This document shows, in pieces, positions 1 through 64,000 of a DNA stretch of 64,000 nucleotides. Each line of letters starts with the position of its first letter. Position 1 is the stretch's first letter. Where the stretch lies: assembly GCA_020446675.1 (NCBI GenBank), contig JAGREE010000012.1, forward strand, positions 1 to 64,000. The letters are read 5' to 3'. The position numbers and the translations under genes were made by a program. This DNA is from Alphaproteobacteria bacterium. GTDB lineage: Bacteria > Pseudomonadota > Alphaproteobacteria > Sphingomonadales > Emcibacteraceae. The notes below the pieces were generated by a model that worked only from the letters and a program-made list of their open reading frames with translations, had not been told where the DNA came from and made no database searches.

Positions 1-58
1 ATATGAATATTGGTCAAGAAAAAATTGTGCAGAATTTATATAATTTCGCGACAATCAA

Positions 59-74
59 ACCAATTTGAATTGGT
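59..74. promoter_or_regulatory. 16-bp palindrome upstream of the PhoD-like operon
   Basis: ACCAATT and AATTGGT face each other around a 2-base centre in the leader of the first gene. A perfect 7-bp dyad of this kind is the size of a typical operator for a dimeric regulator. No other regulatory element is obvious in the 236 bases before the first gene; I see no convincing Pho box. The role is inferred from symmetry and position only. Confidence 0.3.
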
Positions 75-236
75 ATAGAAAGGCAGAGTTAATAATGCAG
101 GCTAGTTTAAATATTTGTTACAGCGTGATTAACGACTGTCTCTTATCGACGGGATGTATTATAAATATGGGATAAAGTCATTCTATTCTGACATTAAGCG
201 AATTATTCATATCTTAAAAATTAAGGGGAAGACAAA

Positions 237-1934
237 GTGAAAAACGGGAAATTTTCAATCAGCCGTAGAGGCATTTTAAAAACATTACCGGCCGGAGCAG
301 CATTTGCGGTTAGCGGGTGCGCCAAAATTGAAGAGAAAAAAGAATCCGTACCTATTAAATTCAAACATAATGTTGCCAGTGGAGACCCTCTTCAAGATCG
401 TGTTGTTATCTGGACAAGGACCGAGCCAGTGGACGCAATGTTTATTGGAGACGTTGACGGTGAATGGGAAGTATCATCAAGTCAGGAATTTAACAAAATA
501 GCGAAGAAAGGAACATTTTCGACGAATGCGGACCAGGATTTTACTGTTAAAGTTGATGTAACTGGCCTTGAAGCAGGCCAAAATTATTTTTACCGCTTTA
601 AAGTTGGCAATGAAATTTCACCGGTTGGTGAAACGAAGACATTGGATAAATCCGGGGTCCGTCCAATTAAAATTGCTGTGGCCTCCTGTTCCAATTATCC
701 ATGGGGGTATTTTAACGGCTATCGGGCAATTGCGGAAAATGGCCCCTTCGATGCCGTAATCCATCTTGGCGATTATATTTATGAGTATCCGGTTGGAACT
801 TACCAATCACCGAATGCTGAGAAAATGGGCCGTTTGGTTGACCCACCACATGAAATTCTGACAATCTCAGATTACAGACGTCGCTATGCACAATATAGGT
901 CTGATGCAGATTTGCAGGAGGTTCATAGAAAATATCCTTTTATCTGTACATGGGATGATCATGAATTTGCCAATAATTCTTATGCAACTGGTGCAGAAAA
1001 TCACAATGATGGTGAAGGAGACTGGGCGGAACGTCGTCGAGCAGCAACCAAAGCTTATATGGAATGGATACCGGTTCGGGTAGCAAGTGATGATCTGCCA
1101 ACCGTCCGGTCGTTTGATTTTGGCGAGCTTGCAACACTTGCCATGCTTGATACCCGAATAGTCGGACGCGAACGGCCACTCGAATATGGCCGGGACGTGG
1201 AAATGATCACCGTGGACGACGTTGAGATGCCGGACTACGCGGCTTTTCATAAAAGGCTTGAGACAGAAGAAAGATCACTAATCGGCGAAAAGCAGGAAGT
1301 CTGGTTAGACCAGACACTGGCAAAATCAGCAGCCAAAAAAATCCCGTGGCAGATTATTGGCCAGCAAATCATTATGAGCTTCCGTCCCGAACCGCCGTTA
1401 AGTTCTGTTTTTAGTCCTGAAGAGATGAAGGAATTGCCTGAGGGTGAGCAGTTAAGTATGAAAGTGGCCGAAGAATTTGGTGGATTTTATAATCCGGACG
1501 CCTGGGACGGCTACCAGCCCGCCCGCCGCCGTGTATATGACTTGTTTAAAAAACATGCCTCAAACCCGATTGTCCTGACGGGTGATACCCATTGTGGCTG
1601 GGCAATGTCACTTACCGATAAAATGGGTGGGGAACATTACGGCGCCGAATTTGCCGTTCCCGGCATTACATCACCAGGTCGCGGCGAACGGATTCCAAAA
1701 GTTGAGCAGGTTGAGCAAGCCTATTATGATTTCCTTGATCATTTAGCATATGCCAATATTAAGCAGCGAGGTTACTTAACGGTCACTATTTCACAAGAAG
1801 AAGCAATAGCCGATTGGTATGTTCTTTCTGATATTGAAAGCAAACAATTTGATTTAATCAGGAAAAAGTCGTTAAAGTATAAGTGGGGCGATGTTTCCGA
1901 TGGTAAAGTCGTTCTGGAGGATATTACAACCTAA
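237..1934 (+). CDS. phoD: PhoD-like alkaline phosphatase/phosphodiesterase, Tat-exported lipoprotein
   Basis: The 565-residue protein matches the PhoD metallophosphatase family, which hydrolyses phosphate mono- and diesters outside the cytoplasm with a Ca/Fe centre. The N-terminus carries a twin-arginine motif (SRRGILK, residues 9-15) followed by a lipobox-like VSGC with Cys28, so it is probably a Tat-exported lipoprotein. An N-terminal PhoD beta domain is followed by the metallophosphatase core, with GDYIYEY near residue 178, WDDHEFANN near 240 and LTGDTHCGW near 449 supplying metal ligands. The start is GTG with an AAGGGGAAG ribosome site just upstream. It opens an operon with the SGNH hydrolase and an Fe-S protein. 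The family is clear; the substrate is not. Confidence 0.88.
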   Translation: MKNGKFSISRRGILKTLPAGAAFAVSGCAKIEEKKESVPIKFKHNVASGDPLQDRVVIWTRTEPVDAMFIGDVDGEWEVSSSQEFNKIAKKGTFSTNADQDFTVKVDVTGLEAGQNYFYRFKVGNEISPVGETKTLDKSGVRPIKIAVASCSNYPWGYFNGYRAIAENGPFDAVIHLGDYIYEYPVGTYQSPNAEKMGRLVDPPHEILTISDYRRRYAQYRSDADLQEVHRKYPFICTWDDHEFANNSYATGAENHNDGEGDWAERRRAATKAYMEWIPVRVASDDLPTVRSFDFGELATLAMLDTRIVGRERPLEYGRDVEMITVDDVEMPDYAAFHKRLETEERSLIGEKQEVWLDQTLAKSAAKKIPWQIIGQQIIMSFRPEPPLSSVFSPEEMKELPEGEQLSMKVAEEFGGFYNPDAWDGYQPARRRVYDLFKKHASNPIVLTGDTHCGWAMSLTDKMGGEHYGAEFAVPGITSPGRGERIPKVEQVEQAYYDFLDHLAYANIKQRGYLTVTISQEEAIADWYVLSDIESKQFDLIRKKSLKYKWGDVSDGKVVLEDITT

Positions 1935-1950
1935 CAGTGGACGGTTTTGC

Positions 1951-2829
1951 ATGATTAAAAAATATTTCGTTTTACTTTGCCTGATGTTTCCATCATTTGG
2001 CAATGCTCAAGTGTTAAATCTTGAGCAATATATGGCTTTTCTTCAAAAAGCGCAGACAGAAGAAATTTCGGCAAAAAACATGGATGATTTTTATAAAACG
2101 TCCCGTGCCTTCTGGATGGCTAATAAAGTTGATTATAATGATCATCCAGCCAAATATGAAAAAGCTATGGATTTATATCATGATGGGCAGGACAGATTTG
2201 TCCGAGATCGCAGCATAAAAATTGACCGTTTTGAAAGTACAATCGAAAATTTCAGACGGTTTGATGTGCGAAACACACTGCCTGAAAATCCCATCCTTTT
2301 TGTAGGAAGTTCCAGTATTGTTTTTTGGCAGACCGCAAATTCATTTCCTGAATATCCTGTAACCAATCGCGGTTTTGGCGGTGCCAGTCTTCCTGAAGTA
2401 ATTCATTACTATGATGATGTTATTAAAAAACACAATCCATCAATGATGGTTGTTTATTGTGATATTGATGTTGAGAACGGAAAATCGCCGGAATTTTCAG
2501 TAAATGCTTTTAAAGAACTTGTATCCCGTGTTGAGCAGGATTTTAAAAATATTCCAATCCTTATGCTATCCATGAAGCCGACCCTTGTTGATGATCTTCT
2601 TGGTCGTGAAATCAGGAAAAATAAAATGATCACCAATCAGAAGCTTATGGAATTCAGCAATAGTCAGGACAATCTTTATTATGTTGATATCACCAGCCCA
2701 ATGATGAGAGCTGATGGCAGTTTGAAGCCTGAAATATTTCTGGATGATGGAATGCATTTAAATTCAAAAGGTTATGATCTTTGGGATCCGATCCTTCGTA
2801 AGGAGATAAAACAGATCAGGGGAAATTAA
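1951..2829 (+). CDS. exported SGNH/GDSL-family hydrolase
   Basis: About 292 residues with a Sec signal peptide (MIKKYFVLLCLMFPSFGNA). SGNH blocks are visible: LFVGSSSIVFW replaces the classic GDS block around the nucleophile serine, NRGFGGA supplies the oxyanion glycine, YCDIDVENG the Asn block, and DDGMHLN the catalytic Asp-His pair. Members are periplasmic or secreted esterases, lipases or carbohydrate deacetylases. The ATG at 1951 is chosen because an upstream in-frame start would overlap the previous gene and bury the signal peptide. The gene lies 16 bases behind the PhoD-like gene and one base before the next gene, so the three are probably co-transcribed. Substrate unknown. Confidence 0.8.
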   Translation: MIKKYFVLLCLMFPSFGNAQVLNLEQYMAFLQKAQTEEISAKNMDDFYKTSRAFWMANKVDYNDHPAKYEKAMDLYHDGQDRFVRDRSIKIDRFESTIENFRRFDVRNTLPENPILFVGSSSIVFWQTANSFPEYPVTNRGFGGASLPEVIHYYDDVIKKHNPSMMVVYCDIDVENGKSPEFSVNAFKELVSRVEQDFKNIPILMLSMKPTLVDDLLGREIRKNKMITNQKLMEFSNSQDNLYYVDITSPMMRADGSLKPEIFLDDGMHLNSKGYDLWDPILRKEIKQIRGN

Positions 2830-2830
2830 G

Positions 2831-3796
2831 GTGATTAAGAGAGCGAAGGAGGGTTTTGTCCCAAGTGATGAACAGATGGCTCTTTGGCCTGATGTCTCAG
2901 GGAATGATATCAATGGCCTTGGTGAGACGGAAATAAGACGGCCTTCGCCAATTTACTGGCAGACACCGGAGCTAACCCCATTCGGGCCATTAATGCAGTT
3001 TTTTGAGGATCATGCGCCGCGCGATGAAGGTCTCTATAAAACCCAGATGGAGACAGACAGGATCAGGTCAACAGAAATACCGCCAATTTCCAGTGTCAGA
3101 ATAGAAAAGACATCGTCGGAATGGTCAATTCTTGCCAAGCAAGTGGCAATTGACAGTGGCGCGGTTGCTGTCGGTATTACAAAAATGCGCCCGGAATGGG
3201 TAATTGATACGTTTGATGTACCCTATGAAAATGTTATTACCATTGGGGTGGCAATGGATTTTGAAAATCTAAAAACGGCACCCGAGGTTCCATCGGCGAT
3301 AGAAGTCATTAAAAAATACGGTGAAGCCCACATTGTCAGCCATGCCATAGCCACCTGGATTCATGAGCAGGGCTGGAATGCTAAATCTTATGGTGGGTCA
3401 AATAATGTTCCCATCTTGCTTATTCCACCGGCCATTGAAAGCGGACTGGGGGAGCTTGGAAAACACGGATCTATCATCAACCGGGAAAATGGATCCGTTT
3501 TGCGGCTGGGTGCTTTGGTCACGAATATGCCGCTGGATTATGACAGTCCGGACAGCTTCGGCGTCGATGATTTCTGTATGAACTGTAAAGCCTGCCAGAA
3601 TGCCTGTCCGCCGGATGCTATTTATCCGGAAAAGCAAATGGTACGTGGCGTAAATAAATGGTATGTGGATTTTGATAAATGCCTGCCATTTTTTAACGAA
3701 AATACCGGTTGTGGAATTTGCCTAGCGGCCTGTCCCTGGAGCCGTCCCGGTGTACCAGGTAATTTAATCAGGAAGATTGCTAAAAAATACAGCTAA
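2831..3796 (+). CDS. reductive-dehalogenase/QueG-like 4Fe-4S protein
   Basis: 321 residues, GTG start overlapping the end of the preceding SD-bearing region. The C-terminal third has two ferredoxin motifs, CMNCKACQNACP and CGICLAACPW, preceded by the GLGELGKHGSI segment seen in reductive dehalogenases and epoxyqueuosine reductase, both corrinoid-dependent. No twin-arginine signal is present, so it is probably cytoplasmic, and no membrane anchor RdhB lies beside it. It is shorter than respiratory RdhA (about 450-550) and lacks the fused NADPH reductase of catabolic BhbA-type enzymes. It could be an RdhA-like reductase fed by separate donors, or a QueG-related protein. The position behind two exported hydrolases gives no direct clue to substrate. 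Confidence 0.65.
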   Translation: MIKRAKEGFVPSDEQMALWPDVSGNDINGLGETEIRRPSPIYWQTPELTPFGPLMQFFEDHAPRDEGLYKTQMETDRIRSTEIPPISSVRIEKTSSEWSILAKQVAIDSGAVAVGITKMRPEWVIDTFDVPYENVITIGVAMDFENLKTAPEVPSAIEVIKKYGEAHIVSHAIATWIHEQGWNAKSYGGSNNVPILLIPPAIESGLGELGKHGSIINRENGSVLRLGALVTNMPLDYDSPDSFGVDDFCMNCKACQNACPPDAIYPEKQMVRGVNKWYVDFDKCLPFFNENTGCGICLAACPWSRPGVPGNLIRKIAKKYS

Positions 3797-3827
3797 GTTC
3801 TTATTCTAAAGAGAATATAGTCTGGAT

Positions 3828-3855
3828 TTGACATATTTTTTGAATATGGTATCAT
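3828..3855 (+). promoter_or_regulatory. sigma-70-type promoter of the mini-transcript
   Basis: TTGACA at 3828-3833 and TATCAT at 3850-3855 are separated by 16 bases, close to the sigma-70 optimum. The site sits after the stop of the Fe-S gene and before two six-codon ORFs, so it would start a short independent transcript near 3862. Confidence 0.55.
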
Positions 3856-3886
3856 TTTTTGGTGGTTTAAAAAGTAGGAGGGTATT

Positions 3887-3907
3887 ATGAGTGGCGATAA
3901 GGTTTAA
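3887..3907 (+). CDS. six-codon ORF MSGDKV
   Basis: ATG AGT GGC GAT AAG GTT TAA encodes MSGDKV. A near-perfect ribosome site AGGAGGG at 3876-3882 sits 4 bases before the ATG. The following ORF has the same start and the same final Val codon, which argues against chance. Function unknown; translation is inferred. Confidence 0.35.
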   Translation: MSGDKV

Positions 3908-3961
3908 TATTTAATCACAAGAGTAATTAATTTAAGTTGGCATTTAAAAATGGAGAGAGTT

Positions 3962-3982
3962 ATGAGTGGCGCACAAGTTTGA
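3962..3982 (+). CDS. six-codon ORF MSGAQV
   Basis: ATG AGT GGC GCA CAA GTT TGA encodes MSGAQV, differing from the upstream hexapeptide only at residues 4 and 5. GGAGAG at 3952-3957 is a strong ribosome site. It is the second of a pair inside one predicted short transcript. Function unknown. Confidence 0.35.
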   Translation: MSGAQV

Positions 3983-4021
3983 AAAAATTTTAAATCGATT
4001 TTAGTAACGTCGAATTTAAAT

Positions 4022-4057
4022 AAAAAACACTCCGGTTATTCACTTGGGGTGTTTTTT
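4022..4057. terminator. bidirectional intrinsic terminator
   Basis: AAAAAACACTCC pairs with GGGGTGTTTTTT (one G-T wobble) around a 12-base loop. The A-run and T-run flanks let it work both for the mini-transcript on the + strand and for the TPR lipoprotein gene ending at 4069 on the - strand. Confidence 0.75.
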
Positions 4058-4068
4058 ATTTAAATTAA

Positions 4069-4863
4069 TCACAAGCTTCCTTTATTTCGTAATTCTGAAA
4101 TATATTTTAACTCATTACTTGATGATTTATCGTCCGGGTTGAGTTTAATGGCCTCATTATATTTTACTTCCGCCTCATCCAGTCTGTTAAGTTCTATAAG
4201 GCTATATCCCGCTCCCCTTAATGCTCGTCCTTTTTCTGTTATTTTTATTTCTGTCGGGGAAACATCAGCATCTTTAACCGATTTTTCAAAAATTTCCAGT
4301 GCTTCAATGTAGCGCTTTTCTGTTTGATAAATATGCCCCAGTTCTGATGAAAAAAGACTATTATTCGGAGATAACTGCAAAGCCTGATTAAGAGCATTCT
4401 TAGCCGCGCTCAGCCGTCCAAGTGAGATATTGATGTAGCCTTTCAAATAAAATGCAAAGGCAAATACATAAGGAATATTATAGATATTATCAGGTTTATT
4501 ATTTTTTTTCGTCAAACCGCTTTGTAAGAGGCCGGTCATTGTATAAAGCATGGATTCCTGTTTTGATCGGGCGCTGAACATATTTGAATATTTATTTTGA
4601 TACTTTTGCGTAAAATATTCAATTATAGGATCGATGTTAGCGTCCAGAGCTTTGGATAAGTCACCCTTCTGGATAAGCAATTGAGCCTCTTTCATATGTT
4701 GATATATTTCAGGTGGTGCATCGGATGCAACGAGAGCCAAAACCTCTTTGTTTCCATCAGCACTCATGCTGGCAATGGGGGAGGCATTAGTATTATTAGT
4801 ATTTGTCGTTTTGCAACCGGGCAATGCTAACGCCAAGCCAATAATTAGTATATATTGTTTCAT
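4069..4863 (-). CDS. TPR-repeat lipoprotein
   Basis: 264 residues starting MKQYILIIGLALALPGCKTT: a short signal peptide with lipobox LPGC, so the protein is probably lipid-anchored at Cys17. The C-terminal half contains tetratricopeptide repeats, for example around residues 150-215 (SELGHIYQTEKRYIEALEIF) and 220-255 (AGYSLIELNRLDEAEVKYNE), a fold used for protein contacts. The middle part is not recognisable. The gene stands alone, convergent with the mini-transcript and divergent from the acylase gene. Its ribosome-binding region is a run of 13 G, described separately, that could vary expression by slippage. Partner unknown. Confidence 0.7.
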   Translation of the reverse strand: MKQYILIIGLALALPGCKTTNTNNTNASPIASMSADGNKEVLALVASDAPPEIYQHMKEAQLLIQKGDLSKALDANIDPIIEYFTQKYQNKYSNMFSARSKQESMLYTMTGLLQSGLTKKNNKPDNIYNIPYVFAFAFYLKGYINISLGRLSAAKNALNQALQLSPNNSLFSSELGHIYQTEKRYIEALEIFEKSVKDADVSPTEIKITEKGRALRGAGYSLIELNRLDEAEVKYNEAIKLNPDDKSSSNELKYISELRNKGSL

Positions 4864-4868
4864 TATAT

Positions 4869-4881
4869 CCCCCCCCCCCCC
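4869..4881 (-). repeat. 13-base G homopolymer at the ribosome site of the TPR lipoprotein
   Basis: On the coding (-) strand, 13 consecutive G residues sit 5 bases before the ATG, exactly where the Shine-Dalgarno sequence belongs. Long G/C homopolymers gain or lose bases by slipped-strand mispairing. A change here would alter the anti-SD register or promoter spacing rather than the reading frame. Confidence 0.7.
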
Positions 4882-4941
4882 TTAAAGCTGCACCCGAAAG
4901 AATAAACTGCTTTATCAAAGTCTGTCAAATCAATAGGGCAT

Positions 4942-4969
4942 TTGACTTATCGGGCAGGATTGATAGAGT
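4942..4969 (+). promoter_or_regulatory. putative sigma-70 promoter of the acylase gene
   Basis: TTGACT (4942-4947) and TAGAGT (4964-4969) with a 16-base spacer lie about 35 bases before the acylase ATG. The -35 is good and the -10 is moderate. Confidence 0.4.
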
Positions 4970-5002
4970 CGTTTTTATTCAATAATAAACTGGGAGCTTG
5001 GG

Positions 5003-7216
5003 ATGCGGGGAAAAATTTACAAATCATTTGGATTTTGCATTATTTTACTTATCAGTGCCTGTGGGTCAGATCAGTCAGATATGGCCAAAAATGATACAAG
5101 CACAATTAAAAACCAGGCGCAGAATGTGACCATTTACCGCGACCAGTGGGGTGTACCGCACATTCACGGTAAAACTGATGGAGATACTGCCTTTGGTATG
5201 GGATATGCCCAGGCAGAGGATAATTTTGATCAATTGGAACTCGGATTTATCATGGGCGTTGGCCGTTCAGCGGAATTGCTTGGCGAAGAAGCACTGCTCT
5301 CCGACTGGGTTGTCCATAGTTTTGAAAATAATAAACTGTCAAAACGTGATTACGAGAATGCTTCCCCGGCTATTAAATCATTGCTTGACGGCTATGCTGC
5401 CGGGATCAATTATTATATTGAAACCCATCCCGATCTTGAAGTGAGACTGCTTAATCATATTGAGCCATGGTATTCGCTTGCCCTTATCCGCAGATGGTAT
5501 TATCTGGGCGGCTTTTTGGGGCGGTTGCGTTTCACAACCGAGGAGCGGACCGCCGCTTTTGAAGCGATTAACGGGACTTCACTTGAATTGGCACAACTTG
5601 AGCTGCCAAAATATGATCCGGAAGACAGAAAGGAATTCGGATCCAATTCATGGGCTGCCAATAATAGCAAAATAGTGGGGACTGGGTCATATCTGTTTAT
5701 TAATCCGCATCTTCCTGCTTTTGGAATTGGCCAGACATATGAAGCCCATATGATGTCGGATGAAGGATGGAATTTTACCGGTTATGCCCGATTTGGCTAT
5801 CCGCTTCCTTATATTGGATTTGGGGAAAATCTTGGCTGGATGAGCACTGATAATTTCAGCAATCAGGAAGACAGCTGGATTGAGCATTTTGATGTTGCGG
5901 ATGATCCGCTTGCCTATAAATATGGTGATGGAACGAGCGAAGCAACAGAATGGAGCGGTGAAATCAAAATCAAAGGCGGAGAGGTCAGAACCGTTAAATA
6001 CAGAAAAACCCACCACGGCGCTGTTGTCGCCATGCGTGACGGCAATTTCCTGTCCGGCAATTTTGCCACCTATGATCAGCCCGGATGGCTAGACCAGTGG
6101 TATAATATGCAGCGAGCCGAAAATATTGAACAGTTTACAAAAGCGATTGAACCACAAAGAATGAATTTCGGAAATATCATGTATGCCGACAGAGCAGGCA
6201 ATATTTGGTATATTTATAATGGTTCGGTTCCTATCAGAAATGAAGGATTCGACTGGAACAATGCGGTTGACGGCAGCAATCCTGACACAGACTGGAAAGG
6301 GTATCATACGCTTTATGATCTGCCTCAAGTGTTAAACCCTGTTTCAAATATGATGCAAAATACCAACACAACGCCCTTTAATGTGAGCATGTCAGAAAGC
6401 GATGCCAAGCAAGAAAATTATCCAAGTTACATGGTTCGTGAAGGTGATAATGCCAGAAGCCGCAATGCCAGAAGAATATTAAATTCAATTGAAACTTTTG
6501 ACTTTGCAACCTGGGAACGTGAATCCCTTGATACCCATATGGCGGAATGGCCGATATCTAAACCAATCCTCATGGAGGCATATGCGGAAACATCAGAAAA
6601 AAATGCTGAGCGCGCAGAGAAACTTGCCCCGGTCATTTCAATGCTTGATGAATGGGATGGAATTGCAACGCTGGAATCACCGGAGCCGACAATATATACC
6701 GACTGGTTTGAAGGACTATACAGGGGGAAACCCCGGGGATATGTGGCCACAAATGAAGAGGTGATCGCTTCTCTCGAGCAGGCAATGGATCGATTGGTAA
6801 AAGACTGGGGGGCGTGGCAGGTGGCCTGGGGTGATATTAACCGTTCCCAGCGTCCGCCGCTTGATGCTGCAGGAAATCCATTATTTGATGACAATGCGCC
6901 GAGCATTGCCACCCCCGGTGTGCCCAGCTGGTCTGGGGGAAGCATGACCGTATTTAATCTTAGACAGGACGGGCTAAAAAGGCGCTATAAAACAGGAGGG
7001 AACAGTTATACGGCCGTTGTCGCCTTTCCGGGCGAGCCGAATGAGAAAGTAAAATCAAAATCAGTCCATGTTTTTGGGGCAAGTGCAGATCCGGCGTCAC
7101 CGAATAATATGGATCAGGCAGCTTTACTTGCTGCTAAGAAATATAAATCCGCCTGGCTTTACATTGAAGATGTTAAAGCGAATGCCAAAAGGTCATATCA
7201 TCCGGGCGAGGAATAA
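5003..7216 (+). CDS. penicillin acylase family Ntn-hydrolase lipoprotein
   Basis: 737 residues of the penicillin amidase (S45) family, which hydrolyses amide bonds of penicillins, acyl-homoserine lactones or other N-acyl compounds in the periplasm. The precursor normally cleaves itself into alpha and beta chains; the new N-terminal serine is the nucleophile. Here that site reads FGSNSW, with Ser214 after Gly213. A signal peptide with lipobox ISAC (Cys20) suggests a lipid anchor, unusual among soluble family members. The typical N-terminal region VTIYRDQWGVPHIHG begins near residue 42. A serine hydrolase gene follows after about 20 bases, probably in one operon. Quorum-signal degradation is possible but not shown. 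Confidence 0.87.
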   Translation: MRGKIYKSFGFCIILLISACGSDQSDMAKNDTSTIKNQAQNVTIYRDQWGVPHIHGKTDGDTAFGMGYAQAEDNFDQLELGFIMGVGRSAELLGEEALLSDWVVHSFENNKLSKRDYENASPAIKSLLDGYAAGINYYIETHPDLEVRLLNHIEPWYSLALIRRWYYLGGFLGRLRFTTEERTAAFEAINGTSLELAQLELPKYDPEDRKEFGSNSWAANNSKIVGTGSYLFINPHLPAFGIGQTYEAHMMSDEGWNFTGYARFGYPLPYIGFGENLGWMSTDNFSNQEDSWIEHFDVADDPLAYKYGDGTSEATEWSGEIKIKGGEVRTVKYRKTHHGAVVAMRDGNFLSGNFATYDQPGWLDQWYNMQRAENIEQFTKAIEPQRMNFGNIMYADRAGNIWYIYNGSVPIRNEGFDWNNAVDGSNPDTDWKGYHTLYDLPQVLNPVSNMMQNTNTTPFNVSMSESDAKQENYPSYMVREGDNARSRNARRILNSIETFDFATWERESLDTHMAEWPISKPILMEAYAETSEKNAERAEKLAPVISMLDEWDGIATLESPEPTIYTDWFEGLYRGKPRGYVATNEEVIASLEQAMDRLVKDWGAWQVAWGDINRSQRPPLDAAGNPLFDDNAPSIATPGVPSWSGGSMTVFNLRQDGLKRRYKTGGNSYTAVVAFPGEPNEKVKSKSVHVFGASADPASPNNMDQAALLAAKKYKSAWLYIEDVKANAKRSYHPGEE

Positions 7217-7237
7217 TTAATCATTATGGGGAAAATA

Positions 7238-8698
7238 ATGAAAACGTTACAATCGATTTTTCTATTCTTTCTGATATCTGTTTCGTCAGCATGGGCGCAA
7301 AATGGACTACCGGCAAATTTTGACGAAACTGTGCTCAGCAATATGGAGAAATGGCATGCGCCCGGTCTTGGGCTTGCCATCGTCAAAGACGGAAAAACAG
7401 TCCTGACAAAAGGATATGGGGTTAAATCCATAAAGAGCGGTGCGCCAGCGGATAAAAACACCCTGTTTCAGGCAGGGTCCACCACCAAGGCTTTTGCCGC
7501 AATGTCTATTGCCATGCTGATCGATCAGGGAAAAGTGACTTGGGATGACCCGATCATCAAGCATATCCCGGAATTTAAAATGAAAGATAAATATGTTCAG
7601 AATAATCTGACGATCCGGGATGCGCTTAGCCATGTCAGCGGTGTTTCACCTTTAAGCAATATCAATATGTTTCTGGGGCTTAATATTGATGAAACATGGG
7701 CCCTGATGGCGGAAACCGGACAGCAGGCCACACTCAGACAGAAATGGGACTATAACAATACCACTTTTGCGCTTGCCGGAAGGATTGTTGAACGCCTTTC
7801 AGGGATGAGGTTCCACGACTTTGTCAGAACAAATATTCTTGATCCACTTGGCATGGATCATACCCGGCTTCTAGACGTTAATGTTGAAAATGATCCGGAC
7901 CGAGCCGATGCTCATCAATATTATAAGGGCAAAGAATATCAGATTCCTTACCCTTATATTGAATATACACAGTCGGCAGGGATGATTAATTCCACCCCGG
8001 AAGATATGGCAAAATGGATGAAATTTCTGCTGGCAAAGGGAAAGTGGAATGGCAAACAGCTTGTATCTTCCGAACTGATTGAGGAAATGATGAAACCACA
8101 GGCTCTTTTGGATCCTGAAGGAATGTATCCAGCCGCCACCACTTATGACCAGCATTATTATGCCTATGGTCTGGCCTGGTTCGTACATGATTTTCGCGGG
8201 CATAAAATGGTTATGCATACGGGCAGTATTTATGGAATGTCAGCAATCATTGGTCTTTTTCCGGATGACAATATTGGCGTTTATATTTTCATCAATGGCG
8301 ACCATATCGAATATCGTCACGCTCTGATGTATCAGGTGCTTGACAATCTTTTGGGAAATGAGGACACAGACTGGTCTGATAAAATATATCCCCTTTATAA
8401 TTCCGATAAAAATTCAGAGAAACCGGAAATAAAACTATATCCGGATATTACTGAGGATGCGCTTATTGGGGACTATGTATTGGAAGGGTCATATCCTCTT
8501 TACATTAAGGAATACGGAAAAACCCTGACGGCTCATGTTGGGCGATTAATGTTTGAACTGGTTCGGGAAAATGACCGCTACCGTGTCATCAGCCCGGAAA
8601 CCCGTGAGATTCCATGGGATAATTATCTTGAAATGGAAACGGTTGAGGGTGTGGTAACATCCGTTACATTAAACGGCTTGAGTTACCTTAAAAAGTAA
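7238..8698 (+). CDS. exported serine hydrolase of the beta-lactamase/DD-peptidase fold
   Basis: 486 residues with a Sec signal peptide (MKTLQSIFLFFLISVSSAWAQ). The class C beta-lactamase-like domain has the SxxK motif STTK (Ser81, Lys84) and the YxN motif in WDYNNTTF near residue 170. A DUF3471-like C-terminal domain is likely after residue 390. Such proteins include esterases, D-aminopeptidases and penicillin-binding-like enzymes; true beta-lactamase activity is uncommon. An alternative start at 7226 exists, but the GGGG 5-9 bases before 7238 and the clean signal peptide favour 7238. It follows the acylase gene closely and ends at a strong stem-loop. Confidence 0.82.
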   Translation: MKTLQSIFLFFLISVSSAWAQNGLPANFDETVLSNMEKWHAPGLGLAIVKDGKTVLTKGYGVKSIKSGAPADKNTLFQAGSTTKAFAAMSIAMLIDQGKVTWDDPIIKHIPEFKMKDKYVQNNLTIRDALSHVSGVSPLSNINMFLGLNIDETWALMAETGQQATLRQKWDYNNTTFALAGRIVERLSGMRFHDFVRTNILDPLGMDHTRLLDVNVENDPDRADAHQYYKGKEYQIPYPYIEYTQSAGMINSTPEDMAKWMKFLLAKGKWNGKQLVSSELIEEMMKPQALLDPEGMYPAATTYDQHYYAYGLAWFVHDFRGHKMVMHTGSIYGMSAIIGLFPDDNIGVYIFINGDHIEYRHALMYQVLDNLLGNEDTDWSDKIYPLYNSDKNSEKPEIKLYPDITEDALIGDYVLEGSYPLYIKEYGKTLTAHVGRLMFELVRENDRYRVISPETREIPWDNYLEMETVEGVVTSVTLNGLSYLKK

Positions 8699-8726
8699 TT
8701 TCCTAATATTATCTTAGCTATGAATT

Positions 8727-8750
8727 AATCTGCCCCTTTTGGGGCAGATT
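8727..8750. terminator. stem-loop between convergent genes
   Basis: AATCTGCCCC pairs perfectly with GGGGCAGATT across a TTTT loop: 10 bp between the end of the + strand serine hydrolase and the end of the - strand RidA gene. There is no clear T-run after it, so it may be a Rho-assisted or structural 3' end rather than a classic intrinsic terminator. Confidence 0.6.
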
Positions 8751-8757
8751 ACAGTGG

Positions 8758-9207
8758 TTATTTCAATCCGACAGTTGCCATACATTCAATTTCCGCTAAT
8801 GCTCCACCGGAAAGAATGAGGTTGCCTACACCGCTACGCGCAGGGGGATGCTCGCCAAAATAACTACGATAAACTTTATTAAGGGCCGCTCTGTCATCCG
8901 GGTTTGTCATAAAAACGGTGCATTTAACGACTTCATCCATGGATGAGCCATATTTTTCCAGTGCCGCTTTAATATTTTTCATAATATTATGGGTCTGGGT
9001 TTCAACATCAGCTGGAAACTTTCGGGTTTCAGGATCCTTGCCGGTCATACCGGAAAGATAAAGCATATTACCGACCCTGACGGCGGATGAAAGCAAAGCA
9101 TCAGGACTATTGGTATAATATTCGACGGTATCTTTATTTTGTGACCAGGCAGCCTGTGCAAAGAAGCCAGTGATCAATATTGATATAATTAAACTTAATT
9201 TTTTCAT
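8758..9207 (-). CDS. exported RidA-family protein
   Basis: 149 residues: a signal peptide (about residues 1-22, MKKLSLIISILITGFFAQAAWSQ) and a single RidA domain. RidA proteins hydrolyse reactive enamine/imine intermediates; the conserved arginine is present in PPARSGVGN and the C-terminal glutamate in AEIECMA, so the domain looks active. A Sec signal is unusual because the best-known members are cytosolic. It lies 11 bases behind the serine hydrolase gene on the same strand, so the two are probably co-expressed in the periplasm. The substrate may be an imine made outside the cytoplasm, or the fold may simply bind a ligand there. Confidence 0.82.
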   Translation of the reverse strand: MKKLSLIISILITGFFAQAAWSQNKDTVEYYTNSPDALLSSAVRVGNMLYLSGMTGKDPETRKFPADVETQTHNIMKNIKAALEKYGSSMDEVVKCTVFMTNPDDRAALNKVYRSYFGEHPPARSGVGNLILSGGALAEIECMATVGLK

Positions 9208-9218
9208 GTTTATGTCCT

Positions 9219-10496
9219 TTAATCTACAATTGCCTGATAAATCAGGGCGCGTAATTTATCACTTTCATTCATATCTCCGGCGGGTATCAGCTGGGTCAGA
9301 TAAACAAAAACAATTTTTTCCTTAGGATCAACCCAATATGTGGAATGATAGGCACCGCCCCATCCAAAATTACCTTCTGAACTGGGTTGGCCAAAAGCGC
9401 CCATATCCATAACAATTTCAAAGCCCAAACCAAATTTTCTTCCTGCGCCGAATTCAATATCACCAATATGATTTTTGGTCATAAGTTCCACAGTTTTTCG
9501 GCTTATGATCCGTGCGCCGTTTAATTCGCCGCCATTTAACATCATCTGTAAAAAGGTGCCATAATCATGGGTTGTTGAAATAAGTCCTGCACCACCGGAA
9601 AAGCTTTTACGCGGGCCGGTAACGTAATGTCCCTGCCCCACATGTCTTCCCCCGTCCATTTGTCCCGGGTTATCAGCAAGGTTGATTTTATCCCCTTTTA
9701 AGGAATAAACGGTGGCCAGGCGATTGGCTTTTTCCTTGGGAACGTAAAATACTGTATCATGCATATGCAGGGGATCTAGAATATTTTCCTTGATAAACTG
9801 ATCAAGCGACTGCCCGGATACGACCTCAATTACGGCACCAAGAATATCGGTGTTATACCCATAGACAAACTGTTCGCCGGGCTGTGCCGCCTGTGGCAGG
9901 CTGGCGATGCGTCTTACGGTTTCCCTGATGGGTTCATCTCGGTCCGCAAAATACCATCCGTAAATTCCTGCTTTTTTCCAGGCGGCTTCGCCCGGACCAG
10001 TACCGTAGCTGATGCCTGCTGTGTGGGTTAGGAGATCCCTTATGGTGATTTTCCGCTTGGCGGGCACGACAGTGTACCCACCTTTTCCGTCATCTGCCGC
10101 AACGGTTGTCTCCATATATTCTGGTAAATATTTACCGACCGCATCACCAATGAGTAATTTACCCTGTTCCTGTAATATCATGATGCCAACGCTTGTAATC
10201 GCTTTGGACTGGGAAGCAATCCGGAACATGTTATCCCGCTTCATCGGATCTTTGCTTGCGGTATCACGCATTCCGAAGGCTTTATGGTAAACGGGCATTC
10301 CGTTTCGTGCGATATAAACAACGGCGCCGCCAATTTTTTCATTATCAACATAGCCCTGCATTACCCCATCAATTCGGCTTAGCCGTTCAATGGACATCCC
10401 CTGATTGATTTGTGCATAGGCACTTGGTAAGGAAAGTGAAAATAATAAAAACACGAAAATATAACGTGTTCTTTTAACTAAATGTGTGATTGTCAT
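9219..10496 (-). CDS. exported serine hydrolase of the beta-lactamase fold
   Basis: 425 residues with a signal peptide ending near SAYAQ (residue 29). The SxxK nucleophile motif is SQSK (Ser95, Lys98), and FVYGYNTD carries the YxN motif. A third-motif-like GWGGAYHS lies near residue 375. The family covers esterases, EstB-like enzymes and peptidases more often than beta-lactamases. It is first of a two-gene operon with the exported RidA protein. It belongs to the same fold as the + strand hydrolase at 7.2-8.7 kb, but the sequences are only distantly alike, so this is not a recent duplication. Confidence 0.83.
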   Translation of the reverse strand: MTITHLVKRTRYIFVFLLFSLSLPSAYAQINQGMSIERLSRIDGVMQGYVDNEKIGGAVVYIARNGMPVYHKAFGMRDTASKDPMKRDNMFRIASQSKAITSVGIMILQEQGKLLIGDAVGKYLPEYMETTVAADDGKGGYTVVPAKRKITIRDLLTHTAGISYGTGPGEAAWKKAGIYGWYFADRDEPIRETVRRIASLPQAAQPGEQFVYGYNTDILGAVIEVVSGQSLDQFIKENILDPLHMHDTVFYVPKEKANRLATVYSLKGDKINLADNPGQMDGGRHVGQGHYVTGPRKSFSGGAGLISTTHDYGTFLQMMLNGGELNGARIISRKTVELMTKNHIGDIEFGAGRKFGLGFEIVMDMGAFGQPSSEGNFGWGGAYHSTYWVDPKEKIVFVYLTQLIPAGDMNESDKLRALIYQAIVD

Positions 10497-10593
10497 AATA
10501 TTCCCCGTTCATTTGTTTTATTTTAGGGAATGGTGACCTATTTTATCAAGATTTGCAAATTTTTAGATTTGCCGTTGAATACCATAATATCTG

Positions 10594-11223
10594 TTAGGCA
10601 CTTTCTGTAAGGGCAAGTTTAAGTGCAAAGCCAACAAAGATCGTTCCGGCAATCCTGTTTAATATGATCTGGGCTTTATCAGATTTTCTGAGAAACTCAC
10701 CCAGCCTTCCAGCCAAATAAGCGATTGAAATAAACACAATCAGAAAGGCAAGAATGAAAGCGGCGGCTAGTTCAATGGTTTGCCGGGCAATATGACCAAG
10801 TGTCGGGTCTATGAACTGAGGGAAAAAGGCCAGAAAGAAAATAGCAATTTTAGGATTGCTGATATTCATCAGAATGCCGCGGCGGTATAGACGAAAATTG
10901 CCTCGCGGTTTATTTGTTGGTTCTGATATTTTTGCTTTTCCCGCGCGAAAAGCGTGCCAGGAAAGATAAAGAAGATAAGCGACTCCAAAAAATTTCAGAA
11001 TTGTAAAGGCCGTTACTGAGGATTTGATGAGAATAGTGACACCAAAAATAACGGCCGTCGTGTGACAGATCAGACCTGTTAAAAGGCCAAGGGTCAGGCA
11101 AATTCCGGCGACGGGACCTTCCAGTGCCGCCTGGGTCAACAGAAATAAATTATCCGGCCCCGGGACGAGAGATAGCAAAAGTGATGCCGTAAAAATGGCT
11201 AAAAGAACTTCTGTGGGGACCAT
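10594..11223 (-). CDS. LysE/RhtB family amino-acid exporter
   Basis: 209 residues, the usual length for LysE-family translocators, which export amino acids or related metabolites by proton exchange at the inner membrane. The N-terminal signature SLVPGPDNLFLLTQAALEG is typical of RhtB-like members, and five to six hydrophobic segments follow. The gene is single, with SD-like GGAGG upstream (on the - strand, near 11230). It is divergent from the exported esterase at 11.36 kb. The substrate cannot be told from sequence. Confidence 0.87.
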   Translation of the reverse strand: MVPTEVLLAIFTASLLLSLVPGPDNLFLLTQAALEGPVAGICLTLGLLTGLICHTTAVIFGVTILIKSSVTAFTILKFFGVAYLLYLSWHAFRAGKAKISEPTNKPRGNFRLYRRGILMNISNPKIAIFFLAFFPQFIDPTLGHIARQTIELAAAFILAFLIVFISIAYLAGRLGEFLRKSDKAQIILNRIAGTIFVGFALKLALTESA

Positions 11224-11304
11224 TTAAAACCTCCAGTTTGTTTTCTGTCAGAATAAAAGAAAAACTATCGAAATCAATATTTGTCTTTCTTGATGTTTTA
11301 CATC

Positions 11305-11336
11305 TTGTATGTCATGCTTTTTGTATGTCATGCTTT
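11305..11336. repeat. perfect 2 x 16-bp tandem repeat
   Basis: TTGTATGTCATGCTTT occurs twice in immediate succession between the divergent LysE and esterase genes, ending 27 bases before the esterase start. It may be a doubled regulator site or a slippage duplication. Confidence 0.6.
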
Positions 11337-11363
11337 GAAAAATAAAAAATGGGAGGTTAGTTA

Positions 11364-12152
11364 GTGAAATCATTATTAAAAGCAGCAGGCCTTATTGTTT
11401 TCTGGCTATATGCGGCAATTTCAAACGCACAGGAGTTGGAAATTAAAGAAATGGGACCCGGCCTTCATAGAATGGAAGTAACGCATCCGGATGGTACATT
11501 ACAGCGCTATATCATAAGCGTTCCGGACGGATATGATGGCAGCAAAGCCGTACCGCTTATTCTTGGACTTCACTATGGATTTCAGAGACAGGAAGGATCA
11601 ACAATCCCGGAGCCATACTGGTCGGAAGGGTTTTTTACCAAAATTTATCAGCAGGCTTTTAAACCACTCGGGGCAATTTTTCTGGCGGCCGACTCAGTGA
11701 ATGGGAACTGGTCTACGCCGGAAAATGAAAAAGCGGTTCTAAGCCTTATGGATAGTGTGATTGCGACTTATAATATAGATCCATCAAAAACCATTGTCAC
11801 AGGCTACAGTATGGGCGGATTTGGCACCTGGCATTTTGCCTCAAAATTTCAGGATCGTTTTGCCGGAGCCCTGCCGATTGCCGGGATGCCGGCGGAAATG
11901 GACGGTTTTCGTGAAAACCGTAAAATGCTTGATGTGGACTGGAAAATCCCGCTTTATATCATTCATTCACGAGTTGATGGTTTGATTGATATTGGGCCGA
12001 CAGAGGACTATGTAAAAAAGCTTGAGGCGGAAGGCAAGGATGTGACTTTTCAGGTGCTGACCGTGATTACCCACCATCAGGAAAATCTGTTGCCGGAACC
12101 AATGGGAAAGACCGTGCCCTGGATCAGAAGAGTATGGGAAAATGTTAAATAA
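11364..12152 (+). CDS. exported alpha/beta-hydrolase esterase (PHB-depolymerase-like)
   Basis: 262 residues with signal peptide MKSLLKAAGLIVFWLYAAISNAQ. The nucleophile elbow GYSMGG places the catalytic serine at 149, and the layout (IISVPDGYDGS, LILGLHYG) resembles the PHB depolymerase/feruloyl esterase-like family. A probable Asp is in the HSRVDGLIDI segment near residue 205, and a His lies in ITHHQENL near 238. Start is GTG, 5-10 bases after a GGAGG ribosome site. It probably hydrolyses ester bonds in the periplasm or outside the cell; the substrate is unknown. It may or may not be linked to the cyanophycin genes that begin 139 bases later. Confidence 0.78.
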   Translation: MKSLLKAAGLIVFWLYAAISNAQELEIKEMGPGLHRMEVTHPDGTLQRYIISVPDGYDGSKAVPLILGLHYGFQRQEGSTIPEPYWSEGFFTKIYQQAFKPLGAIFLAADSVNGNWSTPENEKAVLSLMDSVIATYNIDPSKTIVTGYSMGGFGTWHFASKFQDRFAGALPIAGMPAEMDGFRENRKMLDVDWKIPLYIIHSRVDGLIDIGPTEDYVKKLEAEGKDVTFQVLTVITHHQENLLPEPMGKTVPWIRRVWENVK

Positions 12153-12217
12153 TAAATATTGTTTTAAAATTGAAGGAATTAGGCTATTTATGGGGTTATA
12201 GCTTATAATATTAAGCG

Positions 12218-12240
12218 GATCCGGTTTTTTGGGCCGGATC
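12218..12240 (+). terminator. weak stem-loop after the esterase gene
   Basis: GATCCGG pairs with CCGGATC around a 9-base loop that contains a T-run. No T-run follows the stem. It may end the esterase transcript before the cyanophycin genes, but this is uncertain. Confidence 0.3.
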
Positions 12241-12290
12241 AATCGGGGCGGGGAAATATTTAGCCAATAAGTGTAAGGTTTAATAAAAGA

Positions 12291-13142
12291 ATGTGTCCAG
12301 CAATAGTGGAAGAAGGACATCAAAGGGGTTACATCATTCCCATTGGTGGTGCTGAAAATAAAGATACCAACCCTTCTATTTTAAAAAAATTTACTGAAAT
12401 TTCAGGTGGAAAAAACGCGAAAATTGTGATTATTCCGACGGCGTCGCGCCTTGATGATACAGGCGAACGATATGAAAAAATATTTTCTGAAATCGGTGCC
12501 GGTGAAGTAAGCCATATTGATATTACAAGCCGGGAAGACTGTAACAACCCAGAATTTGCCAGCCGCTGCGAAGAGGCCACGGGCATTTTTATCACTGGTG
12601 GCAATCAGCTACGACTTGCGACTATTCTTGGTGGCACAGCGGTCGCACAGGTTATCAGAACAGCAAATGCCCGTGGTGTCCATGTTGCGGGCACCTCGGC
12701 CGGGGCATCAATTATGTCGGAACATATGATTGCAGGCGGTGAATCAAATGAATCGCCAAGAGAGGGTGGTGCTATATTGGCACCGGGACTTGGTCTGACC
12801 AATGCAATGATCATTGATCAGCATTTTTCGGAAAGAAACCGGCTTGGAAGACTGCTTTCAGCCATTGCCTTTAATCCATTTCTGATGGGAATGGGAATTG
12901 ATGAAGATACAGCGGCCTTTATCGGCCCGGATGATATGTGCGAGGTGATTGGTAGTGGAACGGTAACCATTGTTGATGGTGTGGATTTGACCTATTCATC
13001 AGCCTATGGCACCGACAATACAAAAGCATTGGGCCTTCTTGGTTTAAAGCTTGATATTCTGCATGAAGGCTGCCTTTATAATTTTGATATCAGGGAAGCA
13101 TTCCCGCCTATTGAAGATCGGCAGAATGTTTGTAAAATTTAA
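12291..13142 (+). CDS. cphB: cyanophycinase
   Basis: 283 residues of the S51 peptidase-like cyanophycinase family, which cuts the storage polymer multi-L-arginyl-poly-L-aspartate to beta-Asp-Arg dipeptides. The nucleophile serine is in GTSAGAS (Ser136); the preceding ITGGNQLRLA and the later IDQHFSERNRLGRL are family hallmarks. Length fits intracellular cyanophycinases, and there is no signal peptide. It is the first gene of cphB-cphA-cphA-like, 30 bases before the synthetase. The ribosome site is weak. Context and motifs agree, so the call is strong. Confidence 0.93.
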   Translation: MCPAIVEEGHQRGYIIPIGGAENKDTNPSILKKFTEISGGKNAKIVIIPTASRLDDTGERYEKIFSEIGAGEVSHIDITSREDCNNPEFASRCEEATGIFITGGNQLRLATILGGTAVAQVIRTANARGVHVAGTSAGASIMSEHMIAGGESNESPREGGAILAPGLGLTNAMIIDQHFSERNRLGRLLSAIAFNPFLMGMGIDEDTAAFIGPDDMCEVIGSGTVTIVDGVDLTYSSAYGTDNTKALGLLGLKLDILHEGCLYNFDIREAFPPIEDRQNVCKI

Positions 13143-13172
13143 AATATAACTAAAATATTGAGAGGGACTTAA

Positions 13173-15971
13173 ATGAAAATATTAAAAACGAATTTATATT
13201 TGGGGCCCAATCAATATGCCAAATTTAAGGTCATCCGGCATGTGCTGGATATTGGCGTTCTGGAGGACTGGCCTTCTGCGAAAATCGGTAGCGAATTTGT
13301 TGACGGACTGGTTGAGGCGCTGCCCGGGCTTCACGAGCATGGCTGCTCTTACCGTGTGCCAGGGGGGTTTATTCGTCGACTAAGGGAAGATGAAGGCACC
13401 TGGATGGCCCATATTATCGAGCATGTGGCGCTGGAGCTACAATGTGTTGCCGGTAATGAGGTTACGTTTGGCCGCACCCGATCAACGGGTGAAGTTGGTC
13501 AGTATAATATGGTTTATGCTTATATACATAAGGACGTAGGATTGGCGGCCTGTGAACTTGCCATTAAGTTATTGATGCATTTATTGCCAAAAGATTTGCA
13601 GGAAAAAACAGACTATCCGATTGAAGAAGATTTCGACTGGGAAGCAGAACAGACAAGATTTATTAAAAGTGCACAAAGGCATGCTTTCGGCCCTAGTACC
13701 GCTTCACTCGTCGCGGCGGCAGAGGAAAGGGATATTCCGTGGCTGCGGCTGAATAAATATAGTCTGGTCCAATTCGGACATGGGAAACATCAAAAAAGAA
13801 TTCAGGCGACCATTACATCAGAAACCAATCATATTGCTGTGGAAATTTCCTGCGATAAGGAAGATACCCATAATCTGCTGAATGATTTGGGGCTGCCAGT
13901 TCCGCAACAACAAATGGTTTATAGCTCAAATGAGGCCATTAAAGCCGCACAGCGCATAGGGTATCCTGTCGTTGTCAAACCGCTGAACGCCAATCACGGT
14001 CGGGGTGTATCGATCAATTTAAGTAGCGATGAGGAAGTGGAAGCTGCTTTTGATGTCGCGAAAGAACAAGGGACGAGTCGGGCTGTCCTTGTCGAAAGCT
14101 ATATGACAGGTTTTGATCACAGGATGCTGGTCGTAAATAATGAACTGGTTGCGGTGGCAAAGCGCGTTCCGGGGCATGTGGTCGGGGATGGAAAACATAC
14201 GATTGCAGAGCTTATTGATATTGTGAATGAAGACCCGCGTCGTGGTGTCGGTCATGAAAAGGTCCTGACAATTCTTGAAATTGACAGTCAGGCAAGAAGA
14301 TTAATGAAAAATGCCGGATATACAGAAGAAACAGTGCTTGAAGATGGCAAGATTTTTTATCTTCGGGATACGGCCAATCTTTCGACTGGGGGCACCGCTA
14401 TTGATCTGACCGATGTCGTCCATCCTGATAATAAGGAAATGGCGCAGCGGGCAATTCAAGCCGTCGGACTTGATGTTGGCGGCGTTGATTTTTTGACCAC
14501 TGATATCAGTAAATCCTATAAAGTGGTTGGCGGCGGTATTGTTGAGGTAAATGCCGCACCAGGCTTTAGGATGCATGTTGCACCATCAGAGGGAAAAGCA
14601 CGTGACGTTTCGGGAAAAGTGCTGGAAATGCTATTCCCGGTTGGAACCCCAAGCCGTATTCCAATCGCAGCCATTACCGGAACCAACGGCAAAACCACAA
14701 CGTCAAGAATGCTGGCCCATATCATAAAAACCTGTGGTTATACAGTGGGGCTTACCACGACGGACGGAATATATGTTGATGGGAAGCAGACAGTTAAAGG
14801 GGATACAACCGGGCCCCGCTCTGCCCAAATGGTCCTGCGGGATCCTACAGTTGACTTTGCCGTTCTTGAAACTGCAAGAGGCGGGTTGGTCAGAAACGGA
14901 CTTGGTTATGATAGTACAAATGTTTCGGCATGTCTAAATGTGGCGTCAGACCATCTGGGGATGGGGGGTATTGATACTCTGGAACAGCTCGCTGAAATTA
15001 AAAGAATTGTTATTGAAGCGGCGACAGATACGGTGGTTTTGAATGCGGATGATAAACACTGCCTTCTGATGGCGGATTATGCCGATGCGGATAATATTTT
15101 CTATGTGACCATGCACCATAATCATGCATTGGTAAAACAACATATTGATGCCGGCGGGAAGGCCTGTGTTCTTGAAAAAGGCATGAATGGGGATTTGATC
15201 ACTATTTATGATAACAGTACTCATATTCCGGTATTATGGTCACATCTTATCCCGGCAACCATTGAAGGAAAAGCGCTCCATAATGTGCAGAATGCCATGT
15301 TTGCAGTGGCAATGGCCTATAGCTTTGGTGAAGATCTGGACCAGATCAGACTTGGACTTAAAACCTTTAATACCACATTCTCACAGGCGCCGGGACGGAT
15401 GAATGTTTTTGACAAGCATGGCTTCCGGGTTATTCTGGATTATGCCCATAATCCGGCGGCATTCAGCGTGATGACTGATCTGGTAGATAAACTGAATACT
15501 CATTCCCGTAAGCTTATTGTTGCTTCCTGTCCGGGGGACAGGCGTGATCAGGATGTAGTAGAAAGCACGGAAGTCATTGCCGGCCACTTTGATCATTATT
15601 TCTTAAAGGCAGATGATAATCGGCGCGGACGGGAAAATGATGAAATTCCAAATATGATGAAAAAATGCCTGATGGATAATGGTGTTGCGGAAGAAGCTAT
15701 TACAGTTATTCCTGATGAGGTCGAGGCGATTGATAAGGCCCTGAATTCAGCAGGTGATAATGATCTTCTGGTTGTTTTTGGTGATAATGTTACGCGGTCC
15801 TGGAAGCAGATTATCAATTTTGGTGGCAATAAATCAGAGGCCGTTGCAACTAAATCAGAAATAAAAATTAAAGCCCCGGCATATGAAGATCTGATAGATG
15901 TGAATCTTCAGATCATCAGGGATGAGCGTGGTGTGCGTCTCGCCCGTGAAGATATTGAAGATGGTGACTGA
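13173..15971 (+). CDS. cphA: cyanophycin synthetase
   Basis: 932 residues with the full CphA architecture: an N-terminal domain (about 1-210), an ATP-grasp domain (about 210-480) that adds Asp to the backbone, and a Mur-ligase-like domain (about 490-880) that adds Arg to the Asp side chain. The Mur P-loop reads GTNGKTTTSR near residue 503, and RVPGHVVGDGKHT lies in the ATP-grasp part. Length is in the usual 870-1000 range. A good GAGAGGG ribosome site precedes the ATG. It sits between cyanophycinase and an ATP-grasp-less paralogue, five bases from the latter, and should be translated from the same mRNA. Confidence 0.95.
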   Translation: MKILKTNLYLGPNQYAKFKVIRHVLDIGVLEDWPSAKIGSEFVDGLVEALPGLHEHGCSYRVPGGFIRRLREDEGTWMAHIIEHVALELQCVAGNEVTFGRTRSTGEVGQYNMVYAYIHKDVGLAACELAIKLLMHLLPKDLQEKTDYPIEEDFDWEAEQTRFIKSAQRHAFGPSTASLVAAAEERDIPWLRLNKYSLVQFGHGKHQKRIQATITSETNHIAVEISCDKEDTHNLLNDLGLPVPQQQMVYSSNEAIKAAQRIGYPVVVKPLNANHGRGVSINLSSDEEVEAAFDVAKEQGTSRAVLVESYMTGFDHRMLVVNNELVAVAKRVPGHVVGDGKHTIAELIDIVNEDPRRGVGHEKVLTILEIDSQARRLMKNAGYTEETVLEDGKIFYLRDTANLSTGGTAIDLTDVVHPDNKEMAQRAIQAVGLDVGGVDFLTTDISKSYKVVGGGIVEVNAAPGFRMHVAPSEGKARDVSGKVLEMLFPVGTPSRIPIAAITGTNGKTTTSRMLAHIIKTCGYTVGLTTTDGIYVDGKQTVKGDTTGPRSAQMVLRDPTVDFAVLETARGGLVRNGLGYDSTNVSACLNVASDHLGMGGIDTLEQLAEIKRIVIEAATDTVVLNADDKHCLLMADYADADNIFYVTMHHNHALVKQHIDAGGKACVLEKGMNGDLITIYDNSTHIPVLWSHLIPATIEGKALHNVQNAMFAVAMAYSFGEDLDQIRLGLKTFNTTFSQAPGRMNVFDKHGFRVILDYAHNPAAFSVMTDLVDKLNTHSRKLIVASCPGDRRDQDVVESTEVIAGHFDHYFLKADDNRRGRENDEIPNMMKKCLMDNGVAEEAITVIPDEVEAIDKALNSAGDNDLLVVFGDNVTRSWKQIINFGGNKSEAVATKSEIKIKAPAYEDLIDVNLQIIRDERGVRLAREDIEDGD

Positions 15972-15976
15972 TCCGC

Positions 15977-17725
15977 ATGACCATAAATATCGAAGAGATT
16001 GAAGGTTATCTGGATATCAGAATTCCGGAATCCGATAAATTGACCCTCGAAAGCAGCCGCAGAGTAACCGGGCCCGGGCTTTTGTGGGAAAAACCGGGTG
16101 CCATACTTGATGTCTATGTAAAGGATTTCAAAAAAGAAGATGTCATCGCAACCTGGTTACGTGAAATTAATCAGGTTTTGCAGGCAATTGGCTGGACGAA
16201 GAGCGAAACCAGGACACGTGTTTTTGACACAGGTGTAAATCTGGCTATATCAGCGACAATAGACCTTCTTTATTCTGCCGTTTTTGTGGTTGAAGCCAGT
16301 TGGCATCTGGCTGCCTGTCAATTATTGGGGGAGAAACCGGATTCGTTTGATAAATTAATTGCTGATCTCAAAGACGTTATTAAGAAAGAACAGAACCCCC
16401 CATTGCTGGCTCTTCAGAAAGAAGCTGAGAATAGGAATATTGATGTCCTCTGGGATGATGATTATGTATCCCTTGGACATGGCAAAGGATCACTAAAATG
16501 GGGGATTAATGAAATTCCTTCCCCTGAGTGCGTGGATTGGAAATCTCTTCATAATGTTCCCGTTGCGCTTATTACCGGTACCAACGGAAAGTCAACCAGC
16601 GTGCGCTTATCTTCGACAATTGCTGCCGCAGCAGGTTTTGTCAGTGGGGCGACATCAACCGATTATGTAAAGCTTGGTGATGAAATCCTTGATTATGGTG
16701 ATTATTCAGGACCGGGCGGTGCCCGTATGCTGCTACGGGATAAAAGGCTTGAAATGGCTTTTCTTGAAGTGGCACGGGGCGGCATCCTGCGGCGTGGTCT
16801 GCCACTCAGGCAGGCTTCAGCAGCCCTGGTCACCAATGTTGCTGCCGATCATCTTGGCGAATATGGAATAAATACTGTTGAGCATCTGGCCGATGCAAAA
16901 TTCGCTGTTGCAAGAACGCTTTCAAAAGATGGCGTGCTTGTCCTTAATGCTGATGATCATTATGTAGTTTCAAACGGTCTGCGATCATCAAATAATCTCT
17001 GTTGGTATTCACTTGATAAAAAAAATGATCAGATAGTTAAGGCGCGGCAAGACGGAAAGTTATGCTGCTGGATGGAAAACAGAATTATTCATTATTTTGA
17101 CGGCAGTGAGGTGAGCCTGAAGATTGATGTGTCTGAAATTCCGATCACCATGAATGGGGCAGCGCAGTTTAACATCCATAATGCCATGGGGGTAATTTGT
17201 CTGACCAAAGCAATGGGGATTTCAAATAAGGCGATTATTGACGGGTTGACACATTTCCGATCTACGCCTGAGGATAACCCGGGGCGATGCAATGAATTTT
17301 TGGTAAAAGGTGCCCGTGTATTTGTTGATTTTGCCCATAATCCCCATTCCATAAACGCGATTTCAGATATGCTGAGCAATTTGCCGTCCCGCAGGAAGTT
17401 TTTGCTGATCGGTCAGGCCGGTGACAGATCAGATCAGGATATTATTGATCTGACCAGGGGGGCAATCCGTTTTAAACCCGATCAGGTTGTGACCATGGAT
17501 ATGGTTGCCTATTTAAGGGGACGGGAACCTGGTGAGGCAGCCTCTATCATCAAGGCTGAATGTATTAAAAATGGTATAGATGTATCTAAAATACATCATT
17601 TTCCATCCCCTTCTGAAGGAGCAAAATACATTATTGATCAATTAGAAGAAGGTGACCTTGCCTTGCTTCTGGCACTATCTGAGCGGGATAAAGTATTTGC
17701 CATGCTGAAAGAAGCGGGCGAATAG
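15977..17725 (+). CDS. CphA paralogue lacking the ATP-grasp domain (Mur-ligase type)
   Basis: 582 residues. Residues 1-190 resemble the N-terminal domain of cyanophycin synthetase (SSRRVTGPGLLWEKPGA near 27; YVSLGHGKGSLKWG near 165), then the sequence runs straight into a Mur-ligase domain with P-loop GTNGKSTS near residue 201. The whole ATP-grasp segment present in the neighbouring CphA is absent. By analogy with CphA, only the side-chain ligation (Arg onto beta-carboxyl of Asp) would remain. It begins 5 bases after cphA, so coupling is likely. It may modify the polymer, form a complex with CphA, or act on beta-Asp peptides. It is not CphA2, which keeps its ATP-grasp domain. Confidence 0.8.
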   Translation: MTINIEEIEGYLDIRIPESDKLTLESSRRVTGPGLLWEKPGAILDVYVKDFKKEDVIATWLREINQVLQAIGWTKSETRTRVFDTGVNLAISATIDLLYSAVFVVEASWHLAACQLLGEKPDSFDKLIADLKDVIKKEQNPPLLALQKEAENRNIDVLWDDDYVSLGHGKGSLKWGINEIPSPECVDWKSLHNVPVALITGTNGKSTSVRLSSTIAAAAGFVSGATSTDYVKLGDEILDYGDYSGPGGARMLLRDKRLEMAFLEVARGGILRRGLPLRQASAALVTNVAADHLGEYGINTVEHLADAKFAVARTLSKDGVLVLNADDHYVVSNGLRSSNNLCWYSLDKKNDQIVKARQDGKLCCWMENRIIHYFDGSEVSLKIDVSEIPITMNGAAQFNIHNAMGVICLTKAMGISNKAIIDGLTHFRSTPEDNPGRCNEFLVKGARVFVDFAHNPHSINAISDMLSNLPSRRKFLLIGQAGDRSDQDIIDLTRGAIRFKPDQVVTMDMVAYLRGREPGEAASIIKAECIKNGIDVSKIHHFPSPSEGAKYIIDQLEEGDLALLLALSERDKVFAMLKEAGE

Positions 17726-18616
17726 TTATCGGCAGGGTGCGAAGGTGGTTGATATAATATCCATGCTGTCAGAAACGGCTGCCCGCTTCATTCCGTCCGA
17801 ATTATAGGCCATGGCGATTTCACCTTTTTTATTCACGGCTATAAGCCCGCCATCACCACCCAGTCTTTCCACTTCATCAAGCAGCCGCCAGAGGGCTTCT
17901 TCAAGGCTGTCTCCCGCCAGTTCATATCCATTGGCAGTGGTCAGTGCCCCACCGGCACGAATAAAATATTCGCCGGTTCCTGTACAGGATATGGCAATAT
18001 CCTGATCTGCCCACGTACCGATCCCAATAATGGGTGTATCACCAACCCGGCCAGCTGGCTTTCCAAATACGCCGCCAGTGGAAGTGGCAGCGGCTAAATT
18101 TCCATGAATATCAAGTGCTACTGCACCTACTGTACCATGGAACATTTCGTAATTTTTGATGTCATCTTCTGTTACGCCTATGGGCAGAATATAGTAACTT
18201 TTTGGGTCTAAAACAGATTCAAATCCCTGTTCAGCGGCGAATTTGTTAGCGCCTTCTGCCGTTAACATGACACAAGGTGAATTTTCCAGTACGGCTTTTG
18301 CGACCCCGATGGGGCTAACCACATCCTTAATGGCGGAAACGGATCCGGCTCGGCGGGTATGGCCTTCCATGATGCTTGCATCCAGCTCTACCTGTCCCTC
18401 ATTATTGGGGGCGGAGCCTTTTCCCGCTACATAAAGTCCTGAGCTTTCCAGATTTGCGACCATAATTTCCACAACATCAAGAGCAGATTCTCCGGATCTC
18501 AAAAGCCTTTCCCCTTCTGTGGCAAGCTCCGCAAGATGGGCTTCCACCACTGAATAATCTTCACCGGCTTTGGGTCCGGCACCGCCATGAAGAGCGAGGG
18601 CAAATTTATCAGACAT
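17726..18616 (-). CDS. iaaA: isoaspartyl peptidase/L-asparaginase (Ntn hydrolase)
   Basis: 296 residues of the plant-type asparaginase family, which splits beta-aspartyl dipeptides. The precursor autocleaves at HG|TVGAVAL, making Thr162 the nucleophile, and TSTGG follows at 178-182, as in the E. coli EcAIII enzyme. HGGAGP at 10-15 is the family start. In this setting it should complete cyanophycin breakdown by splitting beta-Asp-Arg into Asp and Arg. The gene is convergent with the synthetase paralogue, and the two stop codons abut, so no terminator fits between them. Confidence 0.92.
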   Translation of the reverse strand: MSDKFALALHGGAGPKAGEDYSVVEAHLAELATEGERLLRSGESALDVVEIMVANLESSGLYVAGKGSAPNNEGQVELDASIMEGHTRRAGSVSAIKDVVSPIGVAKAVLENSPCVMLTAEGANKFAAEQGFESVLDPKSYYILPIGVTEDDIKNYEMFHGTVGAVALDIHGNLAAATSTGGVFGKPAGRVGDTPIIGIGTWADQDIAISCTGTGEYFIRAGGALTTANGYELAGDSLEEALWRLLDEVERLGGDGGLIAVNKKGEIAMAYNSDGMKRAAVSDSMDIISTTFAPCR

Positions 18617-18709
18617 AAAATATTTCCATATAATTCTGTTATGTCTGCATATAGGCTATAACTGTTGAATTGTCGAATAAAATTCGGCTCATTTAACTTT
18701 TTGCTTTTA

Positions 18710-20320
18710 TTAATATATTATAGATTTTCCGTCCAAATTATTTGGTATTTTGATACCTGCAATCGCGGCAAGGGTTGGTGCAACATCGATAGTTCGTACT
18801 TTATCCTTCATTTTAATATCTCCCATCCCATAAAAAATTATTGGTACTGTACGGTCGTATAAATAAGGAGAGCCATGAACAACAGGAGCGGCATCAAAGA
18901 ATGTATTTTCGTTAAATTGTACGACAATACCGTATCTTGCCGGGTGATAATTTCTTTGCCCGTCCCCCCAAAGCGGAAAGTCAGGTATTCGGCCATTGAC
19001 CCATGATTTGCGAAATGCATCAATATAAGGATTTTTGCTTTCTTTTTTTCCATCAATTTCAAGCTGTGTTACGGCATCAAAAACAAAATCAAATTTCTCA
19101 ATAACCTTCTCAAGCGAGAAAACCAGTTCTTCCTCTTTTAAGTTACTGTTTTTTGCATCTTCCTCAACGGCGTCCAGAAGGTCGTTAATTTGTTCACGGG
19201 ATACTCGGGTGCCGCGATTAAACTTTGTTTGTTGATATTCTATTATATCTGGTGCGCCATGATCACCACTAATGGCAATTACGTAATTATCTTTTCCTAT
19301 TCTCTCATCCAGAAAATTTAACAGTCCTCCCAAAGAACGGTCAATTCTGAGTAAAGCATCCAATATTTCCTGACTTCTTCCACCAAAAGCATGTCCTATA
19401 TTATCGGTCGAATTTACTATGATTGCCAAATAGTCTGTGCTGTTATTCTGTCCCAGTTTTTCGCTAACAATTGTGCTTTTTGCTAATGCGAATAACGCTT
19501 CATCAGCAATTGGTGTGTTATAAAACCACTCGTTATATAGCTCTTCTTCAGTCGCTTCTGCAGTTTCGGGTTTTTCATTCACATATTGATGTGGGAAGGT
19601 GAAATTCTTTCCGAAATTCTCATAAGGGGATGCATCAGGTTCAGCGAGGGATCGATATTCATCTGGAATTTCATTATTCCATTCTTCGTTTTTAAATTTT
19701 CTTAGTTCGTTTTCATTAAAATCAGTTAGCCATTTTGGGTAGCAATCAGAATAGTAACTTGAAGTGACAAAGCGGCCCGTTGGTTGATCAAGCCAATAGC
19801 TGGCGTCACTATTTTTACCGCCATAAGCAATAGAGATGGTCTGTCCTGTTGATAGCGCGATAGCCTTAGATCTGGGGTTGTTCTCTTTTATCCAGTCGCT
19901 GATCGTCGGAACATATATATTCTTTGGTGATGCACTGGGACGATCTTTGTTGCCAGTTATCCATGAATTACTATCAGCTATTCCATCAATCCAGCCCCAG
20001 CCATTTTCACGTTCTATCCACCATTCATTTCCCGGGAATCCGTGATGGTTAGGGTACATTCCGGTACTCAGAGTTAAATGTCCAGGAAAGGAATTTGTAA
20101 TGGCATGGTCAACCAGTCCATCTTTTATATAAATGCCATTTTCAAGCACACGTTTGAAGCCATATTTAAATGCAGGTCTGTACCATTTTATATAATCTGA
20201 TTTGAACTGGTCCAGTGTAATTTGAACTATAAGTTTTTTTGAGCTTTCTTCACTATAACTGGTTAGCGAACAGAGGCTTAAACTAATAATGCCAGAAATT
20301 AAAATAATGTATTTTTTCAT
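18710..20320 (-). CDS. exported PafA-type alkaline phosphatase/phosphodiesterase
   Basis: About 536 residues starting at a signal peptide (MKKYIILISGIISLSLCSLT); a longer in-frame start exists but would bury that signal. It belongs to the alkaline phosphatase superfamily branch containing PafA and nucleotide pyrophosphatases. The nucleophile position, before FPGH in ITNSFPGHLTLSTG, is a serine (about residue 77), where PafA and NPP enzymes have threonine. Metal-ligand segments are TLDQFKSDY, VNSTDNIGHAFGG, ISGDHGAPD and APVVHGSPY. It should release phosphate from organic esters in the periplasm. A LytTR regulator gene lies just upstream on the same strand. Confidence 0.8.
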   Translation of the reverse strand: MKKYIILISGIISLSLCSLTSYSEESSKKLIVQITLDQFKSDYIKWYRPAFKYGFKRVLENGIYIKDGLVDHAITNSFPGHLTLSTGMYPNHHGFPGNEWWIERENGWGWIDGIADSNSWITGNKDRPSASPKNIYVPTISDWIKENNPRSKAIALSTGQTISIAYGGKNSDASYWLDQPTGRFVTSSYYSDCYPKWLTDFNENELRKFKNEEWNNEIPDEYRSLAEPDASPYENFGKNFTFPHQYVNEKPETAEATEEELYNEWFYNTPIADEALFALAKSTIVSEKLGQNNSTDYLAIIVNSTDNIGHAFGGRSQEILDALLRIDRSLGGLLNFLDERIGKDNYVIAISGDHGAPDIIEYQQTKFNRGTRVSREQINDLLDAVEEDAKNSNLKEEELVFSLEKVIEKFDFVFDAVTQLEIDGKKESKNPYIDAFRKSWVNGRIPDFPLWGDGQRNYHPARYGIVVQFNENTFFDAAPVVHGSPYLYDRTVPIIFYGMGDIKMKDKVRTIDVAPTLAAIAGIKIPNNLDGKSIIY

Positions 20321-20433
20321 ATTTTCAGCCGTTTTGTGGTTATTGATTAGCAACGGGCTGATTGAATAACGAACATTAATTCTTTTCAAGTAGTTTGCAG
20401 TGAACAATCGATATTATGCAGTGAAAGTTATGG

Positions 20434-21216
20434 CTATAGAGTGTGTTTCTTAAGGGCTGACTTTAAACGGGAAAGTCCGGCACGACTAATTTTTACTTTG
20501 TCGCCATTTTTCATTACCGCAATTGATGCGTGTTCCAACGCCTTAAGATGGCTTACATTTATTATTGCTGATCTGTGTATCTGGATAAAATCCTCTGCAG
20601 GAAGATTGTAATAAATTTCCTTCAAAGAAAGCCTAACATGGTATTTATGTTCATCCGTATGAATTCTGGCGCAATAGCCATCTGCTTCTATCCAGATAAT
20701 TTCCTCAATTGATATCAGACTTGTCTTGCCTCTTTCTTTAACTTCGAGAACCTTAATATTTACTATGCCTTTTTCTTCGGATGAAGAAAGTAGATCAATA
20801 TGTCTGTAGAATAGGACAAGCAGGGCTATAATAATGACATCAATAATGAGCCAGAAAATAAAAAAGAAAGGATATACGCCGTAGCGGGTTTCAGGAAAAT
20901 TGAGGTAGGGACTAAAATTATTGCCGATAACGACAAACCAACCCAGATGAAACACCAGAAATAATACAAGTAGAAGATAATTTATCCAATTTCGACTAAA
21001 ATAATTCTTTCCGTAATAGTATTTTCTATAAAAAGCAAAAATGACGAGTGGTAACCAAATTATTAGCTGCCAGATTAGTACATTAGAAAACTCAACCAGC
21101 TTTCGTGCACTTTCAATCCGCCAATAAATAGCGGAAGCCATCAGTACTGCAATAGCCAGTAATATCCATATTTCAGCGTATATTTTCTTTAATAGGTTCA
21201 TTATCTTTTTTACCAT
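20434..21216 (-). CDS. membrane-anchored LytTR-type transcription regulator
   Basis: 260 residues. The first 140 hold four hydrophobic segments (about 16-33, 45-61, 77-98, 116-138), and the last 110 form a LytTR DNA-binding domain (IIWIEADGYCARIHT, FIQIHRSAIINVSHLKALE). No phospho-acceptor receiver domain is present, so it is not a classic two-component regulator; signal may come through the membrane part. It is oriented toward the phosphatase gene, 113 bases downstream, which could be its target. The neighbours give no hint of a dedicated kinase. Confidence 0.78.
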   Translation of the reverse strand: MVKKIMNLLKKIYAEIWILLAIAVLMASAIYWRIESARKLVEFSNVLIWQLIIWLPLVIFAFYRKYYYGKNYFSRNWINYLLLVLFLVFHLGWFVVIGNNFSPYLNFPETRYGVYPFFFIFWLIIDVIIIALLVLFYRHIDLLSSSEEKGIVNIKVLEVKERGKTSLISIEEIIWIEADGYCARIHTDEHKYHVRLSLKEIYYNLPAEDFIQIHRSAIINVSHLKALEHASIAVMKNGDKVKISRAGLSRLKSALKKHTL

Positions 21217-21267
21217 ATTGAAATATAAAGATAATTACATAGGCAGGCGGCTTAGGTGCGATATAAA

Positions 21268-21813
21268 TTATAATCTTGATAATTCAACCAATTTCATAAC
21301 CGACTTAAGATTACGCGTTGTTGCCTTAGTTTTCAATTTATTCTCAATAAATAGATTGGACAGTTTTGTTTTTCCATAACCATTTGGACAATGAAGATAA
21401 ATGGCACGATTGCCAAATATCAGCTTTTCTGGTTCTTTAACATAGTCCAGCAATTTTTCTTTTAAGGCTTTATCAGGGTTCTGATCGAGAAATGTAATTA
21501 AAATTTTTGTACCGTCCTGTTCAGGATCAAATTCTTTAAAAGGTAACTCCTCTAAAACCTTGCAAAATTCCAGAGCATTTCTGACATCAACATGAACTGA
21601 AAAATTATATTGTGTCTCAATGGCCTGCTCAATCTGATTTTTAATTTGGTCTGGATCTTTTAAAGTATGATTGAATATTACATTTCCGCTTTGGATATAG
21701 GTCGTGACATTTTGTGCTCCCTTACTTTCATAAAGGGTTTTCAGATCAGTCATTTTTATACTTTTCTGACCCGAAACATTTATACCACGCAATATAGAAA
21801 TAAATTTATCCAT
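21268..21813 (-). CDS. DUF1697 family protein
   Basis: 181 residues matching the DUF1697 family: the start KFISILRGINVSGQKSIKMTDL and the middle TYIQSGNVIFN are its hallmarks. Biochemical role is not established. It is the last gene of a six-gene operon running leftward from 25557 and overlaps the preceding YkgJ-like gene by 8 bases, so it is surely co-transcribed. Whether it takes part in aromatic catabolism or is just a passenger cannot be told. Confidence 0.85.
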   Translation of the reverse strand: MDKFISILRGINVSGQKSIKMTDLKTLYESKGAQNVTTYIQSGNVIFNHTLKDPDQIKNQIEQAIETQYNFSVHVDVRNALEFCKVLEELPFKEFDPEQDGTKILITFLDQNPDKALKEKLLDYVKEPEKLIFGNRAIYLHCPNGYGKTKLSNLFIENKLKTKATTRNLKSVMKLVELSRL

Positions 21814-22414
21814 TTTGCGGTGCTATGACCTTCCCATCTCTGATGAAAATTTTGCGTTTGGAATGTTTAATGCAACTTTTTAACGCTGAAGACAGGCTAT
21901 CTTTTAACAGGGGAAAATTTCCGGTTTCAATAAGAGGTCTCAGTCGGTCATTAAGAAACACCATTCTAAGCTCATGACGCGGTTTTGCATAGGAGATAAA
22001 ACAGGGAATACCTTTCATAATATATCCACATAATGTTTCTATGAAAATCAGATCTTCAACAACGGCTTTACGACCAATAATTTCGAAATTAAGAGCAATT
22101 TTCCCTTCATATCCAGGGGGAATATTGTCATATTCTCTTTTAATCAGAACGCCACTTTTGTCTGGTCTCCAGTCCTCACCAAGCAGCGGCAAAAAGCGCC
22201 ACATGCAGAACCACTCCCGGCAGGTTTTTGGGCGGGTCTGATAGATGCTGCATCCGCCAGTTTTATTTAAATGCCTGCATTTGACGCCGGGTAGCTTAAC
22301 CAGCTCCGGGTCTTGGATAATTAATTCAACACAGCAAGCTGTACAGTTGCCACACTCTCTGTCTTTTACGAGTAATTCAGTGTCCACTTTTCTTGCCCTC
22401 TGCCTAGGGTTCAA
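21806..22414 (-). CDS. YkgJ-family cysteine-cluster protein
   Basis: 202 residues with the YkgJ/zinc-iron chelating cluster: CGNCTACC at 22-29, then C51, C60 and a C in RPKTCREWFC near 70-76. Such proteins are thought to bind Zn or an Fe-S cluster, with no agreed activity. Overlaps of 11 bases with the RidA gene before it and 8 with the DUF1697 gene after it indicate translational coupling. No signal peptide. Confidence 0.82.
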   Translation of the reverse strand: MNPRQRARKVDTELLVKDRECGNCTACCVELIIQDPELVKLPGVKCRHLNKTGGCSIYQTRPKTCREWFCMWRFLPLLGEDWRPDKSGVLIKREYDNIPPGYEGKIALNFEIIGRKAVVEDLIFIETLCGYIMKGIPCFISYAKPRHELRMVFLNDRLRPLIETGNFPLLKDSLSSALKSCIKHSKRKIFIRDGKVIAPQNG

Positions 22415-22799
22415 TTACTGCAGTCGTTTCAATTTCAATCTTTGCCCTGTCTTCCATGAGTGCGGAAACTTCCACACAGGCCATGGCGGGAAAATTTTTA
22501 CCTATTACCTCGCGGTATATAGCCCCTATTTCTTTTAAATTATCAAGATATTCCTGTTTATCGGTAATATACCATGTCATACGGACAATATGTTCCGGTC
22601 CTGCGTTGTCTGTTTTTAGTACTGTGACTATATTTTCGAGCGTTTTGCGAAACTGATCCGTTAGTCTGTCGCTTTCAAATTCCTCATCTTCGTTCCAGCC
22701 GATCAGCCCGGCGATATAAATTGTCCTGCCACTTTTTACACTGACAGCGTTTGAATATCCTTTTGGTCTTGGCCATCCTTCCGGCAAAAGATGTTTCAT
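22404..22799 (-). CDS. RidA-family protein, atypical active site
   Basis: 131 residues, a single RidA/YjgF domain in the cytoplasm. The C-terminal glutamate of the family is kept (KIEIETTA), but the usual arginine-bearing PATRT/PARS segment reads FPAMACVEV, so the carboxylate-binding arginine is missing. Such members may act on CoA-linked or uncharged imines or enamines instead of free amino-acid imines. Position inside the acyl-CoA operon (one base from the acyl-CoA dehydrogenase stop) fits removal of the ring amino group after reduction of 2-aminobenzoyl-CoA. That role is inference. Confidence 0.83.
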   Translation of the reverse strand: MKHLLPEGWPRPKGYSNAVSVKSGRTIYIAGLIGWNEDEEFESDRLTDQFRKTLENIVTVLKTDNAGPEHIVRMTWYITDKQEYLDNLKEIGAIYREVIGKNFPAMACVEVSALMEDRAKIEIETTAVIEP

Positions 22800-23987
22800 T
22801 TATGAATTTTCCTTATGAGTTTGCAAAAGCTGTCGGGCAATGATAATTTTCTGTACTTCGGTTGCCCCTTCGTAAATACGAAGAGCCCTGATTTCACGGT
22901 ATAATTCTTCAACCTTAACGCCGCTGACGACGCCCATACCGCCAAAAATCTGAACCGCTTTGTCAATAACATTTTGTGCGGTTTCCGTTGCATGCATTTT
23001 TGCCATGGCCGCTTCACGGGTGACGCGTTGCTTCAATTTGTCGTGGGTCCAGGCAGCCCTGTAAATAAGCAGCGCACTAGTGTCTACATCAACGGCACTC
23101 TCGGCCAGCATGCCCTGCACCAATTGCAGGTTATGAAGTGGTGCACCAAAAAGATGACGGTGATTGGTACGCTCAACTGCTTCACTTAATGCCCGGCGAG
23201 CAAAGCCAAGTGCGGCGGCGCCAACGGTTGAGCGGAAAATATCAAGCGTTGCCATAGCAGCTTTGAAACCATCACCAGCCGTACCAAGCAGCTTTTCTTT
23301 TGAAATTTTACAATTTTTAAAGCTAATCGTTGCCAGTGGATGCGGGGCAATAACCTCAATGCGCTCTGTAATTTCAAGACCGGGCGTATCAGCATCAATG
23401 ATCATTGCGGAAAGCCCCTTTGCCCCCGGTGCTTCCCCGGTGCGGACAAAAAGCACATAATAATCGGCAATGCCGCCATTGGAAATATATGTTTTAGCCC
23501 CGTTGATCAGATAATGATCCCCTTTATCCTCGGCTGTGGTCGTCATATTGGCGACATCAGACCCGCTTTCAAGCTCGGTGAGAGCGAAGGCGGCTATTTT
23601 TCTGCCACTTGCCACATCCGGCAGATAGTTCTTTTTAATATCATTCCTGCCAAACAGGGTTATTGTTCCACTGCCCAGCCCCTGCATGGCAAAAACAAAA
23701 TCGGCCAGGCCATCATATCTTGCCAGTGTTTCACGGATCAGGCAAAGAGACCTGACATCAAATTCCTCAAATATGCCGCCATATTCTTTGGGGATTACAT
23801 ATTTTAGCCAACCACCTTTTGCCAGTTTGACAAGGATATCCCGGCATGCCTGATCAACGTTGTCATGATCTTGATGTTCGGTCAGGTTTTCCTGGCACCA
23901 GTTTTCGATTTTTGCTGCGAGGTCACGGTGGTGATCCTCAAAAAACGGCCATTCCAGATAGCTTTTATCAACAATAATTTTTGTCAT
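22800..23987 (-). CDS. acyl-CoA dehydrogenase
   Basis: 395 residues, standard length for FAD-dependent acyl-CoA dehydrogenases, which form the 2,3-double bond of acyl-CoAs and pass electrons to ETF. Seen are [17 protein letters not shown] near 125, the C-terminal FGGMGV and [10 protein letters not shown], with Glu373 at the catalytic base position of the MCAD type. It overlaps the enoyl-CoA hydratase gene by one base. Within this operon it likely oxidises an alicyclic or dicarboxylic CoA intermediate of the aromatic pathway. Confidence 0.9.
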
Positions 23988-24796
23988 TAATCGCCCTCGA
24001 AAACCGGTTTTTCTTTATTGACGAAGGCATGATAGGCACGTTCGAAATCTTTGGTCTGCATACAAATAGCCTGGGCCTGTGCTTCGGCCTCGATAGCCGT
24101 GTCTAGGCCCATATTCCATTCATGATTAAGCTGGTTTTTGGTTATACCATTAGCGAATGTGGGCCCACTGGCAATTTTACGTGCCATCTTCATTGCCGCA
24201 TCCATAAGCTCATCCGGATCGGTAAGCTGATTGAAATAACCCCATCTTTCCCCTTCCTCACCAGACATGGTTCTCCCTAAAAATAAAAGCTCAGCTGCGC
24301 GGCCCTGCCCGATAATCCGCGGCAGGATGGCACAGGCCCCCATATCACATCCGGCAAGGCCTACTTTATTAAACAAAAAAGCGGTTTTAGAGTCCGGTGT
24401 TCCGATCCGAAGATCACTGGCCATTGGAATAATGGCCCCAGCACCAACAGATATACCATCAACAGCTGCGATGACCGGCTGGGGGCAGGCACGGATTGCT
24501 TTTACCAAATCTCCGGTCATCCGGGTAAAATCCAGCAGTTCCGTCATATTCATTTTTATCAGCGGGCCAATTATGTCATGAACATCGCCGCCGGATGAAA
24601 AATTACCCCCATTTGGACCAAAAATCACTATCTTGACATCCTTGACATAGCAAAGGGCGCGAAACAGGTCGCGAAGCTCGGCATAGCTCTCAAATGTGAG
24701 CGGATTTTTCCGATCAGGCCGGTTAAGGGTTATGGTTGCGATACCCTCTTCATAGGACCAGCAGAAATGTTCAGGTTTATAGGTTTCTGGGTTCAT
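23987..24796 (-). CDS. enoyl-CoA hydratase/isomerase
   Basis: 269 residues of the crotonase family. The CoA-binding and oxyanion segments are visible: [11 protein letters not shown] near 72 and [19 protein letters not shown] near 120. The usual catalytic glutamates are not obvious: the segment is [18 protein letters not shown], so it may be a hydrolase- or isomerase-type crotonase. It overlaps the SDR gene by 4 bases and the dehydrogenase by 1. Likely substrate: a ring-derived enoyl-CoA; ring opening is a possibility. Confidence 0.86.
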
Positions 24797-25557
24797 AAAT
24801 CTGTCCTTGAGTTGCCGTCTATTACAATGGCCTGTCCGTTAATATTATCGCTTTTAGCCTGACATAATTTTATCACCAGATTTGCTATCTCCTCTGGCTC
24901 TACCAACCGCTTCTGGTTGGCGGCTTTCAATATGCCCGCTAATGCATCCTGCCTGTTTCGGCCGGTTTTTTCCATCACATTTATTATTGATTGTTCGACC
25001 ATATCTGTATTTGTAAAGCCCGGGCAGATGGCATTGACGGTGACATTGGTTTTTGTAAGCTCAAGCGCCAGTGATTTTGTCAGCCCAACAACCCCGTGCT
25101 TAGCTGCGCTGTAGGCCGTGGTATAGGCGCACCCTTCTACCCCGGCTGTGCTGGCAATATTGATAATACGGCCATGATCGGTGTTCATAATGTCATTATA
25201 TGCAGCACGTGTTGTCAGATACACACTGGTTAAATTCACCGCCAAAGTATTTTCCCAGTCTTTAAGCGATGTTTTGTTAAAAGGAGCCGCTTTGGCAGCA
25301 CCGGCATTATTGACCAGGATGGATATGGGGGCTCTTTTAGAAGCATTTGCAAATGCCTGCTCTATGTTATTATTATCCGTTACATCAACCTGTTCTGCAA
25401 AAATCAATTTATTTTTCTTTGCTACCTGGTCCAGCCGGTCTTTGTTTCTGCCCATTATGGTCACGCGTGCTCCTTCAGCCAGCAATGCCATAGTGATTGC
25501 CAGGCCGATGCCAGTTGCCCCGCCGGTGACCACGGCATGCTTATCGGATAGTGACAT
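24793..25557 (-). CDS. short-chain dehydrogenase/reductase
   Basis: 254 residues, classical SDR with the NAD(P)-binding motif TGGATGIG (11-18), NNAG at 83-86, and catalytic Ser136, Tyr149 and Lys153 in the YSAAK segment. It is the first gene of the leftward operon, whose promoter region holds the shared TTACATGTAA palindrome. The likely step is oxidation of a 3-hydroxyacyl-CoA or a ring hydroxyl in the pathway. Confidence 0.88.
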
Positions 25558-25578
25558 AAAGACCCTTTCATAATATCA

Positions 25579-25588
25579 TTACATGTAA
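25579..25588. promoter_or_regulatory. palindrome TTACATGTAA, candidate MarR operator (copy 1)
   Basis: A perfect 10-bp palindrome lies between the divergent SDR and cyclase operons. The identical sequence occurs at 32643-32652 before the 2-aminobenzoyl-CoA monooxygenase gene. Two MarR genes lie in the same cluster. MarR dimers commonly bind palindromes of this size, so it is a plausible shared operator. Confidence 0.6.
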
Positions 25589-25702
25589 GGTAAAAAGAGA
25601 TGCGAGCTGGAGCAAGCAAATTATTCACAAGCCGTCAAATATGATATTATTTGCAAAATCAAATGATTCGTGGGAAAAATGATAAAAAGGGAGAATTCAG
25701 TA

Positions 25703-26482
25703 ATGAGCACTATTTTAAATGATCTGGCCGACGGACTGTTGTCCGGCAACGTTAAAGTTGTTGATCTGACACAAATCTTGGGCCCGGATACGCCGATTAT
25801 TCATCTGCCGGAAGAAATCGCCGTTAATTCACCACCATTTTCCATGCAGGAAATTTCCAAATATGATGAAAACGGCCCAGCCTGGTACTGGAATACAATT
25901 ACACTGGGGGAACATACCGGCACCCATTTTGATGCGCCGATTCACTGGGTAAGCGGTAAGGATTATGCCAATGGTGGCACGGATACCATTCCCCCTCAAA
26001 ATCTTGTTGGGCCTGCCTGTGTCATTGATTGTTCAGCGGAAGTGGCAGAAAATAATGACTATCTGCTTACTGCAGACGGCGTTAAAACGTGGGAAGAAAA
26101 GCATGGCGCTATTGCGGCTGGCTCATGGGTATTAATGCGTACTGACTGGCTGAAACTGGTGGGCCGCGATAATTTTCTGAATGCTGATGAAACGGGACCA
26201 CATTCACCTGGTCCGTCAGCCTGCTGCATAGAATATCTGATTGAAAAGGATGTTCTGGGTTGGGGCGTGGAAACAGTTGGTACAGATGCCGGTCAGGCGG
26301 CAATGTTTGAAGTGCCGTTTCCGGCCCATTCAATGATGCATGGTGCCAATAAATACGGTCTTGCCAGCCTTACTAATCTCGATAAACTGCCAGCCACGGG
26401 ATCAATTGTCATTGCCCCGCCCCTGAAGATTGAGAATGGTTCAGGAAGCCCGCTTCGCGTGCTGGCCCTGACGATGGCCTGA
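25703..26482 (+). CDS. cyclase-family hydrolase (kynurenine-formamidase-like)
   Basis: 259 residues of the cyclase/KynB family of metal hydrolases. The metal-binding motif HTGTHFDAPIHW is present near residue 72, and HSPGPS and HSMMHGANK segments follow. In KynB this fold deformylates N-formylkynurenine to kynurenine, a precursor of anthranilate, but the protein is longer than KynB (about 210), so another amide or lactone is possible. The ATG at 25703 has GGGAG ten bases before it and is preferred to a GTG at 25670. The stop overlaps the next gene's ATG by one base. Confidence 0.8.
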   Translation: MSTILNDLADGLLSGNVKVVDLTQILGPDTPIIHLPEEIAVNSPPFSMQEISKYDENGPAWYWNTITLGEHTGTHFDAPIHWVSGKDYANGGTDTIPPQNLVGPACVIDCSAEVAENNDYLLTADGVKTWEEKHGAIAAGSWVLMRTDWLKLVGRDNFLNADETGPHSPGPSACCIEYLIEKDVLGWGVETVGTDAGQAAMFEVPFPAHSMMHGANKYGLASLTNLDKLPATGSIVIAPPLKIENGSGSPLRVLALTMA

Positions 26483-28611
26483 TGGCGGAAAGGTCATTTA
26501 AAAAAGAAGTTGAAAAATTAAGACTCGGCGAAGGGGACGAATTTCGCGGTGAAGGCATCCTTGCGGTGACAAAAGGTCTTCTACAGGCGGGAGTATCCTA
26601 TGTCGGCGGTTATCAGGGATCGCCCATTTCCCATCTGATGGATGTGCTTGCGGATGCAGAGGATATTATGAATGAACTGAACATTCATTTTGAAACCTCT
26701 GCCAGTGAAGCAACGGCGGCTGCGATGCTGGCAGCGTCCGTGAATTATCCACTACGCGGCGCGGTGACTTGGAAATCTACGGTCGGGACCAATGTGGCCA
26801 GTGATGCTCTTGCCAATGTGGCTTCAGGGGGTGTGACGGGTGGTGCGCTTGTCATTGTTGGCGAAGATTATGGTGAAGGATCCTCAATCATGCAGGAACG
26901 AAGCCATGCCTTTGCCATGAAATCACAAATGTGGCTGCTTGACCCGCGGCCAAACCTCACATCCATTGTGGAAGCTGTTGAAACGGGGTTTGAGCTTTCG
27001 GAAAGTTCAAACACCCCGGTTCTTCTTGAGCTTCGCATACGCGCCTGTCATGTTTATGGCCGTTTTAATGCCAAAAACAACAAACGTCCCGATTTTACAT
27101 TGCAGGATGCGATGGAAAACCCCAACCGGGATACATCCCGGATAGTGCTGCCGCCGGCCAATTACCTGCATGAACACGAAAAACTGACCAAGCGGCTGCC
27201 AGCGGCTATTGACTTTATTAAAAAGCGAAAACTGAATGAACATTTGGGGGCGGAAAATGGTGATTTCGGGATTATCGTGCAGGGCGGGCTATATAACAGC
27301 CTTATCCGGGCAATGGAATTATTGGGTTTAAGCAACAGCTTCGGCGATACAAAGCTGCCGATATATGTGATGAATGTCACCTATCCGGTGATTGACAGTG
27401 AAATTCTTGATTTTACCAAAAATAAAAAGGCCGTGCTGCTGGTTGAGGAAGGACACCCGAATTATATCGAACAGGAACTGAATATGATCCTGCGTCATGC
27501 CGGAAGTGATGTGATACTTAATGGTAAGGACATGATCACGGATATTGGGGAATATACCAGTGACGTTATTAAAAAAGGCCTTGAAAAATTTGCGATTGGC
27601 GCAGGACTGTTAAAAGAAAAAACGAATTCTATGCCAAAATCGCCGCCCGTTGTTGTGCCGGATCGACCAGCGGGTTTTTGTACGGGTTGCCCGGAACGAC
27701 CAATGTTTACGGCCATTCAGCTGGTGGAAAAAGACATCGGTCCTTTCCATGTCAGTGCGGATATCGGCTGTCATCTTTTTTCGATCCTGCCGCCGTTTAA
27801 TATCGGCAATACCACAATGGGATACGGGCTTGGCTGGGCCGGGGCGTCGGCATTTAACAAGGATGCCGGAAAGCGGACCCTGTCCATTATGGGGGATGGT
27901 GGGTTTTGGCATAACGGCCTGACGAGTGGAGTAGGAAACGCGGTATTTAACCAAACCGACAATGTATTGATGATTGTTGATAATAACTATACGGCGGCGA
28001 CCGGAGGGCAGGATATCCTCTCCTCAACAGGGGATCATGAAAAACGCAGCACCCAGCATGACATTGCTGAAGCAGTGCGCGGGGTCGGGGTAAAATGGGT
28101 TAAAACGGTGCGCACCTATGATCTGGTGGAAATGCATAAGACTCTTCTTGACGCCATGACGACAAAACTGCGCGGCCCAAAAGTGATTATTGCTAAAGGG
28201 GAATGTCAGCTTAACCGGCAACGGCGGGTTAAGCCTGAATTTAACCGCGCGGTACAGGCCGGGAAACGGGTGGAGCGGGACCGCTTTTATGTCGATAGTG
28301 ATACCTGCACGGGTGATCATAGCTGTATTCGAATGTCCGGTTGCCCTTCATTAACGCTAAAGGAAAACCCGGATCCGCTTAAATCCGACCCGGTCGCTTA
28401 TGTCGATAACAGCTGCGTTGGATGCGGCCATTGTGGAGAGGTCGCCCATGCGTCTGTGCTGTGTCCGTCCTTTTCAAAAGTGACGCTTGTTTATAACCCC
28501 TCCGGCTGGGATAAACTAAAAGCGGGCATTCGGGCATGGATTATCGGCAACTTCCAGCTTAGAGCTGAGAAGAAACGCCAGAAACGACTGGAAAAGGCGG
28601 GTCTGGTATGA
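26482..28611 (+). CDS. indolepyruvate ferredoxin oxidoreductase, alpha-type subunit
   Basis: 709 residues with the IorA order: a pyrimidine-binding ThDP domain (GYQGSPISHLMDVL near 42), a middle domain, and the ThDP-pyrophosphate domain (MGDGGFWHNG near 472). The C-terminal part carries cysteine motifs CTGDHSC near 612 and CVGCGHC near 648, which would hold 4Fe-4S clusters. The enzyme decarboxylates aryl-pyruvates to aryl-acyl-CoA with ferredoxin as acceptor. The next gene is the partner subunit, overlapping by 4 bases. In this operon it may handle indole-, phenyl- or 2-aminophenyl-pyruvate-type intermediates, or supply low-potential electrons. Confidence 0.85.
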   Translation: MAERSFKKEVEKLRLGEGDEFRGEGILAVTKGLLQAGVSYVGGYQGSPISHLMDVLADAEDIMNELNIHFETSASEATAAAMLAASVNYPLRGAVTWKSTVGTNVASDALANVASGGVTGGALVIVGEDYGEGSSIMQERSHAFAMKSQMWLLDPRPNLTSIVEAVETGFELSESSNTPVLLELRIRACHVYGRFNAKNNKRPDFTLQDAMENPNRDTSRIVLPPANYLHEHEKLTKRLPAAIDFIKKRKLNEHLGAENGDFGIIVQGGLYNSLIRAMELLGLSNSFGDTKLPIYVMNVTYPVIDSEILDFTKNKKAVLLVEEGHPNYIEQELNMILRHAGSDVILNGKDMITDIGEYTSDVIKKGLEKFAIGAGLLKEKTNSMPKSPPVVVPDRPAGFCTGCPERPMFTAIQLVEKDIGPFHVSADIGCHLFSILPPFNIGNTTMGYGLGWAGASAFNKDAGKRTLSIMGDGGFWHNGLTSGVGNAVFNQTDNVLMIVDNNYTAATGGQDILSSTGDHEKRSTQHDIAEAVRGVGVKWVKTVRTYDLVEMHKTLLDAMTTKLRGPKVIIAKGECQLNRQRRVKPEFNRAVQAGKRVERDRFYVDSDTCTGDHSCIRMSGCPSLTLKENPDPLKSDPVAYVDNSCVGCGHCGEVAHASVLCPSFSKVTLVYNPSGWDKLKAGIRAWIIGNFQLRAEKKRQKRLEKAGLV

Positions 28612-30104
28612 GCAGAATTTCAATTGCTATAGCCGCCCTCGGCGGTCAGGGGGGCGGGGTTCTCAGCAACTGGATCGTTGAGCTTGCAGAGGCAAACGGT
28701 TATAGAGCCCAATATACCGCTATTGCCGGGGTTGCCCAGCGTACCGGTGCAACCATTTATGCCATTGAACTTTTTCCCGAAACTCTGATTGAAAAAGAAG
28801 GGCGGGAGCCTGTGCTGGCCCTTATGCCGGTGGCCGGGGATGTGGATATCTGTCTGGCATCCGAATTGATGGAAGCAGGGCGGGCGGTAAATCGCGGCAT
28901 CGTTACCCCGGACAGAACCACGTTAATTGCTTCTGATCACCGGGTTTATGCAATTGGCGAGAAGGAACAGATGGGTGATGGCCGACTGGATAGTGCCCAG
29001 GTGAGAGAAGCAATTAAAAAGGCTTCAAAAAAACTTATCCTTTTTGATATGGACGCTGCCGTTCTGGAAACTTCGAGTGTTATTTCAAGTGTACTTTTCG
29101 GCGCGCTCGCCGGGTCGGGTGCGCTACCGTTTGAGAAAAAAGCGTATGAAGATACGATCCGAAAGTCGGGGCGGGCGATAGAATCCAATCTTGCGGGGTT
29201 CAATCTCGGCTATCAAAATGCCAGTGGGGCAGTTCAGCATAAAGAGCCGTCGTGCGCTAAAGAAATCTGTATAACTTCTTCTCCCCTAGCCAGCCGAATA
29301 GAAAAACTTCCGGCAGAGACAAAAGTCATAGCAACATATGGCGTTCATAGGCTTGTTGATTATCAGGATGCTGACTATGCCCACCTTTATCTTGATCGTC
29401 TTGAAATGTTTAGTGATGTAAAATTAAAATCTGAGGTGGCAAAATATCTTGCTCTATGGATGGGGTTTGAAGATGTGATCAGGGTTGCCGATTTAAAAAC
29501 CCGGCATCAGAGAACAGAAATGATCGCTCATGAAATCCGCTCTTCTGAGGGTCAGATTTGGTATGGCCATGATTATTTCCATCCCCGGTTTGAGGAATTT
29601 ACCGATATCCTGCCAGCGGGGTTGGGCCGGATGATGGTCGGGTCTACATTCATACGGAAAATTATGGCCCCATTATTTTCCAAAGGACGCATAATCAGGC
29701 CAAAAACCATATTTGGATATTTTATTTTAAGATTGGTCGCAAATTTAAGGTTCATGCGTCGGCGGACATTACGTTTTCAGACTGAGGATAAAAGAATTTC
29801 AGCATGGCTAGCGCTGGTTAAAAAACATGCCGATAAAAACGTTGAGCTGGCAATAGAAATAGCAAAATGCCCGCGTCTGATAAAGGGATATGGGGATACT
29901 CATGCGCGAGGTATAAACCGCTTTTCGCGCATTATGGCGGAGATTGAAAGAGATGAGAAAATCACGGCAGAAAAAATTGCAACATTGATTGATGCGGCAC
30001 TTCTTGGGGAAAAAGGAACAGAATTTAGCAGTTTAATCGGGACAGAAGAGAAAGCAAATAATGACAGTAGGCAAGGTGAGTTTACATGGGCCGGATCATC
30101 CTGA
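28608..30104 (+). CDS. indolepyruvate oxidoreductase beta-type subunit with C-terminal extension
   Basis: 498 residues. The N-terminal 190 form the gamma-type domain (ALGGQGGGVLSNWIVE, residues 10-25) that is the whole IorB in archaea. The other 300 residues match the long extension found in proteobacterial IorB proteins (DUF6537-like), whose role is unknown. It overlaps the alpha gene by 4 bases and the MarR gene by 44 bases. The pair should form the functional oxidoreductase. Confidence 0.8.
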   Translation: MSRISIAIAALGGQGGGVLSNWIVELAEANGYRAQYTAIAGVAQRTGATIYAIELFPETLIEKEGREPVLALMPVAGDVDICLASELMEAGRAVNRGIVTPDRTTLIASDHRVYAIGEKEQMGDGRLDSAQVREAIKKASKKLILFDMDAAVLETSSVISSVLFGALAGSGALPFEKKAYEDTIRKSGRAIESNLAGFNLGYQNASGAVQHKEPSCAKEICITSSPLASRIEKLPAETKVIATYGVHRLVDYQDADYAHLYLDRLEMFSDVKLKSEVAKYLALWMGFEDVIRVADLKTRHQRTEMIAHEIRSSEGQIWYGHDYFHPRFEEFTDILPAGLGRMMVGSTFIRKIMAPLFSKGRIIRPKTIFGYFILRLVANLRFMRRRTLRFQTEDKRISAWLALVKKHADKNVELAIEIAKCPRLIKGYGDTHARGINRFSRIMAEIERDEKITAEKIATLIDAALLGEKGTEFSSLIGTEEKANNDSRQGEFTWAGSS

Positions 30105-30534
30105 TTTTCGTCTTGATGAATATCCGCTTTATAATCTGAACAGAACATCGGCAACCTATACGGAGAATATGTCCTTAAAGCTGAAGAGGCTTCAGATGGA
30201 TCAGCCGACATGGCGCATTTTGATGTTGCTTGATGATAAAAATCCGACCTCGGTTGGGGAGCTTTCAAGACGGTCAGTAACCAAAATTTCTACGATTACC
30301 CGTATCCTGATCCGTATGGAAAAAGATGATCTGGTTAAGAGAGTACCGTTTCCTGATGATAATCGGGTGATAGAGGTTTTTATCACGGACAAAGGAAAAA
30401 GAAGTATCCTTGAGCTTCGATCCCTAGCCGCTGAAATCTATGAGGAAGCATTTGACGGCATTGCCGATGAAGATATAGTATCTTTTACGCATATATTGAT
30501 GAAGATTAGAAAAAACCTGAATAAAAGCAGTTGA
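30061..30534 (+). CDS. MarR-family transcription regulator
   Basis: 157 residues with a winged-helix MarR core: QPTWRILMLLDDKNPTSVGELS, recognition helix in RSVTKISTITRILIRMEKDDLV, and wing PFPDDNRVIEVFITDKGK. The gene starts inside the end of the preceding oxidoreductase gene (44-base overlap) and reaches the CoA ligase gene, so its level follows the operon it may control. It probably senses an aromatic acid or its CoA thioester. The TTACATGTAA palindromes at 25.58 and 32.64 kb are candidate sites for this protein or the second MarR. Confidence 0.86.
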   Translation: MTVGKVSLHGPDHPDFRLDEYPLYNLNRTSATYTENMSLKLKRLQMDQPTWRILMLLDDKNPTSVGELSRRSVTKISTITRILIRMEKDDLVKRVPFPDDNRVIEVFITDKGKRSILELRSLAAEIYEEAFDGIADEDIVSFTHILMKIRKNLNKSS

Positions 30535-30536
30535 TT

Positions 30537-32111
30537 ATGGCTAAAAGTGCTCACATTGACAGATTTACTTCTGATCGTCTTCCTGACCGGGCGACATGGC
30601 CCGAATTCATATTTGATGAAAATGTGCCGCCCTATCCGGTTATCCTGAATGCTGCCGAAGAACTGCTGAATAATGGATATGGGGACCGTCCCGCTATTTA
30701 TATGGATGATATTGTCTGGAGTTATGATGATCTGAACTGTCATGCTAACAGGGTTGCAGCCGTGCTATGTGAAGATTACGGTTTAGTGCCTGGAAACAGG
30801 GTCATGCTGCGGGGTAATAACACACCGATGCTGGCAGCCCTCTGGTACGGGGTGCTGAAAGCTGGTGGCATTGTAATCACCACGATGACGATGCTCAGGC
30901 AAAAGGAAATAGACGGTATCATTGCTGTTGGTCAGCCTGACATTCTTATTATAGAAGATAATCTGCCGATTGATGTTTTTGAAAGTTGTCAGGGAAAAGC
31001 ACAGAATGTCATATCCTATTCAGATATGGAAACGGCGATGAAGGAAAAATCCGGGCAGTTTGAGGCTGTCCAAACGGCATCTGATGATGTGGCGCTGCTG
31101 GCGTTCACGTCCGGGACAACGGGACTTCCGAAAGCGACCATGCATTTTCATCGTGATATTCTGGCAATGGCCGATAGTTTTGCAAAATATACGCTAAAAC
31201 CATTACCGGAGGATGTTTTTTGCGGCTCTCCGCCACTGGCCTTTACTTTTGGCCTTGGAGGACTTCTTGTCTTTCCGGCCCGCTTTGGGGCGGCAGTTGT
31301 CTATTTTAAGGGGGCGGGCCCGGATATAATGCTTGATACAATTGAAAGATTTAAGGTGACGACCCTTTTTACGGCGCCAACGGCCTATAAGGTTCTTGCT
31401 GAACAGCTAGAAGGCCGTGATTTTTCAAGCCTTAAAACATGTGTTTCGGCGGGTGAGAATTTACCACTGCATATTTCCGATAAATTTTATCAGGCAACCG
31501 GAATTAGACTAATTGACGGGATTGGTGCAACTGAAATGATCCATGTTTTTATTTCGGCTTCCGGTGATGATATTCGTCCCGGATCAACCGGAAAACCGGT
31601 GCCGGGATATAAGGCCGAAATTTGGGACGATCAGAATAATCCGCTTAATGATGGTGAAGCAGGACGGCTTGCGATTAAAGGTCCGACTGGCTGCCGATAT
31701 TTAAATGGAGACCGACAGCAGGCATATGTCATTAACGGCTGGAACGTAACGGGTGATATATTCAAACGTGATCAGGATGGCTACTACTGGTTTGTGGCCC
31801 GTGGCGATGATATTATCATTTCTGCCGGCTATAATATTGCCGCGCCGGAAGTGGAGCAGGGGGTCAATGCGCATGAAGCGGTTAAGGAATGTGCCGTTGT
31901 TGGGGTTAAGGACGAGGACCGCGGCATGATTGTGAAAGCATTTGTGGTTTTAAATGAGGGATATGAAGGAAATAAGGACCTAATTTCAGATATTCAAAAT
32001 TTTGTCAAAGCCAATATTGCCCCTTATAAATATCCGCGCGCCATTGAATTTATTGATGCCCTCCCGAAATCGGCAACAGGTAAACTGCTCCGCAAGGATC
32101 TTAAAGATTAA
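30537..32111 (+). CDS. benzoate-CoA-ligase-family enzyme, likely 2-aminobenzoate-CoA ligase
   Basis: 524 residues of the ANL superfamily. The P-loop-like LAFTSGTTGLPKATMHFH lies near 190, DGIGATEMIHVF near 327, GDIFKRDQDGYYWF near 403 and the catalytic lysine in KSATGKLLRKDL at the end. It closely resembles benzoate- and 2-aminobenzoate-CoA ligases, which activate aromatic acids with ATP and CoA. Proximity to a 2-aminobenzoyl-CoA monooxygenase/reductase-like gene favours anthranilate as substrate. ATG at 30537 is preferred over an in-frame TTG two codons earlier. It is convergent with the second MarR gene. Confidence 0.85.
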   Translation: MAKSAHIDRFTSDRLPDRATWPEFIFDENVPPYPVILNAAEELLNNGYGDRPAIYMDDIVWSYDDLNCHANRVAAVLCEDYGLVPGNRVMLRGNNTPMLAALWYGVLKAGGIVITTMTMLRQKEIDGIIAVGQPDILIIEDNLPIDVFESCQGKAQNVISYSDMETAMKEKSGQFEAVQTASDDVALLAFTSGTTGLPKATMHFHRDILAMADSFAKYTLKPLPEDVFCGSPPLAFTFGLGGLLVFPARFGAAVVYFKGAGPDIMLDTIERFKVTTLFTAPTAYKVLAEQLEGRDFSSLKTCVSAGENLPLHISDKFYQATGIRLIDGIGATEMIHVFISASGDDIRPGSTGKPVPGYKAEIWDDQNNPLNDGEAGRLAIKGPTGCRYLNGDRQQAYVINGWNVTGDIFKRDQDGYYWFVARGDDIIISAGYNIAAPEVEQGVNAHEAVKECAVVGVKDEDRGMIVKAFVVLNEGYEGNKDLISDIQNFVKANIAPYKYPRAIEFIDALPKSATGKLLRKDLKD

Positions 32112-32121
32112 TCAACCGAAA

Positions 32122-32577
32122 TTAATCAAGAGACCTTCTGGCATTATGCAGAAAACGGGTAAATTCTTTCATATGCTCAAGATCAATAGAATTTAGCGCC
32201 TCTTCAACCCAAAGGGCATTATTTGCGGCCATATCCTGAAATAGGCCATTCCCTTTTTTCGTAAGTTTGACCAATGAGCTTCTGCGGTCATCTTCTTTGG
32301 CTTCTTTTTTGATCAGACCGTCTTTCTGCATTCGGTCAAGAAGCCCGGTAATATTTCCTTTTGAAGCAATCAGACGTGCCGCCAATTCACCGATAGTAAG
32401 GCCGTCATTATTTTCTCTGGCCAGTTGGGAAAGCACATCAAAACGAGAAATATTCTGGCTGTAATTTTGTCTAAGCTTATCGTCAATAATCTGTTCCAGT
32501 TTGCTGGAATAACGAAGCAGCTCGATCCAGAGTTTAAGCGATTCTTTTTGTCGCTCTGTATAGTTTGATTTCGGCAT
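32122..32577 (-). CDS. MarR-family transcription regulator
   Basis: 151 residues with a MarR winged helix (FDVLSQLARENNDGLTIGELA, ASKGNITGLLDRMQKDGLI, DDRRSSLVKLTKKG). It is divergent from the aminobenzoyl-CoA monooxygenase gene; two dyads lie in the 118-base gap, a common layout for a MarR repressor controlling itself and its neighbour. The C-terminal HNARRSL is typical. Its ligand is probably an aromatic CoA thioester of the pathway. Confidence 0.87.
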   Translation of the reverse strand: MPKSNYTERQKESLKLWIELLRYSSKLEQIIDDKLRQNYSQNISRFDVLSQLARENNDGLTIGELAARLIASKGNITGLLDRMQKDGLIKKEAKEDDRRSSLVKLTKKGNGLFQDMAANNALWVEEALNSIDLEHMKEFTRFLHNARRSLD

Positions 32578-32621
32578 TTACAATTTTCTCCCTGCAAGCA
32601 CTATATCCGCAGTGAGAAAAG

Positions 32622-32652
32622 TTGCAAGCATGCAAATGTAGTTTACATGTAA
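32622..32652. promoter_or_regulatory. two adjacent dyads incl. TTACATGTAA (copy 2), candidate MarR operators
   Basis: TTGCA-AGCA-TGCAA (32622-32635) and the perfect palindrome TTACATGTAA (32643-32652) sit between the divergent MarR and monooxygenase genes. The second is identical to the palindrome at 25579-25588. Placement over the likely promoters suits repression of both directions. Confidence 0.6.
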
Positions 32653-32695
32653 GATAAATTTAGCTAGTCTGCTTCTGTAATACGGAGGCAAAATT

Positions 32696-35041
32696 ATGAA
32701 AATTTCTATAATAGGCGGTGGGCCGGGTGGACTTTATTTTGCTCTTCTGACCAAAAAGGCGAAACCTGACTGGGATATTGAGGTTTTTGAACAAAACAGA
32801 CCAGATGATACCTTTGGCTTTGGTGTGGTGTTTTCCGATGATACTTTGGATGAATTTTTAACCCGTGATCCAGAGTCATATGAATTGATCCGCAATGAAT
32901 TTGCCTATTGGGATGATATTATTATCCGATATAAAGGCGAAGAAGTGCGCTGCGGCGGCAATGGCTTTGCCGGATGCTCCCGGCTTAATCTGCTTAAAAT
33001 CCTGCAACGAAGATGTGAGAAGCTGGGGGTAAAACTAACATTTGGCAAACGGATCGATGTTGAAAAGCTTGAAACTGATTTTGCGTCTTCGGATATGATC
33101 CTTGCCTGTGACGGTATTGGCTCCGCCATTCGCACCTATTACAGCGATTATTTTAAACCCACAATTGTAAAAAAATCCAACCGTTTTACCTGGATGGGAT
33201 CAACCAGAAAGGTTGAGGATTTTACCTATTTCTTCAAAGATACAGAACATGGTCCCATTTGCGCTCATACCTATCAGTATGAGGAAGGAACATCAACATG
33301 GGTATTTGAAATGTCCGATGATTGTTGGCAGAAGTGGCAGTTTGATGAATTTGACGAACAGGGGTCGGCTGATAAGCTGGAGAAAATTTTTGCCGAAGAA
33401 CTGAATGGTCACAAGCTGATTATTAACCGGTCCATGTGGCGTCAGTTTCCAAGGATTTATTGTAAAAACTGGTATCACAAAAATATTGCCATTCTCGGTG
33501 ATGCAAAAGCATCAGCCCATTTCTCAATCGGGTCCGGCACCAAGCTTGCCATGGAATGTGCCATTGCCCTTTCGGACGCCATGATCGAACATGGTGAATT
33601 GTCCATAGAGAATGCATTTAAGGCCTATGTTACTGAGCGTGAAACACCAGTACAGATTTTACAGCATAATGCTGATGTTTCCATGGCCTGGTTTGAACAT
33701 ATGGACCGGTCCTGGGATATGGACCTGATGCAGTTTGCCACAGTGGTCATGTGCCGGTCCAAATCAGTGACCTATGATAATCTGATATTGCGTGATCCGG
33801 ATTTTGTCGAAAAAATAGATACAGCCTTTTATGAACGTTATTACCATGAAAGTGGTTATGATTACCGACACAGCCGACCAACCCCAATGTTCACGAAATT
33901 CAAACTGGGTGATATGGAACTTCGAAACCGTGTTGTTATGTCCCCTATGGCGCAATATTCGGCGGATGAGCAGGGCAATGTTACCGACTGGCATTTCAAT
34001 CACTACGGTGGATGCGCAAAGGGGGGCATGGGGCTTATGTATGTGGAAATGACCTGCCCGTCGCCGGAAGCAAGGATTACCCTTGGCTGCCCGGGACTCT
34101 GGACCGATAAACACGAAGCGGGCTGGAAACGCATTGTTGATTTTGTTCACGAAAATACGCATACAAAAATCTGTATGCAGCTCGGTCATGCCGGGCGTAA
34201 AGGATCAACGCAGTTGGGCTGGCAAAATGCCGATCATCCTATGAAGGATAAGGATAAAAACTGGCTACTTAAATCGGCATCGGCCGTACCCTATTTCAAG
34301 GACATATCCCAGACACCAAAAGCTATTGACCGTGCGGATATGGATAAAATTATTGCCGATTTCCGCCAGGCAACAATAAGGGCGGATCGTGCCGGTTTTG
34401 ATATGATTGAAATGCATGCAGCACATGGATATCTGCTTGCGTCTTTCTTATCGCCTCTGACCAATATCCGTAATGACGAATATGGCGGTTCCATCGAAAA
34501 CAGGTGCCGTTTCCCGCTTGAAGTGTTTAAGGCGATGAGGGACGTATGGTCGAAAGATAAGCCGATGTCGGTAAGAATTTCAGCTTGTGACTGGGCGGAA
34601 GGCGGAATTACCGAAGAGGATACATTTTATATTGCCAATGCCTTTAAAGATGCGGGTGTGGATCTGATTGACGTATCTGCCGGGCAAACGGTGCCGGACC
34701 AGAAACCCGTTTATGGTCGTATGTTCCAGATCGGCTTTGCTGAAGCCATCCGCAATGTCCCGAGGGTTGCCACAATGGCTGTTGGCAACATCACAGATCC
34801 GGCACAGGTCAATACTATTATCCATACAAGGCGGGCTGATCTTGTGGCCCTTGGACGACCGCATCTTTGGAACCCATATTTCACCCGTGAAGCTGCCGCC
34901 TGGTACGGCGTACCGCTTGATGAAGGAGATTGGGAAAAACAATATCTTTCTGGTAAAGCACAGGCCTATAGCTTAAAAGGAAAGGCACGGGCACAACAAC
35001 TGGAATGGCAGCAAAAAGCCAAGCCAAGCCGCCATAAATAA
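32696..35041 (+). CDS. 2-aminobenzoyl-CoA monooxygenase/reductase-like (salicylyl-CoA hydroxylase/OYE fusion)
   Basis: 781 residues in two parts. Residues 1-385 form a flavin monooxygenase (IIGGGPGGLYFAL at 4-16; GDAKASAHFSIGSG near 265), and residues 395-765 an old-yellow-enzyme-type reductase (RNRVVMSPMAQYSA, HAAHGYLLASFLSPLTN). This is the known architecture of 2-aminobenzoyl-CoA monooxygenase/reductase of Azoarcus, which hydroxylates and then reduces the ring of anthraniloyl-CoA. Related proteins are named salicylyl-CoA 5-hydroxylase. With a benzoate-type CoA ligase next door, the anthranilate route is favoured; salicylate remains possible. It starts a + strand operon behind MarR-type dyads. 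Confidence 0.88.
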   Translation: MKISIIGGGPGGLYFALLTKKAKPDWDIEVFEQNRPDDTFGFGVVFSDDTLDEFLTRDPESYELIRNEFAYWDDIIIRYKGEEVRCGGNGFAGCSRLNLLKILQRRCEKLGVKLTFGKRIDVEKLETDFASSDMILACDGIGSAIRTYYSDYFKPTIVKKSNRFTWMGSTRKVEDFTYFFKDTEHGPICAHTYQYEEGTSTWVFEMSDDCWQKWQFDEFDEQGSADKLEKIFAEELNGHKLIINRSMWRQFPRIYCKNWYHKNIAILGDAKASAHFSIGSGTKLAMECAIALSDAMIEHGELSIENAFKAYVTERETPVQILQHNADVSMAWFEHMDRSWDMDLMQFATVVMCRSKSVTYDNLILRDPDFVEKIDTAFYERYYHESGYDYRHSRPTPMFTKFKLGDMELRNRVVMSPMAQYSADEQGNVTDWHFNHYGGCAKGGMGLMYVEMTCPSPEARITLGCPGLWTDKHEAGWKRIVDFVHENTHTKICMQLGHAGRKGSTQLGWQNADHPMKDKDKNWLLKSASAVPYFKDISQTPKAIDRADMDKIIADFRQATIRADRAGFDMIEMHAAHGYLLASFLSPLTNIRNDEYGGSIENRCRFPLEVFKAMRDVWSKDKPMSVRISACDWAEGGITEEDTFYIANAFKDAGVDLIDVSAGQTVPDQKPVYGRMFQIGFAEAIRNVPRVATMAVGNITDPAQVNTIIHTRRADLVALGRPHLWNPYFTREAAAWYGVPLDEGDWEKQYLSGKAQAYSLKGKARAQQLEWQQKAKPSRHK

Positions 35042-35068
35042 CAGCCAGAAGGTAAAGGATCAGGGGAC

Positions 35069-35485
35069 ATGGCCACTTTTAAAGTAACACGTAAAATTCG
35101 TTTTGGGCAGACAGATGCAGCGGGTATTACATATTATCCGCGACTGGTTGAAATGATTAATGACATTGTTGAGGATTTTTTCGCTGACGTGGTTAAATTT
35201 AGCTACAAGGAAATGATCGTCGAAACAGATTATGGTGTTCCGACCGTTAATCTAAACGTTACATTCAAACGCCCTGCCGAACTGGAAGATTATGTTGACT
35301 GGTATTTGAATGTAACCAAAATCGGCCGTTCGTCCTTTACCGTTGAGATTGAGGCGAAAGTCGGGGAAACGGACATTCTTAGCGCTATTGTGACTCTGGC
35401 CTATATTAAAGGAAAAGGCGCCATTATGAAAAGCCATCCGCTTCCTACCCATGTGAAAAATATTATGAAAGATTATATGAAATAG
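35069..35485 (+). CDS. hotdog-fold acyl-CoA thioesterase (4HBT family)
   Basis: 138 residues with the 4-hydroxybenzoyl-CoA thioesterase signature RFGQTDAAGITYYPR; Asp16 is the catalytic position. It likely releases CoA from an aromatic or ring-derived thioester, as overflow control or as a pathway step. It sits 27 bases behind the monooxygenase gene, with AGGGGACATG as ribosome region. Confidence 0.87.
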   Translation: MATFKVTRKIRFGQTDAAGITYYPRLVEMINDIVEDFFADVVKFSYKEMIVETDYGVPTVNLNVTFKRPAELEDYVDWYLNVTKIGRSSFTVEIEAKVGETDILSAIVTLAYIKGKGAIMKSHPLPTHVKNIMKDYMK

Positions 35486-35497
35486 AGGTCTGAATAA

Positions 35498-37549
35498 GTG
35501 AGCGTCGTTTCCACTGAAATAAACAATGAAATAGCGGTGATCACCATTGATAACCCGCCTGTAAACGCGCTTTCTCATGCGGTTCGGGAGGGCGTTTCGC
35601 GTGCTTTGCAGGATGTGGGTGCCAAGGATGGTGTCAGGGCAATAATCTTATGCTGCGCCGGGCGCACATTTTGTGCCGGCGCTGATATTTCAGAATTTGG
35701 AAAACCACCCAAATCTCCAACGCTCCCTGAACTGATGGAGCAAATGGATCACATTACCATTCCACTTATCGCCGCCATTCATGGCACGGCCCTTGGTGGC
35801 GGGTTTGAACTGGCTCTATGCTGCCATTACCGCATTTTGGAGGCTGCGGCAAAAGTTGGTCTGCCGGAAGTCAATCTGGGTCTAATTCCGGGTGCCGGCG
35901 GGACACAACGGCTGCCCCGTTTAATTGGCGTCTCGCAGGCTCTGGACATGATTATAAGCGGTAAGCCGGTTTCAGCAGAAAAGGCATTGTCGCTTAAAAT
36001 TGCGGACCGGATCAGCCAAAATACCCTTGAACAGGATGCCTTGGCATTTGCCGAAGAAATTATAAAGGATTATCGCCCGATCAGGAGAATAAGTGCGCTT
36101 GACGTTAAAGCGGATCCAATATTTTTTGAAAATTTTGGCAAAAAAATTGCCTCTAAAACCCGCGGGTTTCTTGCGCCCATTGCAGCAATAGAAGCGGTAA
36201 AGGCAGCCACCACCCAATCTTTTGAAGAAGGATTAAAGGTTGAACGGACAGAGTTTATAAAACTGGTAGAAGGCCCGCAGTCAAAAGCCCAGCGGCATTT
36301 GTTTTTTGCAGAGCGGGAGGCGGCAAAAGTTCCCGGCATTGATAAAAACACTGCCGTCCTTGATATTCGGCAGGTTGCTATAATCGGTGGCGGTATTATG
36401 GGCTGTGGAATTGCTGTTAATTTTTTAAATAAATTGCTTCCTGTCACTTTATTGGAAATCTCACCCGAGGCATGTGAAACGGCGCGGCAGAAGATAACGG
36501 AAATATATGGTTCATCCGTCAAAAAGGGTCGCATTACTGAAGATCAGAAAGACAAAATGCTGGCCCAGCTTACCCTTACCTGCGCGTATCATGATATTTC
36601 AGATGCTGACCTTGTAATTGAAGCCGTGTTTGAAAATATGGATGTCAAAAAACAGGTTTTTGAGAAACTGGATAGTGTGGCGAAACCAACTGCGATACTG
36701 GCAACGAATACCTCCTTTCTTGACCTTAATGAAATGGCCAGCGCGATATCACGGCCACAGAATGTTATTGGGCTTCATTTCTTTAGTCCGGCCCATATAA
36801 TGCCGCTGCTGGAAATTATCAGAACCGATCATACGTCGGATGAAGTTCTGGCAACGGCCCTTAAATTGGCAAAAATGATCGGGAAAACGGCAGTTGTTTC
36901 CGGGGTATGCTACGGTTTTATCGCCAACCGCATGTCCTCCTGTTATGGTCGGGAGGCAGGACTTCTTCTGCTTGAAGGCGCGGGTGTTGAACAGGTTGAC
37001 CGCGTGCTTTATGACTTTGGCATGCCGATGGGTATGTTTACAATGCTTGATATGGCCGGTATTGATATTGGGGTGATGGCCCGTGAAAATATTAGTCCTG
37101 AGAACTATGATCAAAGGGCTTTCGCCATTCATGCGGCACTCGTCAAGGCTGGGTATAAAGGACAAAAAACCGGTGCGGGATTTTATACTTATGACGGGCA
37201 GCAAAAAACTGCAAACCCGATGGTAAATGAGCTGGCACAAAAATTTGCGGAGGAGTTTCAAATCATCCGCCGCCCCATCAGTGATCAAGAAATAGAGGAA
37301 CGCTGTATCTTTGCTTTGATTAATGAAGGATATAAAATTGTTGAAGAAGGTATTGCTTTAAGGGCAAGCGATGTTGATGTGGTTTTTACGGCCGCGTTCG
37401 GCTTTCCGCGTTATAGGGGCGGACCACTTTTTTATGCTGAGCAAATCGGATTTGATTATGTGGTCCGTAAAATAAATGAATTTGCCAAAACGCATGGTGA
37501 CAGATGGTGGAGGCCATCGAAACTTTTGATCAATATGGCCGCAAAATAG
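35498..37549 (+). CDS. bifunctional enoyl-CoA hydratase/3-hydroxyacyl-CoA dehydrogenase
   Basis: 683 residues, FadJ/FadB-like: crotonase domain 1-190 with the oxyanion segments CAGADISEF and HGTALGGGFELAL and the glutamate-bearing GLPEVNLGLIPGAGGTQRL; NAD-binding domain from 293 (IGGGIMGCGIAV); and C-terminal dehydrogenase helical domains to 683. It does two consecutive beta-oxidation steps on chain CoA esters left after ring opening. Start is GTG, 13 bases after the thioesterase stop. No thiolase gene lies in the window, so the last step must be encoded elsewhere. Confidence 0.9.
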   Translation: MSVVSTEINNEIAVITIDNPPVNALSHAVREGVSRALQDVGAKDGVRAIILCCAGRTFCAGADISEFGKPPKSPTLPELMEQMDHITIPLIAAIHGTALGGGFELALCCHYRILEAAAKVGLPEVNLGLIPGAGGTQRLPRLIGVSQALDMIISGKPVSAEKALSLKIADRISQNTLEQDALAFAEEIIKDYRPIRRISALDVKADPIFFENFGKKIASKTRGFLAPIAAIEAVKAATTQSFEEGLKVERTEFIKLVEGPQSKAQRHLFFAEREAAKVPGIDKNTAVLDIRQVAIIGGGIMGCGIAVNFLNKLLPVTLLEISPEACETARQKITEIYGSSVKKGRITEDQKDKMLAQLTLTCAYHDISDADLVIEAVFENMDVKKQVFEKLDSVAKPTAILATNTSFLDLNEMASAISRPQNVIGLHFFSPAHIMPLLEIIRTDHTSDEVLATALKLAKMIGKTAVVSGVCYGFIANRMSSCYGREAGLLLLEGAGVEQVDRVLYDFGMPMGMFTMLDMAGIDIGVMARENISPENYDQRAFAIHAALVKAGYKGQKTGAGFYTYDGQQKTANPMVNELAQKFAEEFQIIRRPISDQEIEERCIFALINEGYKIVEEGIALRASDVDVVFTAAFGFPRYRGGPLFYAEQIGFDYVVRKINEFAKTHGDRWWRPSKLLINMAAK

Positions 37550-37560
37550 CAGGTGATGAA

Positions 37561-38619
37561 ATGACAGAAAATAAAGACAAATATGTTGCAGAAAATAAAC
37601 CGGCGCTTGTCAGTCTTGAAGCAGGCAAGAAATATGCATGGTGCACCTGTAAGCTCAGCAAAACACAGCCATTTTGTGATGGTTCCCACAAAGTGACAGA
37701 CAAAAGGCCGATGGTTTTTACAGCGGATAAGAATGAGGATGTACTCCTCTGTGTCTGTAAGGCGACACAGTCCGGTCCCTATTGCGATGGATCCCACAAT
37801 AACCTTGAAGATGTTTATGCCGAAGCCACGCCCGAAGAAGTGGAAAGCATGAAAGATTCCCTTTTTATCGAGCGCGAAAACGGTAAAGCGCTCATTGACG
37901 GTGGCGCCTATGTTCTAACACCACAGGCGGACAATGATAAAATCGTAGGAAATTTAAGATATCAGCCGGTTATTTCAGAAGAGGACGGGGCAACGAAACT
38001 GAGCCTTCATAAATTATCTCTATCGCCCGGGACAACACCATGGCTTGAATATAAAGGCGTTGATACGGTTCTTTATTTTGTTGACGGTAAGGGCAAAATT
38101 GATATCGCGGGACGGGAATTTGATGTGGCGGGTGAGGCCGGAATTTATGTCAGGCCCGGTGAAGCATTCCGCATTATGACGGAAGGTGACATGACGGTTT
38201 ATGCAACCGCCTGCCCTATGCTCAGTGACCTTATCGTTTCGGAAAAAAATCAAAGTGAATTTCAAGCCGATCATCCGGAACGCTATGTGGCATTTGATCT
38301 GGCGACCGCCAACGTCATGGCCAACCGCTTTTATCAGGAACTGGTTGATAAAAAAGTGGGATCAAACGAAGTTACACAGTTTATCGGTCAGATTCCAAAA
38401 TCCCGCGCGGCAATGCATCGCCATCTTTATGAAGAAGCGATTGTAATCCTCTCCGGCTTTGGCCGAATGTGGACTGGCACAAAATGGGCGACGGTTGAAT
38501 GCGGCGATGTATTGTTTCTGCCGCATCGTCAGGGTCATTCCCTTGAATGTACGGCAGATGACGGCATGCTTCTCATGGGTGTTTTTTACCCCTCTGGCAG
38601 TCCGGCAATAAATTATTAG
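37561..38619 (+). CDS. double-CDGSH iron-sulfur protein fused to two cupin domains
   Basis: 352 residues. Two CDGSH units follow each other: C28, C30, C39, H43 and C64, C66, C75, H79, each able to hold a 2Fe-2S cluster. After a linker come two cupin domains. The first (about 135-210) lacks the usual histidines; the second (about 270-345) keeps a metal set, HRH with Glu in AMHRHLYEEA and PHRQGH. An electron carrier joined to a possible metal-cupin oxygenase or isomerase is plausible. ATG at 37561 with AGGTGA before it is chosen; an upstream ATG at 37504 would overlap the previous gene. It lies mid-operon in the aromatic cluster. Function not established. Confidence 0.75.
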   Translation: MTENKDKYVAENKPALVSLEAGKKYAWCTCKLSKTQPFCDGSHKVTDKRPMVFTADKNEDVLLCVCKATQSGPYCDGSHNNLEDVYAEATPEEVESMKDSLFIERENGKALIDGGAYVLTPQADNDKIVGNLRYQPVISEEDGATKLSLHKLSLSPGTTPWLEYKGVDTVLYFVDGKGKIDIAGREFDVAGEAGIYVRPGEAFRIMTEGDMTVYATACPMLSDLIVSEKNQSEFQADHPERYVAFDLATANVMANRFYQELVDKKVGSNEVTQFIGQIPKSRAAMHRHLYEEAIVILSGFGRMWTGTKWATVECGDVLFLPHRQGHSLECTADDGMLLMGVFYPSGSPAINY

Positions 38620-38624
38620 GGTAT

Positions 38625-39767
38625 ATGATGAAAACAATGGAAGACTATCGGGATCATTTTCCGATTTTTAAACACAAAGTTTATATCAACAGTTGTTCTT
38701 ATGCCGCTCTCTCGAATGAGGTTGAAGCGGCTTTTCTGCGCTATCTGAAAGACCGGCATGAACTAGGGGCGGATTGGGTCAACTGGTGTGAGCGACTTGA
38801 AAAAGTCAGGACTTTATTTGCAAAGCTGCTTACTGCCAAGGTCGATGAAATTGCAGTAACCGCATCAGCATCGGCTTCTTTAAGCGCGGTATCGAGCAGT
38901 CTTGATTTTTCATCTCCCCGAAAAAAAATTGTCACCACTGACCTCGCCTTTCCAACCGAGGCCCATGCCTGGCATGCGCTAAAGAAAAATGGTGCCGAAG
39001 TCGTCCATGTCAAGGAAAAGGATGGCATGATTGATATGGCCGAGCTTGATAGACTGGTTGATGATAAAACTCTGCTGGTGGCCGTGCCTCTTGTCTGTTA
39101 CCGGAACGGGGCTCTGGCTGACATTCCCAAAATTCGTGATATTGCCCGTAAAAATGGCGCGATGATTTTGGTCGATGCTTATCAGGGTGTTGGTGCCGTA
39201 CCGATCAATGCCACAGAGTGGGGTGTTGATTTTATTGTCGGTGGATCCCTAAAATACTTGCTTTCTACCGCAGGTGTAGGATTTCTTTATGTTCGTGAAG
39301 GCCTGATCAGTCAATCAAACCCGACCCAGACGGGCTGGTTCGCACAGGAAGATATCCATGCCATGCTGATCCATGATAATATCCCCGCAAACTCAGCTAG
39401 GCGATTTGAACAGGGTACGCCGGCAGTGCCCAACCTTTATGCCGCTGAAGCCGGTCTTAAACTGATCCTTGAAGTTGGCGTTGAAAAAATCCGAAAATAT
39501 GTCGCTGTCCTAAATGAGCATCTCAAGCAAGGTGTATTGAAAATTGGCGGCAAGCTGATGTCACCTGCTGATCCGGATCAGCACGGTGCCATGATCACTG
39601 TTGCCTCAACTGATCAATATGCTCTGGTTGCCAGACTGGCTGAACGGAATATTGTTGCGTCCTGCCGGGACGGGAATTTGCGACTTTCAGCGCATTTTTA
39701 TAATAACATTCAGGATATTGATGTGGTTTTAAAGGCGCTGGAGGACAACAAAAACCTACTGGCATAA
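38625..39767 (+). CDS. class V aminotransferase-fold PLP enzyme
   Basis: 380 residues of fold-type I, class V. The PLP lysine is Lys210 in GGSLKYLLS, and Asp184 in ILVDAYQG binds the pyridine nitrogen. Relatives include kynureninase, cysteine desulfurases and isopenicillin epimerase-like enzymes. Because a kynurenine-formamidase-like cyclase lies in the same cluster, kynureninase activity (kynurenine to anthranilate plus Ala) is an attractive idea, though the lysine segment does not look like classic kynureninase. It follows the CDGSH-cupin gene by 5 bases and is probably the last gene of this operon part. Confidence 0.75.
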   Translation: MMKTMEDYRDHFPIFKHKVYINSCSYAALSNEVEAAFLRYLKDRHELGADWVNWCERLEKVRTLFAKLLTAKVDEIAVTASASASLSAVSSSLDFSSPRKKIVTTDLAFPTEAHAWHALKKNGAEVVHVKEKDGMIDMAELDRLVDDKTLLVAVPLVCYRNGALADIPKIRDIARKNGAMILVDAYQGVGAVPINATEWGVDFIVGGSLKYLLSTAGVGFLYVREGLISQSNPTQTGWFAQEDIHAMLIHDNIPANSARRFEQGTPAVPNLYAAEAGLKLILEVGVEKIRKYVAVLNEHLKQGVLKIGGKLMSPADPDQHGAMITVASTDQYALVARLAERNIVASCRDGNLRLSAHFYNNIQDIDVVLKALEDNKNLLA

Positions 39768-39817
39768 AGCAAAAACATTTTGTTATTCGAAAAAACTTGG
39801 CTTCGATAAATATAAAT

Positions 39818-39833
39818 GTTACTCTCTGGTAAC
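39818..39833. promoter_or_regulatory. inverted repeat before the AceE-like gene
   Basis: GTTAC and GTAAC face each other around a 6-base centre in the 87-base gap before the ThDP enzyme gene. It may be an operator for a separate promoter there. Evidence is symmetry only. Confidence 0.25.
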
Positions 39834-39854
39834 TTTTATATTTTGAGGTGAGGA

Positions 39855-42212
39855 ATGACGACAAACGGCAAGGCAAATGGGCCCGCAAAAAAAATATCCA
39901 AAGCAGATCTTGATAATTTAAAACTGCTTGAGAAAAAAGTCCTCTGGCTGGCAAGCTATATGATCCACAATGCCAATCATCTTCGTCCGTCTCGGGATGG
40001 GCTAAAGGTCGGGGGGCATCAAGCGTCAAGTGCTTCACTGGCAACGATAATGACCGCTTTATATTTTCATATTTTGAAGCCTAATGACCGGGTTGCTGTG
40101 AAACCGCATGCATCTCCCATTATGCATGCAATCATGTATCTGATGGACCGTCAGACGCTGCCTAAAATGCAAAATTTTAGAGGGTTTGGAGGAGCACAGT
40201 CCTATCCCTCAATGACGAAAGATACGACAGATGTTGATTTCTCGACTGGATCAGTCGGGATGGGGGTGGCCGCTACATTATTTAATTCCCTGACCCAGGA
40301 TTATATGGTTGATCACGGTTGGCATGATGAAAAGGCGATGGGCCGGATGATCGCCCTTGCCGGTGATGCCGAATTTGACGAAGGCAATATATTTGAAAGC
40401 CTGCTGGAAGGGTGGAAACATCAGGTCAGAAATCTGTGGTGGGTTATTGATTATAACCGTCAAAGCCTTGACGGGGTGGTTGATGATGCGCTTTTCGGTC
40501 GTATCAGTGGTGTTTTTGATAGTCTGGGATGGAATGTTTCCACATTAAAATATGGAAAGAAACTGCTCAAAGCACAGGAAGGGCCAGCGGGCGAAGCAAT
40601 CCTGAATTGGATTGATAATTGTCCGAACCAGCTTTATTCAGCATTAACCTATCAGGGGGGTGCCGAATGGCGAAAACAGTTGTCTGAAGAACTTAAAGGC
40701 ACAAGCAAACTTGGTGAATTTTTGGACAGTTACAGTGACCCTGAGCTAGCCGAAGTCATGACCAATCTTGGTGGTCATGATCTTGAAACCCTGTCTGAAG
40801 CATTCAATCAGGCCGAAAGTGATCAGCCACAGTGCTTTATTGCCTATACGGTTAAAGGTCATGGCTTACCGCTTGCTGGTCACAAGGATAACCATGCCGG
40901 GCTGATGAGTGTCGGGCAGATGGCACAATTTCAAAAAGACCAGAAAGTTCCTGAAGGTGCGGAATGGGATAAATTTGGAGGACTTGAAAAGCACGCGGAA
41001 AAATTACAGCATTTTATTGATAAAAGTGCCTATCAGCAGCGTAAAAAAGCAATTAAAAAGGCAGCTGCTATCCGCATTCCGGAAATTCCTGCGCCGACTG
41101 ATGACTATCAGTCCACCCAGGAAGCATTTGGTAAAATCATGTTTGAACTTGCCAAGGGAGACAGTGAGCTTGCAGACAGAATTATTACGACCAGCCCTGA
41201 TGTGACGTCATCAACCAACCTAGGGCCGTGGGTGAACCGCAGAAACCTTTATGCTCGCGAAGATGTTGCCGATATTTTCAAGGATAAGAGAATTCCCAGC
41301 GCCCAGATTTGGCGAAAAGGACCTTCGGGTCAGCATATGGAGCTTGGGATTGCCGAAAATAATCTTTTCTCACTGCTAGGACAATTGGGACTTGCCCATC
41401 ATCATTTCGGGGAACGACTTTTCCCGGTGGGAACACTTTATGACCCGTTCATTGCCCGGGGACTTGATGCCCTAAACTATGCGGCTTATCAGGGCGCACG
41501 CTTCATGCTTGTTGCGACCCCATCCGGGGTTACGCTTGGGCCGGAAGGCGGAGCTCATCAGTCCATTGGTACGCCACTGATTGGCCTTGCCCAGCCGGGG
41601 CTGACGTCAGTTGAACCGTCTTATGCAGACGAACTTGCGGTTCTGATGAAATGGGCGTTTGAAACCATGCAGGATGAGGAAGGATCATCAGTTTATCTGC
41701 GTCTTTCAACCCGAAAAATTGATCAGCTTCCCCGCAAGCTTTCAGAGGAAGATAAGGATAATATTGTTAAAGGCGCTTATTGGCTTAGAAAACCAACTAG
41801 AGGGACCACAAGAGCCATAATTTATGCTGGTGCCATTGCGCCTGAAGTCATGGGCGCTGTGCAGGACCTGCAGCACGAGAATAAGGATATGGCCGTTCTT
41901 GCCGTTACATCATCAGATATTCTTTATCGTGACTGGGCAGCATCGCGCCGAAGCAGTGCCATAAATAAAATTCAGAAAACTTCACATATAGAGAATTTGA
42001 TGTCTAATCTGGCAAGAGACTGCGTCGTGGTTTCCGTTTGTGATGGCCATCCGCTTAATCTTTCGTGGTTAGGCAGTATTCATGGAAACCCTGTTGTACC
42101 GCTTGGTGTTGAAGCCTTTGGTCAGACAGGAGATCTCCCTGATTTATATGAACATTTCATGATTGATAGTGCGGCTATTGTAGCGGCTTATGGCAGACTG
42201 AAAAGGAATTAA
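39855..42212 (+). CDS. AceE/transketolase-like ThDP enzyme
   Basis: 785 residues resembling the homodimeric pyruvate dehydrogenase E1 and transketolase. The ThDP motif runs from GDAEFDEGN near residue 172 to DYNRQSLDG near 200, as in AceE. TVKGHGLPLAGHKDNH and the C-terminal transketolase-like domain (SVYLRLSTRK, VVSVCDGHPLNLSWL) follow. It is shorter than AceE (about 890) and no E2 or E3 gene is near, so a role as lone 2-oxo acid decarboxylase/transferase is possible. It follows the PLP enzyme by 87 bases; the zinc dehydrogenase follows. It may process a short 2-oxo acid from the aromatic pathway. Confidence 0.78.
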   Translation: MTTNGKANGPAKKISKADLDNLKLLEKKVLWLASYMIHNANHLRPSRDGLKVGGHQASSASLATIMTALYFHILKPNDRVAVKPHASPIMHAIMYLMDRQTLPKMQNFRGFGGAQSYPSMTKDTTDVDFSTGSVGMGVAATLFNSLTQDYMVDHGWHDEKAMGRMIALAGDAEFDEGNIFESLLEGWKHQVRNLWWVIDYNRQSLDGVVDDALFGRISGVFDSLGWNVSTLKYGKKLLKAQEGPAGEAILNWIDNCPNQLYSALTYQGGAEWRKQLSEELKGTSKLGEFLDSYSDPELAEVMTNLGGHDLETLSEAFNQAESDQPQCFIAYTVKGHGLPLAGHKDNHAGLMSVGQMAQFQKDQKVPEGAEWDKFGGLEKHAEKLQHFIDKSAYQQRKKAIKKAAAIRIPEIPAPTDDYQSTQEAFGKIMFELAKGDSELADRIITTSPDVTSSTNLGPWVNRRNLYAREDVADIFKDKRIPSAQIWRKGPSGQHMELGIAENNLFSLLGQLGLAHHHFGERLFPVGTLYDPFIARGLDALNYAAYQGARFMLVATPSGVTLGPEGGAHQSIGTPLIGLAQPGLTSVEPSYADELAVLMKWAFETMQDEEGSSVYLRLSTRKIDQLPRKLSEEDKDNIVKGAYWLRKPTRGTTRAIIYAGAIAPEVMGAVQDLQHENKDMAVLAVTSSDILYRDWAASRRSSAINKIQKTSHIENLMSNLARDCVVVSVCDGHPLNLSWLGSIHGNPVVPLGVEAFGQTGDLPDLYEHFMIDSAAIVAAYGRLKRN

Positions 42213-42300
42213 TCCTGATCGCTTTCAGTACATTACTGAATTCATATTGCCCCATTTCCGTTTTTGTGGTTTTTTAACAAAACTGAGGATGGAGTAATTT

Positions 42301-43335
42301 ATGAAAGCCGTTTTGTTCGAGGAATTCGGTAAAGAACCAGAGATCAAACAGGTGCCTGATCCTGTACCTGTTGATCATGGTGTTGTTGTCAGGGTTATGG
42401 CAACAGGACTTTGCCGGAGCGACTGGCATGGATGGATCGGTCACGATCCTGACATCAGATTACCCCATGTGCCAGGCCATGAACTTGCCGGTATAATTGA
42501 AGCGGTGGGCAAAGATGTCAAAAACTGGAAAGTCGACGACAGGGTAACAGTGCCATTTGTTGGTGGCTGTGGCCATTGTCCGGAATGCCAAAGCGGCAAT
42601 CAGCAGGTCTGCGATAATCAGTTCCAGCCCGGCTTTACACACTGGGGATCTTTCGCTCAATATGTCGGCATACATTATGCAGACATTAATCTTGTAAGGG
42701 TGCCTGAATCTATGGATTTTGTTACAGCGGCCAGTCTGGGATGCCGGTTTGTAACGTCTTACAGGGCTGTTGTCGACCAGGGAAAGGTTGAAAGAGGTCA
42801 ATGGGTTGCGGTTCATGGCTGTGGCGGCGTGGGGCTGTCAGCCATCATGATTGCCAAGGCCTATGGGGCCAAAGTCATTGCTATTGATATTGATGATGAA
42901 AAACTGAAATTTGCCAGCACTATAGGCGCGGATTTTACCATTAACGGTTTACAGGAAAATGTGCCGGAAGCAGTTCGCAAAATTTCAAAGCGCGGGGCGC
43001 ATATTTCTATAGATGCGCTTGGTAATCCGGTCACTTGTGAAAATTCAATCAGATCGCTTAAGAAACGAGGAAAGCATATTCAGGTCGGCCTTCTGGTTGC
43101 AGATCAGAGTAAACCGGGGCTTCCGATGGATATCGTCGTGGCAAATGAGCTGGAAATAATTGGCAGCCACGGCATTCAGGCATATCGTTATCCGGAACTC
43201 ATCGGCATGATTGAAAATGGTGCACTTTCCCCTGAAAAACTGATTGGCCAAACCATTTCGCTGGAGCAGTCGATTGAAGCGCTGATGAATATGGACAGCT
43301 TTGAAGGAACAGGGGTCACTGTAATCCGTTTTTAA
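42301..43335 (+). CDS. zinc-dependent alcohol dehydrogenase (MDR family)
   Basis: 344 residues with GroES-like catalytic domain and Rossmann domain. Catalytic zinc ligands are in GLCRSDWHG and PGHELAGI; structural zinc cysteines lie in the [15 protein letters not shown] segment near 90-104; the NAD motif is [10 protein letters not shown] near 178. It oxidises an alcohol or reduces an aldehyde. A GAGGATGGAG ribosome region precedes the ATG. It ends 10 bases from the convergent norB-like gene with no terminator between. Confidence 0.88.
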
Positions 43336-43345
43336 ATGGGTATTT

Positions 43346-44710
43346 TTATTCTGCAGTGACCGTTATCGTTTCTTTCTGATGTTTGGCGGGTCTCAACATA
43401 TTTAAGGCCGCAACCACAACCATCCACAGTCCACCGAGAAGCCCAATGCCCGAGACAGAGAATATCAGAAGCATAGGCATGATGGCTTCCGAGCGTTCAT
43501 AAAAATCGTTCCATTCTTTAAACGCTTCCATGGAACCAGCGACCATCAAGGCCCCCAAGAATAGAACAAGTGAAACATTGCTGATCCAATAACCGGATGA
43601 TGCCCATTTTTTTGACCATCCGCTAAATTCTGTTCCTTTTAGCTCTTCAACTATCAGAAATACTGACCCCATAAGGATCATTGTATTAATGCCAATGGTT
43701 GTTCCCATAGCATGAGCAACAGTAATATGAGTGCCATGCGAAAACAGATTAAAGGCCGGTATTGAAATGAGAATCGCTAAAATGAGGTTTAAGAATACCC
43801 AGATGTCAGCTGCAAAAATAAAGCGATATGACTGGCGATGTGTGAATTTCTGATCTGGCGTTAGGGATTGCCGCCATTTCCAGATAATGTCCCCAAGGAT
43901 TATAAGTTCCGCCATACTGACGGCATAACCAAGCATTCTTATCCATGTGGCTGCAGGCACTGCATAAACATGGTGTGACCAGCCAACCATAAGTGCAACA
44001 AAGCTAAGAATATAAAGCAGGAAAGCTTCATTGGAATGGGCCATTTTCCGATCACCGCTGATATGTTCCATCACAAACATGGCTGTGCCGTAAACCAGCA
44101 TATTCCAGGACCCGACAAGAGCACCATAGGATTTCCACTGAATGGTTGTTTCGCGGATAATATTTTCATTAAAAAACGGGATGAGATAAAGATGAGCTTC
44201 AGTAAAAGTAATCAGAAAAAATATGATCCCGGTCATCCACATCCAGTAATATACCGGCCATGGTCCTTTTTCTTTTTTCATAGTAAAAAGGATATTAATG
44301 CCAAACATAATCCATGTGGCAAAGATTGGTGTTGATAATACCGGTGGGTAAGCCCAATATTCACGACCGCCAAACTTCCCTAAAATATAGGCAATCAAAA
44401 TTGCGATGCCTGTTATGACAAACACCCAGAAATGAAGCGGCATGGATTTTGGCCAAACCAGGCTCAACCCTCTGTATTTTGGAAGATAATGATATATGCC
44501 GCCAATAGCGGCAAGAAAAATCCAGGCAACAGCCAGACTGACATGAATAGGCCGTAATTGATAAAATTCAAACCCGCTCAAAGTGTCAGGGTATAAATAT
44601 TTAAAGGCCCCAAGCACGCCCATTAGAACACATCCGCCAAGCGACAAAAGGCCGAGAATAATAAAACACACACCGGAGCGATTATTAACGTTCATATTTG
44701 ACTGTTCCAT
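43346..44710 (-). CDS. NorB-like heme-copper superfamily subunit, non-canonical active site
   Basis: 454 residues with about 12 hydrophobic segments. It aligns over its length with the NorB subunit of nitric oxide reductase (about 450-470). Low-spin heme ligand His56 (RPIHVSLA) and the His pair H246-H247 (GWSHHVY) are present. But helix VI reads YGALVGSWNML (195-205), where Pseudomonas NorB has HLWVEGVWELI: the third iron ligand His and both glutamates are replaced (Tyr195, Val199, Asn203). Helix X reads VAHAMG where an HxH pair is expected. It is encoded with a NorC-like cytochrome c. It may be a divergent NO reductase or a different redox enzyme. Confidence 0.7.
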   Translation of the reverse strand: MEQSNMNVNNRSGVCFIILGLLSLGGCVLMGVLGAFKYLYPDTLSGFEFYQLRPIHVSLAVAWIFLAAIGGIYHYLPKYRGLSLVWPKSMPLHFWVFVITGIAILIAYILGKFGGREYWAYPPVLSTPIFATWIMFGINILFTMKKEKGPWPVYYWMWMTGIIFFLITFTEAHLYLIPFFNENIIRETTIQWKSYGALVGSWNMLVYGTAMFVMEHISGDRKMAHSNEAFLLYILSFVALMVGWSHHVYAVPAATWIRMLGYAVSMAELIILGDIIWKWRQSLTPDQKFTHRQSYRFIFAADIWVFLNLILAILISIPAFNLFSHGTHITVAHAMGTTIGINTMILMGSVFLIVEELKGTEFSGWSKKWASSGYWISNVSLVLFLGALMVAGSMEAFKEWNDFYERSEAIMPMLLIFSVSGIGLLGGLWMVVVAALNMLRPAKHQKETITVTAE

Positions 44711-45107
44711 ACCAGGTTATCTCTCCTTTTTTGGGATTATAATTACCGGCCTCACCGACATGCTTCAGATAGGCGATCAGATCATCAACGTCCTGCTGAT
44801 TAAATCCGAAATTTGGCATTCGGTCAGTCCCCTCCTCAATAAACATGCGTGCATATTCGGGCCCGAGTTCGGGATTTGCCACGACATTTGTTAGGTCAGG
44901 CCCCATATAACCACCAAGGCCATATATCTGGTGACACGCCCAGCAGTTATTTTCACGAAATAATTTTTGTCCATGAAGGACATTTTCACTTACAGCCGTT
45001 TCCCCGTTAAGAGCGGTGCCGGAAGTGTAGATATTGGCAGAATAAAAAAAGAAAGAGACAAAAAGCGCCAAAAACAGTACACGGCGCCATGGTTGAGATT
45101 TATCCAT
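44685..45107 (-). CDS. NorC-like membrane-anchored cytochrome c
   Basis: 140 residues: one N-terminal membrane helix (about 9-28), then a monoheme cytochrome c domain with CWACH (Cys55, Cys58, His59) and probable axial Met97 in TDRMPNF. The segment GLGGYMGPDLTNV is typical of NorC. It feeds electrons to the NorB-like subunit, whose gene overlaps its end by about 26 bases. No norQ or norD maturation genes are near. It is divergent from the metal efflux operon. Confidence 0.82.
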   Translation of the reverse strand: MDKSQPWRRVLFLALFVSFFFYSANIYTSGTALNGETAVSENVLHGQKLFRENNCWACHQIYGLGGYMGPDLTNVVANPELGPEYARMFIEEGTDRMPNFGFNQQDVDDLIAYLKHVGEAGNYNPKKGEITWYGTVKYER

Positions 45108-45207
45108 TTTCGCTACCCCTGTTAATACATCCCTATATGTATATTTAAACTATACTGCAATTTAGGAGTATAAAGCGGTGTATTAAGGACTGGAATTGGG
45201 GGAAAAT

Positions 45208-45222
45208 TAGAATTCCATTCTA
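45208..45222. promoter_or_regulatory. inverted repeat TAGAAT-TCC-ATTCTA, candidate operator
   Basis: TAGAAT and ATTCTA flank a 3-base centre in the 276-base gap between the divergent norC-like and efflux genes. A further TAGAAT half lies at 45231-45236, and an overlapping TGGAATT/AATTCCA pair spans 45191-45217. Spacing suits a regulator such as the OmpR-type regulator encoded downstream, but which side it controls is unknown. Confidence 0.4.
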
Positions 45223-45383
45223 GTATCCAATAGAATCATAAAAACGAATTCTGTTATTTATTTAATTGTCCCAATTTCAGGTCTTCATGCCCATCAATAA
45301 CTGTCCATTAAATGAAATATTTTCAGGTTCATTTAAGCTGCAGGTGATACCAAAAGTTTAATTTGAATTATGGAGTGTTTATA

Positions 45384-46622
45384 ATGCTTATCCGGGTGAT
45401 TTTTTTCACGCTTGTGATCTGGCCATGTGTTTTGATGGCACAGCAGGCGGAAACCCCTGAATTTGAGATCATAGAAAATGATACACTGACCCTTCATGAT
45501 GTGGTGAATGCTGCGATGGCAAGATCACCAGATCTTGGTGTTGTGAAGTCAAAAGAGGAAAATGCAAACGCCTTAAGAAGTCGTGCATCAAGTCTTTTTG
45601 CCGATACTCCGGAAATTTCATTAAAAATGCAAAATGACCGATTTATGTCCAATCAGGGCTTGCGTGAGTGGGAAAGTGCCCTCGAAATGCCGCTATGGAT
45701 GCCGGGACAAAAATCAGCAAGCCGCCAGAAAGCCCGTATGTCAACCCAGGAGGCTAGAGCCTATCAAGATCTTGCCCTATTTAATGTAACAGGCCAGGTT
45801 CGTGAACAATTATGGCAAATAAAGATTGCCAGTGCCGCATTGGAACAGGCGCGGGCAAATCTGAAAATTGCCGAAGACCTGGACCGTGATATTCAAAAGA
45901 GGATTGAAGCAGGAAATTTACCGAGACAGGACGAACTTCTGAGTCAGAAAGAAGTGATGAGCCGCAAAATGGAATTGATTACAGCACAGGCTGAATTTAT
46001 TCATGCTGGCAAAAGATATGAGAGCGTAACGGGCCTTACAGAATATCCGACATTTTTCGAGGAAGAAGTTGATCATAGCGAGGATAATGAGAATGCCCCG
46101 ATAATAAGGCTTTATAATGCGAAAGTGGATTATCTTGATGCCGCTTATAATGAGCAGAGAAACAGCTGGAGCAGTGCTCCAAAATTATCAGTCGGCGTGA
46201 AGCGTGAAACGGCATCCTATACAGGTCAGAATATAAATTCGGTTGGTGTATCCGTTTTGGTGCCACTTGGTGCCGGAGCCCATATGAAATCAAAGCGATC
46301 AGAAGCCGCGCTTGCTTTGGCTGAAATGGAACGTGAGCGGGAACTGATCAAAAGGGAATATAGACTAGCCCTTCATGAAGCTGAACATGAACTGGAGGTC
46401 TGTGAAGCAGAGTTGCCTCTTTCAGCCACACATTTTGAATTGGCAAAAGAAAATCTGCGTTTAGGACAGAAAGCTTTTGATATGGGAGAAACAAATCTGT
46501 TCGATTTTTTGAAAATACAGGAACAGTATTTTTCCTCAGCAGCCGCAAATAAAAAAATTATCATCGAATGTAAGCGGGCGGTTGCCCGGCATAATCAGGT
46601 TAAGGGAGTATTATTGCCATGA
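45384..46622 (+). CDS. TolC-family outer membrane efflux protein (CusC/CzcC-like)
   Basis: 412 residues with a signal peptide (MLIRVIFFTLVIWPCVLMAQ). The body has two repeats of long coiled-coil helices, rich in Glu and Ala, as in outer membrane channel subunits of tripartite pumps. ATG at 45384 follows GGAG by 8 bases and gives a clean signal; an in-frame TTG at 45363 is less likely. It overlaps the adaptor gene by 4 bases and belongs to a five-gene efflux operon followed by its two-component system. Confidence 0.86.
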   Translation: MLIRVIFFTLVIWPCVLMAQQAETPEFEIIENDTLTLHDVVNAAMARSPDLGVVKSKEENANALRSRASSLFADTPEISLKMQNDRFMSNQGLREWESALEMPLWMPGQKSASRQKARMSTQEARAYQDLALFNVTGQVREQLWQIKIASAALEQARANLKIAEDLDRDIQKRIEAGNLPRQDELLSQKEVMSRKMELITAQAEFIHAGKRYESVTGLTEYPTFFEEEVDHSEDNENAPIIRLYNAKVDYLDAAYNEQRNSWSSAPKLSVGVKRETASYTGQNINSVGVSVLVPLGAGAHMKSKRSEAALALAEMERERELIKREYRLALHEAEHELEVCEAELPLSATHFELAKENLRLGQKAFDMGETNLFDFLKIQEQYFSSAAANKKIIIECKRAVARHNQVKGVLLP

Positions 46623-47719
46623 AAATAATATTGAAGGTACTGATCAGTTTATTTTTATTGGGCAGCGTTGCCTTTGCTTCGGACGAGCAAATTAAAATAA
46701 CGGCAGCACAAGTCGATAAGATGGGTATTGCAACTCAAAAAGTTGAAAAAATATCATCAGTCTGGAGCACAGGGTTTCCAGCACAAGTGGTTATACCAAA
46801 TGCGCAAATAAGGGTTCTTAACCCTATGTTGCCGGGGCTTGTGAATATTCTTTATGTGGCTGAAGGTGATCACATTACAAAAGGGCAGAAACTGGCTGAA
46901 ATTTCCAGTCCGGAATTTTTGAATGCGCAACAGGTTTATCTTGATGCTTTATTTACGAAACTTCAGATGTCCAGAAACCACCAGCGCAATATTGAACTTT
47001 TTAAAGAAGGAATTATTTCAGAGAAAAGTTATTTAAGTGGAGAGGCAGCTTATCAGGATGCAGAGGCTTCCGTATTCCGGGCACAGCAATCCCTTGAATT
47101 TTCCGGGCTTGATCCTGCTGATATAAAGACACTGGAAGACAGCAGGAAGATGCTGAAAAGTCTGATTATTCGTGCCCCTTTTGATGGTGTCGTTCTGAAA
47201 CAAAATGCTAGAACAGGTGAACATATCAGTGAAGATATGTCAATTTATGAAGTGGGTCAGGTTGATCCGCTTTGGATTGAAATCCATGTGCCTATATTTA
47301 TGAGAGAGTCCATTCAGACCGGGAACAGAATAACGATTGACGGTTCAGCGGTGGAAAGCAGAATCGTTACAATTGGCAAAATGGTTCATGAAGAAGATCA
47401 GGGAATAATTGTGAGGGGCGAGATTGCTTCCGGCCAATCAGAATTTATTCCCGGACAGCTGGTAAAAGCCAGGCTTGAGCAAAAAAATGATCAGGGGGAA
47501 TTGTTCAGAATTCCGCCAGGTGCTGTAATCAGAAATGGTGATCAGGCAAGTATCTATGTAAGAAATCAGGAAGGGTTTTTAATAAAGCAGGCAACAATCA
47601 TCGCCGATGAGGGTACTTCACTCGTTATTGAAGCGGATATGAAGCCCGACGATCAAATTGCCACCAAAGGCCTTGTTACGCTCAAAGGCATACTTGAAGG
47701 TCTGGGGAGCGAAGAATAA
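46619..47719 (+). CDS. RND efflux periplasmic adaptor (CusB/CzcB-like)
   Basis: 366 residues, signal peptide MKIILKVLISLFLLGSVAFA. The membrane-fusion pattern is visible: lipoyl-like half near 70-95 (LPGLVNILYVAEGDHITKG), coiled-coil hairpin 95-160, second lipoyl half (IIRAPFDGVVLKQN) and beta-barrel domains. No N-terminal metal-binding extension rich in His or Met is evident. Links the pump and the outer membrane channel. Overlaps the pump gene by one base. Confidence 0.88.
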   Translation: MKIILKVLISLFLLGSVAFASDEQIKITAAQVDKMGIATQKVEKISSVWSTGFPAQVVIPNAQIRVLNPMLPGLVNILYVAEGDHITKGQKLAEISSPEFLNAQQVYLDALFTKLQMSRNHQRNIELFKEGIISEKSYLSGEAAYQDAEASVFRAQQSLEFSGLDPADIKTLEDSRKMLKSLIIRAPFDGVVLKQNARTGEHISEDMSIYEVGQVDPLWIEIHVPIFMRESIQTGNRITIDGSAVESRIVTIGKMVHEEDQGIIVRGEIASGQSEFIPGQLVKARLEQKNDQGELFRIPPGAVIRNGDQASIYVRNQEGFLIKQATIIADEGTSLVIEADMKPDDQIATKGLVTLKGILEGLGSEE

Positions 47720-50700
47720 TGCTTGATAAACTCATCCAATTTTCGCTCACTCAAAGGCTGATCGTTCTTCTTCTTGCCGTACTGGTTATTGCAGGCGGAT
47801 GGGTTTCCTTTGGTGATACACCAATTGATGCTTTTCCTGATGTATCATCAACTCAGGTAAAAATAATCCTAAAGGCACCTGGGATGACACCAGAGGAAAT
47901 AGAACAGCGGATCACGGCAATTATTGAAGTTGAAATGCTGGGAATTCCCAACCAGAGTATGCTGCGGTCGATTTCAAAATATGCCTTAACGGACATCACA
48001 ATCGATTTTGAGGAAGGCACCGATATTTATTGGGCCCGCCAACAGGTTGCAGAACGACTGAACGCAATTATGGAAGATCTGCCTGCCGGCGTATCTGGCG
48101 GAATTGCACCAATGACAACCCCGCTTGGTGAGATGTTTATGTTTACCATCGACGGGGATGCTATGAGTCTTATGGAAAAAAGATCACTTCTTGACTGGGT
48201 GATCAGACCGGCTCTTCGCAGTGTTTCGGGTGTGGCCGATGTGAATGCCCTTGGCGGGTTGGTAAAGACATTTGAAATAACACCGGATAATTCAGCCCTT
48301 ATTGCCCATAATATAACGACATCTGAGGTTATCAATGCAATCCGGGAAAACAATAAAAATGATGGAGCGGGACGCCTGAACGAAGGTGAAGAAGTTCTTC
48401 TTGTTCGCACCAGCGGCAGTATCACAGCAGTTTCTGATATAGAAAATATTATCGTCAGACAAAGTCTCACAGAACCTATTCGCGTAGGAGATATTGCAAC
48501 CGTCAAAGTAGGGTCCATTACCCGTTATGGCGGCGTCACGGCCCGTGGTCAGGGTGAAGCTGTTGAAGGGCTCGTCCTCAGCTTGCGCGGCGCCAATGCG
48601 CAGGAGGTGGTCGAAGGTGTAAACGATAAATTAGCGGAAATTGAAAAAAGTTTGCCTGATGGAATATCCATTAATGTGTTTTACGACCGGGGAAAGCTGA
48701 TTGATAAAGCCATTGGCTCTGTTTCCAAAGCACTCGGTGAAGCTATCGTTCTGGTATTGGTTCTTCTTCTTGTGTACCTTGGGGATATCAGGGTTGCTTT
48801 AACAGTTGCTCTTATTTTACCGCTGGCTGCTCTGGCAACCTTTATCTGGATGAAAGAATTTTCCATGTCAGCCAACCTGATGAGCCTGGGAGGCCTTGCA
48901 ATCGCCATCGGTATTCTTGTAGATGCTGCCGTGGTTGTGGTTGAAAATATTGTGACCTATTTATCTGACGATAAGAAACATAAGCACCCAAGGCTGCATC
49001 TCATTTACCGTGCTGTTTCTGAGGTTTCTTCGCCGGTTACTTCAGGTATGCTGATTATTATTATTGTGTTCCTGCCGCTACTGTCTTTGCAGGGGCTGGA
49101 AGGAAAGTTATTTTCCCCTGTGGCACTGACGATTGTTTTTGCGCTGACATCGTCACTATTGTTGTCGCTGACAGTGATTCCCGTAATGGCTTCATATTTA
49201 CCAAGGAAAATAAGTCATTCTGATACCTGGCTGGTCAGGTTTTTGCAGAAAAAATATGTGCCATTATTAAACTGGTCAATGGCCAATTCAAAAAAGATAT
49301 TTATATCATCTGGAATTTTACTTGCCGTTGCCTTTCTTGTTTATATACAGGTGGGGAAAACCTTTATGCCGACCATGGATGAGGGCGATTTGATTATTCA
49401 GGTAGAAAAGCTTCCGTCTATCGGACTGGAGAAATCCATGGAAATTGATACCCGTATACAGCAGATTTTAATGGATAATATCCCTGAAATTGAGAGCATG
49501 GTTTCCAGGGTAGGCTCCGATGAAATTGGGCTTGACCCAATGGGACTTAATGAAACGGATGGCTTTCTTGTTTTAAAACCCCGTGATGAGTGGACAGTGG
49601 ACAGCAAGGAAGAACTTATTGATAAAATTAATAAGGTACTGGCGGAAATTCCAGGAAATGCCTTTAATTTTACCCAACCCATTGAAATGCGCGTTTCTGA
49701 AATGCTGACCGGTGTTCGAGGGGATATAGCAATTAAGGTCTTTGGTGAAGACCAGAACCAGTTAAATGCCATCAGTGCAAAAATAATTGATATTTTGAAG
49801 AATATTGAAGGGGCCGATAACGTCTATAAACCGGCAAATGAAGGGGCACAGTATTTAAGGCTTCAGATCGATACAATGGCAGCCGGTCGATTGGGCATTT
49901 CAGTCAACGAAATTTCTGAACTTCTGAGAAGCCAGATTGAAGGTCTGAATGTCGGGCTGGTCTATGAAGGGGCGCGCCGTACCCCTATTATTATAAAGGG
50001 AGCGGAAGACGTCAGAAATTCCCCGGCAGATTTTGAAAATCTGCAGATAACTCTGCCTGAGGGGCGGAGAGTACCTCTATCAATGGTCGCTAAAATTGAA
50101 CGTGTTGAAGGTCCGGTATCCATCAGACGCGAAAAAGGCTCCCGTATGGTGGTTGTCATTGCCAATGTGGAAAATCGGGATCTTGTAGGTTTTGTGGATG
50201 AAGCAAAGGACCTTACAGCGGCTAATATCGAACTCCCAAGCGGATATACACTTGAATGGGGGGGGCAGTTTGAAAACCAGCAAAGGGCTGCGGCAAGGCT
50301 TGCTATCGTTGTGCCGGTTGCTCTCGGGCTTATTTTTCTGCTTCTGTTCGTGACCTTTAAGTCTATACGTCAGGCACTTTTAGTATTAAGCAATATTCCC
50401 TTTGCCATGACCGGGGGCATTATTGCCCTTTGGGTGTCCGGTGAATATCTTTCTGTTCCGGCTTCAGTTGGGTTTATTGCTCTGCTTGGAATTGCGGTTC
50501 TCAACGGTGTGGTGATGGTGAGTTATTTTAATCAGCTATATGCACTTGGAAAGCCGATTGCAGAAGTCATTACAGAAGGAGCGATCAGAAGGTTGAGACC
50601 GGTTCTCATGACCGCCAGTATTGCGGCATTTGGTCTGGTGCCACTGTTATTTGCTACAGGGCCAGGGTCTGAAATTCAAAGACCATTGGCGATTGTTGTG

Positions 50701-50799
50701 ATCGGCGGATTGGTTACATCAACATTGCTAACTCTGGTGCTTTTGCCAATTTTATATAGCCGATTGGGACATAATTATAATGGGGAGAAAAGCGCATGA
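47719..50799 (+). CDS. heavy-metal-type RND efflux pump (CusA/CzcA family)
   Basis: 1026 residues with the 12-helix, two-loop RND plan. The N-terminal AFPDVSSTQVKIILKAPGMTPEEIEQRIT is a heavy-metal efflux (HME) hallmark. Helix IV reads AIAIGILVDAAVVVVENI: like CusA it has Ala where CzcA-type pumps carry an extra Asp, which favours monovalent Cu/Ag over Zn/Co/Cd, though the call stays tentative. It drives metal export from periplasm or cytoplasm with the proton gradient. The downstream DUF3240, PepSY and two-component genes overlap or abut it. Confidence 0.9.
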   Translation: MLDKLIQFSLTQRLIVLLLAVLVIAGGWVSFGDTPIDAFPDVSSTQVKIILKAPGMTPEEIEQRITAIIEVEMLGIPNQSMLRSISKYALTDITIDFEEGTDIYWARQQVAERLNAIMEDLPAGVSGGIAPMTTPLGEMFMFTIDGDAMSLMEKRSLLDWVIRPALRSVSGVADVNALGGLVKTFEITPDNSALIAHNITTSEVINAIRENNKNDGAGRLNEGEEVLLVRTSGSITAVSDIENIIVRQSLTEPIRVGDIATVKVGSITRYGGVTARGQGEAVEGLVLSLRGANAQEVVEGVNDKLAEIEKSLPDGISINVFYDRGKLIDKAIGSVSKALGEAIVLVLVLLLVYLGDIRVALTVALILPLAALATFIWMKEFSMSANLMSLGGLAIAIGILVDAAVVVVENIVTYLSDDKKHKHPRLHLIYRAVSEVSSPVTSGMLIIIIVFLPLLSLQGLEGKLFSPVALTIVFALTSSLLLSLTVIPVMASYLPRKISHSDTWLVRFLQKKYVPLLNWSMANSKKIFISSGILLAVAFLVYIQVGKTFMPTMDEGDLIIQVEKLPSIGLEKSMEIDTRIQQILMDNIPEIESMVSRVGSDEIGLDPMGLNETDGFLVLKPRDEWTVDSKEELIDKINKVLAEIPGNAFNFTQPIEMRVSEMLTGVRGDIAIKVFGEDQNQLNAISAKIIDILKNIEGADNVYKPANEGAQYLRLQIDTMAAGRLGISVNEISELLRSQIEGLNVGLVYEGARRTPIIIKGAEDVRNSPADFENLQITLPEGRRVPLSMVAKIERVEGPVSIRREKGSRMVVVIANVENRDLVGFVDEAKDLTAANIELPSGYTLEWGGQFENQQRAAARLAIVVPVALGLIFLLLFVTFKSIRQALLVLSNIPFAMTGGIIALWVSGEYLSVPASVGFIALLGIAVLNGVVMVSYFNQLYALGKPIAEVITEGAIRRLRPVLMTASIAAFGLVPLLFATGPGSEIQRPLAIVVIGGLVTSTLLTLVLLPILYSRLGHNYNGEKSA

Positions 50800-51113
50800 A
50801 GCTATGTATGCTTTCACTTATAGTGCCGGACGCCATTGAAGATACAATCATTGACTGGCTTTTAGAGCAGGATGAAATTGATGGCTTTAACAGTCTGTCA
50901 CTTTTTGGACATGGGTCTCACGAAAGTGTAATGTCCTTTTCAGAACGAGTGACAGGTAAAGCCAGCAAAAAAATGTTTCAATCCCATGTTACGGAACAGC
51001 AGGCAAATGATATACTGGCCCGGCTGAAGAAGGATTTTGCAAACGCTGATATTCATTATATGATCAGACCATTAATTGATGCGGGAAATTTATCAAACTA
51101 TGAAACGAAGTAA
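50796..51113 (+). CDS. DUF3240 family protein
   Basis: 105 residues resembling DUF3240 proteins, which often sit beside Czc/Cus RND genes and look like small PII-like ferredoxin-fold proteins. It starts with SLIVPDAIEDTIIDWLLEQ. It overlaps the pump gene by 4 bases, so co-expression is certain. A metal- or pump-sensing role is suggested by context only. Confidence 0.78.
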   Translation: MKLCMLSLIVPDAIEDTIIDWLLEQDEIDGFNSLSLFGHGSHESVMSFSERVTGKASKKMFQSHVTEQQANDILARLKKDFANADIHYMIRPLIDAGNLSNYETK

Positions 51114-51444
51114 TTTAATTCATATTGTATTTTTGAGTTTTGCAATTTTTTGCTCTTTAGGGTGGGTTTCATTTACTGTTGCCCAGGAAGAACAATATGA
51201 ATCCAATCATTTATCACGGGAAGAATTGGCAGAAATACTTAAAAGGGGCGATATACTGAGCCTTGAGCAAATTATCTCATTTATCCGCAAAGAAAAAGAT
51301 GATCGAATGCTTGAAGTAGAACTGCTTAATTATGATGGCGTACTTATTTATCAGATTGAAATTCTAACGGCAAAAGGTGTTGTTGTGACTTATTATCTCG
51401 ATGGTAAAACCGGTAAGGATGCTTCAAGTCTGCTGGAGGGATAG
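51100..51444 (+). CDS. exported PepSY-domain protein
   Basis: About 114 residues: signal peptide (MKRSNLIHIVFLSFAIFCSLGWVSFTVAQ) and a short PepSY-like domain (LSLEQIISFIRKEKDDRMLEVELLNY ... YYLDGKTG). PepSY proteins are often found with metal-responsive two-component systems and may act as periplasmic sensors or inhibitors. ATG at 51100 lies inside the end of the DUF3240 gene and gives the signal peptide directly; the alternative at 51076 adds eight residues. The next gene starts immediately. Confidence 0.75.
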   Translation: MKRSNLIHIVFLSFAIFCSLGWVSFTVAQEEQYESNHLSREELAEILKRGDILSLEQIISFIRKEKDDRMLEVELLNYDGVLIYQIEILTAKGVVVTYYLDGKTGKDASSLLEG

Positions 51445-51445
51445 A

Positions 51446-52111
51446 ATGCGATTACTGCTTGTTGAAGATGATCCAAAGCTCGGCCCGAGGTTGGCGGAGG
51501 ATCTCCGGGGCAAGGGTTTTGCAGTCGATCTGGTTTCAACTGGTATAGATGCGGAATTTATGGGGGACGAAATTCCTTATGATGTTGTGATTCTTGATCT
51601 TGGGCTTCCTGATATCTCAGGCCTTGATGTTTTAAGAAATTGGCGACGTAATGGGAAAACACAAGCTGTGCTCATTTTGACGGCTCGTGATGACTGGCAG
51701 GAACGTGTTGATGGATTTCAGGCAGGGGCAGACGATTATCTTGGGAAACCGTTTCATTTTGAAGAACTGATAGAACGTGTAAATGCTTTGATCCGTCGTA
51801 CCAATCATAAAGTCGGTACCAGCCTTGCGGCTGGTGGCATAAGTTTGGATGAACGAAAACAAACCGTTACGACAGAAATGGGTCAGGAATATCAACTGAC
51901 AGGTACAGAATTCAGACTGCTTCGTTATATGATGATGCATCAGAATGAAATATTGTCCAAAACCCATTTGACCGAACATATCTATGATGATGTTTCAGAT
52001 AAAGACAGTAATGTCATTGAAGTTTATATAAGGCGTTTACGTAAAATTCTTGGAGATGAATTGATTAAAACAAAAAGAGGACAGGGCTACGTTTTTGAGG
52101 AACGGTCATGA
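51446..52111 (+). CDS. OmpR-family response regulator
   Basis: 222 residues: receiver domain with phospho-acceptor Asp51 (VVILDLGLPD), acidic pair Asp8-Asp9 and Lys near 101 (DDYLGKPF), then a winged-helix DNA-binding domain (LTGTEFRLLRYMM, SNVIEVYIRRLRKIL). ATG at 51446 follows GGAGGG by 4 bases; earlier in-frame starts overlap the PepSY gene. It is paired with the kinase by a 4-base overlap and probably controls the efflux operon it is transcribed with. Confidence 0.92.
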   Translation: MRLLLVEDDPKLGPRLAEDLRGKGFAVDLVSTGIDAEFMGDEIPYDVVILDLGLPDISGLDVLRNWRRNGKTQAVLILTARDDWQERVDGFQAGADDYLGKPFHFEELIERVNALIRRTNHKVGTSLAAGGISLDERKQTVTTEMGQEYQLTGTEFRLLRYMMMHQNEILSKTHLTEHIYDDVSDKDSNVIEVYIRRLRKILGDELIKTKRGQGYVFEERS

Positions 52112-53424
52112 GCAGTTTAAAATCTCGTCTTAATCTGGGCGTTTTTTTTGTTTCCTTAATTTTTTTCAGCACGCTGATAGGTATAAATATTGTTTTTTTT
52201 AACAGGTTTGGTGAAGATTATGTTCAAACCCGTCTCCAACATGATATTGACGCGCTTCTGGCAAATTTGAAACCAGATGAAGAAGGAAATCTTATTCTAA
52301 ATGAAGAGGCCCTAAATCCAATTTTTCTTCAGCCGTTCTCCGGCCATTATTTCCATATTGAAATGTCCCATAAGGAGTATTTGTCACGCTCACTGTGGGA
52401 TCAGACAATGTCAGTATCGAAAATTGAAATTGGAAATACTGCTTTAAAACAAGAAAACGGGCCCAATGGGCAAAGGTTATTGATCCTTGAGGGTGGCTAT
52501 CTGAAAGATGGGCAGTTAATACGAATAGCCGTTGCAGAGGATTTTACGCCAATCACAACCAGTTTGCGAACACTTACAATAGCCCTAGTAGTTTTAAACG
52601 GTGCCATTGTGCTACTTTTGATGCTGATCCAGCGTTTTATTGTCAACCGGGGAATGGCCCCCTTGCAGGCAACAACAGAGGAATTGGCACAAATCGGGTC
52701 AGGTGAAAAAAATTTCCTGAATGAAAAAGTACCGGAAGAAGTTTTGCCATTGGTTATGGAAATAAATAAATTGATGGTGATGGTTGATAACAGGGTTAAG
52801 CGGTCAAAAACAGCATTGGGTAATTTGGCACATGCCCTTAAAACGCCTCTGGCTTTAATTGAACAAAATGTATCCGGCGGTGATGATAAAATAAGACCCC
52901 AAGAAATTAAGGGTGCGACCAAGCAGATCAAACATCAACTGGATAGTGAGCTCAGACGGGCGAGAATTATCGGGTCTTCTGTCCATGGTCAGAAAATTGA
53001 TCTTTCAGAATTAATCGGAACACTCATTACGACTTTCAAAAAAATATATCAGGATAAAAATATTGACTGCATATTGAATATTGATCCTGACGCTAAATTT
53101 ATTGGTGACCGACATGATATGATGGAGCTTTTTGGAAACCTTCTTGATAATGCCTGTAAATGGTGTCGGCATGTGGTTTCTGTGAGCATCAGAAATTCTG
53201 ATGGACTTGAAATTATCATTGAGGATGATGGTCCCGGCATTTCACAGGAAAAATACGAACAAATTGAAAATCGGGGAATTCGGCTTGATGAAGCGGGGGA
53301 AGGATATGGTCTTGGGCTATCAATTGTGCGTGAAATTATTGATTTGAATGAAGCTGACATAAAATATGCGCCATCGGAAGAACTGGGCGGATTAAAGGTC
53401 TTCATAAAAATGCCCAGGCAATAA
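52108..53424 (+). CDS. sensor histidine kinase (PhoQ-like H-box)
   Basis: 438 residues. Transmembrane helices near 9-31 and 155-177 enclose a periplasmic sensor loop of about 120 residues. The phospho-acceptor is His242 in NLAHALKTPL, a PhoQ-type H-box, followed by an ATPase domain with N box LLDNACKW, IEDDGPGIS and GYGLGLSIV. It likely senses metal or envelope stress and phosphorylates the preceding regulator. It is the last gene of the efflux operon. Confidence 0.9.
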   Translation: MSSLKSRLNLGVFFVSLIFFSTLIGINIVFFNRFGEDYVQTRLQHDIDALLANLKPDEEGNLILNEEALNPIFLQPFSGHYFHIEMSHKEYLSRSLWDQTMSVSKIEIGNTALKQENGPNGQRLLILEGGYLKDGQLIRIAVAEDFTPITTSLRTLTIALVVLNGAIVLLLMLIQRFIVNRGMAPLQATTEELAQIGSGEKNFLNEKVPEEVLPLVMEINKLMVMVDNRVKRSKTALGNLAHALKTPLALIEQNVSGGDDKIRPQEIKGATKQIKHQLDSELRRARIIGSSVHGQKIDLSELIGTLITTFKKIYQDKNIDCILNIDPDAKFIGDRHDMMELFGNLLDNACKWCRHVVSVSIRNSDGLEIIIEDDGPGISQEKYEQIENRGIRLDEAGEGYGLGLSIVREIIDLNEADIKYAPSEELGGLKVFIKMPRQ

Positions 53425-53478
53425 CTATTTTCGTTATATCATTGCTACAAGTTAACCTTTACAAACCAACTATTTTAT

Positions 53479-53508
53479 AGTCCTATATGCAGTGTAAGAG
53501 TGGGGACT
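53479..53508. promoter_or_regulatory. AGTCC/GGACT inverted repeat in the propeller-1 leader
   Basis: AGTCC (53479-53483) and GGACT (53504-53508) face each other in the leader of the first propeller gene. A similar TAGTCCA/TGGACTA pair lies before the paralogue at 57442. Both are preceded by TTTATAGTCC or a close match. Common regulation of the paralogues is inferred. Confidence 0.3.
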
Positions 53509-53547
53509 CGGAATAATATAACTTTCGAATATGAGGAGAAATCTTAG

Positions 53548-54603
53548 ATGAGGATTAATAAAAAAATTGCAAATATATTATTTGCTTCAGCTGCTTTAAC
53601 ATCTGTATTTTCTACGTCGGCTATGGCACAGGGAAATCCGTATGAGCCGATAGAAGGAGAATGGATTACATTACCTGACGGGCGTCAATGGGGATCAACA
53701 AGCACCGTTTATTATGCTGGGAATGGTAATATCTGGGTTGCGGAGCGTTGCGGTGGCAATACGAACTGTCTGGATACGCCGGATATTGACCCGATTATGC
53801 TGGTCGATGTGGATGGTAATATCTTAAAAAGCTTCGGTAAGAACATGATCGTCTGGCCACATGGATTACATGTTGATCCGGATGGAAATCTATGGATTGC
53901 TGATGCCCGGGGTGATGAAAAACGTAAAAAAGGCCATCAGGTTCATAAATTCAGTCCTGACGGGAAACTGCTGATGTCAATCGGCACAGCCGGTGTGGCC
54001 GGTAAAGATAAATATATTTTTGATCAGCCTTGTGATGTTGCGGTAGCGGCGAACGGCGATATTTTTGTGGCCGATGGTCATGGTGCTGGTGGCAATAACC
54101 GCATTGTCAAATATAACAGCAAAGGTGAATATCTGATGGAATTTGGTGACACAGGTTCAGAGCGCGGCCTATTCCGTGAGCCACATGCGCTGGCAATCAG
54201 TTCAGATGGCAGGCTTTTTGTAGGCGACCGTCATAACGCCCGCGTTCAGATTTTTGATCTCGAAGGGCATCATATTGATCAATGGACCCAGTTTGGCCGC
54301 CCAAGTGGTATTTATATCGATAAAAATGATATGATGTATGTGGCAGACAGTGAATCAAATACTGGCTATCAGCGCAATCCTGGCTGGCAACGTGGCATCC
54401 GGATTGGTAGTGCAAATAATGGTTGGGTAACAGCCTTTATTCCTGATCCAAATCCAGGTTATGCCCGTGGAACAAGTGTAGCCGAAGGGGTGACAGCTGA
54501 TGAAGCAGGAAATGTCTATGGTGCGGAAGTGGCACAAATGAGAATGCGTAAATATATTCCAAAAACATATCGCGGAACACCACCACCACCAAGAAGAAAT
54601 TAA
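53548..54603 (+). CDS. exported six-bladed beta-propeller protein (NHL/PAL-like), paralogue 1
   Basis: 351 residues with a signal peptide ending near SAMAQ (residue 27). NHL-type repeats follow at about 40-residue spacing: WPHGLHVDPDGNLWIAD, FDQPCDVAVAANGDIFVAD, REPHALAISSDGRLFVGD, GRPSGIYIDKNDMMYVAD, VAEGVTADEAGNVYGAE. The PHGL/PHAL histidines and DRHNARVQ resemble the catalytic positions of peptidyl-alpha-hydroxyglycine amidating lyase, but no activity is proven. It closely matches the 350-residue product at 57442. GAGGAG precedes the ATG by 8 bases. A strong terminator follows. Confidence 0.82.
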   Translation: MRINKKIANILFASAALTSVFSTSAMAQGNPYEPIEGEWITLPDGRQWGSTSTVYYAGNGNIWVAERCGGNTNCLDTPDIDPIMLVDVDGNILKSFGKNMIVWPHGLHVDPDGNLWIADARGDEKRKKGHQVHKFSPDGKLLMSIGTAGVAGKDKYIFDQPCDVAVAANGDIFVADGHGAGGNNRIVKYNSKGEYLMEFGDTGSERGLFREPHALAISSDGRLFVGDRHNARVQIFDLEGHHIDQWTQFGRPSGIYIDKNDMMYVADSESNTGYQRNPGWQRGIRIGSANNGWVTAFIPDPNPGYARGTSVAEGVTADEAGNVYGAEVAQMRMRKYIPKTYRGTPPPPRRN

Positions 54604-54623
54604 TTTCTGGACTTATTAAAGGG

Positions 54624-54657
54624 AGCCTCCATATTATTTATATGGGGGCTTTTTTTT
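54624..54657 (+). terminator. intrinsic terminator after propeller paralogue 1
   Basis: AGCCTCCATA pairs with TATGGGGGCT (one G-T pair) followed by eight T residues. The cupin gene begins only 15 bases later, so its expression must rely on read-through or a promoter inside this region. Confidence 0.85.
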
Positions 54658-54671
54658 GTTAGGTACTTAAA

Positions 54672-54983
54672 ATGGAAATTATCAGAAGCAGAAATTTTAA
54701 AGCGGATAAAGCCTGGGGGGCACGGGAAATTGCCAATATGGGTGGCATTACAACCCGACTTCACTGGACGGACGAGCCATATATCTGGCATATTAATGAC
54801 GGTGAAGAGGTCTTTGCCGTATTGGACGGCACTGTTGAGATGAAATACCGTGAAAATGGACTTGAGAAGTCGGCTCTTTTGGAGGCAGGGGATATTTTTT
54901 ATGCCGGTATCGGTACAGAGCATGTCGCCCATCCCAGAGGTGAGGCAAGAATTTTAGTGATCGAAAAAGAAGGCAGTGTCTGA
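54672..54983 (+). CDS. single-domain cupin protein
   Basis: 103 residues, one cupin barrel. The first motif is reduced (LHWTDEPYIWHINDGEEVFAVLDG, read as two parts around residues 28-52), and the second is GDIFYAGIGTEHVAHP with a histidine pair. Metal binding is possible, but one ligand set looks incomplete. The weak ribosome site and the terminator just upstream suggest low expression or coupling to read-through. It abuts the bicupin gene by 2 bases, so the two form an operon. Function unknown. Confidence 0.72.
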   Translation: MEIIRSRNFKADKAWGAREIANMGGITTRLHWTDEPYIWHINDGEEVFAVLDGTVEMKYRENGLEKSALLEAGDIFYAGIGTEHVAHPRGEARILVIEKEGSV

Positions 54984-54985
54984 CG

Positions 54986-55657
54986 ATGAAACTGAATGCT
55001 GAATTTGATCAGGTTGCGGTGGTAAGGCCCGAAGATTATAAATGGGTACCTTCACCTATGCCAGGTGTTGAAAGAATGATGCTTGACCGCATTGGTGATG
55101 AAGTGGCACGGGCAACCACAATTGTCCGCTATGCACCCAATAGTGAATTTTCAAGCCATGTTCATGGTGGTGGTGAAGAGTTCTTTGTCCTTGAAGGTGT
55201 TTTTTCAGACGAACATGATGATTATCCGGCAGGCAGTTATGTCAGAAATCCCATCGGTACTGCCCATACACCACGCATTGGGGCGGAGGGGGCGACAATT
55301 TTTGTCAAGCTTTGTCAGTTTGAAAAGGAAGACCAGCATCAGTTTAATATAAATACTAAAGAAGCAAACTGGTATCCCGGTTTGGTTCCGGGCTTGTCTG
55401 TAATGCCATTACATGAATATGGCACAGAACATGTGGCACTGGTAAAATGGGCACCAAACACACTGTTTAAGCCGCATCAGCATTGGGGTGGTGAAGAAAT
55501 TCTGGTGCTTGAAGGTACATTTTATGATGAACATGGCACCTATCCAAAGGGTAGCTGGATCAGAAGCCCGCATCTTAGTAAACATACACCATTTACGAAA
55601 GAGGATGGGGCACTTATTTATGTGAAAACCGGTCATTTACCTATTTCTGAAAAATAA
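54986..55657 (+). CDS. ChrR-type double cupin protein
   Basis: 223 residues with two similar cupin units: HVHGGGEEFFVLEGVFSDEH near 53 and HQHWGGEEILVLEGTFYDEH near 160, each with a HxH...E set and a later histidine (TAHTPR; SKHTPF). This is the ChrR cupin-like pattern of anti-sigma domains that sense singlet oxygen or zinc, but the N-terminal sigma-binding part of ChrR is missing. It may be a small-molecule binder or enzyme. The ECF42 sigma operon lies 97 bases downstream, with its own promoter. Confidence 0.8.
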   Translation: MKLNAEFDQVAVVRPEDYKWVPSPMPGVERMMLDRIGDEVARATTIVRYAPNSEFSSHVHGGGEEFFVLEGVFSDEHDDYPAGSYVRNPIGTAHTPRIGAEGATIFVKLCQFEKEDQHQFNINTKEANWYPGLVPGLSVMPLHEYGTEHVALVKWAPNTLFKPHQHWGGEEILVLEGTFYDEHGTYPKGSWIRSPHLSKHTPFTKEDGALIYVKTGHLPISEK

Positions 55658-55669
55658 TTTGGTCAGAAG

Positions 55670-55696
55670 TGTCGATTTTTAATCTCCCCATTCGTT
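55670..55696 (+). promoter_or_regulatory. candidate ECF42 promoter TGTCGA-N17-CGTT
   Basis: TGTCGA (55670-55675) and CGTT (55693-55696) are spaced by 17 bases, upstream of the YciI-sigma operon. ECF42 sigma factors are reported to recognise a TGTCGA-type -35 with a CG-type -10, and to switch on their own DGPF/YciI genes. Spacing and location fit autoregulation. Recognition sequence quoted from memory. Confidence 0.5.
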
Positions 55697-55753
55697 TAGC
55701 TGGTGTAATCTGAAAACAGATTATTTTCTAAGATAAAGAATGAGGAGAATATC

Positions 55754-56107
55754 ATGAAATATATAGCATTGATTTATGCAAACGAAGAAAGCAGCCCAAA
55801 ACCCGGTTCAGAGGAATTTGGCCGATTGATCGGAGAGTATGAAGCGGCAACAAATCAGTTTATCAAGGACGGGGTTCTGGTCGGGAGTGATCCTTTGCAG
55901 TCAGTGAACACAGCAACAACGTTGAGGACAAGAAACGGCAAACTGTCAACGACAGACGGACCTTTTGCAGAAACAAAAGAGCAGCTTGGAGGCTATTATA
56001 TTTTTGAGTGTGAAAATCTTGATGATGCACTGAAATATGCGGCGATGATTCCGACTGTAAATTATGGGTCGATTGAAGTTAGACCGATCATGACAATAGA
56101 GAGGTAG
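55754..56107 (+). CDS. YciI-like (DGPF domain) protein
   Basis: 117 residues of the YCII/DGPF family: KYIALIYANEE at the start and TTDGPFAETKEQLGGYY near 70-86 are hallmarks. Such small proteins are the usual partners of ECF42 sigma factors and take the place of an anti-sigma factor in these clusters, though a mechanism is not settled. GAGGAG lies 8 bases before the ATG. The sigma gene follows after 9 bases. Confidence 0.88.
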   Translation: MKYIALIYANEESSPKPGSEEFGRLIGEYEAATNQFIKDGVLVGSDPLQSVNTATTLRTRNGKLSTTDGPFAETKEQLGGYYIFECENLDDALKYAAMIPTVNYGSIEVRPIMTIER

Positions 56108-56116
56108 ACTTATTTA

Positions 56117-57376
56117 ATGGTATCCCCATCGACGCCACCGATAAATTTTGAAGTGGCAATTCATAAAATTATCCGTGAGGACTGGGGATACCTGATTTCT
56201 TCGTTAATTAAATCCTTTAATGATTTTCATCTGGCGGAAGATGCCCTTCAGGATGCCGTAGAAGCGGCTCTGATTAACTGGCGGGAAAAAGGTCTGCCGC
56301 CCTCTACCCGGGCTTGGCTTTTGACGGCAGCAAGACGCAAACTGATTGATAAAATAAGACGTGATAAAAATTTTGAATCCAAAACGCAGCAAATAGTACC
56401 CCTTTTGGATAATGATGAACTGCTGGAGTCTGATTATTCAGTCCCGGATGAAAGGCTCAGATTAATTTTTACCTGTTGTCACCCGGCCCTGGATCATAAT
56501 ATTTCAGTGGCTTTAACTTTGCAGCTTCTTGGCGGGTTGTCCACGACGGAAATTGCCCGGGCATTTTTAATTAAGCCAGAAACCATGGCACAACGTCTGG
56601 TCCGGGGTAAAAGAAAAATTAAACAGGCGGGAATCCCCTATATCATTCCTGATAAGGAACAGTTTCCCGCCCGTCTTGATGCAGTACTCAGCGTACTATA
56701 TCTTATTTTTAATGAAGGTTATTCAGCATCATCAGGGAAGAAACATATCAGGGCAGAGCTATGTGATGAGGCCATAAGATTGGCCAGAATATTGCTTCAT
56801 CTTTGCCCGGATGAGCCGGAAGCAGAAGCGCTACTGGCATTAATGCTTCTTCATAATTCGCGTAAAACAGCACGTTTTGGAAAAAATGGGGTTCTTGTAC
56901 CATTGGAAGAACAGGACAGGTCATTATGGAACAAGAAGGACATTAATGAGGGAACTAAATTGGTAGAAAAGTCCCTGGCCCGAAAACAAATCGGAGCATA
57001 CCAGATACAGGCTGCCATTAGCGCATTACATTCAGAAGCAAGTCGATTTAAGGATACCAACTGGCAGGAAATTGTCCTTCTTTATGATGAGCTTTTTAAA
57101 CTGCTGCCAACTCCTGTTATTCAGTTAAACAGGATAGTAGCATTTTCCTATCTTATGTCACCGGAAGAAAGCATAAAGGCTCTAGAGGGTTTGAAGCAGG
57201 ATATTGGTCATTATCAACCTTATTTTGCGGCTCTGGCGGATTTATACAAGCGATGCAACGAAAATAAAAAAGCCATTAAATATTATCAAAAAGCAATCAG
57301 CTTAAGCGGCAATAAAGCGGAGCAGGATTTTCTGAAACAAAGAATGTCTGATCTAATATCTTTACAAAAACTATAA
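56117..57376 (+). CDS. ECF42-type RNA polymerase sigma factor with C-terminal extension
   Basis: 419 residues, far longer than a plain ECF (about 180). Sigma2 lies near 12-85 (LAEDALQDAVEAALINW, TAARRKLIDKIRRDKN), sigma4 near 120-170 (LQLLGGLSTTEIARAFLIKPETMAQRLVRGKRKI), and the rest is a helical, TPR-like extension (LYLIFNEGYSAS, RLARILLHLCPDEPEAEALLALMLLH) characteristic of ECF42. The extension is thought to be needed for activity. Partnered with the YciI protein just before it. Likely target: the promoter at 55670; the two propeller genes around it are further candidates. Start ATG at 56117. Confidence 0.92.
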   Translation: MVSPSTPPINFEVAIHKIIREDWGYLISSLIKSFNDFHLAEDALQDAVEAALINWREKGLPPSTRAWLLTAARRKLIDKIRRDKNFESKTQQIVPLLDNDELLESDYSVPDERLRLIFTCCHPALDHNISVALTLQLLGGLSTTEIARAFLIKPETMAQRLVRGKRKIKQAGIPYIIPDKEQFPARLDAVLSVLYLIFNEGYSASSGKKHIRAELCDEAIRLARILLHLCPDEPEAEALLALMLLHNSRKTARFGKNGVLVPLEEQDRSLWNKKDINEGTKLVEKSLARKQIGAYQIQAAISALHSEASRFKDTNWQEIVLLYDELFKLLPTPVIQLNRIVAFSYLMSPEESIKALEGLKQDIGHYQPYFAALADLYKRCNENKKAIKYYQKAISLSGNKAEQDFLKQRMSDLISLQKL

Positions 57377-57380
57377 TTTA

Positions 57381-57422
57381 TAGTCCAATGAACCGGATTA
57401 AAAATGGCCATGAAATGGACTA
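57381..57422. promoter_or_regulatory. TAGTCCA/TGGACTA inverted repeat in the propeller-2 leader
   Basis: TAGTCCA (57381-57387) and TGGACTA (57416-57422) form a 7-bp inverted repeat just before the ribosome site of the second propeller gene. The first propeller gene has an AGTCC/GGACT pair at a similar place. It may be an mRNA stem or a split operator. Confidence 0.35.
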
Positions 57423-57441
57423 AAAATTTGGAGGATAATCA

Positions 57442-58494
57442 ATGATTAATAAAAAAATAATAGCCAATTTGTTATTGGCAGCTACTGCCCTGACGTCTGT
57501 CGTTGCAACAACGTCAGTTGCACAGGATAACCCGTATGAGGCTATTAAAGGGGAGTGGATTACATTACCTGACGGACGTCAGTGGGGATCAACCAGCACT
57601 GTTTATTACGCGGGTAACGGTAATATCTGGGTTGCGGAACGGTGCGGTGGTAATGGAAACTGTCTGGATACGCCGGATATTGATCCGATTATGCTAGTCG
57701 ATGTGGATGGTAATATCTTAAAAAGCTTCGGTAAAAATATGATTGTCTGGCCTCACGGAATGCACGTGGACCCGGACGGAAATTTATGGATTGCCGATGC
57801 CCGTGGTGATGAAAAGCGTAAAAAGGGCCATCAGGTTCTAAAATTTAGCCCGGACGGCGAACTACTGATGACAATCGGAACGGCTGGTGTTGCGGGTAGG
57901 GATAAATATATTTTTGATCAGCCCTGCGATGTTGCTGTGGCGCCAAATGGCGATATATTTGTTGCCGATGGTCATGAAGCGGGTGGAAATAACCGCATTG
58001 TCAAATATAACAGCAAGGGTGAATATCTGATGGAATTTGGTGATACCGGGGCTGAGCGTGGCGAATTAAGTGAGCCGCATGCACTGGCTATTAATTCGCA
58101 GGGAAAATTATTTGTTGGGGACCGCCAAAATAGCCGCATCCAGATTTTTGATCTGGAAGGACATCATCTTGATCAATGGACCCAGTTTGGTCGCCCAAGT
58201 GGAATTTATATCGATAAAAATGATATTATGTATGTTGCTGACAGTGAATCCAATACTGGTTGGCATCGTAACCCTGGCTGGGAACGCGGTATCCGTATCG
58301 GTAGCTCAATTACCGGATGGGTAACAGCTTTTATTCCTGATCCCAATAATGGAATGGAACCTCGTTATACAAGCGTGGCAGAAGGGGTAACAGCGGATGA
58401 AGCCGGAAATGTTTATGGTGCTGAAGTGCTACAGAAGAGGATGCGTAAATACATACCAAAAGGCTATTTTGCCACTCCGCCAAAACGGAATTAA
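57442..58494 (+). CDS. exported six-bladed beta-propeller protein (NHL/PAL-like), paralogue 2
   Basis: 350 residues, near-copy of the product at 53548: the same signal-peptide type (MINKKIIANLLLAATALTSVV), the same GNIWVAERCGGN and CLDTPDIDPIMLVD segments, and the same five visible propeller repeats. Long stretches agree exactly while loops differ (IRIGSSITGW versus IRIGSANNGW), so this is a fairly recent duplication. It follows the ECF42 gene by 65 bases with an inverted repeat in between; GGAG lies before the ATG. Expected in the periplasm. Ligand or substrate unknown. Confidence 0.82.
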   Translation: MINKKIIANLLLAATALTSVVATTSVAQDNPYEAIKGEWITLPDGRQWGSTSTVYYAGNGNIWVAERCGGNGNCLDTPDIDPIMLVDVDGNILKSFGKNMIVWPHGMHVDPDGNLWIADARGDEKRKKGHQVLKFSPDGELLMTIGTAGVAGRDKYIFDQPCDVAVAPNGDIFVADGHEAGGNNRIVKYNSKGEYLMEFGDTGAERGELSEPHALAINSQGKLFVGDRQNSRIQIFDLEGHHLDQWTQFGRPSGIYIDKNDIMYVADSESNTGWHRNPGWERGIRIGSSITGWVTAFIPDPNNGMEPRYTSVAEGVTADEAGNVYGAEVLQKRMRKYIPKGYFATPPKRN

Positions 58495-58520
58495 AGAATA
58501 AAATATTAATAAAAAGATTG

Positions 58521-58552
58521 AAAAAGCCTCTGATTAATTAGAGGCTTTTTTT
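58521..58552. terminator. bidirectional intrinsic terminator
   Basis: AAAAAGCCTCT pairs with AGAGGCTTTTT around an 8-base loop. It serves the + strand propeller gene and the - strand HupE-like gene, whose stop codon lies in the loop. Confidence 0.85.
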
Positions 58553-59904
58553 AGTTCTGCCTTTTTTTCAATATATTTTTTAAGCTCATACATAGCCCAT
58601 GAGGCAATAGCAATTATAACAAGCAGCATACCCCAGCGCATCAGGTCGACATAAAATGCACGGTCAAATTTTGGCATGACAAATATATACTGCATAAGAT
58701 TATCGTTACGTTCTGTCATCCAGTGCCAGCCACTATGCGCTACGAGCGCAGAAAGAAGAATTGTACCAGCTTTTTCATTAACGACATATTTGAATAATAG
58801 GTTTAGGAGCGGCAATACAATGATCAGGATGAATAACTGACCGACCTCGACACCCAGATTGAACGAGAGCAGCGAGGTGAACAGATGTGTGCCAGCAAAC
58901 TGCATGCTTTCTGAGAGCAGGAATGAAAAACCGAAACCATGCACAAGACCGAAAGCAAAAGCCACAATCCATCTGTTTTCTAGTTTTGCACCAACAATAT
59001 TTTCAAAAGCCATAAAAACGATTGAAAGCGCGATGAGCGTTTCAATAAGTGGTGCAAACCATAATGCCTGGGGCGCCAGACCAAAGGCCGTGGAAATAAG
59101 AGTAATGGAATGAGCAACGGTGAATGATGTAATAACCGGGACAAGCCCCATAAAATTACGGACCGGAATGATCAGGCATAGCAGAAACAGAATGTGGTCT
59201 GTTCCTTCCAATATATGGAAGAAGCCAAGTTTTAGAAATTCATAAAGGGCGTGAAAAAGACTAGGATCAAGTTCGACAACACCAGGATTTCCAATATAGT
59301 TAAAGACCCGCTCTCCGGAGTCAGGCGGCAAAAAGCGCAATACCGTATTTGTCACATTGGCCAGTTTGTTTAATGTGGGTTCAATTGAAAATCGTGAATG
59401 TTCGGACTTAATCGGAAATTCATAAAGCACATCAAGAACGGCCTGGCCATAGTATAATTTTGTTTCATTGGTTAGTGGCGGCTTTTTTATATTTTCAATG
59501 GCCGCTTCCCAAGTACTGATTGAGCGATCCTGCGGGTAAGTTGCGCGGTAGGCTGTAATCATTTTATCGTTAATTAGTTCACCATTTTCAAAGACCTGAA
59601 GTTCGTCAGTCAGATAAACATGGGCCGCATCAAGTAAAACCGGATCCGCCTTTTCAAAATCAAGATATCCAGGGCCAAAAGTCGGATATACAAGCTCGCT
59701 CATGGATTCAAGTGGGACCCGAAGCAGGAGTTTTAGTGTGTTCCCCTCTGGCTTAACATACATATGTACTGTTACAGATGCTGGAATATCATGTGCTTTT
59801 ACTGATGTTGTTAAAGGAGAAATGAAGAATGCAGTCAGCATGATTGCAGCAAAAATCAAAGATTTTCCAAGAGCAGTAAAATCATTAAATATTTTATTCT
59901 TCAT
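58534..59904 (-). CDS. HupE/UreJ-like membrane protein with periplasmic N-terminal domain
   Basis: 456 residues. An N-terminal signal segment (about 18-36) leads to a soluble domain to about 220 (AHDIPASVTVHMYVKPEG, LLRVPLESM), then seven or so helices of the HupE/UreJ_2 type. The family motif is ILEGTDHILFLLCL near 235, with FTVAHSITL near 261 and GLVHGFGFS near 318; the His and Asp may bind Ni, Co or another metal. Classic HupE/UreJ are only about 200 residues and lack the large soluble domain. Divergent from the third propeller gene. Transport of a metal cofactor for nearby enzymes is a guess. Confidence 0.78.
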   Translation of the reverse strand: MKNKIFNDFTALGKSLIFAAIMLTAFFISPLTTSVKAHDIPASVTVHMYVKPEGNTLKLLLRVPLESMSELVYPTFGPGYLDFEKADPVLLDAAHVYLTDELQVFENGELINDKMITAYRATYPQDRSISTWEAAIENIKKPPLTNETKLYYGQAVLDVLYEFPIKSEHSRFSIEPTLNKLANVTNTVLRFLPPDSGERVFNYIGNPGVVELDPSLFHALYEFLKLGFFHILEGTDHILFLLCLIIPVRNFMGLVPVITSFTVAHSITLISTAFGLAPQALWFAPLIETLIALSIVFMAFENIVGAKLENRWIVAFAFGLVHGFGFSFLLSESMQFAGTHLFTSLLSFNLGVEVGQLFILIIVLPLLNLLFKYVVNEKAGTILLSALVAHSGWHWMTERNDNLMQYIFVMPKFDRAFYVDLMRWGMLLVIIAIASWAMYELKKYIEKKAELKKASN

Positions 59905-60012
59905 GAACTAAAATTCCTTTATTGGCTTTGTTTTCCCTATAATCGTTGTATTACATAGGAAAAGCAAAACAAAGAGTCAATTTTTTACACTGTTTTTCAG
60001 CTGATTCAATGC

Positions 60013-60041
60013 TTGAACGTACCTATGATATACTGTATCAT
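60013..60041 (+). promoter_or_regulatory. promoter of propeller 3, with an overlapping dyad
   Basis: TTGAAC (60013-60018) and TATCAT (60036-60041) have a 17-base spacer. The dyad ATGATA-TACTG-TATCAT (60025-60041) overlaps the spacer and -10, so a repressor could block RNA polymerase there. Confidence 0.5.
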
Positions 60042-60049
60042 TTTTTCAC

Positions 60050-60090
60050 AGCATAGTGTTCAGTTTAGAAAAGCGCTAAAACGTTATGCT
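60050..60090 (+). other. nested inverted repeats in the 5' UTR of propeller 3
   Basis: AGCATA (60050-60055) pairs with TATGCT (60085-60090), and inside it TTTAG (60064-60068) pairs with CTAAA (60076-60080). A folded leader about 35 bases before the ATG is suggested. No known riboswitch class is recognised. Confidence 0.3.
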
Positions 60091-60126
60091 AAGCTGAATA
60101 AATAAAAACTAAAATGGAACGGAATC

Positions 60127-61338
60127 ATGAAAATAAAAAATAAGGTTTTGATGGGGGCCGCATTAGTTGTCACTCTCGTCGGTTTAGGCCTTGGACAATC
60201 ATATGTCGGTATGGGTGGTGATGCAACTGCACAAGCACCACAGGCACCAGCATTTGAAGTTGATCCCTTTTGGCCGCAGCCATTACCAAATGGCTGGATC
60301 TTGGGGAACGTAATCGGTGTTGCAGTTGACGCAAACGATCATGTTTATATTGTTCATCGTGCATGGGGAGAAGGAATCTTCAAACCTTTTGCTGAGCTTG
60401 GCTTGCAACAGGGAACAAGTATCTGTTGTACACCTGCTCCTCCAGTTGTTGAATTTGATGCAGACGGTAATCTGGTCCGTGCCTGGGGTGGTCCTGTTGA
60501 CGGCGCACCATACACATGGCCAGAATCAAACCACGGTATTGAAGTGGATTATAAAGGAAACGTCTGGATCGGTGGCAATGGCCAGAACGATTCACACATT
60601 CTGAAATTTACCAATGACGGTAAATTTATTGCCCAATATGGCACACCAGGTATTTCCACACCTGACAGCAATGATACAACTCACTTCTCACGTGTTGCTA
60701 AAATTTCTGTCGTTGAAGAAACGAATGAGGCCTATATTGCGGACGGATATGGTAACAGACGTGTTGCCGTTCTGGATGCAGATACAGGTGAGTTTAAACG
60801 TTACTGGGGTGCTTACGGTTCCAAGAAAATTGACGATCCTACAGAAAGATATCGTCATGACCCATCCAAACCACCGTCAAAAACATTTACAGGCCCGGTT
60901 CACTGTGTTGAGCCATCAGATGATGGCCTACTATATGTTTGCGACCGTACCAGTGACCGTATTCAGGTTTTTGACCGCGATGGTAAATATAAATCTGAAG
61001 TGTTGATTGCTCCTGAAACAGGTGCACAAGGATCAACCTGGGATCTTGATTTCTCAAAAGATCCAGCCCAAAAATATATCTACCTTGCTGATGGTCAGAA
61101 CCAGCGCGTTTATATCATTGACCGTGCTACTATGAAAATTCTTACCAAATTCGGTGGTGGTGGACGTCAGCCAGGCCTGTGGTTCGCACCACATAGTCTT
61201 GCTACTGACTCAAAAGGGAACATTTATACAACTGAAACTTACGAAGGTAAGCGTATCCAGAAATTCGTATACCAAGGAATTAAAAACATTCCTGCTGCGG
61301 ATCAGGGTGCTCTTTGGCCTGCCGGTAAACTTCATTAA
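60127..61338 (+). CDS. exported beta-propeller protein (NHL/PAL-like), third member
   Basis: 403 residues with an N-terminal signal or anchor (LMGAALVVTLVGLGLGQ, residues 9-25). Propeller repeats are seen at NVIGVAVDANDHVYIVHR, ESNHGIEVDYKGNVWIGG, NEAYIADGYGNRRVAVLD, GPVHCVEPSDDGLLYVCD and PHSLATDSKGNIYTTE. It is more distant from the two 350-residue paralogues but of the same type, again with lyase-like His and Arg positions. CC at Cys99-Cys100 (TSICCTPAPP) is a feature of its own. It ends at a strong terminator, convergent with the PQQ enzyme. Confidence 0.8.
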   Translation: MKIKNKVLMGAALVVTLVGLGLGQSYVGMGGDATAQAPQAPAFEVDPFWPQPLPNGWILGNVIGVAVDANDHVYIVHRAWGEGIFKPFAELGLQQGTSICCTPAPPVVEFDADGNLVRAWGGPVDGAPYTWPESNHGIEVDYKGNVWIGGNGQNDSHILKFTNDGKFIAQYGTPGISTPDSNDTTHFSRVAKISVVEETNEAYIADGYGNRRVAVLDADTGEFKRYWGAYGSKKIDDPTERYRHDPSKPPSKTFTGPVHCVEPSDDGLLYVCDRTSDRIQVFDRDGKYKSEVLIAPETGAQGSTWDLDFSKDPAQKYIYLADGQNQRVYIIDRATMKILTKFGGGGRQPGLWFAPHSLATDSKGNIYTTETYEGKRIQKFVYQGIKNIPAADQGALWPAGKLH

Positions 61339-61373
61339 TCGTCGTTTACCCTAAGTTTCGATTTTAAAATATT

Positions 61374-61407
61374 AAACCCCCGGTGAATATGTCACCGGGG
61401 GTTTTTT
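61374..61407. terminator. strong intrinsic terminator between convergent genes
   Basis: AAACCCCCGGTGA pairs perfectly (13 bp) with TCACCGGGGGTTT over a 5-base loop, followed by TTT. It ends the propeller 3 transcript and probably also the PQQ gene on the other strand. Confidence 0.9.
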
Positions 61408-61434
61408 AGTTGATAATATTATTTTAAGGGTTTC

Positions 61435-63522
61435 TTAGTCATCCGGCAGTTTATAAGCCCGTATCTCGCCGGGATAAGATCCACCGCTTACGGCAACAAT
61501 GATATATTGCTTGCCCTTGATGGAATAGGTCATTGGTGATCCGGACTGTCCAGCGGGCATCCAAATTTCCCCTACTTCCTCCCCTGTCATTTTATCATAA
61601 GCACGAAGCATGGCCCCCCGTTCGCGGTCACCTGGGTTTGTCACACGCATATCGCCAGCGATGGCCAATGTCTTTGTCACCATCATTCCGACACTGCCGG
61701 GTTGGCCGGTTCGGGGAATATCCTTACCCTGCAGTTTCGGATGATTACGAACATTATCCGGTGTTTCACCGTGGGCTATACGCCAAAGAATTTCACCCTT
61801 AGTCATATCAAACGCGGCAATAACCCCGTATGGCGGTTTCAGAATGGAAAGGCCTTCAATATTAAGGGTTGGTACTTTTACCGGTGGTCCGTCATAGACG
61901 GGGTAATCCACTTCTTTTGGGGCACCAGGGTTCTGGCCGGTTCCACCAGCAAGAGCCATTTTAAATGGTTGCCCTTTTCGTCCTTCAAGATAATTTACAT
62001 TTGAATATCCCTCAGGTGGGGGTGCCAGCGAAATTCCACTAATGGCCGATACGTTTGCTGGAGCATAGAGGATACTGGTTTCCGGATCAAATGCACCACC
62101 AGCCCAGTTAGTACCACCACCAGAGTTGCCAAGGGCTATTGCGCCTAGCATGCCGTTTACATCGCCAAGTATTGGCGGGTTATAAAGCGTGGCTTCCTTC
62201 CACACATATCGTTCCAGTTTTTTTAAGGCCTCTGCCCGCATTTCAGGGGTAAAATCAATCAGATCATCGGGAACTTTCATTTCCGAGCGGCCATAATTTA
62301 ATTTTTCCATGACCCTTGGCTGGGTTGGCGCGTACCATTCGCCGGGGACATTACCCTTTGGTACCGGCACTTCCTTAATTGGCCAGATAGGTTCTCCCGT
62401 TATTCGATCAAATACAAAAAGCATGGCCTGTTTAGTAGGAACGGCAAGGATTTTCCTCACTCTTCCATCAATTTTTACATCCATAACCATTGGTGCTGAG
62501 GAAAGATCATGGCCCCAGAGTGGGTGATGCACCACCTGGAAATGCCATTTATATTTACCGGTTTCTAGGTCAACGGCAACTATACTTTCGGCAAAAAGAT
62601 TATCGCCCGGGCGATGTCCACCATAATAATCTGATGATGGGCTTTCAACGGATAGAAAAACAAGTCCATTTTCTTCGTCTGCGGTAATCTGTGTCCAGAC
62701 TCCGGTGCTGCCGTTTCGCTCCCATGAATTATCGAGCCAGGTATCGTTACCAAACTGGCCAGGACGGGGGATCGGGTCAAACTGCCAGATTTTCTTGCCT
62801 GTACGCACGTCAAAGGCACGAACCAGACCTTTGGTGTTGTTATAATTGTCAATGGTTAGTCCTTCTTTCATGGCATTTCCAATAATTATCAGATTGCCAA
62901 CAACAGTTGGTGTTGCATGAAGGCCGATTTCCCCGGTCACCAGGTCGATCTGAACCTCGTTGCCCTGTACGGCACCGACTTTCAAATCAAGGATACCATT
63001 GCCGTCAGTACCGAATGAATTGATCGGAACGCCAGTATGGGCATTTAGCGCGACCAGTTTATATCCGGTTGTTACATAGAAAATACGGTCATCGCCTATA
63101 CCGTCTGACCAGTAGGACAGACCACGGCCGGACAGCTGACGGGGGGCCATACCACCACGTAAGCCTTCGTCCATGCTATGAAGCCACATCAGTTCCCCGG
63201 TTTCTCCATCAAGGGCAAATGCGGTCCGGCGGGTTCCGCCGGTTGCATAGATCACACCATCAATCATCAGCGGCGTGACTTCCAGTTTATATTCAGGGCG
63301 ACTGCCCAGATTTTTTGTGGAAAATGACCAGGCTAGTTCCAGATCGTTGAAGTTATCGGTATTGATCTGATCCAGCGGCGAATAGCGGGATCCTTTAATG
63401 TCACCTGCATAATGCGGCCATTCGCCATTTGATGTATCCGGTGCTTTCGCGTTAGCGGAAAGTGCGAATATAACTGTTATCAGAATGAAAATGGTTTTTA
63501 CTGTGTTTTTGAAGTATGTCAT
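61435..63522 (-). CDS. exported PQQ-dependent dehydrogenase
   Basis: 695 residues: signal peptide (about 1-26, ending ANAKA), then an eight-bladed quinoprotein propeller. NGEWPHYAGDIKGSRYSPLDQIN near 32-54 is the usual start, and W-docking repeats (GELMWLHSMDEG, GKYKWHFQVVHH, GEILWRIAHGE) recur. It resembles soluble glucose/alcohol-type quinoproteins without the five membrane helices of membrane-bound glucose dehydrogenase and without a fused cytochrome c. Substrate unknown. A very good GGGGAGG ribosome site precedes the ATG. A close paralogue lies immediately upstream, so this is a tandem pair. Confidence 0.88.
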   Translation of the reverse strand: MTYFKNTVKTIFILITVIFALSANAKAPDTSNGEWPHYAGDIKGSRYSPLDQINTDNFNDLELAWSFSTKNLGSRPEYKLEVTPLMIDGVIYATGGTRRTAFALDGETGELMWLHSMDEGLRGGMAPRQLSGRGLSYWSDGIGDDRIFYVTTGYKLVALNAHTGVPINSFGTDGNGILDLKVGAVQGNEVQIDLVTGEIGLHATPTVVGNLIIIGNAMKEGLTIDNYNNTKGLVRAFDVRTGKKIWQFDPIPRPGQFGNDTWLDNSWERNGSTGVWTQITADEENGLVFLSVESPSSDYYGGHRPGDNLFAESIVAVDLETGKYKWHFQVVHHPLWGHDLSSAPMVMDVKIDGRVRKILAVPTKQAMLFVFDRITGEPIWPIKEVPVPKGNVPGEWYAPTQPRVMEKLNYGRSEMKVPDDLIDFTPEMRAEALKKLERYVWKEATLYNPPILGDVNGMLGAIALGNSGGGTNWAGGAFDPETSILYAPANVSAISGISLAPPPEGYSNVNYLEGRKGQPFKMALAGGTGQNPGAPKEVDYPVYDGPPVKVPTLNIEGLSILKPPYGVIAAFDMTKGEILWRIAHGETPDNVRNHPKLQGKDIPRTGQPGSVGMMVTKTLAIAGDMRVTNPGDRERGAMLRAYDKMTGEEVGEIWMPAGQSGSPMTYSIKGKQYIIVAVSGGSYPGEIRAYKLPDD

Positions 63523-63554
63523 TTTTTCCTCCCCTTAATTTTTTCTTATTTGGA

Positions 63555-63590
63555 AGAAGCCCCCTTAATCCTAAGATTAAGGGGGCTTCT
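63555..63590. terminator. perfect 16-bp stem-loop between tandem PQQ genes
   Basis: AGAAGCCCCCTTAATC pairs with its exact complement over a CTAA loop. It lies after the upstream PQQ gene (stop at 63625) and before the downstream one (start at 63522). No T-run follows on the - strand, so it may be a processing or mRNA-stability element, or a partial terminator, rather than a full stop. Confidence 0.6.
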
Positions 63591-63624
63591 ATACAAAATT
63601 TAAAAATGCTCTATGATTAACAGA

Positions 63625-64000
63625 TTAATCATCAGGCAGTGCATACACTCTGAATTCACCAGCAAAAGCACCTCCGCTGACAGAAACACAGATATACTGT
63701 TTGCCATCAATCATGTAGGTCATTGGGGAACCGGATTGTCCTGCAGGCATCCAGATGGCACCAACTTCTTCACCAGTCATTTTATCATAAGCACGAAGCA
63801 TGGCACCGCGCTCACGACCGCCTGGGTTTGTTATCCGCTGATCGCCAACAATCACAAGTGTTTTGGTCACCACCACACCAACGTTTGCAGGCTGACCTGT
63901 GCGTGGTATATCCATACCCTGCAGCTTCGGATGATTGCGGACATTGTCCGGTGTTTCACCGTGAGGTACAGTCCAGAGGACTTTGCCCTGGTTCATGTCA
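63625..64000 (-). CDS. PQQ-dependent dehydrogenase, C-terminal part (cut by window edge)
   Basis: Only the last ~125 residues are in the window; the start lies beyond 64000. They match the C-terminus of the neighbouring PQQ enzyme almost position for position (HGETPDNVRNHPKLQG, RERGAMLRAYDKMTGEEVG, MPAGQSGSPMTY, ending LPDD), with differences such as ISV to VSV type changes. This is a tandem paralogue, not a pseudogene, as far as can be seen. Confidence 0.85.
   Translation of the reverse strand, partial: DMNQGKVLWTVPHGETPDNVRNHPKLQGMDIPRTGQPANVGVVVTKTLVIVGDQRITNPGGRERGAMLRAYDKMTGEEVGAIWMPAGQSGSPMTYMIDGKQYICVSVSGGAFAGEFRVYALPDD

Follow-up and report, generated by a model that had tools for sequence, protein, structure and literature searches.

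Gene content and layout of the locus

The element lies at positions 3828-4066 of the window, by which we mean the whole 64,000-nt stretch of DNA analyzed, from an alphaproteobacterium of the family Emcibacteraceae (genome G000). It is intergenic, with a plus-strand gene for a QueG-like 4Fe-4S protein upstream (2831..3796; Pfam Fer4_7), a conserved cluster gene with orthologs in the genus, and a convergent minus-strand gene for a TPR lipoprotein-like protein on the other side (4069..4863; Pfam TPR). A penicillin-acylase-family gene follows on the plus strand (5003..7216; PF01804). Two other features of the window were noted: a run of 13 C residues on the plus strand (4869-4881), which has the look of a slippage-prone and possibly phase-variable ribosome-binding site, and an apparent cyanophycin cluster (12291-18616) made up of genes for a cyanophycinase-like peptidase S51, a cyanophycin synthetase-like protein with Mur ligase and ATP-grasp domains, another Mur ligase, and asparaginase_2.

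Direct reading of 3828-4066 confirmed the layout given in the original prediction, a promoter, two six-codon open reading frames (ORFs) each led by a Shine-Dalgarno (SD) sequence, and a terminator, all on the plus strand. The promoter, TTGACA-N16-TATCAT, has its -35 box at 3828-3833 and its -10 box at 3850-3855, matches the consensus at 11 of 12 positions, and is followed by a T-run. The first SD (AGGAGGG, 3876..3882; dG -10.7 kcal/mol) ranks in the top 2% when compared with those of 164 ATG-start genes and precedes micro-ORF 1 (ATGAGTGGCGATAAGGTTTAA, 3887..3907; MSGDKV, stop TAA). The second (GGAGAG, 3952..3957; dG -6.4 kcal/mol) ranks in the top 26% and precedes micro-ORF 2 (ATGAGTGGCGCACAAGTTTGA, 3962..3982; MSGAQV, stop TGA). 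The two ORFs share a frame and are spaced 75 nt apart, with 44 AT-rich bases between ORF 1 and the second SD. Folding indicated a small AT-rich hairpin in the gap between ORF 2 and the terminator (3990..4018), with weak counterparts in two of the homologs described below (G010 and the second transcript of G009). The intrinsic terminator (4013..4066) is a 21-nt inverted repeat with an A-tract and a T-tract, its arms (4013-4033 and 4046-4066) being 95% complementary; this part of the window folds with z = -4.7 relative to shuffled sequences. It goes unlisted in a simple terminator scan because its 12-nt loop exceeds the limit of 8 nt. Since the A- and T-tracts are symmetric, the terminator is probably bidirectional, serving the convergent TPR gene as well.

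The near-identity of the two ORF units, also part of the original prediction, exceeds chance: the window holds the 20-nt unit GGAGRGNRTTATGAGTGGCG at two sites, versus 0.05 expected even with three mismatches, and no shuffle gave two copies. At zero mismatches, a search of 40 genomes returned only the two window sites; when two mismatches were allowed, one extra unit was found, in the same-genus Emcibacteraceae MAG G009 (C25:505796).

Homologous transcripts in related species

Matching architecture in a matching neighborhood was identified in two further species of the genus, G009 and G010, bringing the total to three species, four predicted transcripts, and seven ORFs. In G009, two mini-transcripts follow one another downstream of the gene orthologous to the GDSL gene of the window. 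Transcript A consists of TTGACA-N16-TACGGT, AGGAGG, MSGAQPV, and a terminator; transcript B of TTGACA-N16-TACCCT, GGGAG, MSGANDG, GGAGAG, MSGGNKI, and a terminator. The G010 transcript (C15:94177), located directly 5' of the acylase gene, consists of TTGACA-N16-TACCAT, GGGAGG, MSGAIN, AAAGGAG, MSGAVT, and a terminator; it was found with a pattern for the ORF pair among 147 genomes. The fourth match to this pattern, in G062, has ATGAGCGG within a GC-rich frame. The recurrence of this layout in three species supports two statements of the original prediction, that the unit, having its own promoter and terminator, looks designed for translation, and that no family like it was known to the reader. 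No known family fits, and no Rfam family reached its gathering score, the best sub-threshold match scoring 28.9 bits versus 43 required.

Several searches delimited the family. In 60 genomes, a pattern of the -35 box, the T-run after the -10 box, the SD, and ATG, with the peptide left free, matched exactly these four transcripts, and reversed-pattern controls gave zero matches. A sequence-only covariance model extending from the promoter to codon 5 gave 62-78 bits for the members, which follows by construction, the model having been built from these four transcripts; the informative result is the gap to the next match at 21 bits. That match, in G012, lies in leader sequence before an ordinary gene for a 460-aa protein. 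At L009 in G007, promoter and leader letters are shared, but an ordinary ORF starts there, and an MSGNI match in G026 lies antisense within a 513-aa ORF and is attributed to chance. DNA similarity searches with the element against 60 relatives yielded short chance matches only. Among 84,980 species genomes, the pair pattern matched 25 times, and only the two known loci proved to carry a strict pair of short MSG ORFs, each with an SD, with the proviso that exact patterns miss diverged members and that fragmented MAGs may hide copies. The remaining matches lie mostly inside long frames. Viral contigs contained no pairs, their single-unit matches falling at the start of longer frames or inside them; phages gave no match, and plasmids gave one weak match, over the terminator.

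The distribution within the genus is patchy. The original prediction had staked itself on conservation of the ORF pair in close relatives, which was found, yet the element is missing from 10 of the 12 further genomes of the genus and present in only 3 of 13 with the window's genome included, a point that weighs against a micropeptide gene. The three genomes that bear it are all MAGs. The nearest relatives of G000 are without it, and it is therefore not essential. At the site upstream of the acylase gene, which holds the element in G010, G009 is empty with conserved flanks (L143 versus L142), and no element was seen at this site in G008. The empty G009 site retains a short terminator-like stem (GCACC..GGTGCCTTTTT). 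In trees, G009 and G010 group together (acylase tree), whereas G000 groups with G005 or with G005 and G012, both of which lack the element (moderate support); because the acylase tree contains over-long branches from mis-read rows, only its G009-G010 grouping was relied on, and cautiously. The three intergenic places, the empty sites, and the placement of element-less relatives in trees indicate that the element has either been lost from several species or moved from one site to another.

These observations bear on the notion that the element is decayed remains, or a chance assembly of promoter and ribosome-binding parts copied from larger genes. Most relatives lack it, G009 is empty where G010 has it, and the genuine gene leader in G012 partly fits the promoter/leader model, all of which speaks for such an origin. 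However, four independent diverged copies retain every functional part, and the promoter-SD-ATG pattern finds these four only, making this explanation the least credible of those considered.

Conserved and variable parts

All four transcripts begin with TTGACA-N16-TAYSNT and a T-run, the spacer being exactly 16 nt. The SDs range in dG from -6.4 to -11.3 kcal/mol, which places them within the top 1-26% of the 164 genes. ATG-AGY-GGY is retained throughout, codons 2 and 3 differing at the two wobble positions only, a signal that comprises just two columns and is thus small, but correctly placed. Codon 4 is usually GCA (Ala). ORF length is uniform within each species: six and six codons in G000, six and six in G010, and seven in all three ORFs of G009. 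Under a first-order Markov model, the chance that an ORF has 6-7 codons is 0.12; were the ORFs independent, four would all fall in this range with a probability of 2e-4 and seven with 3e-7. Because they are related, the true value is nearer the weaker end. Between MSGAQV of G000 and MSGAQPV of G009 transcript A, S, G, A, Q, and V are kept, while the Ser and Val codons and the stop differ and the length changes in frame by 3 nt. Beyond the head, the peptides vary (DKV, AQV, AQPV, ANDG, GNKI, and IN/VT).

The RNA itself is far less constrained. The inter-ORF RNA lacks both conservation and structure, the terminator stem sequence is not conserved, the translated regions of G009 transcript B and of G010 are unstructured (z of -0.04 and 0.38), and the terminators of the three two-ORF transcripts fold strongly (z from -4.7 to -5.6) with stems of differing sequence. 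This matters for one of the three options that the original prediction had offered, a dual-function small RNA, and more generally for any RNA that acts by pairing with near or distant mRNAs and in which the micro-ORFs are incidental. A size of about 200 nt, an own promoter, a U-rich intrinsic terminator, and an intergenic position would all suit such an RNA, and one third of the non-annotated translated small ORFs in Sinorhizobium meliloti lie on annotated small RNAs (PMC10117765). Nevertheless, the transcripts align poorly outside the translation signals, the best duplexes with sequences around the starts of local genes do not surpass those of shuffled RNA, and the Rfam result provides no family; we regard a base-pairing function as improbable.

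The second of these options, a start-stop ribosome trap, is disfavored by the ORFs themselves, as is a tRNA trap. In minigenes such as lambda bar and the toxic two-codon minigenes, peptidyl-tRNA drop-off depletes tRNA; very short ORFs behind strong SDs are in keeping with this, and strong SDs together with UAA promote minigene toxicity (PMC8708949). Toxicity drops with ORF length, two-codon ORFs being the worst, whereas the ORFs here are 6-7 codons long. The last codon varies (GTT, GTT, AAT, ACT, GTA, GGC, and ATA), and UAA, UGA, and UAG all occur. We consider a trap very improbable. Micropeptides, the remaining option, fit best.

The strongest rival is suggested by the position of the best-conserved signals, which are those of initiation: conservation peaks from the SD to codon 4, the tails vary, and elsewhere the RNA is rich in A and U and lacks structure. 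Accordingly, ribosome occupancy at the two strong SDs might be what matters, whether to stabilize the RNA, to buffer free ribosomes, or to sponge small RNAs that carry anti-SD sequences, with the hexapeptide as a by-product. There is precedent in the six-codon mini-ORF of the enterohemorrhagic Escherichia coli (EHEC) LEE4 leader, in which the mRNA owes its protection from RNase E to ribosome binding and to neither translation nor the peptide (PMC8708949). On the other hand, all four transcripts terminate and carry no downstream cistron to protect, and ribosome loading has no need for a constant 6-7 codons, for MSG, or for MSGAQ(P)V kept despite codon changes. Such a translation-protected RNA thus appears unlikely, if less so than the other alternatives.

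Gene neighborhood

All four transcripts are located in one conserved neighborhood of the genus, but in three different intergenic places. The neighborhood encodes a peptidase, SNase, PepSY-TM, PhoD, GDSL, QueG-like 4Fe-4S, TonB plug, LytTR, and DUF4440 proteins, penicillin acylase, and class C beta-lactamases. No micro-ORF element was found beside the orthologs of the QueG-like gene, and synteny with this gene alone is therefore not diagnostic. The QueG-like proteins show a large tandem expansion in one genome of the family, with 18 matches on C3 and C11 of G016 (L041). A HalD-like 2OG-Fe(II) halogenase (L070, 15197-15976; orthologs in G001 and G012) adjoins acylase or beta-lactamase genes in three same-genus genomes and is absent from the corresponding place in the window.

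The location of the G010 transcript, just 5' of the acylase gene and in line with it, could suggest a leader-peptide attenuator that controls a downstream gene through a conditional terminator, and attenuation dependent on upstream ORFs (uORFs) is known from Alphaproteobacteria (PMC12218461). The other members do not conform. The next gene in the window is convergent, the acylase gene lying some 900 nt away behind it; the next gene in G009 is a different one (HAD/UbiA); the acylase leader of G009 exists without the element; and the G010 acylase gene seems to have a TTGACA element of its own past the terminator. The members thus have three different downstream contexts in place of a common in-line gene, and an attenuator is quite improbable.

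No maturation enzyme was found near the element, and none is adjacent in all three species, nor is an exporter or receptor. The sole regulator detected in Pfam scans of the cluster genes is a LytTR gene (L070:9658-10464); in the window, the first LytTR gene comes no earlier than 20.4 kb. A local signaling link is thinkable because a LytTR regulator and secreted-looking hydrolases are nearby, and the peptide may be tied to the surrounding hydrolase/LytTR/TonB cluster; a receptor or maturation enzyme could also be encoded elsewhere in the genome.

A probable stand-alone micropeptide gene

The conservation pattern favors a micropeptide mRNA over a base-pairing small RNA, an attenuator, or a tRNA trap, and we put at roughly 60% the probability that the element is a micropeptide gene that stands alone and belongs to a family restricted to the genus. 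Its promoter, of sigma-70 type and constitutive in appearance, would drive, from near 3862, an mRNA of about 200 nt with two independently initiated six-codon cistrons and an intrinsic terminator at the end. Because each ORF lies behind a strong SD and ends after only 6-7 codons, a ribosome finishing one would still be near its own SD and could restart without leaving the mRNA, by analogy with mccA (PMC6495379). The micro-ORFs are thus probably translated reiteratively as mccA is, and two cistrons so translated would give a large peptide output per short transcript. Reiterative translation would also explain in physical terms why there are two short cistrons and why they keep to 6-7 codons. 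The sequences themselves establish the architecture, its conservation, the constraint on length, the absence of structure in the RNA, accessible translation starts, and strong termination, whereas transcription, translation, reiteration, processing, and signaling are inferred.

Translation would give fMet-Ser-Gly-X-X(-X)-X. Since Ser occupies position 2, deformylation and cleavage of Met are predicted, leaving SGDKV and SGAQV, but the peptide may also keep its formyl-Met. Given the constant MSG head, usually followed by Ala, and the fast-varying tail, we think that the selected product is the peptide and not the RNA. One caveat is that AGY and GGY might be favored merely as initiation context, early-codon effects on expression being known. 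As to use, the peptide would most likely serve as a leaderless signal, inside or outside the cell, or as a precursor that an unlinked enzyme modifies; our guess puts the signal first and the precursor second. The tails vary so much that a specific receptor ligand would require separate co-evolution in every species, which weighs against the proposal. The more elaborate proposal of a new class in Alphaproteobacteria, with single-promoter mRNAs bearing two reiteratively translated 6-7 codon Met-Ser-Gly cistrons for leaderless signals of a Gram-negative bacterium with species-specific tails, is tentative and rather doubtful as a whole.

The six- and seven-residue Met-Ser-Gly peptide genes of marine Emcibacteraceae may rank among the smallest known families of peptide genes; to our knowledge, very few genes this small have been described (mccA and sip). 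If the peptides are made, they would add free-standing units in marine Alphaproteobacteria to the known range of directly translated oligopeptides and offer a natural system in which to study reiterative translation and what holds such ORFs to 6-7 codons. Because standard annotation cannot detect 21-bp genes, the class may be larger than current counts suggest, and the promoter-SD-micro-ORF-terminator grammar is a workable search recipe.

Comparison with known systems

Small translated ORFs on short transcripts are familiar in Alphaproteobacteria from rnTrpL/peTrpL of S. meliloti and the DUF1127 uORF (PMC10117765, PMC12218461), but these are single, attenuator-linked ORFs encoding at least 14 aa, and no sequence relation was seen. 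The LEE4 mini-ORF, mg2 of axe-txe, and lambda bar resemble the element in combining a very short ORF, a strong SD, and AU-rich RNA (PMC8708949); they differ in lying upstream of a controlled gene or in being toxic two-codon minigenes, whereas here an own terminator closes the unit.

The element shares more with mccA, in which an ORF of 6-8 codons behind a strong SD comes first on the transcript and is followed by a terminator, the length being kept and the sequence poorly so. Reiterative translation is possible for short ORFs of 2-8 codons and was shown in vitro for mccA, with 71 rounds per ribosome (nrec) at seven codons versus 30 and 6 for versions of 11 and 15 codons (PMC6495379). The mccA ORF has 7 (8) codons, compared with seven in each G009 ORF and six in those of G000 and G010; it ends in Asn, as does one of the seven peptides here (MSGAIN). 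In contrast to mccA, the element has two ORFs per mRNA and stands alone, with no operon past the terminator, and no MccB/ThiF-type gene was found among the scanned proteins of the cluster and of positions 1-37.5 kb of the window. The likeness to leaderless communication peptides (LCPs), such as SIP of Streptococcus pyogenes, which is sensed by RopB, is that a peptide of mature size comes directly from a short ORF, of about eight codons in the LCP case, with no signal or pro-sequence (PMC10518010). LCPs have been described in Firmicutes together with a RopB/Rgg receptor gene, whereas here the host is an alphaproteobacterium and the ORFs are paired, and Pfam scans of the cluster genes revealed no Rgg/RopB domain. 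The element works most like mccA and the LCPs yet belongs to neither, since it has no Asn end as a rule, no MccB, and no RopB-type receptor nearby, and there is a fair chance that it represents a class of its own among ultra-short peptide genes.
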